This document shows, one piece after another, positions 1-64,000 of a stretch of 64,000 nt of DNA; within the stretch, counting starts at the first letter, position 1, and each line of letters opens with the position of its first letter. The notes below the pieces were generated by a model. That model saw only the letters and a list, made by a program, of their open reading frames with translations. It had not been told where the DNA came from and did not search any database. The position numbers and the translations under genes were made by a program. Origin of the DNA: Tetrapisispora phaffii CBS 4417 (Eukaryota; Ascomycota; Saccharomycetes; Saccharomycetales; Saccharomycetaceae); contig NC_016525.1 of the NCBI RefSeq assembly GCF_000236905.1, positions 682,001 to 746,000 on the forward strand, written 5' to 3'.

Positions 1-11
1 TATTATTGTTC

Positions 12-1664
12 TTATTTCTTTTCTATTTGTAGATTCAGTTGGAACCCTACTTTCTTTTTATTTCCAATGATTGAATTTCTCTTAGATGGTAGTTGCGGTG
101 TAGAGAATCGTTGAATCTCCTCTGTGATTTCTTCAGTTAAGAAATCCCTCTCTGAAGTGTATGTCATGTCCACTAATTCCTTGATATCAGTTAAGCTTCC
201 AATACTGTCAGAAAAATCATCTTCTTCGTCGTTTAATTCAGATGTCGATTGATCGGATGATGATTTAGCTTCCTCTATTTGTTTCAAATCCTTATCTGAG
301 ATACGGGATATTCTAGTTTTGACAGAACTGACCTCATCTTGGTCTGTTGATATATATTTCATGTGTGCGGATGGAAAATTGTTGTCAACTAGTTTGTTCA
401 TTGCTTTTTTATAATTAGCCAACTTTCTCTCTAACCTTTTCACCTTATTTCTCATGTGTCTAGTATCTTTCTCAGAATATTTAACTCTGGAAGTTGCTGG
501 AATGGACTGAATTTGAGATGTGCTAAGTTGCCTCATTTTTTCGTTTTCTGATATAAATGTTTGGATCAATTTTTCATTTTGTAATTTCAATTCATTAATT
601 TCGATCTCTAACTTTTTAATTCTAAATTCATTGCGTGCAGAATCATCGCTTTCTGACTGCGAAGGAAAACGTTGGGAAGGTTGTGATAATTGTAAATTGG
701 ATTGCTGTTGTAATTGATTATACCAATCAAGTTCGAAGTCAGTTGAAGCTGATGAAATAAAACTGTATCTGTTATTTTTATGGTTATTTAATTGAACAAA
801 ACCATTTCTATCCGTTGGTAATGCGTCTACATTTATATCTTTTGGAACTTCATGTAGTTCTGATTCTTGAATAGTAGCATGCTCGCTCACAATTCTTTTT
901 TGTACTATTTTAGCTGGATGAACCGCTGGTAATTTTTCAACATTACAATTATTTGCTTCCAATGACTCTATTTCGCTAATGCCATCTTGTTCGTGCATGG
1001 TAGAGCCACTTAAAGTACTTTCTGTATGTGATATTTTTCTTAATGCATTGTTTTTCATAGTACTTTGAGGTTTATGTTTTTCTTCTTTCGATATCTTTGA
1101 AATGGTTAGTATTTCTTTCTCTGTATGGGTTTCTTTTGAAGTGGTAACTGGGATGTTTTCGACCTTTTCTTTTTGTCTATTAAAGTTAATGAATGATTCT
1201 TGTAATTGAGCAAAAATTGACGTATTTAATTTTCTAGTTTCAACATTTTCCCTTTGACTATTTTGATTATTTTGGGTATTATCTTGATCAGTTTTCTGTG
1301 TGTCCATTGTTTTTGATGATTGTTTCATTATAGTTGAGAGCAAAGGAATTGCTGAATTTTGAGTATTCAAATATTCTGGTTTAAGCATTTTTGGAGCTGC
1401 ACTTCCTATTGATGGAAATTGAATTGGTGAACCAGACCTCATTATATCTGAGCCTCTTCTTTGCCTCGAGCGGCCAGTACGTGTTGATTCATTCAATTTT
1501 GATAGTGACGTCCTGTAGATAGATGAGCCTTTTGTATTGTCTAGCGATAACTTTGTTGGGGAAAGAAGTAAGTTTTGTATATTATTTTTATTAGCGGGGT
1601 CCTTGACATGGAACGCCATGGGAGACATAATTGGCGAGTCTGCTTTGAAATTAGGAGAATACAT
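12..1664 (-). CDS. Coiled-coil protein of unknown function
   Basis: A 550-residue open frame with an ordinary ATG start. I do not recognise it. The N-terminal third is rich in Ser, Pro and Asn and has several SP or SPT motifs (for example MSPM near residue 15 and LLSPTKLSLD near residue 35) that look like CDK or MAPK sites. A charged heptad-like stretch from about residue 348 to 420 (KKLEIEINELKLQNEKL, then RHMRNKVKRLERKLANYKKA) predicts a coiled coil. An acidic Ser/Glu/Asp-rich segment follows. No membrane segment or catalytic motif is visible. It is divergent from SBH1, with a 940-base spacer between them. The composition suits a cytoskeletal, spindle-pole or signalling scaffold, but that is a guess. 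Confidence 0.75.
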   Translation of the reverse strand: MYSPNFKADSPIMSPMAFHVKDPANKNNIQNLLLSPTKLSLDNTKGSSIYRTSLSKLNESTRTGRSRQRRGSDIMRSGSPIQFPSIGSAAPKMLKPEYLNTQNSAIPLLSTIMKQSSKTMDTQKTDQDNTQNNQNSQRENVETRKLNTSIFAQLQESFINFNRQKEKVENIPVTTSKETHTEKEILTISKISKEEKHKPQSTMKNNALRKISHTESTLSGSTMHEQDGISEIESLEANNCNVEKLPAVHPAKIVQKRIVSEHATIQESELHEVPKDINVDALPTDRNGFVQLNNHKNNRYSFISSASTDFELDWYNQLQQQSNLQLSQPSQRFPSQSESDDSARNEFRIKKLEIEINELKLQNEKLIQTFISENEKMRQLSTSQIQSIPATSRVKYSEKDTRHMRNKVKRLERKLANYKKAMNKLVDNNFPSAHMKYISTDQDEVSSVKTRISRISDKDLKQIEEAKSSSDQSTSELNDEEDDFSDSIGSLTDIKELVDMTYTSERDFLTEEITEEIQRFSTPQLPSKRNSIIGNKKKVGFQLNLQIEKK

Positions 1665-2604
1665 GTTTGAAACAAGTTGGTGGAGTGCAATAGGTCTCTC
1701 TCACGTAAACGGTACAATATATAGCAAAATGAACTGAATAAAATAAAGCGAATGAATTGAGGTGAATTTAGTAACGTCACAACCTGATATATTTGTTTGT
1801 GATTATTTTTGTCCAATGTTCTGATTATATCAACCAAAACTGAATCGAAAGAGGATATATATATATATGAAGCAGAGTATAACCGTTCCAGATCAGAGAG
1901 CGAAACGGGTCAATATTTTATAGCAGCCAACAGTCCCCCATTCAACAACAATGTAAACAATCTATAACTCACCACCACCTTCGTTGTGGCCACACCATTA
2001 ACAGTTCCTGTTGCTAGCAATAATGATTCGAACTCTCTCTCTCACACACACACTCTCTCTGTCCCCTCGAGCTGGTGGTTGGTTGCTTTGAGACACTTTC
2101 TAACATTTTTCGAGGCATTGGGATCTTTGTTTCTGTTTCCATTTTGCCAAATTGGGTAATTTCCACAAGTCGTGTAGGGCTGCTTCAGATCTGGGTTAGG
2201 GTTGTGAAGCTGGTAGGGCGGTACATGCCGTTGATATAGGGTTAGTGTGTTTTTGGTCTGTTTTGGCCTGTTTTCTGGGTGATTACCCGGACGTTCCCTG
2301 AAATTGTTCGATTTTTCGAAGAGATGAGACAAGTAGCGTAATGTATTCGTTGGCCATAATTAAATTGAATATCAATTACAGATGCCACAAGTGACTTCAA
2401 TTGACTTTAATTGCAGTTAGAGTTGTCTTCGATTGTCAATTGATTGCATACATTCTTATGTATTTAAGAATTAGCGTTTGGTTTCCGAGTTTCCATTTGT
2501 AAGTTTTGGTCTCTTCCTTTCCTTCGGTTGCAAGAGTCGGTGTGCAAACAATTGATTATTAACTTTGTTTCTACCTGATTCAATCATAGAACTAACATAC
2601 CAAC
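1665..2604. promoter_or_regulatory. Divergent spacer upstream of SBH1
   Basis: No convincing gene. It holds a short CT/CA microsatellite at about 2033-2060, two TAGGGTT heptamers (2197-2203 and 2237-2243, the first inside GGGTTAGGGTT) that match the Tbf1 telobox site, and a Reb1-type TTACCCG at 2283-2289, about 320 bases upstream of the SBH1 ATG. Open frames crossing this part are short and of unlikely composition. Confidence 0.5.
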
Positions 2605-2850
2605 ATGTCAACTCCTCCTGGTGGTCAAAGAACTGTAGCTAAAAGAGCTAAGGCTCAAGCTTCTAAGGGCAAAGCTGATGCTAAACAACCAGAAAACCAA
2701 CAAGGTGGCAACTCCATATTGAAAATTTATTCAGATGAGGCTAATGGTTTAAGAGTTGATCCATTGGTTATTATATTTCTAGCAGTTGGTTTCATCTTCT
2801 CTGTTGTCGCCTTGCATATTATTGCTAAATTTACAAGCAAGATCTTTTAA
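2605..2850 (+). CDS. SBH1: Sec61 complex beta subunit (Sbh1/Sbh2 type)
   Basis: An 81-residue tail-anchored protein, about the usual length of 82. It is the beta subunit of the ER protein-conducting channel (Sec61 with Sss1). The N-terminus PPGGQRT followed by a Lys/Ala-rich cytosolic stretch, the conserved ILKIYSDEANGLRVDP block just before the membrane, and one C-terminal membrane helix (about residues 53-75, ending AKFTSKIF) are diagnostic of the Sec61-beta family. Neighbouring ILV1 is the same as in S. cerevisiae, where SBH1 lies near ILV1, so SBH1 is preferred over its paralogue SBH2. It is convergent with ILV1. Confidence 0.95.
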   Translation: MSTPPGGQRTVAKRAKAQASKGKADAKQPENQQGGNSILKIYSDEANGLRVDPLVIIFLAVGFIFSVVALHIIAKFTSKIF

Positions 2851-3014
2851 TTGATGCAATCTTGTTAAAAAATATATATATTTGAATTGCATCTTTTTAA
2901 TTTTATCTGTGAGATATATCTTCATAATTTAATCTATAAGAAAGTCGATTATAATGATCACATTTGTTCGAGGATTGTAAAATCCGTATCCTTTAAAATA
3001 CCATATATATTCAG

Positions 3015-3059
<45 letters not shown>

Positions 3060-3291
3060 AATAAAAATAATAATGTTTTTAAGGTATGGGAAGCAGTTAT
3101 TTCATTAACTAGTTCTATTATATATGGGTAAAATTGATTTATATATGTGATTTGTCTGTTTGGGTTAGACTTTGAATATGTATAAAGTGATCCTCGAATG
3201 GCAGTATATATTTGTATGTATGTTTCCAACTACCATATCAATAAATATTTAGTGCGTAGTTATATGCGGTTAATTTTTTTAATTGTCTACA
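2851..3291. other. Convergent 3' spacer SBH1/ILV1 with TA/TG microsatellite
   Basis: The shared 3' region of two convergent genes. It is very AT-rich and contains an alternating (TA)n run followed by (TG)n at about 3016-3058. Nothing gene-like is seen; the small frames here derive from the repeat. Confidence 0.6.
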
Positions 3292-4998
3292 TTAAAATTT
3301 CAAGAATTTTTGGTAAACCATATTACCTGTTTCATCATGGTATTTGTAATCTAAATCTTCTAAGAATTTTTGGAAGGTTAGGTTTTCTCTTGGTGGAACG
3401 GAAATACCGGCCAAAATCTTACCAACGTCAGCGCCATGGTTTCTATAATGGAATAATGTTAAATTCCACGAGTCACTTAAACCAGCCAAAAATTTAGTTA
3501 AGGCACCTGGTCTTTCTGGGAATTCAAAAGAGATGATTCTTTCATTAGGAACTTTCGAAGCACCCCCGACCAAGTATCTACCATGAGATTTGGCCATGTC
3601 ATTATCAGAGATATCAACGGCGTCAAAGCCTAAAGCATGGATTTGTTGCATGACTTGTTTGATTTCCTTTTCACGGTCGACAACGTTGAAAGATGTGTAA
3701 ATGTAAGCCTTTGGAACTTCACTGGTGGAATCATGACGATGCTCATTGTATCTGTAAGAAAATTCAGTCACGGATCTTGGGTGGATAACATTTTGAAGTT
3801 TCTTGAAGGAACCTGGCACATCTGGTAAGGTTATCAACATAAACACTTCTTTTCCTTCACCTAACACAGCACGTTCTGAAACAAATCTTAATCTATCAAA
3901 GTTCATATTAGCACCAGACAGGACAGGAACATATGTATGTTTTGAATGTTCGATTTCTGGATGTAAGTGAGATACATATTTTTTCATACCAGCAACAGCT
4001 AAAGCACCGGATGGTTCAACGATACTACGTGTATCTTCGAAAATATCCTTAATACCAGCACAAATTTCATCAGTGTTCACGAGCACAACTTCGTCAACGA
4101 CTTCTTGAGCCACTCTAAATGTTTCTTCGCCAAGTAAACGTACAGCAGTACCATCAGCAAAAGATCCCACGGATTCTAGAGCTGCTCTCTTTCCAGATTG
4201 TAGAGAAGTGTATAAAGCGCAGGCATCGTAGGTTTCAACACCAATGATCTTAATATGAGGAGCAATACGTTTTAAGTAAGTACCAACACCTGCGATCAAA
4301 CCACCACCACCAACAGGTACAAAGACTGCACCAATTTTGGAGGACATGTGAACTTGTCTTAAAATTTCCATTGCGACAGTACCTTGACCGGCAATAACAT
4401 ATGGATGATCGAATGGAGGAATGTTTGTCAATCCTCTCTCCTCGGCCAACCTAGCACATTCTGCTTTTGCTTCGTCGAAATCGTTACCGTATAAGACAAC
4501 TTGAGAGCCTAATCTTGAAACATTTTGATATTTGATTGATGGTGTAGAGACGGGCATCACGATAGTAGCAGGTATTTTCAAGTGTTTTGCAGCGTATGCG
4601 ACACCTTGAGCATGGTTACCGGCAGAACATGCAATAACACCTTGATTCTTCTGCGTATCATCTAATTTTGCCATCATATTATATGCACCTCTCAATTTGA
4701 AAGAAAAGACCGGCAATAAATCATCTCTTTTCAATTGCACGTTTGTGTTTAATTTCGAGGATAAAACAGTACCGGTAGTAATTGGCGACTCATCCATAAC
4801 GTCATAAACTGATGATCTCAATATCAACCTAACATAATCTGGAGTGTTATCATCTTGTAACTCATCTAATTTCAAATTGGAATGTAATCTAACCAAATTA
4901 TCTGACAATTTAGTGTGCAAGAAACGCAATCCATTTAATGGAACACGGATACGACTTGCAGTTCGTAAGTTTGTCTTCAGAAGTAATCTTGTCGACAT
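3292..4998 (-). CDS. ILV1: Threonine deaminase, mitochondrial
   Basis: 568 residues (S. cerevisiae 576). It converts threonine to 2-oxobutanoate, the committed step of isoleucine synthesis, in the mitochondrion. The N-terminus is Arg/Ser/Leu-rich without acidic residues for about 30 residues, as in a presequence. The PLP-binding lysine lies in SFKLRGAYN (Lys101), the phosphate-binding loop is [10 protein letters not shown], and [10 protein letters not shown] is also conserved. The C-terminal 170 residues form the two ACT-like regulatory lobes used for isoleucine feedback (from about [17 protein letters not shown] onward, second lobe from [12 protein letters not shown]). It is transcribed divergently from RNY1. 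Confidence 0.97.
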
Positions 4999-5860
4999 TT
5001 TGTGTTAATTCTTGCCAGAGATATTCTTACGATCGAGGTTGCTTTGCGAATATCTGAAAAAAAGGTCAAGAATTAAAAATATAAAGCAACAACTCAAAGA
5101 AATAGTTAGTTCAATAAAAATTGATACCAACGACTACAATTAACATAAGAGAAAAGCAGTCGATCCAATTCCAATCTTTAAAACCGACATAACAATAGTA
5201 TTTGTAATTTAACAGTAAGACTCATCTTCCATAGGATGTCTATAGAGGTAATAATATGTTGAAGTATTCGTTCTTCTTCTGAAATTTCAGCTCGTTGCTG
5301 CTATCAAAAAAGAAAAGTATTTCAATCTCGACTTTTTCGAAAAATAAAAAAAAATGTGGACAAAAACCTATCACGTGATATGAAATTAGGGCGGAAGTAA
5401 AACTCCGACATTTTACGAATCCGGGTAAACCAACAACCCTATTCTGATATTTTTTTAAAATGCAACCCTATTAGGGCGGTTAGGGTTTGAAGTGATTTGC
5501 AATTTCAAAAGGGCCATGGTGCGGGTAATTGAGATGGTATCCCAGACAAGGGGGACAGTCACAATGATCTTATTATATAAAGAGGGGGGGGAAGAAGGGG
5601 AGGAGCGGTAGATAAAAAGGTCGGCGGTAAACTCTTAAACTGTTAGTTGCTGGTATATCACTATGTTATACGTCTTATCAAAGACAAAGGGTTAGGAGGA
5701 ATCAAATTGACAAGTGCTCCGCTAGTGTTTTTGTTGTTTCTTTTGGTTATTTAAGAGCTCTGACTTTTACTTTCAACAGTTGTTTAAACAGATCTCCCTC
5801 TGACGAAAAGCAGTAAAAGTCAAAAATATAAGATAAACATACATTGGCGTAATAAACAAG
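4999..5860. promoter_or_regulatory. Divergent ILV1/RNY1 promoter
   Basis: 862 bases with a dense set of motifs. There is an E-box TCACGTGA at 5371-5378 (Cbf1 type), two Reb1-type CGGGTAA elements (5422-5428, 5522-5528), and three AACCCTA/TAGGGTT Tbf1-type heptamers (5435-5441, 5464-5470, 5481-5487). Three AGGGG stress-response elements (5549-5553, 5583-5587, 5596-5600) flank a TATATAA box (5574-5580), all nearer RNY1. A stress-inducible RNY1 is the simplest reading; this is inferred from motifs only. Confidence 0.55.
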
Positions 5861-7183
5861 ATGAGACTAGATAACTTTTTGAATGCCCTATATTGGAATT
5901 CCAATACATTAGGGCAGAAGCCATTTGATGGAATATTAACTACAGATGTCAGTTGTCCTATCGATCTTCCTTTAACCTGTAGAAATGCCACTGAGGTGAC
6001 AGATAGCTGTTGTTTCGAATTTCCAGGAGGTATATTTTTACAGACTCAATTTTGGAACTACAGGCCGTCAAGAGTGGGGATGAATGCTACTGAGATAGAG
6101 AATGAATTAGGCCCTCTAGATGCGTTCACCATACATGGATTATGGCCAGATAATTGTGATGGAGGGTTCGAACAGTTTTGTGATAAATCTCTTTTTATTG
6201 ATGACGTCTATCATTTATTGAAAAGCGACGAATTCAATGGAGAGAACTCTCAAGACTTAGAAATATCAGGAGAAAACCTTTTGAATAATCTTACATCTCT
6301 TTGGAAGAGCAATAATGGTAACCATGAATCCCTATGGATACATGAGTTTAATAAACATGGCTCATGTATCAATACCCTGAAACCAAAATGCTATAAAAAT
6401 TGGAACAATATATCAAATTCAAAAAGTATTGTAAGTAAAGAAGAAAATGATTATTATAAAAAAAGAGCTGTATATGATTATTTTAGGATTACATACAATC
6501 TTTACAATGAAAATAATTCTTTCGAAAAATTGGCAAAATTTGGCATCGTTCCAAGTAATTCAACTACATACACAAAGGAACAAATAGAGAATGCTTTAGG
6601 CTCTACAGAAGGCACCGACGAGGTCACTGCAAAAATATTTATAAATTGTGATAGCAATAATGTTTTGAATGAAGTTTGGTATTTTTACTTATTGAAAGGT
6701 TCACTATTACAAGAAGAATTTGTTCCAATTGATTCATTCGATAATAAAAGAAGCAGATGTAAAGCAACTGGCATTAAATTTTACCAAAAAGGTTATATCC
6801 CAAATAATGGTGGAAGACAGCCTCCATCAAATTCCAAAAGAGGAATTGTCAGAATAAGTGGTTACAACGGTAATTTAATTAAAAATGGGCGCTGGATGAC
6901 AAAAGGAACACCGGCAAATTTTGAGATGATTAAGTCTCCTTTTGGAAGTTACTATTTAAAATCACGCACTGGATACTGTACTGTTTCTGTTTCAAAAGGT
7001 CTGATATGCAATGCAAACATTAATAATGCAGCTCAATTTGATTATGATGATAAGAACGGATATATAGGCTACTCAAATAACTTTATGTGGTCTGCAGAAA
7101 CTTATCCTAGAGGTAACACACAGAGTGTTGTTTACTTCAATAATAAAGACAATAAATACCAGTTTAAATTGAAATTTGTATAA
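5861..7183 (+). CDS. RNY1: Vacuolar RNase T2 family ribonuclease
   Basis: 440 residues (S. cerevisiae Rny1 434). RNase T2 enzymes cleave single-stranded RNA by acid catalysis; in yeast Rny1 is vacuolar and cleaves tRNA and rRNA when released under stress. Both catalytic segments are intact: FTIHGLWPDN (His92) and HEFNKHGSC (His161, Glu162, His166). Many cysteines and N-glycosylation sequons (NAT, NLT, NNT-like) suit a secretory-route glycoprotein, and the long C-terminal extension typical of fungal Rny1 is present. An in-frame stop lies eight codons upstream of the ATG, so the start is fixed. The N-terminus MRLDNFLNALYWNS is not a classical signal peptide, which is odd for a vacuolar enzyme, though the S. 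cerevisiae N-terminus is also weak. Confidence 0.95.
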   Translation: MRLDNFLNALYWNSNTLGQKPFDGILTTDVSCPIDLPLTCRNATEVTDSCCFEFPGGIFLQTQFWNYRPSRVGMNATEIENELGPLDAFTIHGLWPDNCDGGFEQFCDKSLFIDDVYHLLKSDEFNGENSQDLEISGENLLNNLTSLWKSNNGNHESLWIHEFNKHGSCINTLKPKCYKNWNNISNSKSIVSKEENDYYKKRAVYDYFRITYNLYNENNSFEKLAKFGIVPSNSTTYTKEQIENALGSTEGTDEVTAKIFINCDSNNVLNEVWYFYLLKGSLLQEEFVPIDSFDNKRSRCKATGIKFYQKGYIPNNGGRQPPSNSKRGIVRISGYNGNLIKNGRWMTKGTPANFEMIKSPFGSYYLKSRTGYCTVSVSKGLICNANINNAAQFDYDDKNGYIGYSNNFMWSAETYPRGNTQSVVYFNNKDNKYQFKLKFV

Positions 7184-7258
7184 AAGTGACTACATGTGAA
7201 TAAAATAAATCAATTATGCTTTTTAAAATTGTGTAAATATCTAATATGTATGATTATT

Positions 7259-8071
7259 CTATCTATTTGGATCAGTCATCCTTATTATTTGAGTTGTACT
7301 GTCTGAAGGGGTTGGGTAATATCCATTGTAAGTGCTTGAATCCATAGATGCTGTTCTGTTACCAGAGAAATATCTACGATTGGTAATTGATTCAGGAGAA
7401 TCTAAATAACTTGCTTTCTTACTTCTTCCATTGAAATCCTCATTCCTGCTTGGAAACCGTGAGTATTTGTTATTTTCTGTATTAAGTGATGGGATTCGAC
7501 TTTGGCTGATTATCATTCTCTTAGACTCAGAAAGTTCCCATTCTAGATTTTGTATCTGTGCATTCATATCTTTTATTCTAGATTCTAATTGTCCAGTGAT
7601 ATAGTGTTGATCATTGCGATCTTGTAATAGATTATTAATCATTGATCTTAATTCTTGAATTGAATTATTCTGTGTACGTATCTGTTGTTTTAAAATGATT
7701 AATTCACTTGATTCGTTTCTTATGTTATTGGCATCGTTCGATGAAGAATATGGTAGAGGATGTATATTTTCATTCCTTGATTCACGCAGTTCCTTTCGTA
7801 GTTGATCTTCATAGTACTTGCTGTTAATATATTTTTCACTCTTATTATTATTCTTAATAGGATCATATTTTTTAGTGTTCTTCATGAAACTGTGATTTTG
7901 AGAATCATCTTTTTGTAAAGCAAAACTCACATTCTTTTCTGGAGAGTAGCTCGGATTTTTCTTTTCATAAATCAATTTCTTAGCCTCTGAAAACTTTCTT
8001 TTGATATCCATTATCGAGTTATCTTCACTATACTTTTGATCAAAAAAATCTTTTGAAAAATTATCTCCCAT
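7259..8071 (-). CDS. SPC29: Spindle pole body component Spc29
   Basis: 270 residues (S. cerevisiae 253). Spc29 sits in the central plaque of the spindle pole body, linking Spc42 to the Spc110/calmodulin layer. Sequence conservation is low, as is usual for this protein. The call rests on position, directly between RNY1 and KAP120 in the same orientations as in S. cerevisiae, and on architecture: a charged N-terminus, then a coiled coil from about residue 122 to 185 (LIILKQQIRTQNNSIQELR, then LESRIKDMNAQIQNLEWEL), and a Ser/Arg-rich tail. Its 3' end is only 75 bases from the RNY1 stop. Confidence 0.8.
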   Translation of the reverse strand: MGDNFSKDFFDQKYSEDNSIMDIKRKFSEAKKLIYEKKNPSYSPEKNVSFALQKDDSQNHSFMKNTKKYDPIKNNNKSEKYINSKYYEDQLRKELRESRNENIHPLPYSSSNDANNIRNESSELIILKQQIRTQNNSIQELRSMINNLLQDRNDQHYITGQLESRIKDMNAQIQNLEWELSESKRMIISQSRIPSLNTENNKYSRFPSRNEDFNGRSKKASYLDSPESITNRRYFSGNRTASMDSSTYNGYYPTPSDSTTQIIRMTDPNR

Positions 8072-8475
8072 CTTGTCCCAATCTTAGCCTTATAATATTA
8101 TTTGAAGAACTGCAACCTTTATTAATATTGATTTGATTGCAATCTATGTATGCAATTGTAATTAGCTTAACTTGCATTTGTAACATAAGAACTTCTTTAA
8201 TCCATTTCTAAAATATATGTAAACATCGCACAAAAATATTGATATTCTAATCTTCGTGTCTAAATTATGGTGATTTTAATATTTCGCGTCACTAAAATAA
8301 GTGTGCAATGGCCACAATAATGACGTATTTGAAGAGAGTAATAGATATATATTCATTATAGACTATACTTTTGCTATGATATACTGAAAGTTGATATATT
8401 AAGTTTATCAATTATCTCACTATTTAAGATTATGCTATGCAATGCTACTCGAAACTCCTTTCGAAAACCAACATA
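8072..8475. promoter_or_regulatory. SPC29 promoter and KAP120 3' region
   Basis: This holds TTTCGCGTC at 8282-8290, which reads GACGCGAAA on the SPC29 strand, a hybrid MCB/SCB element bound by Mbp1/Swi4-Swi6. It lies about 210 bases upstream of the SPC29 ATG and would fit G1/S expression of a spindle-pole gene. Nothing else is seen. Confidence 0.5.
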
Positions 8476-11400
8476 TTAGTTACTTATTTTAGGTTGTTGG
8501 ATTGAAAGGAAAAGTAATAAACTTTCCCTTAAACTTTGATTAATGTTGTTGAAAAATTCTTGATAGGCAGGAGGCCCCAAGTGTGACTCTAGAAACTCCA
8601 AAGTCTGTTTAATGAACTCTCTCAAACTGATATTATGAACTGGATCATTGTTTTTCAAAAGCTCATGATTTCTTAATTGTTCAGGCGTCAATTGGTAAAA
8701 TTCCACGGTTTGTTCGGTAACAATATCGTTCAGATGGTATTTCTCACAATCACCACTTTGGGTTTCATTGATTTCTTCTAATAAATCGACCCAGATTTGC
8801 ATAATGGTGATTATTTCTGATAATACTACAACTAATCCAGTTCTTAATAGACTTGAAATACCAAGAACATGGATTTTCTTTAGTTTAGGATCAAATATAT
8901 CTTTAAAACAATATTCCCAACTGGATATTAATTTGCTAAATAATCTGTCAAATGGCATGTCGGAATAAACAACTTTTTTATGTTCAATATCTAGTTGAGC
9001 GTTAGATGTTGTTGTTGGCAATGCTTGGTGGTACATTTCAATAAATTTCATTAAAGCAGTAGGGTTAACATACGCAATCCTTGCAATAATCTGTAACAAT
9101 TGCCCACATTGATGATTTGATAATGCTTCTTGTTTAAAAATACTATTGAATAAAGAGTTCAAAATTCCCATATCGTAAAATTTTTGAAGAAGAATATTCT
9201 CATAATCTGCCTCATTAGATAGTATTAAAATTTCCCAAATCTCAAGTATTAAATAAAATGAATCGTCTCTCAATTTTAATAAATAATTGGATAAGTAACT
9301 GAAAATCTTACTGAATGAATCAGATGCAAAAAAAAGTTGTGGTGATAATATTAAAGTGTAACTTTTGACAATTTCTAACAATGTTGGTAATATTTCTGAA
9401 TGTTTTTCAATAGAAGATTCTAAAAATGGTAAAAAGTCAACAAATCTATCATCAAATTTTGTTTCATTGCTGGAATAGTTTTGAAGTAGTATTCCCCATA
9501 ATTCAAAACCATCTTCACTTAATAAATGATGATGTTGAGATGTTGGATCACACACTATGTTCACAACAGGAATAGCAATATCCCAAGTCAAATAAGATTG
9601 TGGACCTAAAGATTGAACCAGGTTTCTTAGTAATCTAATTAAAGCCCCTGATAATATTCCTTCCGAAGGGTTATTAGTTGAAATTTCCCACAACTCCGGT
9701 ATAATTTGTAATATTTCAATTAATAAATCTTTGCTTATCAAAGGTTTCGTTTGAATAATAATATCACTCAAAGTATTAAGAACATATAATCTAGTTTCGG
9801 TCAGTGAAACAGAAGGTAATATTTTCCTTAATAAAATCGTAACGATATCTTTTAAGAAAGGTTCAAAATTATCTTTATTAAAATTCCAGTCATCCACCAT
9901 CGTTCTAATAGATTGCACGACTGTTAGTAAAACTACTTTATCTGATTCATTCATTAAGATGTTCTCGAAAAATCCATAACAAATTTTCTTTGATTCTTCA
10001 GAACACTTAACAACAGACCATTCGTTAATTATTACTGCAACTCTTCTTCTTATTATCTTCAATTGATCAGTAGAGTTGTTAGTGGTATCTGATGCTTCAG
10101 GTAAGAATATTTTTACCAATAGAGAATCAAAATCCACCATATCGCAAATGGCATTAGCACTCAATTGGAAGGCTGCATAGATTGCATCTTTCATCAAGAA
10201 ATCTTCTAATGAATTGGACAAACTAGATGCATCTTTCTCAATTTTATTTAATAAATAAGGAACTAAAAATTCTGAGAATGAATTAATTAAATCTTGAAAG
10301 AAATTTTCAGCACATGGTCTGATTTGATATTCATAGCTTGTGGACATCTGCTCGTTTATCCATTCTTCTTGATCCATAAACCAATTTTCCAATTCTGATG
10401 GTCTTAATTTTAAGTACCATGTCATTAATGTGTCAACCAAATCAGTAATTAACTTTTCATTTAAAAATTCTGCATTAAGTTTTTCAATAGCTTTGTCGAT
10501 ACTAGCTTTATCACTCCTTGCTTTCAAAGTAATTGCTCCCTTCTTAAAAATAAAATTGATTACTCTTTTAAAAACTAATAGACCTCTAATGACAGTTTGT
10601 TCCCAAAAGTCACCAGTGGTATCTGCAACTTCGTTATAGACGTTAGGAGCATACTCAAAGATAATTTTTGTATACACTATCAATATATCTGTTGAACATG
10701 GTAACAAAATAAATGTTGCAGGAGAATTTGTAATCATACTATAATATAGTTTACCGTAACATCTTATGAATTTTTCGTAATTGTCAAATGTTCGGAAGTT
10801 ATTATAATTAGTTATTAAAATATCGAAATGCTGAATGGATAATCTCATGAAATCAATTACAATTTCATCTTTTGCAGGATTATCGACACCTTCTATTATC
10901 ATCCTTCTTGTGCACTTTAATGCCAAATATGAAATTTGGATATGTAATGGGAATTTCTCATTTATATTAATTGATGAATCCGTCCAAGACACGAAATTAT
11001 CCAAATAAATCCTTATAACGTATTTTAGAATCAAGGGTATTTTGCTTTGCATAGCTGGTCTGCATCTACCTATCCTGGCTGCGCCTAGAATTTTGATAAT
11101 TTGGTTGATATGTAATAATGTGTTGTAAATATTAGTGTCATTTGATGAATTAATATCTAATAGTCTTTCTAAATTTTCAAACAAATCTGGCCAATGACCA
11201 GGGAAATCGAATCTAGCAATCTTGGCAGTAGCTTGTGCATTTTGGATCGACAGTTGATTATTTTTCTCATTAACTAAATTAAACAGTCTTTCTCTGATCT
11301 TCAACTTTTCATTTTTATTAATAGCATTTGATCTAGTGGATCTCCAGTATTTTTCGATACCATTTTTAAATTGTATAATTGATATCCATCTGATTTGCAA

Positions 11401-11571
11401 AGAATTGTCCATGTTCAAATAGATTGATTGCAAATAATAATGGAAACCTTCCTGAACCTCCCATTCTTTCAGTTTAGCCTCAGCCAGCTTTTGTATTTCA
11501 GACCCGATGTTCTTAGGGTCACTTGCTTGCTCAAGCACCTGAATAAGATTGATTTCAGTTAAATCTCCCAT
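8476..11571 (-). CDS. KAP120: Karyopherin beta family importin Kap120
   Basis: 1031 residues (S. cerevisiae 1032). Kap120 is a nuclear import receptor (cargoes include the ribosome-maturation factor Rpf1) of the importin-11 group. The N-terminus LTEINLIQVLEQASDPKNI, then IQKLAEAKLKEWE and SIYLNMDNSLQIRW, is the Importin-beta N-terminal domain that binds Ran. The rest is continuous HEAT-repeat helices with highly conserved blocks such as KARSDKASID, YEYQIRPCAENFFQDL and LPSVSLTETRLYVLNTLSD. A GTG codon precedes the ATG; the ATG at 11571 is chosen. It is divergent from TBF1. Confidence 0.97.
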   Translation of the reverse strand: MGDLTEINLIQVLEQASDPKNIGSEIQKLAEAKLKEWEVQEGFHYYLQSIYLNMDNSLQIRWISIIQFKNGIEKYWRSTRSNAINKNEKLKIRERLFNLVNEKNNQLSIQNAQATAKIARFDFPGHWPDLFENLERLLDINSSNDTNIYNTLLHINQIIKILGAARIGRCRPAMQSKIPLILKYVIRIYLDNFVSWTDSSININEKFPLHIQISYLALKCTRRMIIEGVDNPAKDEIVIDFMRLSIQHFDILITNYNNFRTFDNYEKFIRCYGKLYYSMITNSPATFILLPCSTDILIVYTKIIFEYAPNVYNEVADTTGDFWEQTVIRGLLVFKRVINFIFKKGAITLKARSDKASIDKAIEKLNAEFLNEKLITDLVDTLMTWYLKLRPSELENWFMDQEEWINEQMSTSYEYQIRPCAENFFQDLINSFSEFLVPYLLNKIEKDASSLSNSLEDFLMKDAIYAAFQLSANAICDMVDFDSLLVKIFLPEASDTTNNSTDQLKIIRRRVAVIINEWSVVKCSEESKKICYGFFENILMNESDKVVLLTVVQSIRTMVDDWNFNKDNFEPFLKDIVTILLRKILPSVSLTETRLYVLNTLSDIIIQTKPLISKDLLIEILQIIPELWEISTNNPSEGILSGALIRLLRNLVQSLGPQSYLTWDIAIPVVNIVCDPTSQHHHLLSEDGFELWGILLQNYSSNETKFDDRFVDFLPFLESSIEKHSEILPTLLEIVKSYTLILSPQLFFASDSFSKIFSYLSNYLLKLRDDSFYLILEIWEILILSNEADYENILLQKFYDMGILNSLFNSIFKQEALSNHQCGQLLQIIARIAYVNPTALMKFIEMYHQALPTTTSNAQLDIEHKKVVYSDMPFDRLFSKLISSWEYCFKDIFDPKLKKIHVLGISSLLRTGLVVVLSEIITIMQIWVDLLEEINETQSGDCEKYHLNDIVTEQTVEFYQLTPEQLRNHELLKNNDPVHNISLREFIKQTLEFLESHLGPPAYQEFFNNINQSLRESLLLFLSIQQPKISN

Positions 11572-12665
11572 CACTAAAAATATTGCAATAAAATAGGAAT
11601 TTTGATGTAAAACTTGGCGACGATATAAACTCTTTAGAGCCAGCGCAATAGTAACCTAGTTAAGCTTTCTGTTAATGTGAGTATAAGTATAATGGAAACT
11701 ATTCTTTTCTTGACTAAAACCCTCCGAATATTATAAATTAAAATCGTTTGAGAGATACATATAAGTCTCAGAACTGAAAACTTGGCGGAGTGAAAAAAGA
11801 TTATTGCAATGCGCTTGATCAATTAGATGTGATATATTAGAAGGTTCCTTAACTAGTGTGTAATATAACTTATTGTTGAACCGAATTTAATAAATCAGAA
11901 GTAGCCATCAGGTCTAAATTGCTAAAGGGCTTAAGCAAATTTCTTCCTTTGATGTTGTTACAGTTCGGGTAAAATCTGGTTCTCTGTATGGACGGTTCAA
12001 TAACATAAACCATACCATACATGGTCATTAGAGATGAAACTGCTGAACTATTAAAGGCTAAACTGATCGTATAACACAGCTAGCAATCATGTAATTACAA
12101 CAGCAATAATAACAATGATCTCCACCACTTTTACCAATCAACACATTGGAGCTCCACCTTCCCTCCACCTCCGCAAGAACAGTCCTTGAACCAGCCTAGG
12201 ATGGCGGTGGCTCCAGGCAGAAACCCTAGCCTGGCTCCACCAAGTCTAGACAGAACCCTAGCGTGCTCCTGGGCTGACACCCTGCTCGCGCTCTGTCTGC
12301 ACCCTGCCTAGATAAAACTGTTTCCTGCCTAAACAACAATCGGGTTGAGATTTAGGTTTAACATCGAAAAACAATAAGTCGAAATTGTTAAACCTAAACC
12401 TATGCCAGGTTTACTGAATTAGGACTAAGTCACTGTGATAAGTGTAATCATTGAGATGATGCCTAGATGTTTATTTACTGATAGAGTCATTAAAGACAGT
12501 TATGTGATGTTCGAGTGCACACATTTAATATGTGGACAATAATTCTCTATTCGTATCAGATTTTAGAGAAAAGTTATAAGGAGAACCAATTGTAAATATT
12601 TGGAAAGCATCTCAGATCAAATTGGCATCTCGATAAACACATTACTGATATTATTTACTGTCGCC
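11572..12665. promoter_or_regulatory. Divergent KAP120/TBF1 spacer with TBF1 upstream elements
   Basis: 1.09 kb where S. cerevisiae has HHO1 and NAN1; I find no trace of either. A GC-rich patch at about 12145-12315 stands out from its surroundings and holds two AACCCTA Tbf1-type sites (12222-12228, 12254-12260). A perfect 13-bp inverted repeat follows at 12351-12398. Together these suggest autoregulation of TBF1. Confidence 0.5.
12351..12398. repeat. 13-bp perfect inverted repeat upstream of TBF1
   Basis: TTTAGGTTTAACA at 12351-12363 is matched exactly by its reverse complement at 12386-12398, with a 22-base spacer. The arms contain AACCTA, one C short of the Tbf1 core AACCCTA. It lies about 270 bases upstream of the TBF1 ATG. 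Confidence 0.85.
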
Positions 12666-14483
12666 ATGGCTAAAGCTTACAATACACCCATGAATGCGGA
12701 TACCCTAGGTGATCTGATAGATGACTTTCCCGTGGATGTAAGAGTTTCCATCAGTACGTTGTCTTCCTTGGATAATGTTTCAAATCAACTGCTATCTATT
12801 ATATCATCGGATTCCTTTAATTCAGAAACGTATCTGCTTTTTAATCCAAGAAATGTGAATTCAAGGATTCCAATGGCAATCAAAAGTTTCCATAGTTTAT
12901 TGACAATTTTCATTGAGATCTTGAGAGTGTATGGAATCGATAACGATGTTGGTGAATTTAAGATTTTAGAACCAAAACACATAGTGAAAGATATGTGGTA
13001 TCAGGACTCTCCGACTTTGGTTTTATTAAAGACTTTCGAAAAAGATATTATTACTACTATCAGAAAGTGTAATGTACTGATATATTTTTTGACTGTACTG
13101 GGGTGTTTAAATTTCAAAATTGATAAATTGCAAGAAGATTTCTTAGATGTGTTTGCTCCAAATACTTTATTCGAAGAATCTCCTTTTAATATCAATGAAC
13201 AACTACTGAGAAAGCAATGGCTTCTGTACCTAGATTTAAAGACAAGAATTTATATTGAGAAGTTGAAAAGAGTAAGATATGAAAAGTTAAGAGCTGAGAG
13301 AGCGGAAAACCCAAATATCAATCTGATATTTCAAAATCAAGAGGATTCAAATAAAGAATCAGGCCATGAACAAGCGACGTCTAATGAAATTAGTAAATTT
13401 GATCATGTTAGCGAAGATGAAAGATCGGAACTACTAGAGAACAATTTGTTTTCTAATACTTTTACAAATGAATTGGTTCTCAGAAGAACTAAATCGTCGG
13501 CTGATCCAACTTTAACAACATCCTTTGAAAGAGTGTTTGTTCAAAGATACATTACAAGAAAGGCTAACTTGATGTCCTTTTCTAGTTTAAAAAAATTGGA
13601 AATAGAGATTTCAGAGAAGAGTTTTATAACCAATTTGAAAGATTATTGTGACAGATATATGTCTCTAATTATATGGGGCACCAAACACCGTAATAGTAAA
13701 AACCCAATACAGACCGCAGATAACAGTGAATTTGATGAACAAGTATTGAAGGTCACTAATGCAGAATTATTGATTGGGGTTGTTCCATATAAAACTATAT
13801 TTGTTGATAATGAATTTGAAGCAAAAAAGGCAAGAAAAGTAGAAAATGAAATTGAAAGCTCTCAACAAAATGTAGACGAAATTGTCGCTGGAATTGAAAA
13901 CGATACAGATTTATTAGTTAATGAGAATTTTTCCAATGAAAATGTTTCAAACAATTCTACCCAGCTATCAGAAAGTAATGTTTTTAATAATGATGTAAGT
14001 GTTATGGAAAACCTGGAACAACAAACACGCAGTGTTATATCTACTCCAAAAACTGCTAAAAGAGACTCAACTGGTAAGGTAATGAAACTAAAGTCCAAAT
14101 GGTCTAAAACCGAAGAAGATGCATTGGTTGCAGGTTTGAAAGCATTTGGTCCATCATGGGTAAAGATTTTAGATTATCATGGTTCAGGTGGTAAATTTTC
14201 CGAGGATCTGAAGAATAGATCTCAAGTTCAACTTAAAGACAAAGCTCGTAACTGGAAAATTCAATATTTGAGAAATGGACACCCATTACCACAGTATCTT
14301 ACTAAAGTTACTGGTAATTTAAATAGAAAAAGAAAACAGTTATCGATTGAATCAACTCCTGAAAAATTACCTGAAATACGCAGAGATAACACTGTTCATA
14401 ATAATCAAAATGACATGTTTGGTAATAATGTCATTTCAAATGCTGCTTCTAGTGACGCTTCTTCGTTCGATCCTAACCTTTAG
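12666..14483 (+). CDS. TBF1: Telobox-binding factor Tbf1
   Basis: 605 residues (S. cerevisiae 562). Tbf1 is an essential general regulatory factor that binds TTAGGG-like sequences in subtelomeres and in promoters such as those of snoRNA genes. The C-terminal Myb/SANT telobox domain is clear at about residues 476-550: KSKWSKTEEDALVAGLKAFG, a tryptophan in PSWVKILD, then QVQLKDKARNWK as the DNA-recognition helix. The N-terminal helical dimerisation region is also recognisable (DVRVSISTLSSLDNVSNQLL). The middle is Asn/Glu-rich and variable. The frame opens upstream at a TTG; the ATG at 12666 aligns with the family N-terminus. It is convergent with the TAF14 pair, as in S. cerevisiae. Confidence 0.93.
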   Translation: MAKAYNTPMNADTLGDLIDDFPVDVRVSISTLSSLDNVSNQLLSIISSDSFNSETYLLFNPRNVNSRIPMAIKSFHSLLTIFIEILRVYGIDNDVGEFKILEPKHIVKDMWYQDSPTLVLLKTFEKDIITTIRKCNVLIYFLTVLGCLNFKIDKLQEDFLDVFAPNTLFEESPFNINEQLLRKQWLLYLDLKTRIYIEKLKRVRYEKLRAERAENPNINLIFQNQEDSNKESGHEQATSNEISKFDHVSEDERSELLENNLFSNTFTNELVLRRTKSSADPTLTTSFERVFVQRYITRKANLMSFSSLKKLEIEISEKSFITNLKDYCDRYMSLIIWGTKHRNSKNPIQTADNSEFDEQVLKVTNAELLIGVVPYKTIFVDNEFEAKKARKVENEIESSQQNVDEIVAGIENDTDLLVNENFSNENVSNNSTQLSESNVFNNDVSVMENLEQQTRSVISTPKTAKRDSTGKVMKLKSKWSKTEEDALVAGLKAFGPSWVKILDYHGSGGKFSEDLKNRSQVQLKDKARNWKIQYLRNGHPLPQYLTKVTGNLNRKRKQLSIESTPEKLPEIRRDNTVHNNQNDMFGNNVISNAASSDASSFDPNL

Positions 14484-14705
14484 ATGAAGTAAAGACCTTC
14501 TAATGACACTCTGCAACTGATAAGATGTTAAATTATCAAATAATATTGATTGACATCTATACATGCCTATATATATTTGCAATAAGTAATGTTTTTCAAC
14601 TTAACTGTTTAACTGTAAAATGCAAAATGTAATAATAATATTATATGTGTTTTTAACACTAAATGATCATCAAAGAATGACAGCAATTATTTTAAAACTG
14701 CCGTA

Positions 14706-15530
14706 CTATAAATAATTGAATTTATTGGTACCTTTAAATACTCTTGCATCCAATTTGATAATATCATGTTCTTCAAGGTACGCATATAATTGGATCAATA
14801 AGTCATCTGAAAACTGAGCCACATCCATATAAAAATCTTCAGTCCTGGGATACTGTTCTACCCTATTCTGCACAGCCGGATGGCTTAGAATTAAATCCAT
14901 TACTTCTGTCAGTGTATCCTCTGTGCATAATTTTAAATTGTTCAAACCTCTCTTCAAATTAACCAACTTTTTGTCATCTAACTTCTCCCTGGTGGTATTA
15001 TTATATTCAATGGCAAAAAACCCAATCAACTCATTGCGTAGTTTTTTTGTATGATATGGAACTTGTATTTCATAATCAATATAATACTCTGTATTGTCAA
15101 ATAGTAATGGATGATCTAAAATAAATGTTCCGATATCATCAAGAAATGTTCCCTTCATTCTTATATCAAATTCACCCCAGCCTACTTCACTGAGTGTATA
15201 AGGATAGTTCTTTATAATTCTTGTATGGTTTGAAAAGCTGGGATGTAAATAAAAAGTTATTGCATCAAATATTTTTGGATATATTGTATTTCTTTTATCA
15301 TCCAGCACTGTCAATGAAACTGTCCAATGTCTCAGAGGAAGCCCCCCTTCATATTGACCTTTTATCCTAGTATTGATAGTATTTATTCTTAGCGTCAGGT
15401 TTATGTGAGGCTATATGCTCATGTCGTTAGATTATAATTAATGTTTGATAATCTCATCCAACCGACCAGTTAGTAAATCACGATAGGTATGTAATAATTC
15501 AAAAAAATAAAACCAACATACAATCTCCAT
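14706..15530 (-). CDS. Diverged tandem TAF14 paralogue (YEATS protein), spliced
   Basis: A second TAF14-like gene just downstream of TAF14. Exon 1 is 15522-15530 (ATGGAGATT), exon 2 is 14706-15410, giving 237 residues. Donor GTATGT, branch point TACTAAC (15469-15475) and acceptor ATATAG are all standard, and the join restores the YEATS N-terminus (LTLRINTINTRIKGQ, then RHWTV). With this model His59, Phe62, Trp81 and Gly82 of the acyl-lysine pocket fall at exactly the Taf14 residue numbers, with Thr61 replaced by Ser and Gly83 by Glu. The Lys-rich linker of Taf14 is missing. The C-terminal ET-like domain (about residues 165-220, GLNNLKLCTEDTLTEVMDLI) is recognisable but diverged. The frame is intact, so it is probably expressed. 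It could be a subfunctionalised reader for one of the Taf14 complexes; that is inference. Confidence 0.85.
15411..15521 (-). other. Intron of the TAF14 paralogue
   Basis: 111 bases: GTATGT donor (15516-15521), TACTAAC branch point (15469-15475), TAG acceptor (15411-15413). The acceptor TAG would itself be an in-frame stop if unspliced. Position and phase (after codon 3, phase 0) are identical to the TAF14 intron. Confidence 0.85.
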
Positions 15531-15971
15531 TATTTATCTCTCAATTTAGCGTATTATTGGTTAGATTAAAGTCTACATAGCTTGATATTCAATTAGTTTG
15601 CCTCCATTTTAGTCTACAGACCATCTTTAAAATATAAGAATGTTTTCGCCATTTCCGTTCTTTAAAGAGCGTGTAGGTTACTTGTAAAGACCATCGCATT
15701 TTCGAAAGCAAACAGATAATTCATTGGAATATGCATATACTTAATTGTTTGATAATACTCAATGTTATTGACAAGGATGTATATTATTGACATTTACAAT
15801 AGACAGCTTTCTATGCCTTTTTTTAATTATTATTTTTTAAAAGTTATACAATACACATACTGATATTCATATACATACATACATACACACATATATATAT
15901 ATATATATATATATCAAATCTAATGCTACAACCTCATAAATTCCCGTCCTCATAGCAATATGCAATGGAAC
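15531..15971. other. Spacer between the two TAF14 genes, with microsatellite
   Basis: 441 bases forming the TAF14 3' region and the paralogue promoter. A CATA/CACA tract turns into an alternating (TA)n run at about 15870-15914. No other gene is seen. Confidence 0.6.
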
Positions 15972-16831
15972 TTACTTAGTGTTTTCTTTAACATATTCCC
16001 AAATGCTTTTTAGTAAACTTTCTGGCAAACTGAATAAATCGATTATGAATTCGCCATCCTCAACGTTATTCACAACATCCATCTCTGGAGTTTTGTTGTC
16101 TGTTACCATTTGAACGATTGCAACCAAGTCATCTTCCTTTAACTTTGTTAGTCCAAATGCTAATTGTTGTAAGTCAATAGATCCCTTGACTGTAGGAGCA
16201 GTTGCAGTCTTTACTTTCTTAGCCTTTGGTTCAGTTGCAGTAGTCACTGGCAGGCTCTCTGTTGATTCAGCTTTTCTCTTAGTAGAAGCTTGAGTAGTTG
16301 TAACTGCAGTCTCAGGAACTATACCACTTTTAGCCAATTCTTGAGTCAACAAAGGCTTGTTCAATGGAATACTAATAACGTGGTCGGCAGTATATTCATC
16401 TTGTAGAAAGTTCAAATCATGTGTTATCTTTCTTTCGCCGGCTTTCTCTATCAAAAACAAACTGATATGCAGAGGGAACCCACCCCAACCTTGCTCTTCG
16501 ATAGTATATGGAGATTCCTTGAAAGTACGATTTGGATTAGTAAATGTAGGATGTAGATGATAAACGACTCTGTCAAAAATAGTTGCTGGAATTTCCTTAT
16601 TATCAGCATCTAACAAGTGTATTTCAATACTCCATTTCCTCATGGGAAAGTTATCTACAGGAGGTAGATCTGTTAGAATATGTTGTCTGGTCGTTATACG
16701 TACGGTTCTTTTGACAGTCTAATTAAAAGAAAAAAATGTGACAGTAATACATTATTGTTAGTAAGGATAGTTCAATTGAGCAGGGGCAAATAACTTTAAA
16801 AAAACAACATATAAACACATACTGCTACCAT
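15972..16831 (-). CDS. TAF14: Taf14, YEATS-domain subunit of TFIID, TFIIF and remodellers; spliced
   Basis: Exon 1 is 16823-16831 (ATGGTAGCA, Met-Val-Ala) and exon 2 is 15972-16718, giving 251 residues (S. cerevisiae 244, with an intron at the same place). Taf14 reads acetylated and crotonylated H3K9 through its YEATS domain and is shared by TFIID, TFIIF, INO80, SWI/SNF, RSC and NuA3. Acyl-lysine pocket residues His59, Thr61, Phe62, Trp81 and Gly82 are all present (LHPTF, EQGWGGF). A basic linker (PKAKKVKT) leads to the C-terminal ET domain (LAFGLTKLKEDDLVAIVQMV to the end), which binds partner subunits. Without the intron the frame would start at a Met 28 residues too late. Confidence 0.97.
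16719..16822 (-). other. TAF14 intron
   Basis: 104 bases with donor GTATGT (16817-16822), branch point TACTAAC (16757-16763) and acceptor TAG. Splicing after the third codon restores TVKRTVRITTRQHIL, the conserved Taf14 N-terminus. Confidence 0.93.
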
Positions 16832-17300
16832 GGTGAATGGATTGTTAAAATGGGTTGGTTGATACCCTTATAATTGATGTTCGATGGTATAATTACGCTT
16901 AATATAAAATACGTATTATTGTTTCTTAAATATGTAAATTTAATGTTTTTAATATTTAAAGTACGCGAAACTTTTATTATAAGGAAATACGAAACACCTT
17001 TGATTAGTATATAAGGCAAAACATGTTGTCATTTGCATTTATAACCGTTTATAATAGTTGAAAGAATGTGAAATGCACAAGTGAAGCTCTATATTATTTA
17101 GCCTATAGAGAAAAATGATGTTAGCTTAAAATGAATGTGAAAATAGTAAAATTGATTTTGTTATCTATATTAAATTATTAATTGTATAAAAAAAATTTAA
17201 AAGTTGTACAATTAGAGTGGTTACTAATTATACTTCAAGATATATTGCAATTATAATTGCAATTTTTAGAGGATGCGGTTTCTCATATGGTTGATTTGGT
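16832..17300. other. Spacer upstream of TAF14
   Basis: 469 bases, very AT-rich, between the TAF14 start and the 3' end of the Spo19-like gene. No gene or clear motif is seen. Confidence 0.5.
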
Positions 17301-18503
17301 TTATGGAATTGCCACAAATAATGAAACAATTACACTTGCAATCAAGAAACTTATTGATAAATTGAAATAAGAATTCGAATTATTGAATTCTTCACCACCG
17401 CCAGTAATATTTGTGATGTTACCGTTGATTGCAATTGAAGGTTGTGGATAGTTAATCATTGTTGGTGTGGCAGTAGTTGATTTCTTGGTCTTAGAAATAA
17501 CCTCTCCAGTGCTACTTGACTTTTCTGGACAACTTGTGGTTGTCTTTGTTAATGTATTGTTAGATTGTTCATGGATCGTTGAAATACTCTTATATGTGGT
17601 GGTAACTGGAACTTTAGTCGTAACAACAATCTCTTTAGTCGTTCCATTTTTAGTTATACTCTTTGTCAAAGTGGTTTCTTTCTCAGTAGTTTTGGTTACT
17701 GGAACTTTAGTTGTATGAGCAGTTGTAATAGTCTTCTGTTCAGTTGTCTTCTTTTCTTCAGTACTTACGTGAGTTGTGGTTACGTGGGAAGTAGTTGTAT
17801 GAGTTTTGTCACTGTGATAGCTTTCGCTGGTATGCGATGTTGGATTGACATTTGAACTATGGCGAGAAGTTGAGCTTTCTTTCGAAGAACTATGTGGGTA
17901 TGTGGTTGAGGAAGACTTTTCCTTGGTGTGTGGGCTACTATGGGAAGTCGGGTAGTGAGTTGATTTTGAAGTTTCATATTCAGACGAATATGAAGGTTTA
18001 TACTTTGATGTGTACGTAGGTTCGTAATCCGACGATTCTGAAGATTCATATTTCTTTTTCCTCCACTTCATTTTGTTTGAATCTACAGAATCGTTCAAGA
18101 ATTCATTAAATACACCTTCCAATTCTTGATACTTTTGATTATTTTGAACATTATTCCAGTCAATATTCTTTGATTCGGGGACAATGCCTTTTAATAATTC
18201 TTGTAAACCATTATCATCCTTTGAGATGTACTCTCTCAGGTTGACAAACTGTGGTAAATCTGGCAAGTCAGCAAAGACAATGTTTGGAACAGAACCTAAC
18301 TTTTCTAACATCTCTGGTGATAAATTACTTTTATCTAAATGTACCACTAATGGATTCCTACCCAAATCATCATTAGAGTTGATCTCAAATCCAACGGTGT
18401 CACTATTTGAATCAGCATTCAGAGTGACAAGGTAATCTTGAGCGTAAGCACCACTAACAAAGGCAGCGAGCACAATGGCTTGAACGTATTTATTGAATAT
18501 CAT
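17301..18503 (-). CDS. Secreted Ser/Thr-rich GPI-anchored protein, Spo19-like by position
   Basis: 400 residues. An N-terminal signal peptide (MIFNKYVQAIVLAAFVSGAYA, cleavage near 21-22) is followed by a folded-looking domain to about residue 150. A long Ser/Thr/His-rich stalk with repeated TTKVPVT and TKTT motifs follows, then a hydrophobic C-terminus (ISFLIASVIVSLFVAIP) after an NNSNS stretch suitable as a GPI attachment site. S. cerevisiae has the meiotic GPI protein gene SPO19 (223 residues) at this place, beside TAF14 in the same orientation. I could not confirm sequence homology, and the stalk makes this protein much longer. A cell-wall or spore-wall role is likely; the Spo19 identity rests on synteny. 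Confidence 0.8.
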   Translation of the reverse strand: MIFNKYVQAIVLAAFVSGAYAQDYLVTLNADSNSDTVGFEINSNDDLGRNPLVVHLDKSNLSPEMLEKLGSVPNIVFADLPDLPQFVNLREYISKDDNGLQELLKGIVPESKNIDWNNVQNNQKYQELEGVFNEFLNDSVDSNKMKWRKKKYESSESSDYEPTYTSKYKPSYSSEYETSKSTHYPTSHSSPHTKEKSSSTTYPHSSSKESSTSRHSSNVNPTSHTSESYHSDKTHTTTSHVTTTHVSTEEKKTTEQKTITTAHTTKVPVTKTTEKETTLTKSITKNGTTKEIVVTTKVPVTTTYKSISTIHEQSNNTLTKTTTSCPEKSSSTGEVISKTKKSTTATPTMINYPQPSIAINGNITNITGGGEEFNNSNSYFNLSISFLIASVIVSLFVAIP

Positions 18504-19067
18504 TGATTATTCTAGAATTACGTCTGATGTTTTGTTGGAGTTATAATATATACTGACTTAAAAGTATATAGAAATATTTTTTTTAACTAAAAGATACTTT
18601 TGATTGGTCTCTAGTTATAATAATAATTGATTTGATCTTATGAGAAAAGACAAATGAAACAACATAAAACAATTATCACAAAGATAAAAGTAATAAATAA
18701 AAATAAAATAAATATATATATCAACCTCTTTTATACATCTTTGAATGAAGTTACGTGAAAGAAACCTTTATGTGTCATTTAATAAACATTTGCTAATTCG
18801 TGACATTAAGCGTCACAATTTAATACATAAGGCAAATGTCACAAAAATGTGCATAAAACGTTTAAACAAGCAAAGCATTTCATTATTGTAAACTATTTGA
18901 TCACATAAATTTATTTTTGTAATTATATATTTATGTACATGATTGAATCTCCTTGAACAGCAACAATGGTTGCTGGATAAATAAGCAGTTTCAACAAGGC
19001 AACTTACTAAAGGGATGGATGAGGGATGGTTGTTATATACAGATTACCATGAATGGCTATGACATTG
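18504..19067. other. Spacer, junction of YPL- and YOR-type blocks
   Basis: 564 bases, AT-rich, forming the promoter of the Spo19-like gene and the AIM41 3' region. RPL5, the next gene in S. cerevisiae (YPL131W), is absent. No further gene is seen. Confidence 0.5.
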
Positions 19068-19619
19068 CTAGTTGAAGATTTCTCTATAGTGTCTAGTTAA
19101 TGATTGGACAATGACCCCCTGGGTTGTTTTCCATTGTACTTGTAAAATTTTGAAGTTTAAGGAACGTAATATTTCCTTTAATTGGACATTGTCACCTTGT
19201 TCTGATTTCACTTTAGTCAATAACTCAGTTACTTTCTTATCGACTTCTTCTTGTGATGCTACAGGGAGTAACTTCAAATATGAGTTAATGATAGCTAGTT
19301 CAGTTTCTTCCTTTGACGCTAAATCAGTTCTATCATTTTTAATGAATTCTGCAATTGAGTCTTTTCTTTGTTTTATCAATTTCGAATAAATACCAAATAA
19401 TGTTAATTCATTAAAGTCTTTTCCTTGATTATCTAATTCCATGTTTTTGACTGTGCTTAAGATATTTCTTATCGTTGTTTTCTTTGCATCATCCTTTGCA
19501 AGCATTGCTTGTTTTAAATCCTTCTTCAGCCCAATAATTGTAGATGTGTAAGCTTCTGAATTGATAGTCCTTATACAAGATCTGGATACATAAGTCACTC
19601 TAGTAGTAGTTCTTAGCAT
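19068..19619 (-). CDS. AIM41: Mitochondrial Aim41, GatB/YqeY domain protein
   Basis: 183 residues (S. cerevisiae 185). An Arg/Thr/Ser-rich N-terminus (MLRTTTRVTYVSRSCIRTI) is a mitochondrial presequence. The rest is the YqeY/GatB-like helical domain: LKKDLKQAMLAKDDAKKTT, IRNILSTVKNMELDN, a KQRKDSIAEF segment and a C-terminal helix resembling the tRNA-interacting tail of GatB. The function in yeast is unknown; loss affects mitochondrial inheritance in S. cerevisiae. It precedes RUD3 and RFC1 as in YOR215C to YOR217W. Confidence 0.92.
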   Translation of the reverse strand: MLRTTTRVTYVSRSCIRTINSEAYTSTIIGLKKDLKQAMLAKDDAKKTTIRNILSTVKNMELDNQGKDFNELTLFGIYSKLIKQRKDSIAEFIKNDRTDLASKEETELAIINSYLKLLPVASQEEVDKKVTELLTKVKSEQGDNVQLKEILRSLNFKILQVQWKTTQGVIVQSLTRHYREIFN

Positions 19620-20114
19620 TTTTTAAAGTCTTTAATGTTATTTAACTATAAACGAAAAGTTATTGAACAGAGTATATGCGTATTATAAAACTTGTTCGAC
19701 TACAACTGGGAATTCTGAATACTCTCCTATTCTTGGGAAGCAAATGAAAGGGAAGATCCGTCAATTAATTATATTAAATGATACAATCTCGAACACTACT
19801 TTGTTATTCAAACAAGCTATATTGCTTCTTTTACAAGAGCCAGGATGAGAGTGAACATGAGAACATTTAGTTTCTAACATGAGTTGTATTTGTAACTATT
19901 TAGTTTCATTTGTTGTTATAAGCGCAAGGTTGGAAAAAACACATAGTTAAGAAACATGGAATAGTTTATTTATTTGGTATTTGAACAAAGAAACAAGCAA
20001 TGGATTTTATATGTAGTTGAATTATTTGAGTATAGTCAGTAAGTTTTGATTTATATTGTTTATTTTCTATACAATTTATACAATTTTGTTAATGGATTGG
20101 GCTCGATTCATGCT
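19620..20114. other. AIM41 promoter and RUD3 3' region
   Basis: 495 bases, AT-rich. No gene, repeat or recognisable motif is seen. Confidence 0.45.
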
Positions 20115-21551
20115 TCAGACATCCTTTTCACTTTCCTTCTCTAGATATTCGGTCCATCTGGAGATAAATGCTTGGGTTCTTGAGGATTTTCTCGCTGGTT
20201 GGTCAGGATCTTTCATGCTTGAATGTATTAGACCTGCTTGTTTTTTCTTTTCGTCATCCCAAGTCAAACAACTGGAAATTAATTCTAAAACTTCGAATTT
20301 TCTGGTGTCTGCCCTTGGTAATGTAACAAATGAGATTATTAAATTTGATATCAATTCTATATCAACATTGTTCGATGTGCTGGATTTTTTAATCATTGCT
20401 AGTGCCTTGGTTAATTGCTCATTGACAATCACGTTCTCATGTCTTAGTTTACCTAACTGAACAACTTGTTCCTTGAACTTCTCTTCCATTTTTTTATTGG
20501 CTTCAATAGATTCTTCCATATCTTTGATTTTCTTTTGCAGAGCTTCAGATTCCTTGTTTGTTTTTGATAATTCTTCAACTGAAGTCTCTAATTGAGCTGT
20601 TAAGGAAGCAATTTCCATTTTCTTAGATTGTGCTGAGCTATTATGTTCAGCTTCAAGTTTAGTCAACTCATTCTCTAAGTTCTCAACTATACTTTCTTGT
20701 TTCTGTAATTCGTTCTTTAAGGTTTCCACGCTATTTGCTAGGTTGTCCCTCTCCTCTTCTAAATCATTAATATCTTTCTTATTATTGTCCAGTAACAAGG
20801 TCAATTCATCAATTTGTGTCAACAAACGCTCTTTGTCCTTCTTTATCGATGATATCTCATGCAAACTAGAGCTGCTAGAAATTTTGATATCACTTTCTAA
20901 TTCTTTTATCCTGCTTTGAGCATCTTCTAATTCATTCTCTAAGCTAGAAAATTCCCTATTTAGAATAGCTATGGTTTCCTTCATTTCCTTCTTTTCACCT
21001 TCGATTGTTTCAACCTTATTTTTTATCTTTAAATTTTGAGATTCGTATTCTTCCAACTGTTGATTTATGCTTTCATTTTCTTTCTCTAACTCTCTTAATC
21101 GTTGTTTAGTTGCCTCGTGTTCTTTCTCTGATGCCTTCATGTTACTGAAAATAGTCTTCATTGAAGAGATTCTATCTAACAATGAATTATATTGAGATTC
21201 ATACTTGTCTCTTTCTTCTTTTACTTTTTCTAATTCAGCATTGGAACCTTCAGAAGTCTCACTTGGAACTGATTCTGGATCACCATCGTTTCGGATCTTT
21301 GCTTGCTCTAATTGATTCTGTAAGACTTTTATTTGTTCTTTCAACAATTCGACTTCAGTTTCATTGTCCTTCTTTGACTCTTCAACTTCATCTTGACCAT
21401 CCTCTTCCTTAACCGATTCGACCTCGTTTGCATCGACGACTACTGGCTCCACCTCTGCAACAACATATTCTTTATCCTCTACAGTAGCATCATTTGCATG
21501 AGCATTGTTGTTGTTGTTCTTGTTACCAGATTTCTTCTTGTTCTTTCCCAT
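20115..21551 (-). CDS. RUD3: Golgin Rud3
   Basis: 478 residues (S. cerevisiae 484). A cis-Golgi golgin that tethers vesicles and is recruited by Arf1 through a C-terminal GRAB domain. The N-terminus MGKNKKKSGNKNNNN is basic and Asn-rich, then acidic. From about residue 65 to 385 the protein is an almost unbroken coiled coil rich in Glu, Lys, Leu and Ser. The last 90 residues (from about TSNNVDIELISNLIISFVTLPRAD, with KFEVLELISSCLTWDDEKKKQ) are the GRAB domain. It is divergent from RFC1, as in S. cerevisiae. Confidence 0.93.
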   Translation of the reverse strand: MGKNKKKSGNKNNNNNAHANDATVEDKEYVVAEVEPVVVDANEVESVKEEDGQDEVEESKKDNETEVELLKEQIKVLQNQLEQAKIRNDGDPESVPSETSEGSNAELEKVKEERDKYESQYNSLLDRISSMKTIFSNMKASEKEHEATKQRLRELEKENESINQQLEEYESQNLKIKNKVETIEGEKKEMKETIAILNREFSSLENELEDAQSRIKELESDIKISSSSSLHEISSIKKDKERLLTQIDELTLLLDNNKKDINDLEEERDNLANSVETLKNELQKQESIVENLENELTKLEAEHNSSAQSKKMEIASLTAQLETSVEELSKTNKESEALQKKIKDMEESIEANKKMEEKFKEQVVQLGKLRHENVIVNEQLTKALAMIKKSSTSNNVDIELISNLIISFVTLPRADTRKFEVLELISSCLTWDDEKKKQAGLIHSSMKDPDQPARKSSRTQAFISRWTEYLEKESEKDV

Positions 21552-22125
21552 AACTAAGTCACAATTTCACTAACCAGATGCACTTCTGCACGTGTTGATT
21601 TCTATGCTCACTTAAACAACTCGATAGCCTGTCAAATTGAAGGCACTTTCACAATATAAAATAGCTAAGATGAAATAGACACCACTCTTCAGTATAATCG
21701 ACCTTCTTCTAATTGTCAGGCCAACCACTAACCCACTCAAATAACAACAAACAATTCTTCTTAATCGGAATCATATTTTCCAAAGTTGAGCCTTCAAATG
21801 TTGTTTTTTTCAGTAGTAATGAAATTTTCCAACTAACTACTATTAATCAAATTCAATGAAAATTATAATAGTATTTAAAGTGAAAGATATATATAGAAGA
21901 AGATGGATTCCTTTTGGAAAAGATATTAGAAGACATACAGATTAGTGTTGTTCTGGTACTGAAGATCCAACTGCTAGTTCTATTGAAATTTTTGTATTAA
22001 CATTAGTTCTGCGTATTGCTTTGAAGTGTTGACTCGTGATAAGCTTTTAAGTCTAAAAGACTTGACTAATTGATCAATTTCGAATAGATAAAAGTGACTA
22101 GAAAGTTCGATTGATCTAATTTAAC
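21552..22125. promoter_or_regulatory. Divergent RUD3/RFC1 promoter
   Basis: 574 bases. A CACGTG E-box lies near 21590. No ACGCGT MCB element, usual in front of replication genes, is seen. Nothing else is supported. Confidence 0.45.
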
Positions 22126-24663
22126 ATGGTTAGTATTACTGACTTTTTTGTTAAAGGTAACGCCAAAGGTGCTGCCAGGAAGAAGAAGAACGATGATGGT
22201 GGTGACACGAAAAAAACAACTATCGATATAATCGATCTCGATGACAGTGACTTGGACATTGCTGAAGTGAAATCTCCAGTTAAACGTGAGAGCATCGTAA
22301 TTGATACTCCTCCATCTGTTAAGAAACAAATCGATAAAGTGATCAAGAAGGAAGAAAAGCCACCATCTAAGGTCCCAGTAAAAAATAAATCATCGAATGC
22401 ATCAGTTACCGCAGCAGACGTTTTGGCTACAATCCCATCTGTTGATTTATCAGAGGTTCATATTAAGGAAAATGTTAAATTTGATTTTCGTGCAGCTGCT
22501 ATTTCTGGTGATTCAGAGGTGAGCACTCAGGGTGATTTTCCTGAAGGTCAGGATAATTGTCTATTAGGACTAACTGTTGTCTTTACTGGTGTTCTACCAA
22601 CGATGGAGCGTGGTGCAGCAGAAAATATAGCAAGAAGATATGGTGCGAAGGTTACTAAATCTATATCCGGTAAGACCTCTTTCGTTGTATTGGGTGATGA
22701 AGCAGGTCCAAAGAAAGTAGAAAAAATTAGACAACTTAAAGTTAAGGCCATCAATGAGGATGGTTTCAGGAAATTAATAGCCGGTATGCCTGCAGACGGT
22801 GGAGATGGTGACGCTGCTGAGAAGGCAAGATTAAAGAAGCAGCAAGAAGAAGCGCGGGTGTTGAAAGAAGCAAATGAAATGGCTGAAGAGGCTGAAGAGA
22901 AGGAATTGAAAATTAAACAAGCAAGGTTATCTGGTGATTTTGTTAAGAGAGAAGACTTGATTAGAGAACAAGACAAACTTTGGACAGTCAAATATGCCCC
23001 AACAAATACGAATCAAATATGTGGTAATAAATCGAGTGTTAATAAGCTTAAAAATTGGTTAATCAATTGGGAAGCTTCAAAAGCATCAAATTTTAAGAGT
23101 CCAGGTAGAGATGGATCTGGTATTTTTAGAGCAGCCATGCTATATGGTCCACCGGGTATAGGTAAAACCACAGCCGCTCACCTCATTGCTAAAGACTTAG
23201 GTTATGATATTTTAGAACAAAATGCTTCTGATGTACGTTCTAAATCACTGTTAAATGCAGGCGTTAAGAACGCCCTTGATAATATGTCTGTTGTTGGTTA
23301 TTTTAAAAACAAAGATGATGTAAATGATGTGAACGGTAAAAAATTTGTAATTGTGATGGATGAAGTTGACGGTATGAGTGGTGGTGATAGGGGTGGCGTG
23401 GGTATACTAGCTCAATTCTGTCGTAAGACTTCTACACCATTGATCTTGATTTGTAATGAGAGAAATCAACCTAAAATGAGGCCATTTGATAGAGTTTGTT
23501 TAGACGTTCAGTTTAGAAGACCTGATGCAAATAGTCTAAAAGCAAGATTGATGACAATTGCAGTAAGAGAAAAATTTAAACTAGATCCTAATGTGATTGA
23601 TAAATTAGTCCAAGCTACTAGAGGTGATATAAGACAAATTATTAATTTACTTTCAACAATATCTAAAACCTCTAAAAATATTGATCACACAAATATTTCA
23701 GAAATATCAAAATCTTGGGAAAAGAATATAGCTTTAAAGCCTTTTGATATTGTTCATCAAATGTTAAGTGGTAGAATATATTCCGATCTAGGGGCTAATA
23801 CATTTACACTAAACGATAAAATTGCATTATATTTTGATGATTTTGATTTTACACCATTAATGGTTCAAGAAAATTACTTAAGTACAAGACCGTCAGTGTT
23901 AAAACCGAATGAAAGTCATTTGGAAGCAGTTGCCCAGGCTGCTGATGCTATATCTTTGGGTGATCTTGTAGAAAGAAATATTCGTTCAAGTGAACAACTA
24001 TGGGGTTTATTACCATTACACGCTGTATTATCCTCGGTACTGCCTTCATCTAAAGTTGCCGGTCAGTTTGCCGGCAGAGTTAATTTTACTGGTTGGTTGG
24101 GCCAAAATTCTAAACGTAATAAGTATTACAGATTATTACAAGAATTGCAATATCATACACGTCTAAGTACATCCTCGAATAAGATCAGCCTTAGGTTAGA
24201 ATATATGTCAACATTTAAACATAGACTACTGGATCCGATATTGAAAGATGGATCAGACGGTATACCATCTGTTATTTCTTTGATGGATGATTATTATTTA
24301 ACAAAAGAAGATTGGGATTACATCATGGAATTCATGGTCGGACCTGAATCCACAGATTTGTTACTGAAAAAAATTCCAAGTACAGTTAAGAGTGGTTTTA
24401 CAAGAAAGTACAATAGTACTACACACCCTGTTGCCATTTATAGAGCAGGTGTCAGTACAACTGGTAGTACAACAACAGTGAAACCTGATTTTGAAGACGT
24501 GGTGGATGCAGATGATTCTGTACCAGCAACTGATGATACCGAGGACGGAAAGGACGACGATTTAAAGAAAGATAAATTAATCAAGCAGAAAAAAGCACCT
24601 GTCAAGAGAAAAGCATCATCCACAGCTACCAAGAAAGGAGCTGCCAAAAAGAAAAAGGCATAG
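22126..24663 (+). CDS. RFC1: Replication factor C large subunit Rfc1
   Basis: 845 residues (S. cerevisiae 861). The large subunit of the clamp loader that places PCNA on primed DNA. The N-terminus MVSITDFFVKG is a PCNA-interacting (PIP-like) motif. A BRCT domain spans about residues 142-222 (NCLLGLTVVFTGVLP, ARRYGAKVTKSISGKTSFVV). The AAA+ core has Walker A GPPGIGKTTAAH at about 342, Walker B VIVMDEVDGM at about 408 and sensor region LILICNERNQPKMRPF. The C-terminal RFC1 domain and a Lys-rich nuclear-localisation tail (KRKASSTATKKGAAKKKK) follow. Confidence 0.97.
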   Translation: MVSITDFFVKGNAKGAARKKKNDDGGDTKKTTIDIIDLDDSDLDIAEVKSPVKRESIVIDTPPSVKKQIDKVIKKEEKPPSKVPVKNKSSNASVTAADVLATIPSVDLSEVHIKENVKFDFRAAAISGDSEVSTQGDFPEGQDNCLLGLTVVFTGVLPTMERGAAENIARRYGAKVTKSISGKTSFVVLGDEAGPKKVEKIRQLKVKAINEDGFRKLIAGMPADGGDGDAAEKARLKKQQEEARVLKEANEMAEEAEEKELKIKQARLSGDFVKREDLIREQDKLWTVKYAPTNTNQICGNKSSVNKLKNWLINWEASKASNFKSPGRDGSGIFRAAMLYGPPGIGKTTAAHLIAKDLGYDILEQNASDVRSKSLLNAGVKNALDNMSVVGYFKNKDDVNDVNGKKFVIVMDEVDGMSGGDRGGVGILAQFCRKTSTPLILICNERNQPKMRPFDRVCLDVQFRRPDANSLKARLMTIAVREKFKLDPNVIDKLVQATRGDIRQIINLLSTISKTSKNIDHTNISEISKSWEKNIALKPFDIVHQMLSGRIYSDLGANTFTLNDKIALYFDDFDFTPLMVQENYLSTRPSVLKPNESHLEAVAQAADAISLGDLVERNIRSSEQLWGLLPLHAVLSSVLPSSKVAGQFAGRVNFTGWLGQNSKRNKYYRLLQELQYHTRLSTSSNKISLRLEYMSTFKHRLLDPILKDGSDGIPSVISLMDDYYLTKEDWDYIMEFMVGPESTDLLLKKIPSTVKSGFTRKYNSTTHPVAIYRAGVSTTGSTTTVKPDFEDVVDADDSVPATDDTEDGKDDDLKKDKLIKQKKAPVKRKASSTATKKGAAKKKKA

Positions 24664-25218
24664 ATATACATCAGGACCTCTCCCGTAGTTTGCACCGTCC
24701 ACATAAACGGTTCTTTGTATAATAATGCATGTTATTACATAGTATACATAAGTACACATACGTACATATATATATATAAAAGTAAAACGTTACATCACTC
24801 AATTAGAGGTAAACTTCCTAAATCAGTATATTGGTATTTATATCCTTACACTATTCCAGCCTCTTCAATTTTAAAATTATAATGAAGTCTTTAACCATGG
24901 TATAACGGATGAGCATCGGGCATCGCCTTAGGTAGGTTCTTATGATTCCTTGGAAGCTTCATAAATCGAAAAGTGAAAAGGGCAACCCTTTAAGATAAGA
25001 AGTTAGATATAAATTGTAACTTTCGAATTTAAATTATACTTGTATCCTAGTCGACTATAAGTTGGGTCTGCATTGAAACTGATAGGTAGTTTATAGTTTT
25101 AGAACACCCAGTTATAAGATAACCTCACCTGCTTAATTGTGCTCTATATAGGTTTCTTTTTGTTTCGACATTTTAATTGATTTTTATACGTATTGCTTTT
25201 GCGTACACATAGCGTAAG
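24664..25218. other. RFC1 3' region and RCN2 promoter
   Basis: 555 bases. A short TACA/TA-rich tract lies near 24743-24780. No gene or convincing calcineurin-response element is seen. Confidence 0.45.
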
Positions 25219-25911
25219 ATGGCAGTATTGAAGTCTCAAATCTTAATCACCGATATACCAAAGGCTACCTTTTCCTCTGATTGGTCTGCCAAGCTGAAAA
25301 GTTCTATATTTGAGGAACATTTTCCAGAAGCTGTGAGAAACTTACAGTATTACACACCTTTACAATTTTTAAATAGAATTGTAATTATATTGGATGATGA
25401 GACAGTGGCGACTAAAATATATGAGTATCTAAGGACTGAAAAACTAATATTAAATTTAAATGCAAAACTTTATTTGACTGAGAATTTGACAAAACCACGT
25501 TCAAAATCTTCTTCGCAGGTTGGCCTAGATATGCCACTTTCTGATGACTTTTTGAATTTGAGAGTTGATCCTAATTCTAGTGCTAAACAACCTGGCGAAG
25601 ATGGAGCTTTTGCAAAACCATTACTATCGATAGATACAGATCCTTCACATACTGGTATTAGTACTGCATCTCTTCAAGTTGGTAGTCCATCACTTTCCCC
25701 AGATAAATCGTGCATTGGCTCACCAACTTTACTTAAATTTTCAGATGATGATCAAAAATTGCATTCCTATCAAGAACCTCTGCCTAAATTAAATGACATA
25801 AACAAACTAGAAACAGCTACCTCAAATTCATCTTCCAATTTGAATATCAGAAAAAATAAAGATTCATCTGAGCCAATGAGTCCCTCTATTACCATTAAGG
25901 ATTATTTATGA
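25219..25911 (+). CDS. RCN2: Calcipressin (RCAN family), calcineurin regulator
   Basis: 230 residues (S. cerevisiae Rcn2 265). Calcipressins bind and modulate the phosphatase calcineurin. The N-terminal half is the RRM-like RCAN domain (SQILITDIPKATFS, LQYYTPLQFLNRIVIILDDE). The Ser/Pro region SPSLSPDKSCIGSPTLLKF is the conserved phospho-degron and calcineurin-contact segment. The C-terminus PSITIKDYL resembles the terminal motif of fungal calcipressins. RCN2 follows RFC1 at nearly the same place in S. cerevisiae (YOR220W), so RCN2 is preferred over RCN1. Confidence 0.88.
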   Translation: MAVLKSQILITDIPKATFSSDWSAKLKSSIFEEHFPEAVRNLQYYTPLQFLNRIVIILDDETVATKIYEYLRTEKLILNLNAKLYLTENLTKPRSKSSSQVGLDMPLSDDFLNLRVDPNSSAKQPGEDGAFAKPLLSIDTDPSHTGISTASLQVGSPSLSPDKSCIGSPTLLKFSDDDQKLHSYQEPLPKLNDINKLETATSNSSSNLNIRKNKDSSEPMSPSITIKDYL

Positions 25912-26140
25912 ACCTAAGAAGCAAAAACAACAATTAAATAAGTAATAATTAGTCTATCAATTATTTTATTTTAGATAACGGAAATTAAGTCCATTTTACT
26001 GCTATTAAATACTTAATTTTTAAAAGTTTATATACATGATTAAAGTCTGGAATATAATAGCTGACTACTTTTTTTTTAATATTTATCAGTGCAAACAATT
26101 AACTGCCTGAGATTGGGATATAATTGAAGATGTAGGTTCT

Positions 26141-27067
26141 TTATTCATTTTCTACTACTGAATCAATCACCAAGTTAGTTGGTGGGGCAATCAAAGTGGC
26201 ATGAGCTTTCTGTCCCTCTGTCATTGGTTCATCATTCTCGCTGACAGCACCACCATCTGAATAATGTGCTTTAAAAAATGAATAGTGTAAAACAATATCG
26301 TCAATATTTCTCATTTGCGGATCAGTTGCAAAATCTGGATCGATGAAGAAGAAAACAGGCATATCAACCTCTTCTCCTTTCCCTAATTTTTGTTCTTCAA
26401 AACAAAAACATTGAATTTTGTTGAAATATGGTGCTGCTCCACCTGGAGTTATACTGTAAGTTGCCATACCTATAATATCTTTGTCACTTTCATTTTTTGC
26501 TTTGTAGAAAGCAAGTGCAGTTTCACCTGGTAAAACATATACTTCACGTTGTTGAGGCTGAAATTTCCATGGCAACATCTTGGAAACTTCACTGGTAAAG
26601 GAAATTCTAATTCTTTTATCACTATCAACTGGGACCATCTTATCATCTGTGAATTTACGCCTATCTGTAATTGGAATACCACCAAACCCAGTACGAGCAC
26701 AAATTGCTCTATAAAGCGGAACGGCAGCATAGGCCAAACCAAGAAATACAACTGCTATGCTTGTGGCATAATATGCAACGGTTCTATCCCTAAACTTTTG
26801 CTTTTTGGCTCTCTGTGTTCTATATAAATTCATGAGCTCTTCTCTTGTTAACTTAGAGGTGTCAAATGGTGTACTATTAGTATTTTCAACATTAGAAGAG
26901 TAAAGTCTTATCTTGGAATATAGATGATTGTTCCCCACAGTACTTAAAACACACTTCCCTTTTAATAAATTATCAACGCTTATTCTTCCAAAACTGTAAT
27001 TCCGTGAGATCTTCGAAAGATTTTGGGATCTTAGTATCTTCAAGGAACAGCTCTGAACCCTTAACAT
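26141..27067 (-). CDS. COX11: Copper chaperone for cytochrome c oxidase, Cox11
   Basis: 308 residues (S. cerevisiae 300). Inner-membrane protein delivering copper to the CuB site of Cox1. It has a basic presequence, a single membrane span at about residues 97-117 (YYATSIAVVFLGLAYAAVPL) followed by RAICARTGFGG with the conserved redox cysteine, and the copper-binding CFCF motif (KIQCFCFEEQKL, near residue 220) in the intermembrane-space domain. FFIDPDFATDP and LHYSFF are also family signatures. It is divergent from RDS2, as in YPL132W/YPL133C. Confidence 0.97.
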   Translation of the reverse strand: MLRVQSCSLKILRSQNLSKISRNYSFGRISVDNLLKGKCVLSTVGNNHLYSKIRLYSSNVENTNSTPFDTSKLTREELMNLYRTQRAKKQKFRDRTVAYYATSIAVVFLGLAYAAVPLYRAICARTGFGGIPITDRRKFTDDKMVPVDSDKRIRISFTSEVSKMLPWKFQPQQREVYVLPGETALAFYKAKNESDKDIIGMATYSITPGGAAPYFNKIQCFCFEEQKLGKGEEVDMPVFFFIDPDFATDPQMRNIDDIVLHYSFFKAHYSDGGAVSENDEPMTEGQKAHATLIAPPTNLVIDSVVENE

Positions 27068-27471
27068 GTTTCGTGTTTTAAATATTCCAAGGGGCCTACC
27101 AGAAACAACTCAATTGTATAATATCGCTTAAAGCATTGAATATTTCTAAAGTTCAAGTCAATGTAGAATCAAACATCAATTGTTCAAGTAGGCTACTAAA
27201 AATATTTCTTAATTTTACTTTATGTGATTTCTTAATAGTCAATTTGGAAAAATGTTGTATTGAATATTTAAAGCCGATGCTTTGAAATTGATATTAAAAA
27301 TAAAAGTGACTTAGGAGATCACTAACTTACGATATAAATTATATAGAAAGTGTTGTCTATTACAAGAGGATTCGATTCTGGAAAATATTATTTCCTGTAG
27401 ACGTGGAGTTTATTTGTATATATGCATTGGTTGTATGCGAATTCAGCTAACCGCACTGAATTTATATTAGA
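27068..27471. promoter_or_regulatory. Divergent COX11/RDS2 promoter
   Basis: 404 bases of AT-rich divergent promoter. No specific element is identified with confidence. Confidence 0.45.
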
Positions 27472-28887
27472 ATGGTGAAACCTAAAAGAAGAAAAAGATC
27501 ACACCCTTCGTGTATGTTTTGTAAAAGATCTCATGTCACCTGTGATGGTGAGAGACCATGTTCAAGATGTGTGAGTAGAAAGATATCGGTATTGTGTGTG
27601 AAGTCAGATAATGACCGTGTGAGTGAGTCTCCGAGTGTAAATAATAATGACACTAATATGCATGACGATAATTTTAATAAATCATCAATAAATTCAGGAA
27701 ATGTCAATAACAATCTCATACCTGCGGGACATGGTATGCAAACTAATGGTGGATTTGATGCATTGCCTTCAGATATGTCTAATTTTGAAATACAAGATAG
27801 TAACTTAAGCGCCAACTACCTCTTCAAATTTTTACCAACGAATCAATTTGCTTCAGAGAATGCTGGCTCAGAATTTAGCTCTCTGAATGATTTTTTGAAT
27901 ATGTTGGAGGACCCTATATTCTTGAACGACTCTAACTTCCAAAACATTGACAATACGACGAATTACGAAAGTAATGAGATAGGAATATCCAGATCCATTA
28001 ATGCAGAAATAGGACCTTCAAATAAGGAACCTGTAAATCAATCAACTACCAGTGTTTCAAATTCAGCAAGTAATCAAAATCCTAGGCGATCACAGAAAAA
28101 TACTGAAGAGTATCGATACCCAGTTGGTGTAACAAAATTCAGATTCCACTCTGGTGTAGATTTGGATAGCTCTCCAAACTCCAACTATAATAAGAACAAG
28201 GCGACTGTAAATAGAAGGTTAGGTGTTAACAATACACCTAATGAGCATTTCTTTCTGACTGCAGCGGACCCTGTTGCAGAAGTTTCACCTGAAGAAAAGC
28301 TAAGGTTAGTCATTAACGCAAAGATGGAAGCTGGTCTTTTGAAGCCTTATGACTACGCAGCAGGGTACAAAAGATTACAACTGTATATGGATAGGTACAT
28401 GAATCAAGAATCAAAATTACGTATTTTAAAACCGTTATCTATTATTCGCCCTGCGTTTCGAGCCATTGCAAAATCATTAAAAGATATGGATTTGATACTG
28501 ATTGAAGAAAGGTTTGAGAGAATGTTACTTTCGTATGATCGAGTCTTCACATCAATGAGTATTCCAGCTTGTCTTTGGAGAAGAACAGGTGAAATATATA
28601 GGGGTAACAAAGAGTTTGCATCATTGGTCGGTTGTACAGTGGATCAATTAAGAGAAGGTAACTTAGCAATTTATGAGCTTATGTCTGAAGAAAGTGCTGT
28701 GAATTTTTGGGAAAAATATGGAGCCATCGCATTTGACAAAAGTCAAAAAGCAGTACTAACAAGTTGTAATTTGAGAACCTTAGATACTAGGAAGAAAAGA
28801 TCCTGTTGTTTTAGTTTCACAATACGAAGAGATATGTATAATATGCCAACATGCATAATAGGTAATTTCATACCTGTCTCCCCATAG
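27472..28887 (+). CDS. RDS2: Zn2Cys6 transcription factor Rds2
   Basis: 471 residues (S. cerevisiae 446). Rds2 controls gluconeogenesis and drug or stress responses downstream of Snf1. The zinc cluster is intact with Cys14, Cys17, Cys24, Cys30, Cys33 and Cys42 (CMFCKRSHVTC, CSRCVSRKISVLC), preceded by the basic KPKRRKRSH. The GSEFSSLNDFLNMLEDP box, the EQFFLTAADP-like segment (EHFFLTAADP) and the C-terminal PAS-like domain (LLSYDRVFTSMSIPACLWRR to VNFWEKYGAIAFDKSQKAVL) closely match the family. The middle is Asn/Ser-rich and variable. Confidence 0.96.
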   Translation: MVKPKRRKRSHPSCMFCKRSHVTCDGERPCSRCVSRKISVLCVKSDNDRVSESPSVNNNDTNMHDDNFNKSSINSGNVNNNLIPAGHGMQTNGGFDALPSDMSNFEIQDSNLSANYLFKFLPTNQFASENAGSEFSSLNDFLNMLEDPIFLNDSNFQNIDNTTNYESNEIGISRSINAEIGPSNKEPVNQSTTSVSNSASNQNPRRSQKNTEEYRYPVGVTKFRFHSGVDLDSSPNSNYNKNKATVNRRLGVNNTPNEHFFLTAADPVAEVSPEEKLRLVINAKMEAGLLKPYDYAAGYKRLQLYMDRYMNQESKLRILKPLSIIRPAFRAIAKSLKDMDLILIEERFERMLLSYDRVFTSMSIPACLWRRTGEIYRGNKEFASLVGCTVDQLREGNLAIYELMSEESAVNFWEKYGAIAFDKSQKAVLTSCNLRTLDTRKKRSCCFSFTIRRDMYNMPTCIIGNFIPVSP

Positions 28888-29644
28888 TTTAATAGAAAAC
28901 AGTTTATAATTTTATGCATTCACATGAAACATTTCTCAACATGTCTAGTGAGACATACAGTTAAAATACGGAAACGTCAAGAGGAAGTATAGTCATCATT
29001 TACAAAAAATTACATAAAAAAACTGTCTGTCCTACCAGCCCATGCAAAAACTGTAATGATTGGAAAGCAAAAAAATCGAAACTTATTTAATCTCCAATCA
29101 TTTATAATCAATACAAAAGGGCACTAAGATGAACAAAATTTCAATCTCTCCGATGGACTTGACGTTTGAAACAACGCTAAAGATCATTTCAAACAACACG
29201 GTTTTAGAGTCCTGGATTATTAATCCGCACGATTAATATATATTTTTGTATGATTTCTTTTAAATGTCATAACAAAAGTAAACAGAATAGATTAAAAATA
29301 AACCATATTATTTTAAAAAGTAGTTAATGAAAAGATGGAAAATTTTGAGAAGATCTCAAATTTCCATCTCTTTATATACTTCTCTAATTGTTACCCGGTT
29401 CAATTTTTCTAAAGGTTCAAAATAATAATTAACAATTTAATAGAAAGGGTTATAATGTTTAAGGTTATATAAGCTCTACAGTCATCCTTGCTCAACTTCG
29501 ATATATTATTATTTAGTGAGAATGTTTATTAACTGATAATAGTTCTAGAGTATTTATTGGGGATTAATTGTTGACAAGAGTTCTTTGGTGAGTTAATTAG
29601 ACAGTAATAGAAGGGACGTTGGGATTTGACTTTTTAACTTAACA
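28888..29644. promoter_or_regulatory. RDS2 3' region and DSC3 promoter
   Basis: 757 bases. It contains a short palindrome GGATTATTAATCC (29214-29226), a bulged hairpin at 29333-29369 and a Reb1-type TTACCCG at 29391-29397, about 250 bases upstream of the DSC3 ATG. ODC1/ODC2, which occupies this place in S. cerevisiae, is absent. Confidence 0.5.
29333..29369. repeat. 16-bp bulged hairpin upstream of DSC3
   Basis: AGATGGAAA (29333-29341) pairs with TTTCCATCT (29361-29369) and TTTGAGA (29344-29350) pairs with TCTCAAA (29354-29360). This leaves an AGA loop and a 2-base bulge (29342-29343). Confidence 0.8.
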
Positions 29645-30490
29645 ATGTCATTGGAACCACTTTTACCTACTACTAAAGCTGATGAAATAGATCACAAATA
29701 TATAGTAATAAGGTTTTCAGATGAATCTCTACGTGATCTGGAATTAGACATAACAAATGTACCCTTTACGAACATTAGCACGAAATGGTTGCGGAATATG
29801 TGTCGAAGTCGAAGACCAGAGAAAACAGAGAGGAAACGGTTAAAATTTATTCGGAATGGTGTTATATTGAATGCTACCTCGGGCATAGCTAATGATTTGG
29901 CCAGATTTTTCAGGAACAACAGTACTGAGAATGGAGATAAGTTTTATGTGCATTGTATGGTGGGCGTGGATACGTTAACTGATCGTGAATTAGCAAACGA
30001 GGACGAACTGGACGAACGAACTCAGTCGGCAAATTCAACTACTTCACAAGCAATTGGTTTTGACAGACTGAGAGCAGTGGGATTCTCTGAGGAAGAGATA
30101 GATATGTTCAGAGAACAGTTTAGACGCACGTATGGTGACTTACAAAATTTAGATACAGATTCAAGTAGCACAGAAGTTAATGGAAATGGGAATAACGGTA
30201 CTGGAAATGTAGACATTAGAGAACTAGAAGAACAATGGATGGATACAGGTGTAAATCGGTCTCCGAACGGTAATGGTGTAAACGATCCAAATGCTGATAA
30301 TTTATTTAATTCAGTATCGACAGCCAATTTAAAACATAGCACTGATATATTATTAGGGTTAACTGTCGGGTATACGCTTGGACTATTTGGCCTATTGTTG
30401 ATGAAAGTGGATAAAATATTTAACAGAAGACAAAAAATGGCTATTGTTAGCGGAGTGTTCATTAATATGATGTTTACTCTAGCGGTATGA
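29645..30490 (+). CDS. DSC3: Dsc E3 ubiquitin ligase subunit Dsc3
   Basis: 281 residues (S. cerevisiae 292). Part of the Golgi/endosome Dsc ubiquitin ligase (with Tul1, Dsc2, Ubx3) that removes misplaced membrane proteins. The N-terminal ubiquitin-like domain is clear (YIVIRFSDESLRDLELDI, LKFIRNGVILN, FYVHCMVG). A middle segment, IGFDRLRAVGFSEEEIDMFREQF, is conserved in the family. Two C-terminal membrane spans follow (about residues 231-253, LLGLTVGYTLGLFGLLLM, and 262-281). Position before RPB8 agrees with YOR223W/YOR224C. Confidence 0.92.
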   Translation: MSLEPLLPTTKADEIDHKYIVIRFSDESLRDLELDITNVPFTNISTKWLRNMCRSRRPEKTERKRLKFIRNGVILNATSGIANDLARFFRNNSTENGDKFYVHCMVGVDTLTDRELANEDELDERTQSANSTTSQAIGFDRLRAVGFSEEEIDMFREQFRRTYGDLQNLDTDSSSTEVNGNGNNGTGNVDIRELEEQWMDTGVNRSPNGNGVNDPNADNLFNSVSTANLKHSTDILLGLTVGYTLGLFGLLLMKVDKIFNRRQKMAIVSGVFINMMFTLAV

Positions 30491-30763
30491 TCCAATTTGC
30501 ATAAAAATTCTAAATCATTGCATAAAATAATTAAAAAGATAAATATTTAGTTGAATAAACACAGATGGATATGAATTTCTTTTTCACAATAGCAGTTTGT
30601 ATTTCTTTTTAATAAAAAATGAACATATTACAAAGTAACTACATAAAAATATTTATATAGTTGTATGATAGATATTTTTATCAACTCAGACTCAATGTGA
30701 AATTACCTAATGTATTTATTACCTAACAAATATTGACCTTATAGTGTTTGTCTAGGGTTATAT

Positions 30764-31198
30764 CTAACGACGGATTAGTAAGTATGCATTTTCTTGTTTT
30801 AAATTGTTCAACTTTCTGTAGTTACCTTCCAGTCTCATTAGTAAACCACCAAACGAATAGTAGATGGTAATCATATCTTTAGACACTTCTTCAAATTTGT
30901 AGGCGGTACCGTACATGACATAATCGTAATCATCGGCTAAAGATCTCTCATTTGGTCTTGGAAGTCTCCAACTTTTGTTGTCACTGCTGTTTACTGAACC
31001 GTCTGTGGATAATGAGGAGGCGATGGCAATTGTCAATTGATCTTTTAGATTCACCGGGAATAAATCTGTGTTAATATCTAGAGTTAATTTAGTTTGTTCT
31101 TGAGAAGTGGAGGAAGCCTCGATACGAGAGACTTTGTTGTAACGACCTGGGTCGACATCGGAAATTACAAATATATCGTCAAATAGAGTGGATGACAT
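30764..31198 (-). CDS. RPB8: RNA polymerase subunit ABC14.5 (Rpb8)
   Basis: 144 residues (S. cerevisiae 146). Shared by RNA polymerases I, II and III; an OB-fold protein. The start [25 protein letters not shown] and the motifs [30 protein letters not shown] and [16 protein letters not shown] are strongly conserved; the C-terminus ends NAYLLIRR as usual. Its promoter carries PAC-type boxes (see separate entry). Confidence 0.97.
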
Positions 31199-31718
31199 GA
31201 CGGTTGAAGTTGGGTGTAATGCTTTGGATTTCTATATGTATGTGAACCACTTGGTTTGCAGTTGGACCGACTGAAATAAAGAGTGGAAGCAAAGGTTTTC
31301 AATACTATTAATCAAGTTTAAACATACACTGTTTTAATAATATAGTTTCCAAAAAACTTTGAATATTTGAAATTGTTAAAAAAACTTTCAGGCTCATCAC
31401 AAAAGACGAAGACCTCAATCGCGATGAGGTTGTTTAGTTAATAAGCATATATTTGAATAAGAGATATCCTACATATTTGTTATGTTAGGTATTGGGAACT
31501 ATCCATTGCAGTGGAATATACAAATACATATATCTATTTATTAGAGAATGATAACACCTATTTTTATATAAGCTGATGGAAATATGCAAAAAAATTTTGA
31601 ATGTGAATTGTCGTTAATAATGAATTTTTAGTTTGTTTTTAAATTGGTTCTTTTATTTTTTTATTGTTCTTTTAGTGTTTTCAATGATAGAGCTGATAAA
31701 TGTTTCAGTATGCTGTGA
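31199..31718 (-). promoter_or_regulatory. RPB8 promoter with PAC boxes; ISU 3' region
   Basis: GCGATGAG at 31421-31428 and, on the other strand, CTCATC at 31393-31398 (reads GATGAG) match the PAC element typical of genes for RNA polymerase I/III and shared subunits. They lie about 195-225 bases upstream of the RPB8 ATG. The rest is AT-rich. Confidence 0.55.
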
Positions 31719-32165
31719 TCATGCTAAGTTTGTAGAGTTTCTTTTTGACTTGTAATCTCTAATGGCTGCCTTGATCGCGTCTTCCGCCAGCATGGAACAA
31801 TGAAGTTTCACTGGAGGCAGACTCAATTTTTTTGCTATCTCTGTGTTCTTGATCTTTGCTGCCTCGTCGACAGTTATGCCTCTCACCAGTTCTGTCACGT
31901 AAGAGGACGAGGCTATAGCAGAGCCGCAACCAAATGTCTTGAACTTCACATTTTCAATTATGCCTGTCTTGTCGTCCACTTCGATCTGCAACTTCATGAC
32001 GTCCCCACAGGCAGGCGCGCCCACCAGTCCTGTGCCGACATTAGATTGGTTCTTGTCTAGCGAACCAACGTTCCTTGGGTTTGTGTAATGTTCAATGACA
32101 TTGGGATGGTAAAGTCTTTTCGTTATGGTGAATAAATTGTTCCTTACTATCAGTGATTTTAGCAT
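31719..32165 (-). CDS. ISU1: Mitochondrial Fe-S cluster scaffold, Isu1/Isu2
   Basis: 148 residues (S. cerevisiae Isu1 165, Isu2 156). Scaffold on which Nfs1-Isd11 builds [2Fe-2S] clusters in the matrix. A short presequence (MLKSLIVRNNLFTITKRLYH) precedes the mature start. The cluster ligands Cys53 (with Asp55, APACGD), Cys80 (TFGCGSA) and Cys123 are present, and the Hsp70 (Ssq1) recognition motif LPPVK lies at 116-120. ISU1 and ISU2 are WGD duplicates in S. cerevisiae (YPL135W, YOR226C), so the symbol is arbitrary between them. Confidence 0.97.
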   Translation of the reverse strand: MLKSLIVRNNLFTITKRLYHPNVIEHYTNPRNVGSLDKNQSNVGTGLVGAPACGDVMKLQIEVDDKTGIIENVKFKTFGCGSAIASSSYVTELVRGITVDEAAKIKNTEIAKKLSLPPVKLHCSMLAEDAIKAAIRDYKSKRNSTNLA

Positions 32166-33123
32166 TGTTGAGCGACGGTAATGTGAAATGCGGTGTATTA
32201 TCTATCTGGGATGGATTGGATGGCTCGGTAAACACAGAATTTGTTCCCAGCAATGAGCAGCAAATTTTCCTCGACAGTTCTTCAATGGTCGTGATATAGC
32301 TATATATATGTGTGATCGGGTATAGTTGTTGCAATGCCACAGAATTGAGAACTGTTTATGAGTCCATCTTAGCATGGCATACATCATGGTCCTGTTATGT
32401 TGCACAGTTGAACCGAATAAAAAATTTTATATCGAGCGTTTGTCGTTTCTTACTTCCGAGAAAGCCATGGGATGTCACCGGTTACGGCCTGCCCGAGATG
32501 GGGGAAGGTTGTAATAGCACGTGACCAGCAAACAAACCCGGGTAAGTTTGGCCTACTCTACTGGACAGCAATTGCAAGTGACAGTAAATGCAACTGCCAC
32601 GACGACACCAACGAGACAGCCATGACCGTTTCATCGTTTGGGTGTGTGAGAATTGGGGACAAGTGATTACTTTTCGTTGTACGAGCGTAAAGAGTACCAA
32701 GTTTCGTGTTTGCGAATAACAGTTGTGAGATTTCTCACCGGTGAACTCTTCCAAGACTGTAAAATGTTTTATGTTTAGGCTTGTGGAGAGACTTCCTCTC
32801 TGTTATCAGCGAGCCAGCGACCGATTGCCACTGCATGCCAAATCATTGATACTAAACATAATTGCTCCGAGGAGCCTTAAAAGAATGAACTTCATATAAC
32901 TTCAGTTTTTAAAATGGTAAATAATGACAATATAGAATAACTAATAGTAATATATAAACATTATACTTTGCTGAAAAAAAAAACGTTCCAAAAAAAAAAG
33001 TTTACTTCGTACATTGATGCAATAGAATATGTTTTAAATAATTCTTGTTCGTGGTTTTTTTTAATTTAAATAATTATAATTGGAAGAGGGGACTCCCAAC
33101 GCCGTGGTCACGCACAGAGGCGC
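32166..33123. promoter_or_regulatory. ISU promoter and eIF5A 3' region; block junction
   Basis: 958 bases joining the YOR-type block to the YEL-type block. It contains CACGTGAC at about 32519-32526 (Cbf1 type) and a Reb1-type CGGGTAA at 32539-32545, 350-380 bases upstream of the ISU ATG. The part 32430-32760 is less AT-rich than the rest. The poly-A/T runs at 32970-33070 lie 3' of eIF5A. Short overlapping frames here are not convincing genes. Confidence 0.5.
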
Positions 33124-33600
33124 TTAAGCAGCACCGGCGGACTCCTTGAAAGAGATGGCGGCTTCTTCTTCCATGGCGGAGATGACAGTGACCATCAAGT
33201 CCTTACCTTCGTCGAAGGCAGCTTGGATTTTGTCACCCAATTCACCCTCTGGCAACTTGACGTCGTCCTTGGTGTCACCTTCCATGGTCATCAAGGATAA
33301 GAAACCGTCGTCGATGTCTAACAACTGGAATTCGGTTCTCTTGACGAATGGACACTCCATGTTGTGAGTGGAAGGAGACAAGTCTTCCAACTTTTTGCCG
33401 GTGAAGATATCGGTGGCGACCAAATGGACTTTGGCGTGACCGTGCTTACCGGTCTTGGAGGTGGACATATCGATAATCTTACATGGTCTGCCCTTGATGA
33501 CGACGAAACCACTCTTTCTCAAAGCGGAACATTGCATTGGGTAGGTTAAAGAGGAACCGGCGTCGGCGGTTTCGAAAGTATGTTGTTCTTCGTCAGACAT
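33124..33600 (-). CDS. HYP2: Translation factor eIF5A, hypusinated
   Basis: 158 residues (S. cerevisiae 157). Promotes peptide-bond formation at stalling motifs and translation termination. The hypusine site is Lys52 in [12 protein letters not shown]. The SH3-like N-domain and OB-fold C-domain are complete. Codon choice is strongly biased and GC-richer than its neighbours, as expected for a very highly expressed gene. The S. cerevisiae pair HYP2 (YEL034W, near CYC7) and ANB1 (YJR047C, beside CYC1) are WGD duplicates; here the gene lies near a cytochrome c gene, and the symbol between the two is arbitrary. Confidence 0.97.
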
Positions 33601-34843
33601 ATTTTATAACTGTTGTGTGGAGAGATTAGAGCGATAATCGATTGGTGATTTCTTACGACTGTTGCTAAGAACTGTAAAAGAAACAGGAATTGGAAGAGAA
33701 GCAGAGGACGACAGATTGGAAAAGAATTTAAATATAGGGTGATTTATATAATAATTATTTTTGTGAAAGGAATTGGAAAAACAAAGAAAAATTTCTTTCA
33801 GCTAGCACTTTTTTTTTTCAATTGCAGTCGAGTTCGTCTGTACAACAACATCATAGCAGAAAACCGCAATAAGTTTGACACTTAGCAAGCTATCTCTATC
33901 TCTAACACGACGAGACATCGGATAAGTCCATGGTAAAACAACATAGTTGAGACATTGACATGCAGCTGCAGCGAGCAGCGAGCAGATGGCGCTGCGCTGG
34001 CTGGTGACACCGAAAAAAGCCAACGAACACAAATTTTTCAAAAACAACAACGTCCAACTCGATGCACGGGAGGGCGATGGCGTGGGCTGGGGACAGCTTC
34101 TAGAAACAGCACGGGATATGGCGCTGTGCGTGCGTGCGTGTGCGTGGGCGCGTGTGCGCGCGCTGGGGAGCACGATAAAACTCCATTTTGTGTGGTTTTG
34201 CGTCTTTGTGTTCGCAGTTTCTGGCGAAACAACAGCAAAGCCGTCCGGGAGCGCAGTGACGGATTGGTCGCGCGCAAGCGGCCACGCACACGCACGCACG
34301 CACCAGGCCGACCGGCCAGAACTACTTTTTATCGCTCGGTATCTTTGCCGAGAACAGCGCCGGCCTAAAACGGTAATGTGTGGCATGCGTGCGTCTCCGC
34401 GGGCGTCTTCGGCGCTGTCTTATATCGGGCACTTGCAGGGAGCCGAGCGAAAGAGGGGAAGAACACAGAACGCCCGGCCCTCCCGTCGCAGTGATGATGT
34501 CAATGCGTTTTTTCGGGTTCTAAAACTTTCGCTTTCCACACGCCTCTGTCGGACGGTGTGGCGTGCGGGTAACGTGGGACGTCGCGCATTTTGTACAATT
34601 TATCTGATTAGGTCATGGCTGCTCGTCACGCTGCAGCTGCCACACACGGGCTTGTATCGATTAAAGGGTACCTCTTACACAAAATATATACAGCACATGC
34701 ATGCAGGAACGCTATCTAGGTGTTACGTATCGGCTGGCTCACACTCTCGTCTCCACCATGCAAACAACCGCAGGTGCAGACGAGAAGGGAAGTTCCCCCA
34801 AAGGGGGAACTTCCCTCTAAGGGTGAATGGATGGGGTTGGCGG
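33601..34843. other. GC-rich spacer between eIF5A and UTR4
   Basis: 1.24 kb where S. cerevisiae has ANP1 and RAD23; neither is found. From about 33950 to 34640 the DNA is strikingly GC-rich with alternating purine-pyrimidine GTGCGTGCGTG and CACGCACGCAC tracts, unlike the AT-rich surroundings. A Reb1-type CGGGTAA lies at 34566-34572. Long open frames exist on both strands (for example 33986-34930 and the complement of 33802-34386), but they overlap each other, are low-complexity and resemble nothing, so they are probably by-products of GC content. The part 33601-33950 is the eIF5A promoter. Confidence 0.6.
34786..34816. repeat. Perfect 14-bp inverted repeat just 3' of UTR4
   Basis: AGGGAAGTTCCCCC (34786-34799) and its exact reverse complement (34803-34816) are separated by AAA. 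It lies 28 bases beyond the UTR4 stop codon and would form a very stable hairpin in the 3' end of that transcript. Confidence 0.9.
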
Positions 34844-35548
34844 TTATTGCAACTCATGGCAACTGTGTATTGTGTGGTAGGTGGACAGTTTCTCGGCGGG
34901 GATCGGTTGGTTTCCCTCCCTGATAACTAATCTTGTTGAGAGTCCAGCTTCGTTGGCAGCGTCGATCTCTAATGTGTTATCACTGAGAAACAAGAATGTC
35001 GATTCCCTGTTGTTTGTGCTCTCGATGCTATTGATGTCGCTCACAATATTGCGATACGACTGCGGGTCGATTTTTCTGCCTGAGGTGGTAATGTCATAAT
35101 AACCAAGAATGTGTGGTGTCAGATCCACTGTCCCGGTGTCCGCGTCCTTGACAAAGCGGAACAACAGTTTTTGGGCCTTAACGGAGCCGCTAGAGTAGAT
35201 GTATATCTTGTTGCGCGGGTCTTTGATGAAGCCAATGGCGTCCGGGTACACCGGCGCTTTGATGTCGCCGCTGTGGTACCCACGCGACCACACGTAGCCT
35301 TGCAACTCTTTCAATACAGGGTCCTTCACATCGGCTTCGACTAGTCGACGGATGTGCACCAGCAATGCGGTGCTGTCGGTGATCCCGAACTTGGCTACAA
35401 TCCCCTGGATTGTAGCGTCTTGTTTGTGTACATTCAAAATAACATCAGCAAGTTGTTCAAGGAAATAAGGGAATAACTCAGACTTCACAAACGAGATGGG
35501 ACAGACAGTGCCTTCAATATCCAGAATGTAACGTCTAGATTCAGTCAT
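34844..35548 (-). CDS. UTR4: Enolase-phosphatase E1 (methionine salvage)
   Basis: 234 residues (S. cerevisiae 227). A bifunctional HAD-family enzyme that enolises and dephosphorylates 2,3-diketo-5-methylthiopentyl-1-phosphate in the methionine salvage pathway. The HAD nucleophile motif is DIEGTVCPI (Asp10, Glu12); motif II IYSSGS and the motif IV region FLSDNTLEIDAANEAG are intact. It is divergent from the cytochrome c gene, as UTR4 and CYC7 are in S. cerevisiae. Confidence 0.96.
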   Translation of the reverse strand: MTESRRYILDIEGTVCPISFVKSELFPYFLEQLADVILNVHKQDATIQGIVAKFGITDSTALLVHIRRLVEADVKDPVLKELQGYVWSRGYHSGDIKAPVYPDAIGFIKDPRNKIYIYSSGSVKAQKLLFRFVKDADTGTVDLTPHILGYYDITTSGRKIDPQSYRNIVSDINSIESTNNRESTFLFLSDNTLEIDAANEAGLSTRLVIREGNQPIPAEKLSTYHTIHSCHELQ

Positions 35549-36828
<1,280 letters not shown>

Positions 36829-37085
36829 ACATAAAAGCACAAATAGAAAACTCATACTTGGGAGTTAATTGATTATCCCAATGCTAACTATTTTTAACGA
36901 TATATTCCATTAATAGTACACATATTTATTTATATTCATGTATATAAACGAATTCAACATTTATTTAAATTAAAAAAAGAGATTATTATTTATACTATGT
37001 GTACATATATGACTATTTGGGATGCAAGAGGGATGTCTAAGTGTTCTTGAAATTGGTTTAAATCGATGCGAAAACTTCGATAAGT

Positions 37086-38387
37086 TTACAGTATGTAGGT
37101 GACAATGAATCCAATCACCATCGAAACCCAATTATTTGTCAGTACAGAAACTGCACCACCGGTGCTATTAGCGGTAGTGCTCAAGTCCTGGAAGAATTTC
37201 GTTTTTTGTTCAGCATTAATGGAACTAGACGATGTGATTTGTGATTCTGCTGTACTAAAAGACGAGTCGGACTTGTTGTTGGAAGACTTGGATGAGGTAG
37301 TCTTTGATGTCTTAGCACTGGAACTGGAACTGCTTGACGAACTAGTATAGTTGGTTAGTCCAGAATCACCAAGGTTCTTCAAAATCATATTGGCGTCAAC
37401 GATGGCAACATCCTTCTCGAGAAATGAGTCTGAACTCACGAATTTGTAAGAAGAAGTACCATTCTTGGTAGTTCCTTTAGGTGGGTCATAACATGTAATA
37501 TTAGCTTCATTCAAAATCATGTAATAGTAACCTGGATCACTTATGTCTTCAGCATCCCAATCAATAGCACCACCGGCCCATTCAATAGTACCTTGTCCCT
37601 GACTGGAGTCACCACCTGGCCAAATAGATATTTGGATTCTACTTGGGGTTTGTGGATATCTGTAAACTCCAGTTGTTGCATTATATGTTTCATTTTTGTA
37701 TAATGTTCTGCCAACAACACCATCTATGGACCACACAGTTTTGTCCTCTTGCCAGTCTATTTCATAAGTGTGGAAGTTTGAAAATGTATCGGTTGTCGAA
37801 ATATTAGCACTGTTACTGTAATTTAAAGTACCTTGCCAATAGAAGTTAGTTTGAGCGGTATCTAAATCTGTTCCAACAAACTCGTAATCGATTTCATCTT
37901 CCACTTGAGAATATAACACAATAGCAGTAATGACACCTGCAAGATGCGAAGTCTTTAATCTGATACTATATTTACCATACCACATGTATCTAGTTGTTGA
38001 TAATACTGTACCTGTGGTATTCTTTGGCATGGCCAAAACCAAACTTTCTTCATCCTCGTAATCCATAACGTAACCTGTGTATGTCCAATCAGCTTCACTG
38101 GCATTACCTAAATATGAATATGCATTGACCAACTTATCGGAGTATTTATTGAACAAAGTACTCATATCTTTACAAACTGGAACAGGCAAACATGCGTCAA
38201 TGCTATAAGAGTATGCTGGATTGCACGAACCTAAACAGTATTCACCTGTACCACAGACACCAGTGAAAGAACAACATGGCATTGATTCTGGACAATGTGC
38301 TGTGGTATTGCAATAAATTGAATCAGAAGCAATTGTTAATGACTGTATCAAAGCCACAAATGAAAGCAAAAATAATGATAGCTTCAT
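37086..38387 (-). CDS. UTR2: Chitin-glucan crosslinking enzyme, GPI-anchored (Crh2 type)
   Basis: 433 residues (S. cerevisiae 467). A GH16 transglycosidase that attaches chitin to beta-1,6- and beta-1,3-glucan in the cell wall. It has a signal peptide (MKLSLFLLSFVALIQSLTIA), then a Cys-rich chitin-binding CBM18 module (CPESMPCCSFTGVCGTGEYC). The GH16 domain carries the catalytic DEIDYEFVG motif. A long Ser/Thr stretch and a hydrophobic C-terminus (WVSMVIGFIVTYIL) follow for GPI anchoring. The frame extends 6 codons upstream to a GTG; the ATG at 38387 begins the signal peptide. Confidence 0.95.
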   Translation of the reverse strand: MKLSLFLLSFVALIQSLTIASDSIYCNTTAHCPESMPCCSFTGVCGTGEYCLGSCNPAYSYSIDACLPVPVCKDMSTLFNKYSDKLVNAYSYLGNASEADWTYTGYVMDYEDEESLVLAMPKNTTGTVLSTTRYMWYGKYSIRLKTSHLAGVITAIVLYSQVEDEIDYEFVGTDLDTAQTNFYWQGTLNYSNSANISTTDTFSNFHTYEIDWQEDKTVWSIDGVVGRTLYKNETYNATTGVYRYPQTPSRIQISIWPGGDSSQGQGTIEWAGGAIDWDAEDISDPGYYYMILNEANITCYDPPKGTTKNGTSSYKFVSSDSFLEKDVAIVDANMILKNLGDSGLTNYTSSSSSSSSSAKTSKTTSSKSSNNKSDSSFSTAESQITSSSSINAEQKTKFFQDLSTTANSTGGAVSVLTNNWVSMVIGFIVTYIL

Positions 38388-38987
38388 TTTTACAATATTG
38401 ATCACTTTGACGATATTTGCCTATTTTAATGCCCTGTACAAAATAGGGATACACACTAACTGATAAAGTTCCAGGGATTTAGTTAAATTCAATTGGAATA
38501 TAATTCAGATCTCATTTATATAGAATGTCATCTTTCGAGGTACTAAGAATTTCGATCGCTCAATTTTCATTAAAACTTCCGTTTTAGGAAATATAAACTC
38601 ATTTGCATTACCTAAACAGGTAATTATCTCAAATTACTTTTAATTAATATACACTCGTTCCTAACGTTACTCCTCCATATGGTTGCATATAACCACAGAA
38701 TAACAGACTGTTTAGCAGTGACATTTTGCATAATTCTAGATTAATTAAACTGAACATCAATTTTACTGGTTGCTATTACAGGAACTCAGTTTCCTCTAAA
38801 ACTTTTTTCTATTGCAATTTTTTTAGAGAAAAGGTACACCATCGCTAAGATTATCAGTGCCAAACTGTTATTACATCAGTAATCTTTATTGATTTGTATA
38901 AAATATTGTATATAATTATATAAGTATGAATAGCTTCGCATAAATTCATTAACACGAGCATCATTATATTCTGTTATGGTGCTTTTT
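38388..38987. other. UTR2 promoter and NAD kinase 3' region
   Basis: 600 bases, AT-rich. No gene or strong motif is recognised. Confidence 0.45.
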
Positions 38988-40682
38988 TCAAGAGGACTCG
39001 TGTTCTTCTTGTTCAAGTCTATTCATGGATTTCCTTTCAGGGTTCATCATATGTTTAACCATCGCTATATCTATTTTGCTTCCATCAATCTTCTCTTGGA
39101 GTTCGACTTCCTCGCAACTTTCTTCTGCTTGATCTAATTTAATTGGGTCGTTTGCATACTTCTCTTTGTTCTTATCGGATAACATATGTGTGAAAGATTT
39201 TTGTTCCTCTCTTAAGTTCCAATTCAGAGTTCTATTAATACTATTAATAAATTCATCTGGAGAGGATTCAATAGTTGGGAAAGCATAAGGACTTGCTGAT
39301 ATAGAAATATAATCACCGGAAAACAGCTCGACTCTGTTTTTACCGTCAAAAGCGGCCCATGCTGTTGCTCTTGATTTCATAGATACTTTGACTCTTAAAT
39401 TCACACTATCTGGCAAAATAATAGGCCTGAAGTTAAGAGTATGTGGGCAAATTGGAGTGACCGCGATTGCATTCACACTTGGATACACAAGCGAACCACC
39501 AGCACTGAGGGAGTAAGCTGTAGAACCGGTTGGAGTACTAATAATCAGACCATCTGCTTGTGCGACGGTTAGTAGCGAACAATCATTGTACAATTCTAAA
39601 TTAGAAATGAAAGGGGAAGGCCCTCTGTCAACAGTTAATTCATTTAACACATGGTGTTCTGATATGAGTTCCGAAACATACAGTTTCTTGCCGGTTTCTG
39701 GGTTTATCACAGGCTCTCTTCTTCTATATACTTTACATTCTAACCGCATTCTCAAATTAGTCTTCACTTTATTATTGTTTAATATCCTTGACAAATCTTT
39801 TTTAAAGTGTTCGAATTTGTAATTTGTTAAGAACCCCAGTGAACCCAAGGAAAACGAAAGGACAGGAGGAACGTGTGTTTGGAAAATCGACGAAACGAAC
39901 AAGACTGTACCATCACCTCCTAGTGTAATTACCAAATCGAAAAAACCGATATTTTCTTCTAAAAATTTCACATTCCAAAATTTGATTCTACGAGCTGGGC
40001 ATTTAATATCTGATATAAGCGATTCTACATCGAAACTCTTATTCTGCAAAACTTTATCCTCAATGTAGACGGTTAACGCTGGATATTTGGCTAGAAGCCA
40101 TTCGATCAATTCTCTTAGTAAGTAAATTAGAGAGACATCATTGTTCTTGATTACTATCATGATATTTTCAACATCTAATTCAACTTTTGTGTTAAATATT
40201 TTTTTCGACATCATACGCAACCCATAAGCATGAGAAGCATATTTAAAATGAGGTTTTATAGCTGCTTTCATTTTCGAAACATCAGGCATTGATTTGCTTG
40301 TCGAAAGTGAGTTCTTGGCAGTCTCTTTTGCGGTACTGTTATGTTCTTCAATTTTCTTATTAATAACAATGCAACCTTCATAATCGTCTCCAAAATTCTT
40401 CTGTTTCAGTGCGACATCGTCGTCAACATCGTTGCTATTTTCGTAGGGGTTCTTATCCTTTGAGAGGGTCAATCTAGACTTTCCCTTGCCATCATCCGAA
40501 ACAGACTCCATATCACGCTTGAGTTCATCTGTATCTTTACTAGAGGTGGATGAAAAACTATTGAACTCTTCTGACAAATCATCTTTACTCCCATAAAGTT
40601 TCCAATGAACCTTCATCTTCGAGACATCTTTCTTGTTCTTCTTATTCCGGTCAACACCATCAACTTGATAAGGTCTTTTCAT
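38988..40682 (-). CDS. UTR1: ATP-NAD(H) kinase (Utr1/Yef1)
   Basis: 564 residues (S. cerevisiae Utr1 530, Yef1 495). Cytosolic enzyme making NADP from NAD. The catalytic GGDG motif is in VITLGGDGTVLFVSSIF; the second conserved block DGLIISTPTGSTAYSLSAGG and the CPHTLNFRPIILPDSV segment are intact. A variable N-terminal 130 residues rich in Ser, Lys and Asp and an acidic C-terminal tail flank the core. UTR1 (YJR049C) and YEF1 (YEL041W) are WGD duplicates; position suits either, and length is closer to Utr1. Confidence 0.93.
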   Translation of the reverse strand: MKRPYQVDGVDRNKKNKKDVSKMKVHWKLYGSKDDLSEEFNSFSSTSSKDTDELKRDMESVSDDGKGKSRLTLSKDKNPYENSNDVDDDVALKQKNFGDDYEGCIVINKKIEEHNSTAKETAKNSLSTSKSMPDVSKMKAAIKPHFKYASHAYGLRMMSKKIFNTKVELDVENIMIVIKNNDVSLIYLLRELIEWLLAKYPALTVYIEDKVLQNKSFDVESLISDIKCPARRIKFWNVKFLEENIGFFDLVITLGGDGTVLFVSSIFQTHVPPVLSFSLGSLGFLTNYKFEHFKKDLSRILNNNKVKTNLRMRLECKVYRRREPVINPETGKKLYVSELISEHHVLNELTVDRGPSPFISNLELYNDCSLLTVAQADGLIISTPTGSTAYSLSAGGSLVYPSVNAIAVTPICPHTLNFRPIILPDSVNLRVKVSMKSRATAWAAFDGKNRVELFSGDYISISASPYAFPTIESSPDEFINSINRTLNWNLREEQKSFTHMLSDKNKEKYANDPIKLDQAEESCEEVELQEKIDGSKIDIAMVKHMMNPERKSMNRLEQEEHESS

Positions 40683-41020
40683 TTCTAACCTAGCTGTATA
40701 ACGACGATATAAAAGTAGTCCAAAACAATCCCTTCCACGACTTCTATTATTTCATACAACACACACACAGTGAATGAGTAATAATTATTGCAGTTATCAA
40801 ATCTATAACAAATACCTAGCAATATCTAATTGGCTGTTTATCTGTTTATTCCTACTACTCTTTAGTATACGAATTTCAGAACAAAATAAGCAGCTAACGT
40901 TATCCTGTTGTCGACAATGAGAACAGGCTGCAATTATTCAGAATCAGGAATACTATTGTACTTTTAAGTAAAACGATTGTTATGTAATAGGGACAAACTT
41001 CCTTTCATTATTATTATCAA

Positions 41021-41060
41021 TGAATTAGTAAATTAATGAATTAGTAAATTAATGAATTAA
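41021..41060. repeat. 16-bp tandem repeat, about 2.5 copies
   Basis: The unit TGAATTAGTAAATTAA occurs twice without change, followed by the first half of a third copy. Confidence 0.9.
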
Positions 41061-41415
41061 CTAGTATTATATACTATTACACCTCTATATGATTGAAAGC
41101 TGAACCTTAAATTTGCAGAAATCAAGAGAAACGCCCCTACAAGAGTACCAATCGGAATCAGAAAAGTGAAAAAGTGAAAATTAAAATAAAAATAACGAAT
41201 CACACAGATTAAGTCACTGAAGTGGCCCAAGTTTTAGGCATTCTACAAGGACATGGGTACATGGTAAACGAGAGTTATACAGTAAACATTGCATTGAAAC
41301 CAATCAAATAGTATGTAACTGATGTGGTCGAGCATTTGTTGTTGCTGCTTGAAGTGCCCTCCTTTGAGAGGTTGTTCTTGAACCTTCTTAGCTTGGTCTT
41401 CTCATAATTCTATAA

Positions 41416-41461
41416 AGTCAATCAGAGTAGACCATATTGCAATTGTCTATTCTGATTGACT
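41416..41461. repeat. 17-bp hairpin upstream of the NAD kinase gene
   Basis: GTCAATCAGAGTAGAC (41417-41432) pairs with GTCTATTCTGATTGAC (41445-41460), with one G-T position that would be a G-U wobble in RNA. The flanking A-T extends the stem to 17 pairs. The loop is 12 bases. Confidence 0.85.
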
Positions 41462-41914
41462 AGTTGTAACCTTCACGCTAATCTGTCTGTATCTTGCTCG
41501 TTCACCGTTGACACTCGAGTCTCTCGAACGGTGGTGGTTGGTTCACATGTTTCAGAGAACTCCCCTTCGTCATTTCCCGAATTGACGGAGAACAGACAGG
41601 GATTCGGTTGTGCTGAGTGGGTGTCCGCTCGGTCTATCTTTCAAGACGACTCTAGTATTCTAGTAAACGGTTAATGGTTCGTTCTAACAGCCAGGGAACA
41701 TTGGCACATTGTCCACCTAGGACAATGCTCAGTAATCAATGGCGAAAGGTTGAATTATGTTGTATTATATTTACACTATGATAAAGGGATAGGTATATAT
41801 ATTTGTTACATTAGAAAAAAATAATTCTCAAGATTTATATAAAAAATTGTCGTCTTATGGGCGTGAGGTCCTCCCGGTCTCTACCGGTAGACCGGATCAA
41901 TTACTGGATTCAAG

Positions 41915-43666
41915 CTACTGGTTGTTGTTGCGGTGGTGGTGCGGCTGTGTTTGTTGTAGCTTTGCATTTCCATTTTTTTCTTCTAATAATGGTAAAGCAG
42001 CACCTAAACACCAAGTAACTTCACTACCGGAAATTTTTTGGGCGGTTCTCAACTCTCTGTCTAATGGAATACCATATCCAGTTTCCAATAGTGCAACCTC
42101 GTATTGCAGATCTAAACAGTTTAATGAGGAAGCACGGGCTTTACCAATGATCGATGGAACACCAGCAAAACTATCGTGGTAAGTCTCTGGACCACCACAG
42201 ATAGTGTCTGCAAATTCTTTCATTTCTCTTAGTGTGAAAGATTTTGGTAAACCTAAGTTATAAGTTCTATCAAAGAAAAATGAAATGATATATAGATCAT
42301 CAATTTCTGGGAAATTCATCTCTAAAGATGGTTGATGGACACCATCGAAAGAACATGGTTTAGTGGAGCAACTAGACTTGTCAAATACACTAGTAATTAA
42401 ATTCCTACATCTTTCAGGATTAGAGTCAGTACTTCCCAAGAAATCAACAGTATATATTTCACCTGATGATACTTTAACTTTTTGATTTAAGAATTGCATT
42501 TTGCTTGGAATACATGGGTGGTTCAATTCTAAGTTCCTACCAACGTCAGCCTCTGTAACAATACCACCAAGTTTATATTGTTCCATTAACTTGACACTGA
42601 TCTTTTTTCTTGCTTCACTTAAACCATAACCTAAATGAGAGTATTGGTATAATGTATAGTAAATACCTGAAAATGGCAAGTCAAATCTGTGGACACCATT
42701 TGGTAACTTGCCTCTCTTTGGATAAGATGGTTCGAAAACAATTTGAGTAGAACCACCACCTAAATCAAAAACGGCACTAGTACCAACTTTCTTTGAGGTA
42801 CCAATGTTACCTAATAAGTAATTAGTGGAAATCCAAGCATTGATGCCTTCGTCGGTACCACTCATGATTTCAATACCATTAGTTTCAATGATTGGGAATG
42901 GGTATTTCGTTTCTAACAGATTTCTCACAGCAGCCAATATTTCAGTGGCAACTTCATCACCAGTTAATCTCAAACCTGCAGTGGCCTTGACAGTGATTGG
43001 AGTACAAGCTCTTTGAGCTTCTGGGATGACCTCTAGCGCACGTTTTAATAATGGTTCTAATGAATTTGCGGCTTCAATAGCGTTATCGGGGAATGCTGAC
43101 AATCCTGGAGAGACACCTAAGAAATACTCTTTGATTAAAGTAGCTGGTGAAGTGCAGACATCAAATTTGTAAAGATGCATACGAGATCCACTAGAACCAG
43201 CATCGATGATAATAACGAATTTATTTTCTTTGTCGCATGGCTTGCTAGTAGCCTTGTCTTGGGCCTTTAAATTTTCCTTAACTGCATTTGAGACATCAGG
43301 GTTATTGTTGTCAGTAGTACTGTCATCAATAACACCGGGTTTAGGGGATACTGGTTGCGAGTTCACTTGAGAAGCATCATTTAGAGGAGCCTCATTTTGA
43401 GCAGCAGCACCGTCGTTATTTTGTGCAGAACCTGGAACTTGACCTGGAGATAAGCTTTTTTCATTAGACTCGGCGGAGCCATCGGATTCAGGTAATAAAC
43501 CCGACTGCTGTAAACCATATTGAATAGTGTCTTGAATATTATATTGGAAGTCTTGTAAACTAGACACGGAATCAGACAGATTGTCCGATGATCTTAATAA
43601 CATGAACATCGTAACGATGGCGAAAGCACCGACGACATAACGGTAGTTCCTAACCTGCAACTTCAT
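41915..43666 (-). CDS. GDA1: Golgi guanosine diphosphatase
   Basis: 583 residues (S. cerevisiae 518). A type II Golgi membrane enzyme that hydrolyses GDP to GMP so that GDP-mannose can be imported for glycosylation. The membrane anchor is at residues 9-24 (YRYVVGAFAIVTMFMLL). The stalk is longer than usual, Ser/Asn/Pro-rich, and accounts for the extra length. The GDA1/CD39 apyrase motifs are intact: IIDAGSSGSRMHLYKFD, KATAGLRL, GTDEGINAWISTNYLLGN and VFDLGGGSTQIVFEP. Confidence 0.97.
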   Translation of the reverse strand: MKLQVRNYRYVVGAFAIVTMFMLLRSSDNLSDSVSSLQDFQYNIQDTIQYGLQQSGLLPESDGSAESNEKSLSPGQVPGSAQNNDGAAAQNEAPLNDASQVNSQPVSPKPGVIDDSTTDNNNPDVSNAVKENLKAQDKATSKPCDKENKFVIIIDAGSSGSRMHLYKFDVCTSPATLIKEYFLGVSPGLSAFPDNAIEAANSLEPLLKRALEVIPEAQRACTPITVKATAGLRLTGDEVATEILAAVRNLLETKYPFPIIETNGIEIMSGTDEGINAWISTNYLLGNIGTSKKVGTSAVFDLGGGSTQIVFEPSYPKRGKLPNGVHRFDLPFSGIYYTLYQYSHLGYGLSEARKKISVKLMEQYKLGGIVTEADVGRNLELNHPCIPSKMQFLNQKVKVSSGEIYTVDFLGSTDSNPERCRNLITSVFDKSSCSTKPCSFDGVHQPSLEMNFPEIDDLYIISFFFDRTYNLGLPKSFTLREMKEFADTICGGPETYHDSFAGVPSIIGKARASSLNCLDLQYEVALLETGYGIPLDRELRTAQKISGSEVTWCLGAALPLLEEKNGNAKLQQTQPHHHRNNNQ

Positions 43667-44378
43667 TTTTCCTTTATAGATATATCTTTTATTGGACGAG
43701 TTTCTTCAATTTCAGGATAACTTGAAACTACTGACGTTGTTCTTGACTCTTAAAAAGTTTTCAAATATTTGCAAAAGAAATCTACACAATGTTCTCATAT
43801 ACCTAGATGCTGAATATATTTAAAGAAACTTAAAAGATGTTTCATTAAACATAGATGCCTGTTCAGATGGCAATGAGATCTTTCCAATATTTTCTTTTTT
43901 CTTTCTTTCTTGAAACTCAACGTGTCAATTTGAGTTTAGACTTCTTACTTTTTTTCTAAGCTGCATTACTCGGAAAGTACAGCAGAACACTTCTCGATGC
44001 AACGCGCCTGTTGCGATAACAAAGATACGGTCTCCCATACAGAAACTTTACATTTCAAGATGAACTTGACAAGAGTTTAACAGATATCTTTAAGAATTTT
44101 ATGTTCTTTGCAGAAGTGGTGTTCCTGTTGCACAGTTGATGACATGAATGAGGGAAGGGACGTTTATAATTCTTCAAGCAGTTGAAAGAAAGGTATATTA
44201 AAGTTTGAAATTGGCAAATTAATGGACAATACACATACATAGATATTCTTTAAGTTTTGATTATGCAATATATATATATTATGCAGATGCATACATTAAC
44301 TAACCTATTTGTCCGTTTATATCAATATGTTATAAATATTTATATGGAGGTGGGATGGATTCAAAAGTGGAATGTTAT
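43667..44378. other. GDA1 promoter and YEL043W-homologue 3' region
   Basis: 712 bases. A TA-rich tract lies near 44266-44280. No gene is recognised. Confidence 0.45.
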
Positions 44379-47012
44379 TTACTTTTTGAAGAACTTTTTC
44401 TTTTTCTTCTTGACACTTGGGTTCTTCTTATCAGTGGTGCTCTTTTCACTTTCATTGGAAGGGTTCCATATTAGGTTATTCGAAGATTGACCATTCGTTT
44501 GAGATCTGGAACGGGATCCAATGGTTATCGAATTAGATGACTGCAAGGGATACCCGTCGATGAACTCATTGTCGTCTCCATTTAACATCAAACTATTCTT
44601 GTCTTGTAATGGATTGAACATAGCCATGTCGCTAATTGGAGGAACCGATGATGAGAGTAACCCTGCGGTTTCAGACGGGCCTTGGAATATATTTGGATTC
44701 GATAAAAGCATAGGATCACGGTATGGTTGACTACTTATGTTATCTCCCATGGATCCCGACATAAATAGATTCCCTGAGGAAAGATTATTGGCCGGATGAT
44801 ACATATTGTTAGCAGTGTTCGAATTCGATGAGACGTTTCTAATGTAGGAATTAAAGGGCATGGTGTTAGAGGAGATGGGCGAAATAAAGTCGTTAGCATT
44901 ACTGAATGCAAATGCTGTTTGATGAGGAGATGGGGTCATTGGGAAAGAATTTGTTATGCTCGGTCTCATAAATTCTTTTGGCCTATCTTTAGCATTGAAC
45001 CAGTAGTTATCCAATTGATCTGTAGTAAAACCTTTCGAGTAGTTGCTGATTTTGTCTTCATTATCGGTGTCCTCATATACCAAATCTTGCAAACCTGTAA
45101 TTACATGATAATTATTTTCATATTCAAACTTTTGACCATTAACCATGTCTTTCTTGCTCTCATTATTAGTTTCTTCAACAAAAGTGTTTCTTTGATTGGA
45201 TAGATCATCCACTAATAAATCAGATGCTATGCCTGAAAGTGAACTACTCTTGACAGCAGTAGCATTAGCGGTAATAGTAGCAGTAGTTGGTATACTGTAC
45301 TGATTGAACTGGCCATTGATGGAATTATTTAGTTGTGAAGATAATAAAAATTCTCTTCTCGAGTCTTTTGATTGTGTTTGTGAATCAGTACCTAAAGTAT
45401 TAGATATGGTGTTAGAGAATGATTCTGCTGTTTGCAATGTCACGTCTGAATTTTCCATAATACCCAAACCAGTTAGTTTAGTGGATTCATTTTCCGAATT
45501 ATTCAATGCTATATTTGAATTCGAGTTAACGTTGCTGTTCACGTTTGATGAAGAAATAGACTTCCTAGATTGTTGGGAAGTAATGTTACCATTTTGAGAA
45601 TATGGATTTATCATTATTTTAGATCTCAATTGTGAGTTTGTTAAACAAACTTGCTTGTAATTTAGATTTAAAATAGCAAGCCTTTTCATATAATCTTTTT
45701 GCTTACTGTTCCAAATGGAATTCAACTTGGAATCCGTATTTAATTGATCAGTAATCAAATTATAAAAACTTGAAGAATTGGTTAATTTTGATAAAATAAT
45801 TTGTCCATCGGATGATAGCAAACCTGTTTCATCCGAAATAGATGCATCTAGTTCTTTCAATATTTCCTTTAGTTCTTTCTTGTTCAGCATTTTATTGTTA
45901 GATTTATTCAGATTTTTGTTAATCAATTCATAATCAGCGATTTCATTCTCTAATAAATTAATTTTTTTTATAGTTTGTTCAATATCATTTTTAATAACCA
46001 AATTTTTTTCTGAATATGTTTTATTTAGATCATCTAAATTTGATGCATCATTTTCCCAACGTAACATATCTTTTTCCATTTTCTGGCTCTTTTCTTTTGA
46101 AATTGTAATATTCTTATGAAGCTTATTTAATTTGAGCTCATGCAAGGCTTTTGAATTTTCTAGAGATTTTATATTAAATTTTAACGATTTTCTTAATTCC
46201 ATTTCATGATGCCAGTTAGTCCTTAAACTTTCTAGTTCTTGTTCTAATTGCATTTTCGTATCATGGAAATCTTCAAGGATTCTGGTTCTTTGAGAGGTTA
46301 TATGGTGGAGATCTTCTTGAGAGGATATTAAAATTCTCCGTAATTCAGGAATAGTCAAATCCTCCAGATCTTCTAAGTTCATTAATCTGTTATAAGATGG
46401 AATATTTTCATTTAAATGCTGAAAACTATTAGGGTTATTTGTGTCATTATTATCATTTTCATGATTATTGTTTTCAGAAGATGCAGACCCTGAAGGGCTG
46501 CTGTCAATTAAAATCGTAGCGTTTCGTTTCCAATTGTTATTTGTAGTTTTTTCAATTTTGTTACTAAAATCATTAAAATTTTCATCTTTGGTCATGCAAT
46601 ATATTGTTGGTAATCGATTAATGAATCCAAGTTTATTCACAGTAATGAAGTCTAATCTATACTCTTCATTGGCAATTAAACCATTAATCGAACAACATGT
46701 GTACATTGCATCGGATGCATTTGAAAAAATACACAATTGTTTATTATTCAAATACAGCAGATAGTGGGATATCTTCCCGCCATCATCTAATTCTGCATTC
46801 CCATCTGTATTATCCTTTCTCTTAAATTCAGGTTCATTCTCCCAATGTATTGTAATAGAATGTTTACCAATTCTATCAATAGATACTTTTGTCGCATATG
46901 GTGTTTTCACTTTCAAGAAATTAACAATCTCTAACACCGGAACAGTTAAATACCCATATAGTTCGTAGGATAACCAAAGAACAGAACATATTAACAAATA
47001 AACTAGTTCCAT
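44379..47012 (-). CDS. Membrane-anchored fibronectin-III/coiled-coil protein, YEL043W homologue
   Basis: 877 residues (S. cerevisiae YEL043W 956), a protein of poorly known function. An N-terminal hydrophobic segment (ELVYLLICSVLWLSYELYGYL) is followed by a fibronectin type III-like domain at about 40-140 (SITIHWENEPEF, ISHYLLYLNN, YRLDFITVNKLGF). A coiled coil spans about 200-370 and a long Asn/Ser-rich disordered region follows. The C-terminus is strongly basic, ending in a run of Lys. The frame opens at a GTG six codons upstream; the ATG at 47012 puts the hydrophobic segment at the N-terminus. Position beside GDA1 supports the orthology. Confidence 0.85.
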   Translation of the reverse strand: MELVYLLICSVLWLSYELYGYLTVPVLEIVNFLKVKTPYATKVSIDRIGKHSITIHWENEPEFKRKDNTDGNAELDDGGKISHYLLYLNNKQLCIFSNASDAMYTCCSINGLIANEEYRLDFITVNKLGFINRLPTIYCMTKDENFNDFSNKIEKTTNNNWKRNATILIDSSPSGSASSENNNHENDNNDTNNPNSFQHLNENIPSYNRLMNLEDLEDLTIPELRRILISSQEDLHHITSQRTRILEDFHDTKMQLEQELESLRTNWHHEMELRKSLKFNIKSLENSKALHELKLNKLHKNITISKEKSQKMEKDMLRWENDASNLDDLNKTYSEKNLVIKNDIEQTIKKINLLENEIADYELINKNLNKSNNKMLNKKELKEILKELDASISDETGLLSSDGQIILSKLTNSSSFYNLITDQLNTDSKLNSIWNSKQKDYMKRLAILNLNYKQVCLTNSQLRSKIMINPYSQNGNITSQQSRKSISSSNVNSNVNSNSNIALNNSENESTKLTGLGIMENSDVTLQTAESFSNTISNTLGTDSQTQSKDSRREFLLSSQLNNSINGQFNQYSIPTTATITANATAVKSSSLSGIASDLLVDDLSNQRNTFVEETNNESKKDMVNGQKFEYENNYHVITGLQDLVYEDTDNEDKISNYSKGFTTDQLDNYWFNAKDRPKEFMRPSITNSFPMTPSPHQTAFAFSNANDFISPISSNTMPFNSYIRNVSSNSNTANNMYHPANNLSSGNLFMSGSMGDNISSQPYRDPMLLSNPNIFQGPSETAGLLSSSVPPISDMAMFNPLQDKNSLMLNGDDNEFIDGYPLQSSNSITIGSRSRSQTNGQSSNNLIWNPSNESEKSTTDKKNPSVKKKKKKFFKK

Positions 47013-47290
47013 AGTCCAAATAACCGTCACAACAACGTATACCTTCTTTTCAATTCAACCTTCTTAAGTATGATTGAATTTAATTGCTATACAAACAGAG
47101 AGAAACAATAATTCTGGTTTTTTTTATAAAAAAGCATAAACTATATATACACATTTGAATAAACCAATGAAGGTAACCACCTTAGAAATACATTGAATTG
47201 AAACCAACAAACATCTGTAAATTATTATTCATTCATCATTGAAAGTAAATATTACTATTTACAGTTTTGGATCATTACCAAATAATTGAA

Positions 47291-47814
47291 ATGTTGAACT
47301 ACGCCAAAATTGGTGAACGCGTAGAAGGTACCCGGATCATTATACTAGAAGGTGTTAAGGATGTATCGAAGATGCAACGCAACCATAATGAAAGTACCTG
47401 TTTTATGATCAAGAGAGTTCACTATTACTAGTTACAATGTTTAGGCATTGTGATAATGAACCTTTTGAAAAAATGTTGAAAGTGTTCTATACGTTGGGAA
47501 ATTAGTATATTCCAACAAATAGGTATGTTGACCTTATATCTAGATATATTTATTTAGTCCCGTCTGTTCCTGTTATTTTAAGACTTGTATTAAACAAAGT
47601 TAACCAACAAACAGTCCCACATATTGATGCTGTAAAGGTTTTGTCTAATCGATTTGTACCTGATTATATTACCAACATTTCTAGAATTATACGGGTGCTG
47701 CCATTTTTACTAAAATATTTTTTGAGTTGCTTGGAAAGGAGGTTTCCATTTCATCAACGCTGTAAGATTTCTTCAAGTGAAATATCAAATTCAATAACGA
47801 TTTCATTCACTTGA
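47291..47814 (+). pseudogene. Possible decayed protein gene, origin unknown
   Basis: Three adjoining open segments with protein-like composition but interrupted. The first begins at an ATG at 47291 and runs 46 codons to TAG at 47429. A second, one frame away, is open from at least 47401 to a TAG at 47503 (contains EPFEKMLKVFYTLG). A third continues in the same frame from 47506 to TGA at 47812, about 102 codons (contains VPVILRLVLNKVNQQ and FVPDYITNISRIIRVLPF). One frameshift and one stop would separate them. I do not recognise the product, and chance open frames in AT-rich DNA are a real alternative. Confidence 0.3.
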
Positions 47815-47816
47815 AG
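47771..47816. repeat. 11-bp perfect inverted repeat before the SMF1-like ATG
   Basis: CTTCAAGTGAA (47771-47781) and TTCACTTGAAG (47806-47816) are exact reverse complements, with a 24-base loop. They end 59 bases before the chosen ATG, so they may lie in the 5' untranslated region. Confidence 0.85.
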
Positions 47817-47875
47817 CATATTTCTAGAGTTGACATGCGTAAAGCTATAATCATTTGTTCACATTTAAGTCACCG

Positions 47876-49714
47876 ATGACTAGAAACTCTAAGGATTATT
47901 CAGAGGCTTCGATTGAGGCAGAAGAAATACATAGGACTGGTTTGAAGTCGTTGAAAGACGAGATGCATGATCCTTCAAAGCAGTCAACGTCTGAAGAGTT
48001 TGACTCAGAGGTAATTCAAATGACGGTATTGGCCTCACAGCAATCATTGAATAATGAAGTCTCTTCAAGAGTTTACATCGAAGAAAATGAATCAAAATCT
48101 AAAAAAATCAAGAACACAATTAAGAAATATCTTAAATTTGTAGGCCCTGGTTTACTAGTTAGTGTCGCGTACATAGATCCAGGTAATTATTCTACTGCAG
48201 TGACATCTGGTGCTCAAAATCAATATACCTTACTGTGCGTTGTATTACTTTCAAATTGTATTGCCATTTATTTGCAATGTTTATGTATTAAGTTGGCTTC
48301 AGTCACAGGTTTAGATTTAGCAAGAGCATGTAGGACTCATTTACCTAGATGGGCAAATATCATCCTTTATTGTTTCGGAGAAGCGTGTATCATTTCTACT
48401 GATATCGCTGAAGTCATTGGTACTGCTATCGCTTTGAATATTTTGATCAAAGTACCTCTCCCTGCAGGTGTCGCTATTAGTATCGTTGATATTTTTATCA
48501 TTATGTTGGTCTACAGGCCCGGTGTATCATCAATGAAACTGGTTAGAATGTTTGAAATCGGTATCGCAGGGTTAGTGTTGGCTGTTTTCATTTGTTTTAC
48601 TGTGGAACTTTCTTATATACCATTTACCGTTGAACAAACAAGAAAAATATTTAGAGGATTTGTTCCTTCCAGGGAAATGTTCCACAACAGTGGTATGTAT
48701 AATGCAATTTCCATTTTAGGTGCCACTGTTATGCCCCACTCTTTATTTTTAGGTTCTGGTATTGTTCAACCAAGATTACTTGATTATGATTTGAAACACA
48801 ATAATTACTCTATAAATACAGACCCAGATTTCGAGGATACTGAAGAAGATCATACAAAGTACAACAAAGAAGCAATGAAAGAGGAAAAGTTTTTGAATTA
48901 TGCTCCTTCAATAGGCGCAATCAAATATTGCATGAAATATTCCATGATAGAATTAGGTTCAACTTTATTGACTGTTGCATTTTTTATCAATTGTGCTATA
49001 TTAATCGTCGCAGGTTCAACGTTATATGGCACTGATCAAGCTATTGGCGCAGATCTATACACAATCCATTCTCTGTTGTCATCCACAATATCTAAAGGTG
49101 CTGGTACAATTTTCATGCTGGCATTACTCCTCAGTGGTCAATCTGCAGGTATTGTCTGTACGATGGCTGGCCAAATAGTTTGTGAAGGTCATATCAAATG
49201 GTCGGTTGTTCCATGGAAGCGTAGATTACTCACAAGAGGAATTTCTATTATTCCATGCTTAATTATATCTATATGCATCGGAAGAAGTGCGTTATCGAAA
49301 GCATTGAATTCCTCACAAGTTGTACTATCATTATTATTGCCTTTTATTGTAGCCCCACTTGTCTATTTTACTTCTAGCAAGAAAATTATGTCATTAAAGG
49401 TACCAGTGATGAATAAACGAAATGAGGAAACCTCCAAAAGTTGTGCAGATGCAGGCAAACAGAACGACTTAACTGATCCATCATTTCAGGAGGCCAGAAA
49501 CGATGGCACTGATATCGACTGCAGCGTCAGGAGTGAAAATATTACCCCGAATAACTCTGATGTTCAAGGCGAAGAAGATAATGAATACACTATGGTCGAC
49601 ATGTCAAACAATTGGGCAATGACTATAGTGAGTGGCATAGTGTGGATATTCTTATCACTTTTAAACGTCTATGCAATAGTTGAGTTAGGTATTTCCCACG
49701 GTGACATATCCTAA
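47876..49714 (+). CDS. SMF1: Nramp family divalent metal transporter, Smf1-like
   Basis: 612 residues (S. cerevisiae Smf1 575). A proton-coupled Mn2+/Fe2+ importer. The Nramp metal-binding motif DPGN is present in SVAYIDPGNYSTAV, as is the second-site MPH motif in GATVMPHSLFLGSG; both are required for metal coordination. The conserved LSGQSAGIVCTMAGQIV signature and about 11-12 membrane segments are visible. The N-terminal 90 residues are a charged cytosolic tail with Lys and Glu, suitable for ubiquitin-dependent turnover. It resembles Smf1 more than Smf2 or Smf3, to the C-terminal ISHGDIS. The upstream TTG of the frame is not used; the ATG is at 47876. It interrupts the YEL043W-IES6 neighbourhood. 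Confidence 0.92.
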   Translation: MTRNSKDYSEASIEAEEIHRTGLKSLKDEMHDPSKQSTSEEFDSEVIQMTVLASQQSLNNEVSSRVYIEENESKSKKIKNTIKKYLKFVGPGLLVSVAYIDPGNYSTAVTSGAQNQYTLLCVVLLSNCIAIYLQCLCIKLASVTGLDLARACRTHLPRWANIILYCFGEACIISTDIAEVIGTAIALNILIKVPLPAGVAISIVDIFIIMLVYRPGVSSMKLVRMFEIGIAGLVLAVFICFTVELSYIPFTVEQTRKIFRGFVPSREMFHNSGMYNAISILGATVMPHSLFLGSGIVQPRLLDYDLKHNNYSINTDPDFEDTEEDHTKYNKEAMKEEKFLNYAPSIGAIKYCMKYSMIELGSTLLTVAFFINCAILIVAGSTLYGTDQAIGADLYTIHSLLSSTISKGAGTIFMLALLLSGQSAGIVCTMAGQIVCEGHIKWSVVPWKRRLLTRGISIIPCLIISICIGRSALSKALNSSQVVLSLLLPFIVAPLVYFTSSKKIMSLKVPVMNKRNEETSKSCADAGKQNDLTDPSFQEARNDGTDIDCSVRSENITPNNSDVQGEEDNEYTMVDMSNNWAMTIVSGIVWIFLSLLNVYAIVELGISHGDIS

Positions 49715-49897
49715 TGAACATCCAAAATAAAACAAAACAAAATATCATAACATTCATGTATTCAACGATTTCGAACAGCCCCTTTTATGTAATTGTTTTT
49801 ACAGAAATACATACATATGCACATACATACACATATAAATATATACACAACATATGCACCATTTTAAACATATCATCACATTAAATTCCCAATATGA

Positions 49898-50320
49898 CTA
49901 TTTCAATACAAAATCATCACCTCTCAACTTCAAGTACTGTTGATCCACACCTGTTGTCATTGGTTTCACAATAACTTGATATATCTCTGAATTATAGTAT
50001 CGTATCGAGTTTGTAGGCGATTTGTATGATGTTGGAAGGCCGGTTATATCACAATATTTTTTTGTTGGTTTTAATGACGGTGGAGCAGATACATTAAAAT
50101 ATGTAACTTTATGGGGAGGGTTTCCCTCAACATTGTTTAATCTTTTCAATTCTTCAGAAGTCAATTGCTTTGACGACTTGTACCTCCTCCCTGGCTTCTT
50201 ATAGTTTGCTTTCTTAAATGGCGAAGGCAGCTGAATAGCATTCTGTGCCGATACAGATCTCAAGAACTCCATTCTTGCCTCTTGTTCCGGGTTTGGACCC
50301 GATTTATTGAGCCCAATCAT
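49898..50320 (-). CDS. IES6: INO80 complex subunit Ies6
   Basis: 140 residues (S. cerevisiae 166). Ies6 pairs with Arp5 in the INO80 chromatin remodeller and is needed for nucleosome sliding. The YL1-C domain is clear: KKYCDITGLPTSYKSPTNSI, RYYNSEIYQVI, ending QQYLKLRGDDFVLK. The EFLRSVSAQNAIQLPSPFKKANYKKPGRRYK segment is also conserved (quoted from two adjoining motifs, EFLRSVSAQ and FKKANYKKP). The frame extends upstream to a TTG at 50395, but the first ATG is at 50320, which fits the family N-terminus. Confidence 0.93.
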   Translation of the reverse strand: MIGLNKSGPNPEQEARMEFLRSVSAQNAIQLPSPFKKANYKKPGRRYKSSKQLTSEELKRLNNVEGNPPHKVTYFNVSAPPSLKPTKKYCDITGLPTSYKSPTNSIRYYNSEIYQVIVKPMTTGVDQQYLKLRGDDFVLK

Positions 50321-51566
50321 GTGTTGCAGCTGAACTGGTTTTCTTGCTCGCCATCCAGAACCCACAACGCATGAAAGGAAACCAAAACGTAACAATCTGG
50401 CATCAACTCATTCATATGTATTTATATATACATCATTTCATATTGAAAGACAGCAGTTTGTTCGAGATACTGAATATTTCAATACTTAGAGAGTGCGATT
50501 ACCCGCCTTGAACTATTTCTGTTTTTCGAAACAGCCATACTTTTCCACAAGCAATGGAACCACCATTACTAATACTATTTACCAAGTCAATACACTCATG
50601 CTCACACTCACCTCACTCATTTACAAAGAGACAAACCTATCAAAAACGACTCACTACGAATTCACAAACACACTAGACAAGGACATCTGCTTCGAAATTG
50701 TGAGAGACAAACAGTACAAAAGAGCCATTCCCGATACCTTTGTTACCGGAAATGCTACACACATATTCACACATATATGTATATGTATAAACGCAATACA
50801 AGAAATACACGCACCACCAACCCTCGTTAGTTGCCTCAAACACAACGACCACTCCCAACTCAAATTGTAAACCATAGCCTAATCTACATCTCAGTCTCAG
50901 TCCCAGTCCCAGTCTCGGTATCCCAATAAAGCACCGTTCGTCTCTTGCTACATAACCTCAACGAGTGAAATAAAAAAAATTTTTCTACTTCTTCTACAAC
51001 TTCTTGAAGAAATTGTACTGTTCGTTCGTCTAATAAACCTATGTATTCTACTTTCACAGAACATATTTGCTCTCTTTCTCGTCAACAATACTCTTCAATC
51101 GTTCAGGGTGTTCGTGGTGAAGGTTGTCTACTTCTGTCTGCTTCCTATTATTAATCACAGAACCAGAGGCTCGATTTTACACTGAAAGTCGATGACTGTT
51201 ATTCAGAGAGAGAAACAACATAAGCCTTATTACTATCCTATAGTATTTTCATCAGAAAATAGGATGCTTTACTGGTCTTTATTTTCTTTTAACATTTCTT
51301 TTGTTTCTTTGCTCTAATATACATGGTTCTCTCTGTTAGTTATGCACTCATCTTGTATACATATTCTCGAAAATTTTTTCAATTGTTTCTTAATTTAATA
51401 CTATATATATATATGTGTTGTGAATTTTTATATGTGACTATTTACATTTTATATAGACATTTGTTTAAATATTTTAATTGTGGTACTCTCTGGTATCTCT
51501 TGAACTTGCCCAACAAACTATCAAAAAATACTTATAACTCAACGATTCCCATAGCCAAGAAAAACA
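50321..51566. promoter_or_regulatory. Divergent IES6/GLY1 spacer
   Basis: 1.25 kb. A Reb1-type TTACCCG is at 50499-50505, about 180 bases upstream of IES6. A short repeat of CAGTCTC/CAGTCCC units lies at about 50894-50918. An ATG at 51323 opens an 83-codon frame that overlaps the first bases of GLY1 in another frame. A frame at 50493-50870 resembles nothing known. Confidence 0.5.
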
Positions 51567-52733
51567 ATGTCTGAGTTCGAATTACCACCAAATTACGTCT
51601 CTGCCTCCAATGATTTCCGTTCCGATACCTTCACCACTCCAACTAGTGAAATGATCCAAGTGGCTTTATCTGCCACGAAAGGTGATGCCGTTTACGGTGA
51701 AGACACTGATACTGTTTTATTGGAAAAGACTATCGCTAAAACGTTCGGTTACGATGCCGGTTTGTTCTGTGTTTCTGGTACTTTATCCAACCAGATCGCT
51801 TTGAGAACTCATTTGACCCAACCTCCATATTCCATCCTTTGTGATTACAGAGCCCATGTATACACTCACGAAGCTGCTGGTTTGGCTATCCTATCCCAGT
51901 CAATGGTTGTCCCAGTTATTCCTTCAAACGGTAACTACCTGACGTTGGAAGACATCCAATCTCATTACATCCCAGATGATGGTGATATCCATGGTGCTCC
52001 AACTAGAGTTATTTCTCTAGAAAATACTTTACACGGTATCTTATATCCATTGGAGGAATTATTCCGTATCAGAACCTGGTGTAAGGCTAACAATTTATTA
52101 TTACACTGTGATGGTGCTAGAATTTTCAATGCTTGTGCTGAATCTGGTGTACCATCCAAACAATTTGCTGAAATCTTTGACTCTATATCTGTCTGTTTGT
52201 CAAAGTCCGTTGGTGCTCCAATCGGTTCTGTCTTAGTAGGTGACGTAAAATTCATCAAGAAGGCTAACCATTTCAGAAAACAACAGGGTGGTGGTATCAG
52301 ACAATCTGGTATGATCTCGAGAATGGCTCTTTACTGTGTTGACGGTGACTGGAAAGAAAAAATCAGATACTCTCACTCTTTGGCTCACAACTTAGCCGCT
52401 TTCTGCAAACAAGAAGGTATTCCATTAGAATCCCCAGCTGATACTAACTTCGTTTTCATTGACTTACAAAAAGCAAAGATGGACCCTGATGTTTTAGTCA
52501 AGAAAGGTCTAAAATACGGTGTCAAGCTAATGGGAGGTAGAGTCTCTTTCCACTACCAAATTTCTAACGAATCATTAGAAAAAGTCAAGCTAGCAGTTAA
52601 AGAATCTTTCGAGTATGCCAAAACTCATCCATACAGTCAAAATGGTCCAACTCAAATTTATAGAAGTGAATCTACTGAAAAGATGGATGTCGATGGTAAT
52701 GCTATCCGTGACATTAAAACTTACAAATACTAG
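51567..52733 (+). CDS. GLY1: Low-specificity L-threonine aldolase
   Basis: 388 residues (S. cerevisiae 387). A PLP enzyme splitting threonine or allo-threonine to glycine and acetaldehyde, the main cytosolic glycine source on glucose. The conserved start NDFRSDTFTTPTSEMIQ, the GDAVYGED motif, the HCDGARIFNA segment that binds PLP, and the Schiff-base lysine in SVCLSKSVGAPIGSV are intact. Codon choice is strongly biased, pointing to high expression. Position before FRD1 matches YEL046C/YEL047C. Confidence 0.97.
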   Translation: MSEFELPPNYVSASNDFRSDTFTTPTSEMIQVALSATKGDAVYGEDTDTVLLEKTIAKTFGYDAGLFCVSGTLSNQIALRTHLTQPPYSILCDYRAHVYTHEAAGLAILSQSMVVPVIPSNGNYLTLEDIQSHYIPDDGDIHGAPTRVISLENTLHGILYPLEELFRIRTWCKANNLLLHCDGARIFNACAESGVPSKQFAEIFDSISVCLSKSVGAPIGSVLVGDVKFIKKANHFRKQQGGGIRQSGMISRMALYCVDGDWKEKIRYSHSLAHNLAAFCKQEGIPLESPADTNFVFIDLQKAKMDPDVLVKKGLKYGVKLMGGRVSFHYQISNESLEKVKLAVKESFEYAKTHPYSQNGPTQIYRSESTEKMDVDGNAIRDIKTYKY

Positions 52734-55223
<2,490 letters not shown>

Positions 55224-55635
55224 TGTTCCAAAACGTACTTTATATATATATATTTTTCATAGATAGTAAAAAATCAAAAAAACAACAACATAAGTTTCCT
55301 TTAGTTAGATATATCTTTCAAAAATATTTTGTTACTTATAGTTCAATTACGAGCTGTTGATGAGGTTGAGGTATTCCTATATGCATTATTTACTTTAGTA
55401 ATCAAATAACTGAACCTTTTAAAGTTAACGAACCCATCAAATAAATTACCTTTCATTACACTGTCGGTGAAAAGTCATCAGATTGAAATTTTGAAATCCG
55501 CATATGTGCATATAAGAAAAACCCTGTATTTCCCACTTGTAATAGCTTTGTAAAAAGTAGTATATCTATCCAAATAAGGAAAGTGGTCAACTATATATAT
55601 GTCCAATCAACTATATTTTATTGATCACAGAAAGA
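55224..55635. other. FRD1 3' region and TCA17 promoter
   Basis: 412 bases with TA-rich tracts near 55238-55252. Nothing else is recognised. Confidence 0.45.
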
Positions 55636-56070
55636 ATGTCATTTTTACCATGCTTTGCCTCTTTCATAGATGAGAATGACACTCCTATATTGATACATGT
55701 GTTAGAGGATGGGAAGAAAGATATCAATGATGTTTTAAAGTTCAATGTTTTTTCTAATATATCGACTGACTACTTTAACAGTAACTTATATAACAGTCTA
55801 GCAATGGAGTCAAATGCAACCATAAAAAATCTATTTCAATTGGAAGGGATATCGGTATATGGATCTATTATCAAAGCGACTGGACTGAAACTAATTATTG
55901 GGTTCAAGAGCACTGATATTGACGAAGAGAGAATACAAGATATAGTTGAGAAAATTAAACACATATACATGAGTGTCAAATTAAATCCTTTCATAATAGC
56001 CGATTCGAACAGTGGAGATCAATTGTTGATCGAGATGTTAACTAAGAAGTTAGAAGAAGACTTAAATTAA
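55636..56070 (+). CDS. TCA17: TRAPPII accessory subunit Tca17
   Basis: 144 residues (S. cerevisiae 152). A sedlin-like longin-fold protein that stabilises the TRAPPII complex, the activator of Ypt31/32 at the trans-Golgi. The start MSFLPCFASFIDENDTPILI and blocks DVLKFNVFSNISTDYF, LFQLEGISVYGSIIKATGLK and IIGFKSTDID match the family. The frame opens at a TTG at 55621; the ATG at 55636 gives the family N-terminus. Position after FRD1 matches YEL048C. Confidence 0.92.
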   Translation: MSFLPCFASFIDENDTPILIHVLEDGKKDINDVLKFNVFSNISTDYFNSNLYNSLAMESNATIKNLFQLEGISVYGSIIKATGLKLIIGFKSTDIDEERIQDIVEKIKHIYMSVKLNPFIIADSNSGDQLLIEMLTKKLEEDLN

Positions 56071-56543
56071 TGTATTTTATTTCATAAATTACAAGCGATG
56101 CCGTATTATCATTATTGTATATAATTGACAAATTATAGATAGATAGGGTGGGAGTTATTTGGATTAGATAGTAATACAGTTATCGAGCATGTGTCAATCT
56201 GCTAATAATGAGGTTAAGTGTATTTTAATCTTCCCTGATCCACCACTATCGTATGCATTTCTAATAGACATAGTATCGCAAAGCACATAGTACTTATAAA
56301 CGTTCGAATGCACCAATGCGTAGTACTATCAACGCGAACGCTAAAATGAAAACAATAAACACAAAACTTCATTTATAAAAGTAAATAGATAATAATAATT
56401 TTAATAAACAATGCTTAGATGAATTGTTAGTATCTACTGTTTTGGTTTACTGAAGTAAATTATCTACATAATTGTTAGGCAAAGCAAGAGACTGAGGGAG
56501 CCAATTCTAGGCATAAAATCGTATATGAATTAATAATACAAAT
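56071..56543. promoter_or_regulatory. TCA17 3' region and BFA1 promoter
   Basis: 473 bases. AACGCGAACG at 56331-56340 resembles an MCB/SCB cell-cycle box, about 210 bases upstream of the next ATG. No other element is seen. Confidence 0.4.
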
Positions 56544-57749
56544 ATGATTCGAAGGCTAACAAAAAATGATATGCGGGAACTTTCCATTGCAGAACAGAAT
56601 AAGTCTTCCTTAACAGTGAATGATACTCATGATAAACTGCCCTTTCTAAGGAAACGAGAGGACACATTTGGTTATAGAGAGAAGGGTAGGGGCAATGCTA
56701 CCCAGCACAGGCTATTGGATGCTAATAGTAAAATAATACAACGTGCAGTAAACCAAAATGCCAACTTCAATTCAAACAGAAAAATGAGAAGTTTAAAAAT
56801 ATCACCAATAAAAAGAACGATATCAACAGGCCTATCTCAGCCAGATCTGAGCAATGAATTATTATACGCACCTAAATTAAATCATATTACTTCGAGCTCA
56901 TATGAACACGAACCAAGTAACACAAGCATTCTCGTCACTGATAAACAAAAGTCAATAAAAAATTCAATTGGCAGAGTAAGATTTAAAGAAGAGTTTGAAA
57001 CACAAGATCTAGAGGTTACTCTTCAAAATATCACTCCAATAAAAAATACGTCCAAAGACACTTTTGGTTTAGAAACTGAAACAACAAAAACAGTTAAAAA
57101 GAATGGTGCTCTCTCCTCACAATCTTCAAAACTCAGACTAAAAGAATTGAAAAGAGAGATAGCTCTCAACTGCGATCTATTTTACAATTCATTTATTGAA
57201 CAACATATCAAACACAATGCACAATTTCCAGGCAACTATTTGAAACATCAAAATAATAGAAAAGACAAATACAGATGCAATCTAAACAGTGACTCTTTCA
57301 CAAAGGATGAGTATTCCTTTAATAACAGTTCAATAAATATAGGAAGACGTTCAATTTCTTTTTCGTCGATTCCTTCCCATAGTATTACTAGTGATACTTT
57401 CGATGCAAGTGCTGATGGATTATCTAATCAGATAAGTTTTAACAATGAACACAATTTCACCAAAGAAGAAAATATTACGTATGTCAGTAGTGACGGTTTC
57501 AAGAATGACACAAACTCTCCTTTCAATTTAAGCTCCGAATCAATACGAGAGTTCTGCAAAGAGGAGGATTACTGGAAGAAATCAATCGGATCTTGGTTCA
57601 TAGAACCTCTATTGACAGACAGTGCAACAAATGACCCAGTCAACCATTTAAATATAAACCCCAACAGCAATAGCTTCCACGACACATCGCATTCCTACAT
57701 CATCAAAGAGATGGTTATGAGGTCATTGAAGAAAACAAGCAAACATTAA
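56544..57749 (+). CDS. BFA1: Probable Bfa1, mitotic-exit checkpoint GAP subunit, divergent and short
   Basis: 401 residues (S. cerevisiae Bfa1 574). Bfa1 with Bub2 forms the GTPase-activating complex for Tem1 at the spindle pole body and blocks mitotic exit when the spindle is misplaced. Most of the protein is Ser/Asn-rich and not alignable by eye. The C-terminus matches Bfa1: IREFCKEEDYWKKSIGSWFI corresponds to the LEKFYHEENRWCKKLASWFI segment, and both end in an SY-x3-E-MV/MVI-like helix with Lys/Ser. A weaker match is the STGLSQPDLSNELL segment, like the Bfa1 MPNLAL region. Position is decisive: it lies directly before KCH1, as YJR053W precedes YJR054W. I am fairly sure. Confidence 0.75.
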   Translation: MIRRLTKNDMRELSIAEQNKSSLTVNDTHDKLPFLRKREDTFGYREKGRGNATQHRLLDANSKIIQRAVNQNANFNSNRKMRSLKISPIKRTISTGLSQPDLSNELLYAPKLNHITSSSYEHEPSNTSILVTDKQKSIKNSIGRVRFKEEFETQDLEVTLQNITPIKNTSKDTFGLETETTKTVKKNGALSSQSSKLRLKELKREIALNCDLFYNSFIEQHIKHNAQFPGNYLKHQNNRKDKYRCNLNSDSFTKDEYSFNNSSINIGRRSISFSSIPSHSITSDTFDASADGLSNQISFNNEHNFTKEENITYVSSDGFKNDTNSPFNLSSESIREFCKEEDYWKKSIGSWFIEPLLTDSATNDPVNHLNINPNSNSFHDTSHSYIIKEMVMRSLKKTSKH

Positions 57750-58659
57750 ACAAACCTATAATACATATTACATATTCCAATAGCATAACTTATTATATCA
57801 TCCAGTAAATAAGATCTGTATCAATAATACGACTCAATTGTTTTAATAGTTAGAAAATCCACATACCCTAGTTTCCTTGCTGATGACATTATCACAATGA
57901 CAGATGTAAACCCGTACAAACTTCAGTGCTTCGATAATCCAAAGTGAAACGAGTCTTAATAGTTACTGATTCTCACTCTTACAACCTCTTACTGTCTATT
58001 AAAACATGGTCAAATGCTTCGAAAGCTCCTTGGAAGACCCAGGCCCAGACCCAGATCCAGATCATCTCAGATCAGATCAGGTTTCAATTTCAAGATATTT
58101 CCTAATCGGGACATACAGGCATGGCTTCAGTGTATCTTCGCAGGAACCCTTCATATTTTGTCATCGCGAAATCCGCTGGAACATATTTATTTTTTCAATT
58201 TTCGCATTTGCACTGCATTTTACAGTCGTTGGTCACAATAGTTCACCTATTTAAAACACCAAAAGAATAGTAGAATTAGACTATATATGGTTTAGGAACT
58301 GTTTAACAATTGTTTCAAAGATTTGAACTGCTATGTTTTCAAAATGTTATAAACAGTTTTGAACAGATCTTATATTAAGGTGGCAACCATTTCGCCTTCT
58401 GATAATCCCATCACATTTAACCTTTGTCTTTCCAGTATAAATAAAAGCTCTATTCGTTACATTGACAAAAAAATTATACCAAAAAATCAAAAGTCATCAG
58501 TACCTATCAACTATTGAACAACATTGAAATACCATTACAATAGTATAATTGCATAAATAAAATAGGAATGGCTATTATATGAGAATAGAAAAAGAATTCG
58601 GATTTATATTATATTGCAAATAGTTTGGCATATACTTATAACAATACACAATTTTCACA
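57750..58659. promoter_or_regulatory. BFA1 3' region and KCH1 promoter
   Basis: 910 bases. TGTTTCA at 58311-58317 reads TGAAACA on the other strand, the Ste12 pheromone-response element, about 345 bases upstream of KCH1. A run of imperfect CAGATC/CCCAGA repeats occupies about 58037-58081. Overlapping short frames there derive from the repeat. Confidence 0.5.
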
Positions 58660-60303
58660 ATGTTACGGTTTAAATGGTTATATTCACTTAATCCAAAGAC
58701 TTTTGCTGATTTGAATGAACGTAAATTTAAGAACTATAGGTTTGGTACTTTGGCCAGTTATCTATTTTTTGTCATTATCATGAACATATTAAAAGTTGCA
58801 TTATTCATTTCGGATATTTACACATGTGTCAAATTATTAGCATTTAATTCATGGGGAAATAATCTCATTAAGCCTTACCTGTCATTTAAAATTTCAAAAT
58901 GGTTATTTAGTGGTTGCATATTTTTTTCAATTGTACTGTTAATTTGGGAATTCATTCGTTCTATTAGGGTTTATAAAACTAAGAATATTGCTTTATCATA
59001 TATCAATGGATTTTGTAAACATTATTATTCCTTAAAAAATTATGCTATCTTTTGTTTTTTTGAAGAACTTTCTGTAGACAGTAAATTCCAACAAGTAGCA
59101 TTTTTTACTTTCTTCGAAATGAAGTCATGCTTCAGATTTCTATTTGCTGATACTCCAAGACAAGTTATTAATGGTCTCACCTTATGGAGTGTTCTGATTT
59201 CCGAAAGTAATGGTAAAAATTTATCAGATTTAGAATCAGCTTCCAATTTATTACAAAAAATCAAATACATTGCTCAAACAAACCATGAAGAAGCAATATT
59301 ATTATCATTCATGTTGTTTTCATTTGCTATCTGGTGTATTTTTTTTATCAAGTTCACTATTGCCGTTATTTGCTTACTATACGTTTACCATAAGCTGATT
59401 ACAAAACAAAAATATAAAGGTTTAAGAGAATATGTTTGCATTAGCATCAACAATAAAGTTGATTATCTAATTAAAGAAAATACAGATAAAATTTGTGATA
59501 AGAATAGAATGTCATACTCAGATCTTGGCCTGCAAAGTCGTTCAAGGTATAACGCAAACCCAATTCATGAAAATAATGTTAAAGATAAGGAAACCTATCA
59601 ACAGAGTGCATTTAATACTTCAACTGAACAATTATTAGAAATTGAATACTTGACTAGGGGTAAGTACAAGGATGCTGAGTATGAATTCGATGAATTTAAA
59701 GTTGATCCAAATGTGAAGATCTTACAAGATATTAACGATCTCGAAGAGTATAGCGATATTAATAACTATGAGCAGTACCCCACACATGATATAGATATGG
59801 AGAATACAGATAAACCATTAAGATTGTCCTCAATGATAATGGACCCAGCTTTAAGTTATTTTAGAGATGAAATTTATACTTTCGATGTACAAAAGCAATT
59901 CCAACCATTGCAAAGGCAGCCTACATCATCTTCAGGTAATTCTTCAGAATCAGGTGTTGACAATGTTAGACCTGATAACCTAACACATAAAATCTATAAT
60001 TTGAGTAATTCAACAGTAGAAAGTTACGTTTGTTCTTCTGAGAAGAGTTGTAATATATTCAACTCAGCAAATACTGCTAACTATAATATCCGATCTTCAA
60101 AAGTGAACTTAGATCCATTGGATACTACAAATGTTTATAAAACGAAACTATTACTAAATAATAACTTTAACGGATCAAATCTTGAAATTATGGATAAAGT
60201 TTACAAGACTCATCATAATTTTAATATATACACTCCCTCATTAGCACATTTTGATCAATCAAAGAAAGATTTTCATAATGAACCAGATGATCTACCAATT
60301 TGA
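58660..60303 (+). CDS. KCH1: Potassium importer of the Kch1/Prm6 family
   Basis: 547 residues (S. cerevisiae Kch1 497). Plasma-membrane fungal protein that promotes K+ influx and activates the Ca2+ channel Cch1-Mid1 during pheromone response. Hydrophobic segments lie at about 28-55 (FGTLASYLFFVIIMNILKVA), 80-103 (WLFSGCIFFSIVLLIWEFI) and 212-247. Family blocks include FKNYRFGTLASYLFF, NGFCKHYYSLKNYAIFCFF and GLREYVCISINNKVDYLI. The C-terminal half is hydrophilic, Asn/Ser/Asp-rich and variable. KCH1 (YJR054W) and PRM6 (YML047C) are duplicates in S. cerevisiae; RSE1 downstream matches the PRM6 side (YML049C) and BFA1 upstream the KCH1 side. Confidence 0.88.
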   Translation: MLRFKWLYSLNPKTFADLNERKFKNYRFGTLASYLFFVIIMNILKVALFISDIYTCVKLLAFNSWGNNLIKPYLSFKISKWLFSGCIFFSIVLLIWEFIRSIRVYKTKNIALSYINGFCKHYYSLKNYAIFCFFEELSVDSKFQQVAFFTFFEMKSCFRFLFADTPRQVINGLTLWSVLISESNGKNLSDLESASNLLQKIKYIAQTNHEEAILLSFMLFSFAIWCIFFIKFTIAVICLLYVYHKLITKQKYKGLREYVCISINNKVDYLIKENTDKICDKNRMSYSDLGLQSRSRYNANPIHENNVKDKETYQQSAFNTSTEQLLEIEYLTRGKYKDAEYEFDEFKVDPNVKILQDINDLEEYSDINNYEQYPTHDIDMENTDKPLRLSSMIMDPALSYFRDEIYTFDVQKQFQPLQRQPTSSSGNSSESGVDNVRPDNLTHKIYNLSNSTVESYVCSSEKSCNIFNSANTANYNIRSSKVNLDPLDTTNVYKTKLLLNNNFNGSNLEIMDKVYKTHHNFNIYTPSLAHFDQSKKDFHNEPDDLPI

Positions 60304-61549
60304 ACATATTACTAATCTTCGAAAATGCTGGAAATGACGCTGGACGTATAACTGAGTATACGATACCAGATATCACCTCTTTAGGAGATTATTGTTGTAA
60401 ACCTGAAACAATAGTGCCTACGAGAATGCAATAGCAGAACTTCTAATGCATAAATAGTACTGTAGAACCATCGACCTGTCATACTTGCTCAATTCGACGA
60501 CATCATCTCGTTGGACAGAACAGTAGATTGAAATAATATCCATATAAACCACGGTAATCAATAGTTAACAATTCATTGCTCCAAGTCCAAGAGACCAGAG
60601 AGATTAATCTAAATATCTATTATATAATTTAACAACTATTAATATATTAAAATAATGAATTCGACTATTGAGTAGAAAATACCCAAGTTTTTTATATTTT
60701 GTATATATCATAACATTATGATTTTAATAATTTTACTTATTTCTATGTTGAATTGTTTATAATTGTCAGAATTGTTGTAGTGCATGTGACAGAACTAAGG
60801 GTTTACGACACTTTGAGTCCAGAACCAATTGATCACTTACTAATGGAAAGAAGGTCTAGTACAGTCTTCCAAATGGTAGGTGAAAATTTTTCACTACAAT
60901 GTAAATGGCTACGTGATAAACACAGATGTACAATACAGCACTAAAGATCTTAGGAGAATAACTGAACACGTAATGTGCACACTCAAGCATGAGATAATTT
61001 ATATATAAAGAGGACATCTAACTCTATATAGAATTGTTTAAATATACTAATAAAAGACCGATCGATTATTTAACTATTAAGAGGATGGACTACTCTAGAG
61101 CAACTAACGTGACTGATGACACTAACTTTGATGTTGGTACTAACCAACATAAGCTTGTTTCTCCACAATAATGAGCTGTAAATATTCTATTACTATATGT
61201 AATCTACTTACCCACAGATGGTTAATTATTAGTTGTGGGATGTTTTAGTGATAATGTATATTAAGAATGTTGTGTATTTGAATTAATGTGTCTGCATTCC
61301 TTGAGCGACATTAAATAATTCAATTGGTAAAATACATACATGAATGTAACCTAGTCTGTTAATTTAGGTCATATTTTGGTAAAAATAGCTGCTTGATATA
61401 TTTGGATATAATTAAATGCATGATAATTAATAAATACTAAATATTTACTTAATTTCGTCAAGCTTATCCATTGATACTGATCAAATTAATAATTATTTTG
61501 CTAAGCTAACTGTAATAATCAAATATGGTCGAAAATATTATCGTTTTAA
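60304..61549. other. KCH1 3' region and tRNA upstream region
   Basis: 1.25 kb with no convincing gene. HIT1 and GSF2, neighbours of the two S. cerevisiae counterparts, are absent. A possible solo LTR and two short frames (60753-60944, and a 28-codon ATG frame at 61085-61171) lie here. Confidence 0.5.
60773..61149 (+). mobile_element. Possible solo LTR of a Ty1/copia-type element
   Basis: A 377-base segment begins TGTTG and ends CAACA, the terminal inverted repeats usual for yeast Ty LTRs. It contains TATATAAA at 61002-61009, and its 3' end carries an ATG frame (61085) that crosses the LTR end, as the gag frame does in Ty1. It lies 400 bases upstream of a tRNA gene, the preferred target of such elements. 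Against this, the flanking 5 bases (AGAAT and TAAGC) are not a target duplication, and I see no second copy in the window. Confidence 0.3.
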
Positions 61550-61621
61550 GTTCCGTTGGCGTAATGGTAACGCGTCTCCCTCCTAAGGAGAAGACTGCGG
61601 GTTCGAGTCCCGTACGGAACG
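61550..61621 (+). tRNA. tR(CCU): tRNA-Arg (anticodon CCT, reads AGG)
   Basis: 72 bases. The acceptor stem GTTCCGT pairs with ACGGAAC with discriminator G. The anticodon stem TCTCC/GGAGA encloses loop CTCCTAA with anticodon CCT. The internal promoter A box (TGGCGTAATGG, 61557-61567) and B box (GGTTCGAGTCC, 61600-61610) are intact. There is no intron. A T8 run at 61636-61643 ends Pol III transcription. S. cerevisiae has its tR(CCU)J gene on chromosome X, which would suit the KCH1-side neighbourhood. Confidence 0.96.
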
Positions 61622-61635
61622 TACGTAGTTGAAGC

Positions 61636-61643
61636 TTTTTTTT
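61636..61643 (+). terminator. Pol III terminator of tRNA-Arg
   Basis: A run of eight T residues 15 bases after the tRNA 3' end, the standard RNA polymerase III stop signal. Confidence 0.85.
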
Positions 61644-62201
61644 ATCTCTTTACACTTGGAAATTTTTGGTCTATGGCATGCAGTCTACATAATTAGGTGA
61701 TAGTCCACTATATCTTTTTTCGTAATATGGTAATTCAAGGTTGTCATCTTAATTAATTATCATCATCATATGACGCATTGTTTGGCAAGTTTAAAAGCAT
61801 TGATCGCTTCTTTTTTTAAAAATTTCGAAGAATATTCACTACTTGAAGTTAGCAAGATATATGGTTAATTTAACTAATGGGATAGCAATTGTAATTAAAA
61901 GATTATAATAGAGAGTATGACCGTCCTCACAGCAATTATATTTATACACAATGTGAATTGGCACTTCTTGTTATCTGATGACAGCTGGTTCTATTGCGCC
62001 GGGTAAGTAAAAGTGGAATTAAGTTGAAAAATGTTTAAAAGTTTAATATATTATAAGATGGAATAACATAGAAAGTAGATTATGGATGCACAATTGTGTT
62101 CACTAATTTGATAATAACCTAACAAAATATCATTTCATAGTATCGAAACTTAGAACAGCTTCAATCGGGTACAGTTTGGAATAAAATTCATAGAATAAGT
62201 C
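61644..62201 (+). promoter_or_regulatory. RSE1 promoter
   Basis: 558 bases. A Reb1-type CGGGTAA at 62000-62006 lies about 200 bases before the RSE1 ATG. A short C-box-like CTGATGA is near 61976, but no partner D box makes a snoRNA convincing. Confidence 0.45.
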
Positions 62202-64000
62202 ATGATTGTTCGTGGTGAAGATAATTTGTATCTGTATAACCTGACTTTGAAGAAGCAATCCAATTACATACATTCCTGTATTGGTTATTTTGTAGACATT
62301 TCCGTTTCAAATGCTGTAGATATTTCAAATACAGAAAAAAAAAAACTAGAAAGGAAAAAACAACCTCATCTACAGATATGCATTGCTACTGAGTCACATA
62401 TTGAACTTTACGATGTTTCTGAAGGCAATCTTACTCCATTAGCATCGATACCAATATTCGCAATAATAACAAAAATTGAATCTATCTTTTTCCAGAATAA
62501 AGAAGAATCAGTATTAGCAGTGTTGTCTGACTCTGGTGTTTTATCTATTATTCAGTTTATTAACGAAAATGGAACAATTAAATTACAAACATTGTATAAC
62601 CAACCTCTTTCGCGAACAGGTATTCGTAGATTATCACCAATATATCATTTGAATGTCGATCCATATGGGCGTTGCCTGTTAATTTCTGCAATGGAGAGGA
62701 ACAAACTATGCTTCTTAATAGATTACCAACATGATAAATTTAGGATTTCATCACCATTAGAAATAAATAGACCAGATATGATTATTCTAGAAGAGACAGT
62801 ATGTGACGTATTATATAATAATCCATGTTTTGCATCCATTGAAATTGATACAGTTAATAATAATGATCATCGTTTAGTATTTTACGTATTAGATTTAAGC
62901 TTAAATCATGTAATCAAGAAATCAGACTATAAGATCAGATCTACGGCAAACTTTCTAATGAGCTTACCAGAATTATCTAGATATGACATAAGGACATTAA
63001 TAAATGAAGAAGATGAAGCTGATGAAAACATAAACCCTTTTGTTATTATTGGTTTTGAAAATTTTATATTAATTAAAGATATGAATGGATATTACAGCTT
63101 AAAAGTACAAATACCTAGAAGAGAAAATCAACAAGGAGTTGTTACTATAATTTCATCTTCTATTCAAAAACTGAAGAAGGATTTTTTTATACTATTACAG
63201 ACAAATCATGGGGATTTGTTAAAATTAACAGTAACAGCTGATAAGAATAACAGAAATAGGCCTATGGCTTCCATCTCATATTTTGACTCTATTTATCAAT
63301 CTGATAAGCTGCATATATTTAAAAATGGTTATTTGTTCAATAACTCAGAATACTTCAACTGTCATTTGTTTCAATTTGAAAGTTTAGGGGAAGATAACTC
63401 AGCATCAAACTCATGTTCTTCGAAAACCCCAGAAGAACATATATTGTTTAAACCACCTACTACCTTACAGAATCTAAGCATTTCTCATTCATTAAAATGC
63501 TTAAATCCATTACGCGATAATACAGTCTCTTCATCATCACCATTGACTTTAACTTATCAAAGAAACAATAATATCTGCTCAATTAAAGCTAGTGTTGAAT
63601 TCACAAGCCTAATTACAACCTACATTTCAAATAACGTGAAAAATCTATGGCCCATTAGAAATCCGAATAGTAAATTTCACAAGATATTAATCTTGGGTTA
63701 TACAAATTCTACCACAATGCTGAATATAGAAAATGATTCCATAGAAGAACTTCAATTAGAAGATAATCCATTTATCACTAAAGGAGATAATACCATACTT
63801 GCTGAATTAATTGGAAATAGATCAATTATACAGGTATGTGAGAATGAAATGCATCAAATTACGTTGGGCACTGAAAATAATTTCAAGTTGAAATTGAAAT
63901 GGTACCCACCAGCTGGAATAAGAATCACATCAGCTGCTTGTACGGCATCCCAAATTGCATTAGCACTTTCAAATTATGAAATTGCATATTTTGAACTGAA
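62202..64000 (+). CDS. RSE1: U2 snRNP SF3b subunit Rse1 (SF3B3 family), 3' end outside window
   Basis: An ATG at 62202 opens a frame that stays open for 599 codons to the window end; the full S. cerevisiae protein has 1361 residues. Rse1 is the beta-propeller scaffold of SF3b, needed for branch-site recognition and prespliceosome assembly. The N-terminus MIVRGEDNLYLYNLTLKKQ matches the family start, as do LQICIATESHIELYDVSEG, LAVLSDSGVLSIIQF, HLNVDPYGRCLLISAMERNK and GFENFILIKD. Position near KCH1/PRM6 agrees with YML049C. The frame crosses an A11 run at 62335-62345 without a shift. Confidence 0.93.
   Translation, partial: MIVRGEDNLYLYNLTLKKQSNYIHSCIGYFVDISVSNAVDISNTEKKKLERKKQPHLQICIATESHIELYDVSEGNLTPLASIPIFAIITKIESIFFQNKEESVLAVLSDSGVLSIIQFINENGTIKLQTLYNQPLSRTGIRRLSPIYHLNVDPYGRCLLISAMERNKLCFLIDYQHDKFRISSPLEINRPDMIILEETVCDVLYNNPCFASIEIDTVNNNDHRLVFYVLDLSLNHVIKKSDYKIRSTANFLMSLPELSRYDIRTLINEEDEADENINPFVIIGFENFILIKDMNGYYSLKVQIPRRENQQGVVTIISSSIQKLKKDFFILLQTNHGDLLKLTVTADKNNRNRPMASISYFDSIYQSDKLHIFKNGYLFNNSEYFNCHLFQFESLGEDNSASNSCSSKTPEEHILFKPPTTLQNLSISHSLKCLNPLRDNTVSSSSPLTLTYQRNNNICSIKASVEFTSLITTYISNNVKNLWPIRNPNSKFHKILILGYTNSTTMLNIENDSIEELQLEDNPFITKGDNTILAELIGNRSIIQVCENEMHQITLGTENNFKLKLKWYPPAGIRITSAACTASQIALALSNYEIAYFEL

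Follow-up and report, generated by a model that had tools for sequence, protein, structure and literature searches.

The diverged YEATS-domain gene that lies beside TAF14 in Tetrapisispora phaffii CBS 4417 is, with a probability that we put at about 0.93, the ortholog of SAS5, a SAS-I gene of known function, with its neighbor being one of the two TAF14 genes retained after the genome duplication and the pair descending from an ancient tandem duplication of an intron-bearing TAF14-like gene. A first-pass annotation had called the diverged gene a second TAF14, a tempting misreading that is corrected here. Both genes are on the minus strand of the 64,000-nucleotide stretch of DNA that was analyzed (the window), with gene A (TPHA_0F03190) at 16831–15972, gene B (TPHA_0F03180) at 15530–14706 and 441 bp between them. 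The head-to-tail order and all coordinates reported earlier were rechecked and hold, and the three-codon first exon, phase-0 intron, GTATGT donor and TACTAAC branch point described for both genes are confirmed in the sequence. Thus, TAF14 (gene A) comprises exon 1 (16823–16831, ATG GTA GCA), a 104 nt intron (16719–16822, GTATGT...TACTAAC...TAG, branch point at 16757–16763) and exon 2 (15972–16718), which encodes the YEATS domain, a basic linker and the ET domain, to give a product of 251 residues. SAS5 (gene B) comprises exon 1 (15522–15530, ATG GAG ATT), a 111 nt intron (15411–15521, GTATGT...TACTAAC...TAG, branch point at 15469–15475) and exon 2 (14706–15410), to give a product of 237 residues. 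From the branch-point A to the 3′ splice site there are 39 nt in gene A and 59 nt in gene B.

Both introns are already part of the deposited models, and the spliced proteins are identical to the deposited ones (P0109 for gene A and P0001 for gene B), gene B being deposited as 'hypothetical protein' and under an incompletely displayed 'YEATS domain-contain...'. The intron of gene B is needed because the frame is closed by a stop directly 5′ of exon 2 and the first in-frame ATG beyond lies inside the YEATS domain. A GTATGT donor followed after 30–60 nt by TACTAAC is present at two sites in the window, both of them in this gene pair and far above chance (mean of 0.09 in shuffled sequence, with 1 of 100 shuffles reaching two), and the stricter arrangement of ATG, six nucleotides, GTATGT, 30–60 nt and TACTAAC is found six times across the 12.1 Mb genome, genes A and B accounting for two of these, compared to none for a control in which the pattern is read backwards over the same 12.1 Mb. 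From these signals both genes are predicted to be spliced, and the gene B pre-mRNA would have its ATG-GAG-ATT exon joined to the body of the gene.

A tandem duplicate of TAF14 confined to this lineage, and since diverged into a specialized Taf14, would account for the adjacency of the two genes, their shared orientation, equal exon 1 length and equal intron phase, as well as for the YEATS plus ET-like architecture of gene B and its pocket residues at Taf14 numbers. We nevertheless consider such a copy very improbable. Against solved structures, the best match of gene B is the Sas5 YEATS domain (7f5m, 81.9 bits), with Taf14 at 69.9 bits, whereas gene A matches S. cerevisiae Taf14 (chain 5sva_n) over its full length at 389 bits. 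Gene B is 29% identical to gene A over 214 aligned residues and 37% identical to the closest Sas5 row. The Pfam YEATS model scores 90.4 bits in gene A and 70.2 bits in gene B; the BET model reaches 23.5 bits in gene A (cut-off 24.5) and gives no match in gene B at E values up to 1. The genome holds four YEATS matches, namely YAF9, two TAF14 genes (gene A and a copy on C7) and gene B, so that no other SAS5 is found among them; for S. cerevisiae three YEATS genes are described, Taf14, Yaf9 and Sas5 (PMC7254723). The same two genes also carry neighboring locus tags in five other species, and are neighbors in Ashbya gossypii (see below).

For the phylogeny, a protein database was searched with gene B (2 matches), with an alignment of gene B, P0002 and the Sas5 YEATS stretch (108 matches) and with gene A (161 matches, of which the best 120 were listed). 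Tree rows were picked by hand before any tree was seen and comprise 21 SAS5 rows from the 108 matches and 30 TAF14 rows, the latter made up of 26 among the matches listed for gene A, three filamentous-fungus sequences from the search that gave 108 matches and the C7 protein in its extended form. Among the rows that we labeled SAS5, P0015 from Maudiozyma has the source name 'similar to ... TAF14'. Without a YAF9 outgroup, the SAS5 rows including gene B split from the TAF14 rows with 100/100 support and in 100% of 200 bootstrap trees; with YAF9, support is 99/98 for SAS5 (98% of bootstrap trees) and 80/77 for TAF14, and gene A falls within the TAF14 clade in both trees. Genes A and B as sisters are rejected (p-AU 9.2e-7). 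Removing gene B, a very long branch and the longest in SAS5, from that clade lowers the log-likelihood by 17.2 units and is formally not rejected (p-AU 0.073). A YEATS phylogeny, which the first-pass annotation had itself proposed as a check, thus sets gene B apart from TAF14, and a recent TAF14 duplicate is ruled out by sequence matches, tree and AU test together. A dN/dS comparison of gene B is uninformative because substitutions are saturated at synonymous sites, dS being undefined against gene A and 2.0 against the C7 copy.

The YEATS core of Sas5 (gene B) spans residues 28–108 (15096–15338, minus strand) and contains all of the pocket residues H59, S61, F62, W81 and G82, through which the domain would, by homology, bind an acylated lysine of histone H3. 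Earlier, stress was laid on H59, F62, W81 and G82 having the Taf14 numbers; the numbers themselves are correct. They are uninformative on identity, since these residues also occur in S. cerevisiae Sas5, each numbered one higher (PMC8927147). Relative to that protein, gene B is one residue longer at its start and two residues shorter in its first loop, so that we reject equal numbering as proof of Taf14 identity and regard it as a coincidence of compensating length differences. Residue states separate the families better: compared with S. cerevisiae Sas5 (P0004) and S. paradoxus Taf14 (P0110), gene B has the Sas5 states L27, L29, S61 and E83, where Taf14 has F27, V29, T61 and G83, and matches neither at positions 63 and 104. 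Taken alone E83 is a weak marker, GWGEF being present in 32 of 34 SAS5 rows and also in 26 of 119 among the TAF14-search matches listed. In S. cerevisiae Sas5, H3 A29-P30 is held by L28, R31, W82 and F108, with L30 and K64 giving the tip of the pocket its shape (PMC8927147). The corresponding groove residues L27, R30, W81 and F107 are kept in gene B, with L27 the only one among them that separates Sas5 from Taf14; at the tip L29 is kept, and S63 takes the place of K64.

C-terminal to this core, residues about 149–217 (14769–14975, minus strand) form a short, divergent ET-like domain of Sas5 (gene B) that follows without a basic linker and whose likeness to ET is weak by structure alone. The linker of Taf14 is described as DNA-binding (PMC9177701). 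Loss of the Lys-rich linker and an altered ET domain had been noticed before and taken to suggest a division of labor between two Taf14 proteins; both features are indeed seen, and both are features of the Sas5 family and no sign of a new division of labor. Neither a Sas5 ET domain nor a common SAS5/TAF14 intron is mentioned in the titles and abstract beginnings of the papers that matched our literature queries, a scope that excludes supplements and many subscription papers, and within the same limits no matching paper joins the Sas5 ET domain with Sas4 and Sas2, or T. phaffii with TAF14. The length of the gene B branch could also arise from relaxed constraint on a SAS5 in decay, which we hold to be quite unlikely: the frame of 237 codons and the splice signals are intact, all pocket residues are kept, the predicted fold is confident (pLDDT 89.4) and genes for SAS2-like and SAS4 partners are present.

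These partners bear on the function proposed for gene B. SAS-I consists of Sas2, Sas4 and Sas5; in S. cerevisiae it is responsible for some 60% of H4 K16 acetylation and limits SIR spreading (PMC8136709). SAS4 is found at one place in the T. phaffii genome (PF15460, 104.9 bits), and MYST genes at three (PF01853); two of the latter are ESA1 (790 bits) and SAS3 (484 bits), and the third, which has KAT8/MOF as its closest solved relatives (151 bits), is by exclusion a candidate Sas2-like gene. With SAS4 and three MYST genes present, the most likely role of gene B would be that of the reader subunit of SAS-I, its membership of the complex and its histone binding both being predicted by homology. 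The ET-like C-terminus would then probably dock a partner, plausibly within SAS-I.

The SAS5–TAF14 adjacency is old. Among the matches listed, SAS5 and TAF14 have neighboring tags in all six species for which a systematic tag is visible for both (TPHA_0F03180/90, KAFR_0G01960/50, NDAI_0E01490/80, KNAG_0A03210/00, HHL050/051 and Ecym_8318/8319), a count that spans Eremothecium/Ashbya, Kazachstania, Huiozyma and Naumovozyma in addition to Tetrapisispora and leaves out Saccharomyces, where the genes are apart and the TAF14 tag is not shown. By their systematic names, S. cerevisiae SAS5 (YOR213C) and TAF14 (YPL129W) are on different chromosomes. Table 5 of PMC3737163, on tandem duplicates in A. 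gossypii and A. aceri, includes ACR098C/ACR099C as TAF14 and SAS5 homologs of 45% identity; together with the six tag pairs, this makes the tandem both old and already published. The section that holds the table is silent on the intron, ET domain and origin of the pair. The adjacency most likely predates the yeast genome duplication. A separate observation concerns P0033, a Saccharomyces cerevisiae protein of 403 residues in which Sas5 is joined to a surface-protein-like N-terminal part that is similar to the window gene at 17301–18503; it suggests that a surface-protein gene and the Sas5 gene are neighbors in S. cerevisiae too, or else is an annotation artifact.

The second T. phaffii TAF14 (TPHA_0G01830) is located on C7, in the genome-duplication sister of the window block, and has an intron at the equivalent place, with a three-codon exon 1 (MVA) and GTACGT...TACTAAC...TAG signals. 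The deposited C7 protein (P0166; L005:4102-4933, G000:C7) is a 208-residue model that begins at an internal Met; adding exon 1 ATGGTAGCA and the GTACGT...TACTAAC...TAG intron lengthens it to 236 residues, a gain of 28 at the N-terminus. Comparison of the window ORFs with 49.5 kb of C7 gives five paralog pairs in conserved order, that is, TBF1-like, TAF14, surface-protein, RCN1-like and NifU-like (ISU-like) genes, names that, where they do not derive from domains, are our assumption. The TBF1-like flanking gene (12666–14483, plus strand) has a TRF domain and a Myb match of 22.8 bits, under the cut-off of 24.4. TBF1-like genes are retained in both blocks (12666–14483 and G000:C7:383439-385028) and are only 27% identical; S. 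cerevisiae has one TBF1. The putative cell-surface gene on the other flank (17301–18503, minus strand), presumably SPO19-like, has no Pfam match and has its partner beside the C7 TAF14 (38% identity over 86 residues). Elsewhere in the window, two long ORFs on opposite strands (33802–34386, minus, and 33986–34930, plus) overlap by 401 bp and have translations unlike ordinary proteins; the gene downstream of them we take to be eIF5A-like.

Within the TAF14 clade, the SAS5-adjacent genes (gene A, KAFR_0G01950, NDAI_0E01480 and KNAG_0A03200) group with Kpol_530p9 (89/91 with YAF9; 97/93 for this five-row set without it), and the C7 copy, Kpol_1072p40 and Saccharomyces paradoxus TAF14 form a separate group (95/83 in the tree with YAF9). 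These two groupings fit a tandem that formed before the genome duplication and a SAS5 that was later kept in one block: duplication would have doubled the adjacent pair, after which the C6 block kept SAS5 and TAF14 and the C7 block TAF14 alone. No SAS5 relic was detected beside the C7 TAF14 by tblastn with eight queries over 850 bp (best E 1.8). Between gene A and the C7 copy, dN is 0.21 for the complete gene, where dS is undefined, and 0.20 for the YEATS domain, where dS is 1.7. In Tajima tests gene A is the faster copy with two of four outgroups (p 0.0008 and 0.002; 0.11 with E. gossypii and 0.65 with E. sinecaudum), and we do not claim asymmetric evolution of the T. phaffii TAF14 ohnologs, the outcome being outgroup-dependent. 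At the 0.05 level the test is positive with four of four outgroups for Huiozyma naganishii, one of four for V. polyspora and none of four for N. dairenensis. The faster H. naganishii copy is the SAS5-adjacent TAF14 (P0193/KNAG_0A03200) rather than KNAG_0J01480, making that pair a better candidate for a division of labor. The question of TAF14 subfunctionalization belongs to the duplicated TAF14 genes of Tetrapisispora (the C6/C7 pair), Vanderwaltozyma, Naumovozyma and Huiozyma.

As to how SAS5 arose, the first-pass annotation had argued that the copy was made with its intron by DNA duplication and not by retroposition, and this is still the best account, though not as a recent, lineage-specific event: an ancient duplication of the DNA in tandem, predating the Eremothecium split, would most likely have given rise to SAS5 and TAF14 from a single TAF14-like gene that had an intron. 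The common intron and the divergent ET domain support this origin and, as evidence on it, are the novelty that is left. Gene B reads MEI|PHI across the junction and Taf14 reads MVA|TVKR. The start of gene B resembles those of other Sas5 proteins, namely MEIPTV in E. cymbalariae (P0044) and, in Z. rouxii, MDIPT (P0025) and MDIPTIDV preceded by four extra residues (P0024), which supports the splice site. P0022 and P0023, two close relatives, read ...VNIPTIDV and ...RMNIPTIDV; if they were called from unspliced contigs, as their source label lgn hints without proving it, this points to exact intron loss in their lineage. Independent gain of an intron near the start codon in each gene, or conversion of the SAS5 5′ end by TAF14, would explain why the 5′ end of exon 2 is one codon longer in Sas5 than in Taf14 and why the introns are unlike by eye apart from their signals, and first introns near the ATG are common in yeasts. 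We judge these routes unlikely given the rarity of the ATG-9 nt-donor-branch geometry (the six places in 12.1 Mb), and recent conversion is further opposed by the MEIP start of gene B, which is of the Sas5 kind and not the MVAT of Taf14.

Ancient duplication of an intron-bearing gene is thus our preferred origin, and the intron survey in PMC4202332, resting on S. cerevisiae introns and on RNA-seq of S. cerevisiae, S. uvarum and N. castellii, could have missed a SAS5 intron lost from these three species. With adjacency, common intron and ET-like domain all pointing to TAF14, the T. phaffii pair is well suited to a clean test of where the SAS-I reader came from. Speculatively, and at odds that we put low, the YEATS subunit of SAS-I may be a captured TAF14, an intron-bearing tandem duplicate that in early Saccharomycetaceae lost its linker, retained its ET pocket in degenerate form and joined Sas2–Sas4. 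Were this true, the retained common intron would let splicing control both YEATS genes together; ANC1/TAF14 splicing in S. cerevisiae is reportedly controlled by Cdc40 (PMC2579579).

Compared to known systems, gene B shares the YEATS plus ET architecture of TAF14/ANC1 (YPL129W), from which it differs by having no basic linker, by the failure of Pfam to recognize a BET domain and by its place in the other clade; the 9 nt exon 1 and intron are found in gene A and the C7 copy as well. S. cerevisiae SAS5 (YOR213C), a SAS-I subunit, is like gene B in its pocket, its ET-like C-terminus and its lack of a basic linker, and its L28 and L30 correspond to the Sas5-type L27 and L29. The two are nonetheless much diverged (33% identity over the YEATS stretch), gene B still adjoins TAF14, and a phase-0 intron follows codon 3 in gene B, S. 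cerevisiae SAS5 being intronless. Also comparable is Ashbya gossypii ACR098C/ACR099C, a tandem like the T. phaffii pair in a pre-duplication yeast, and hence in one block instead of two.
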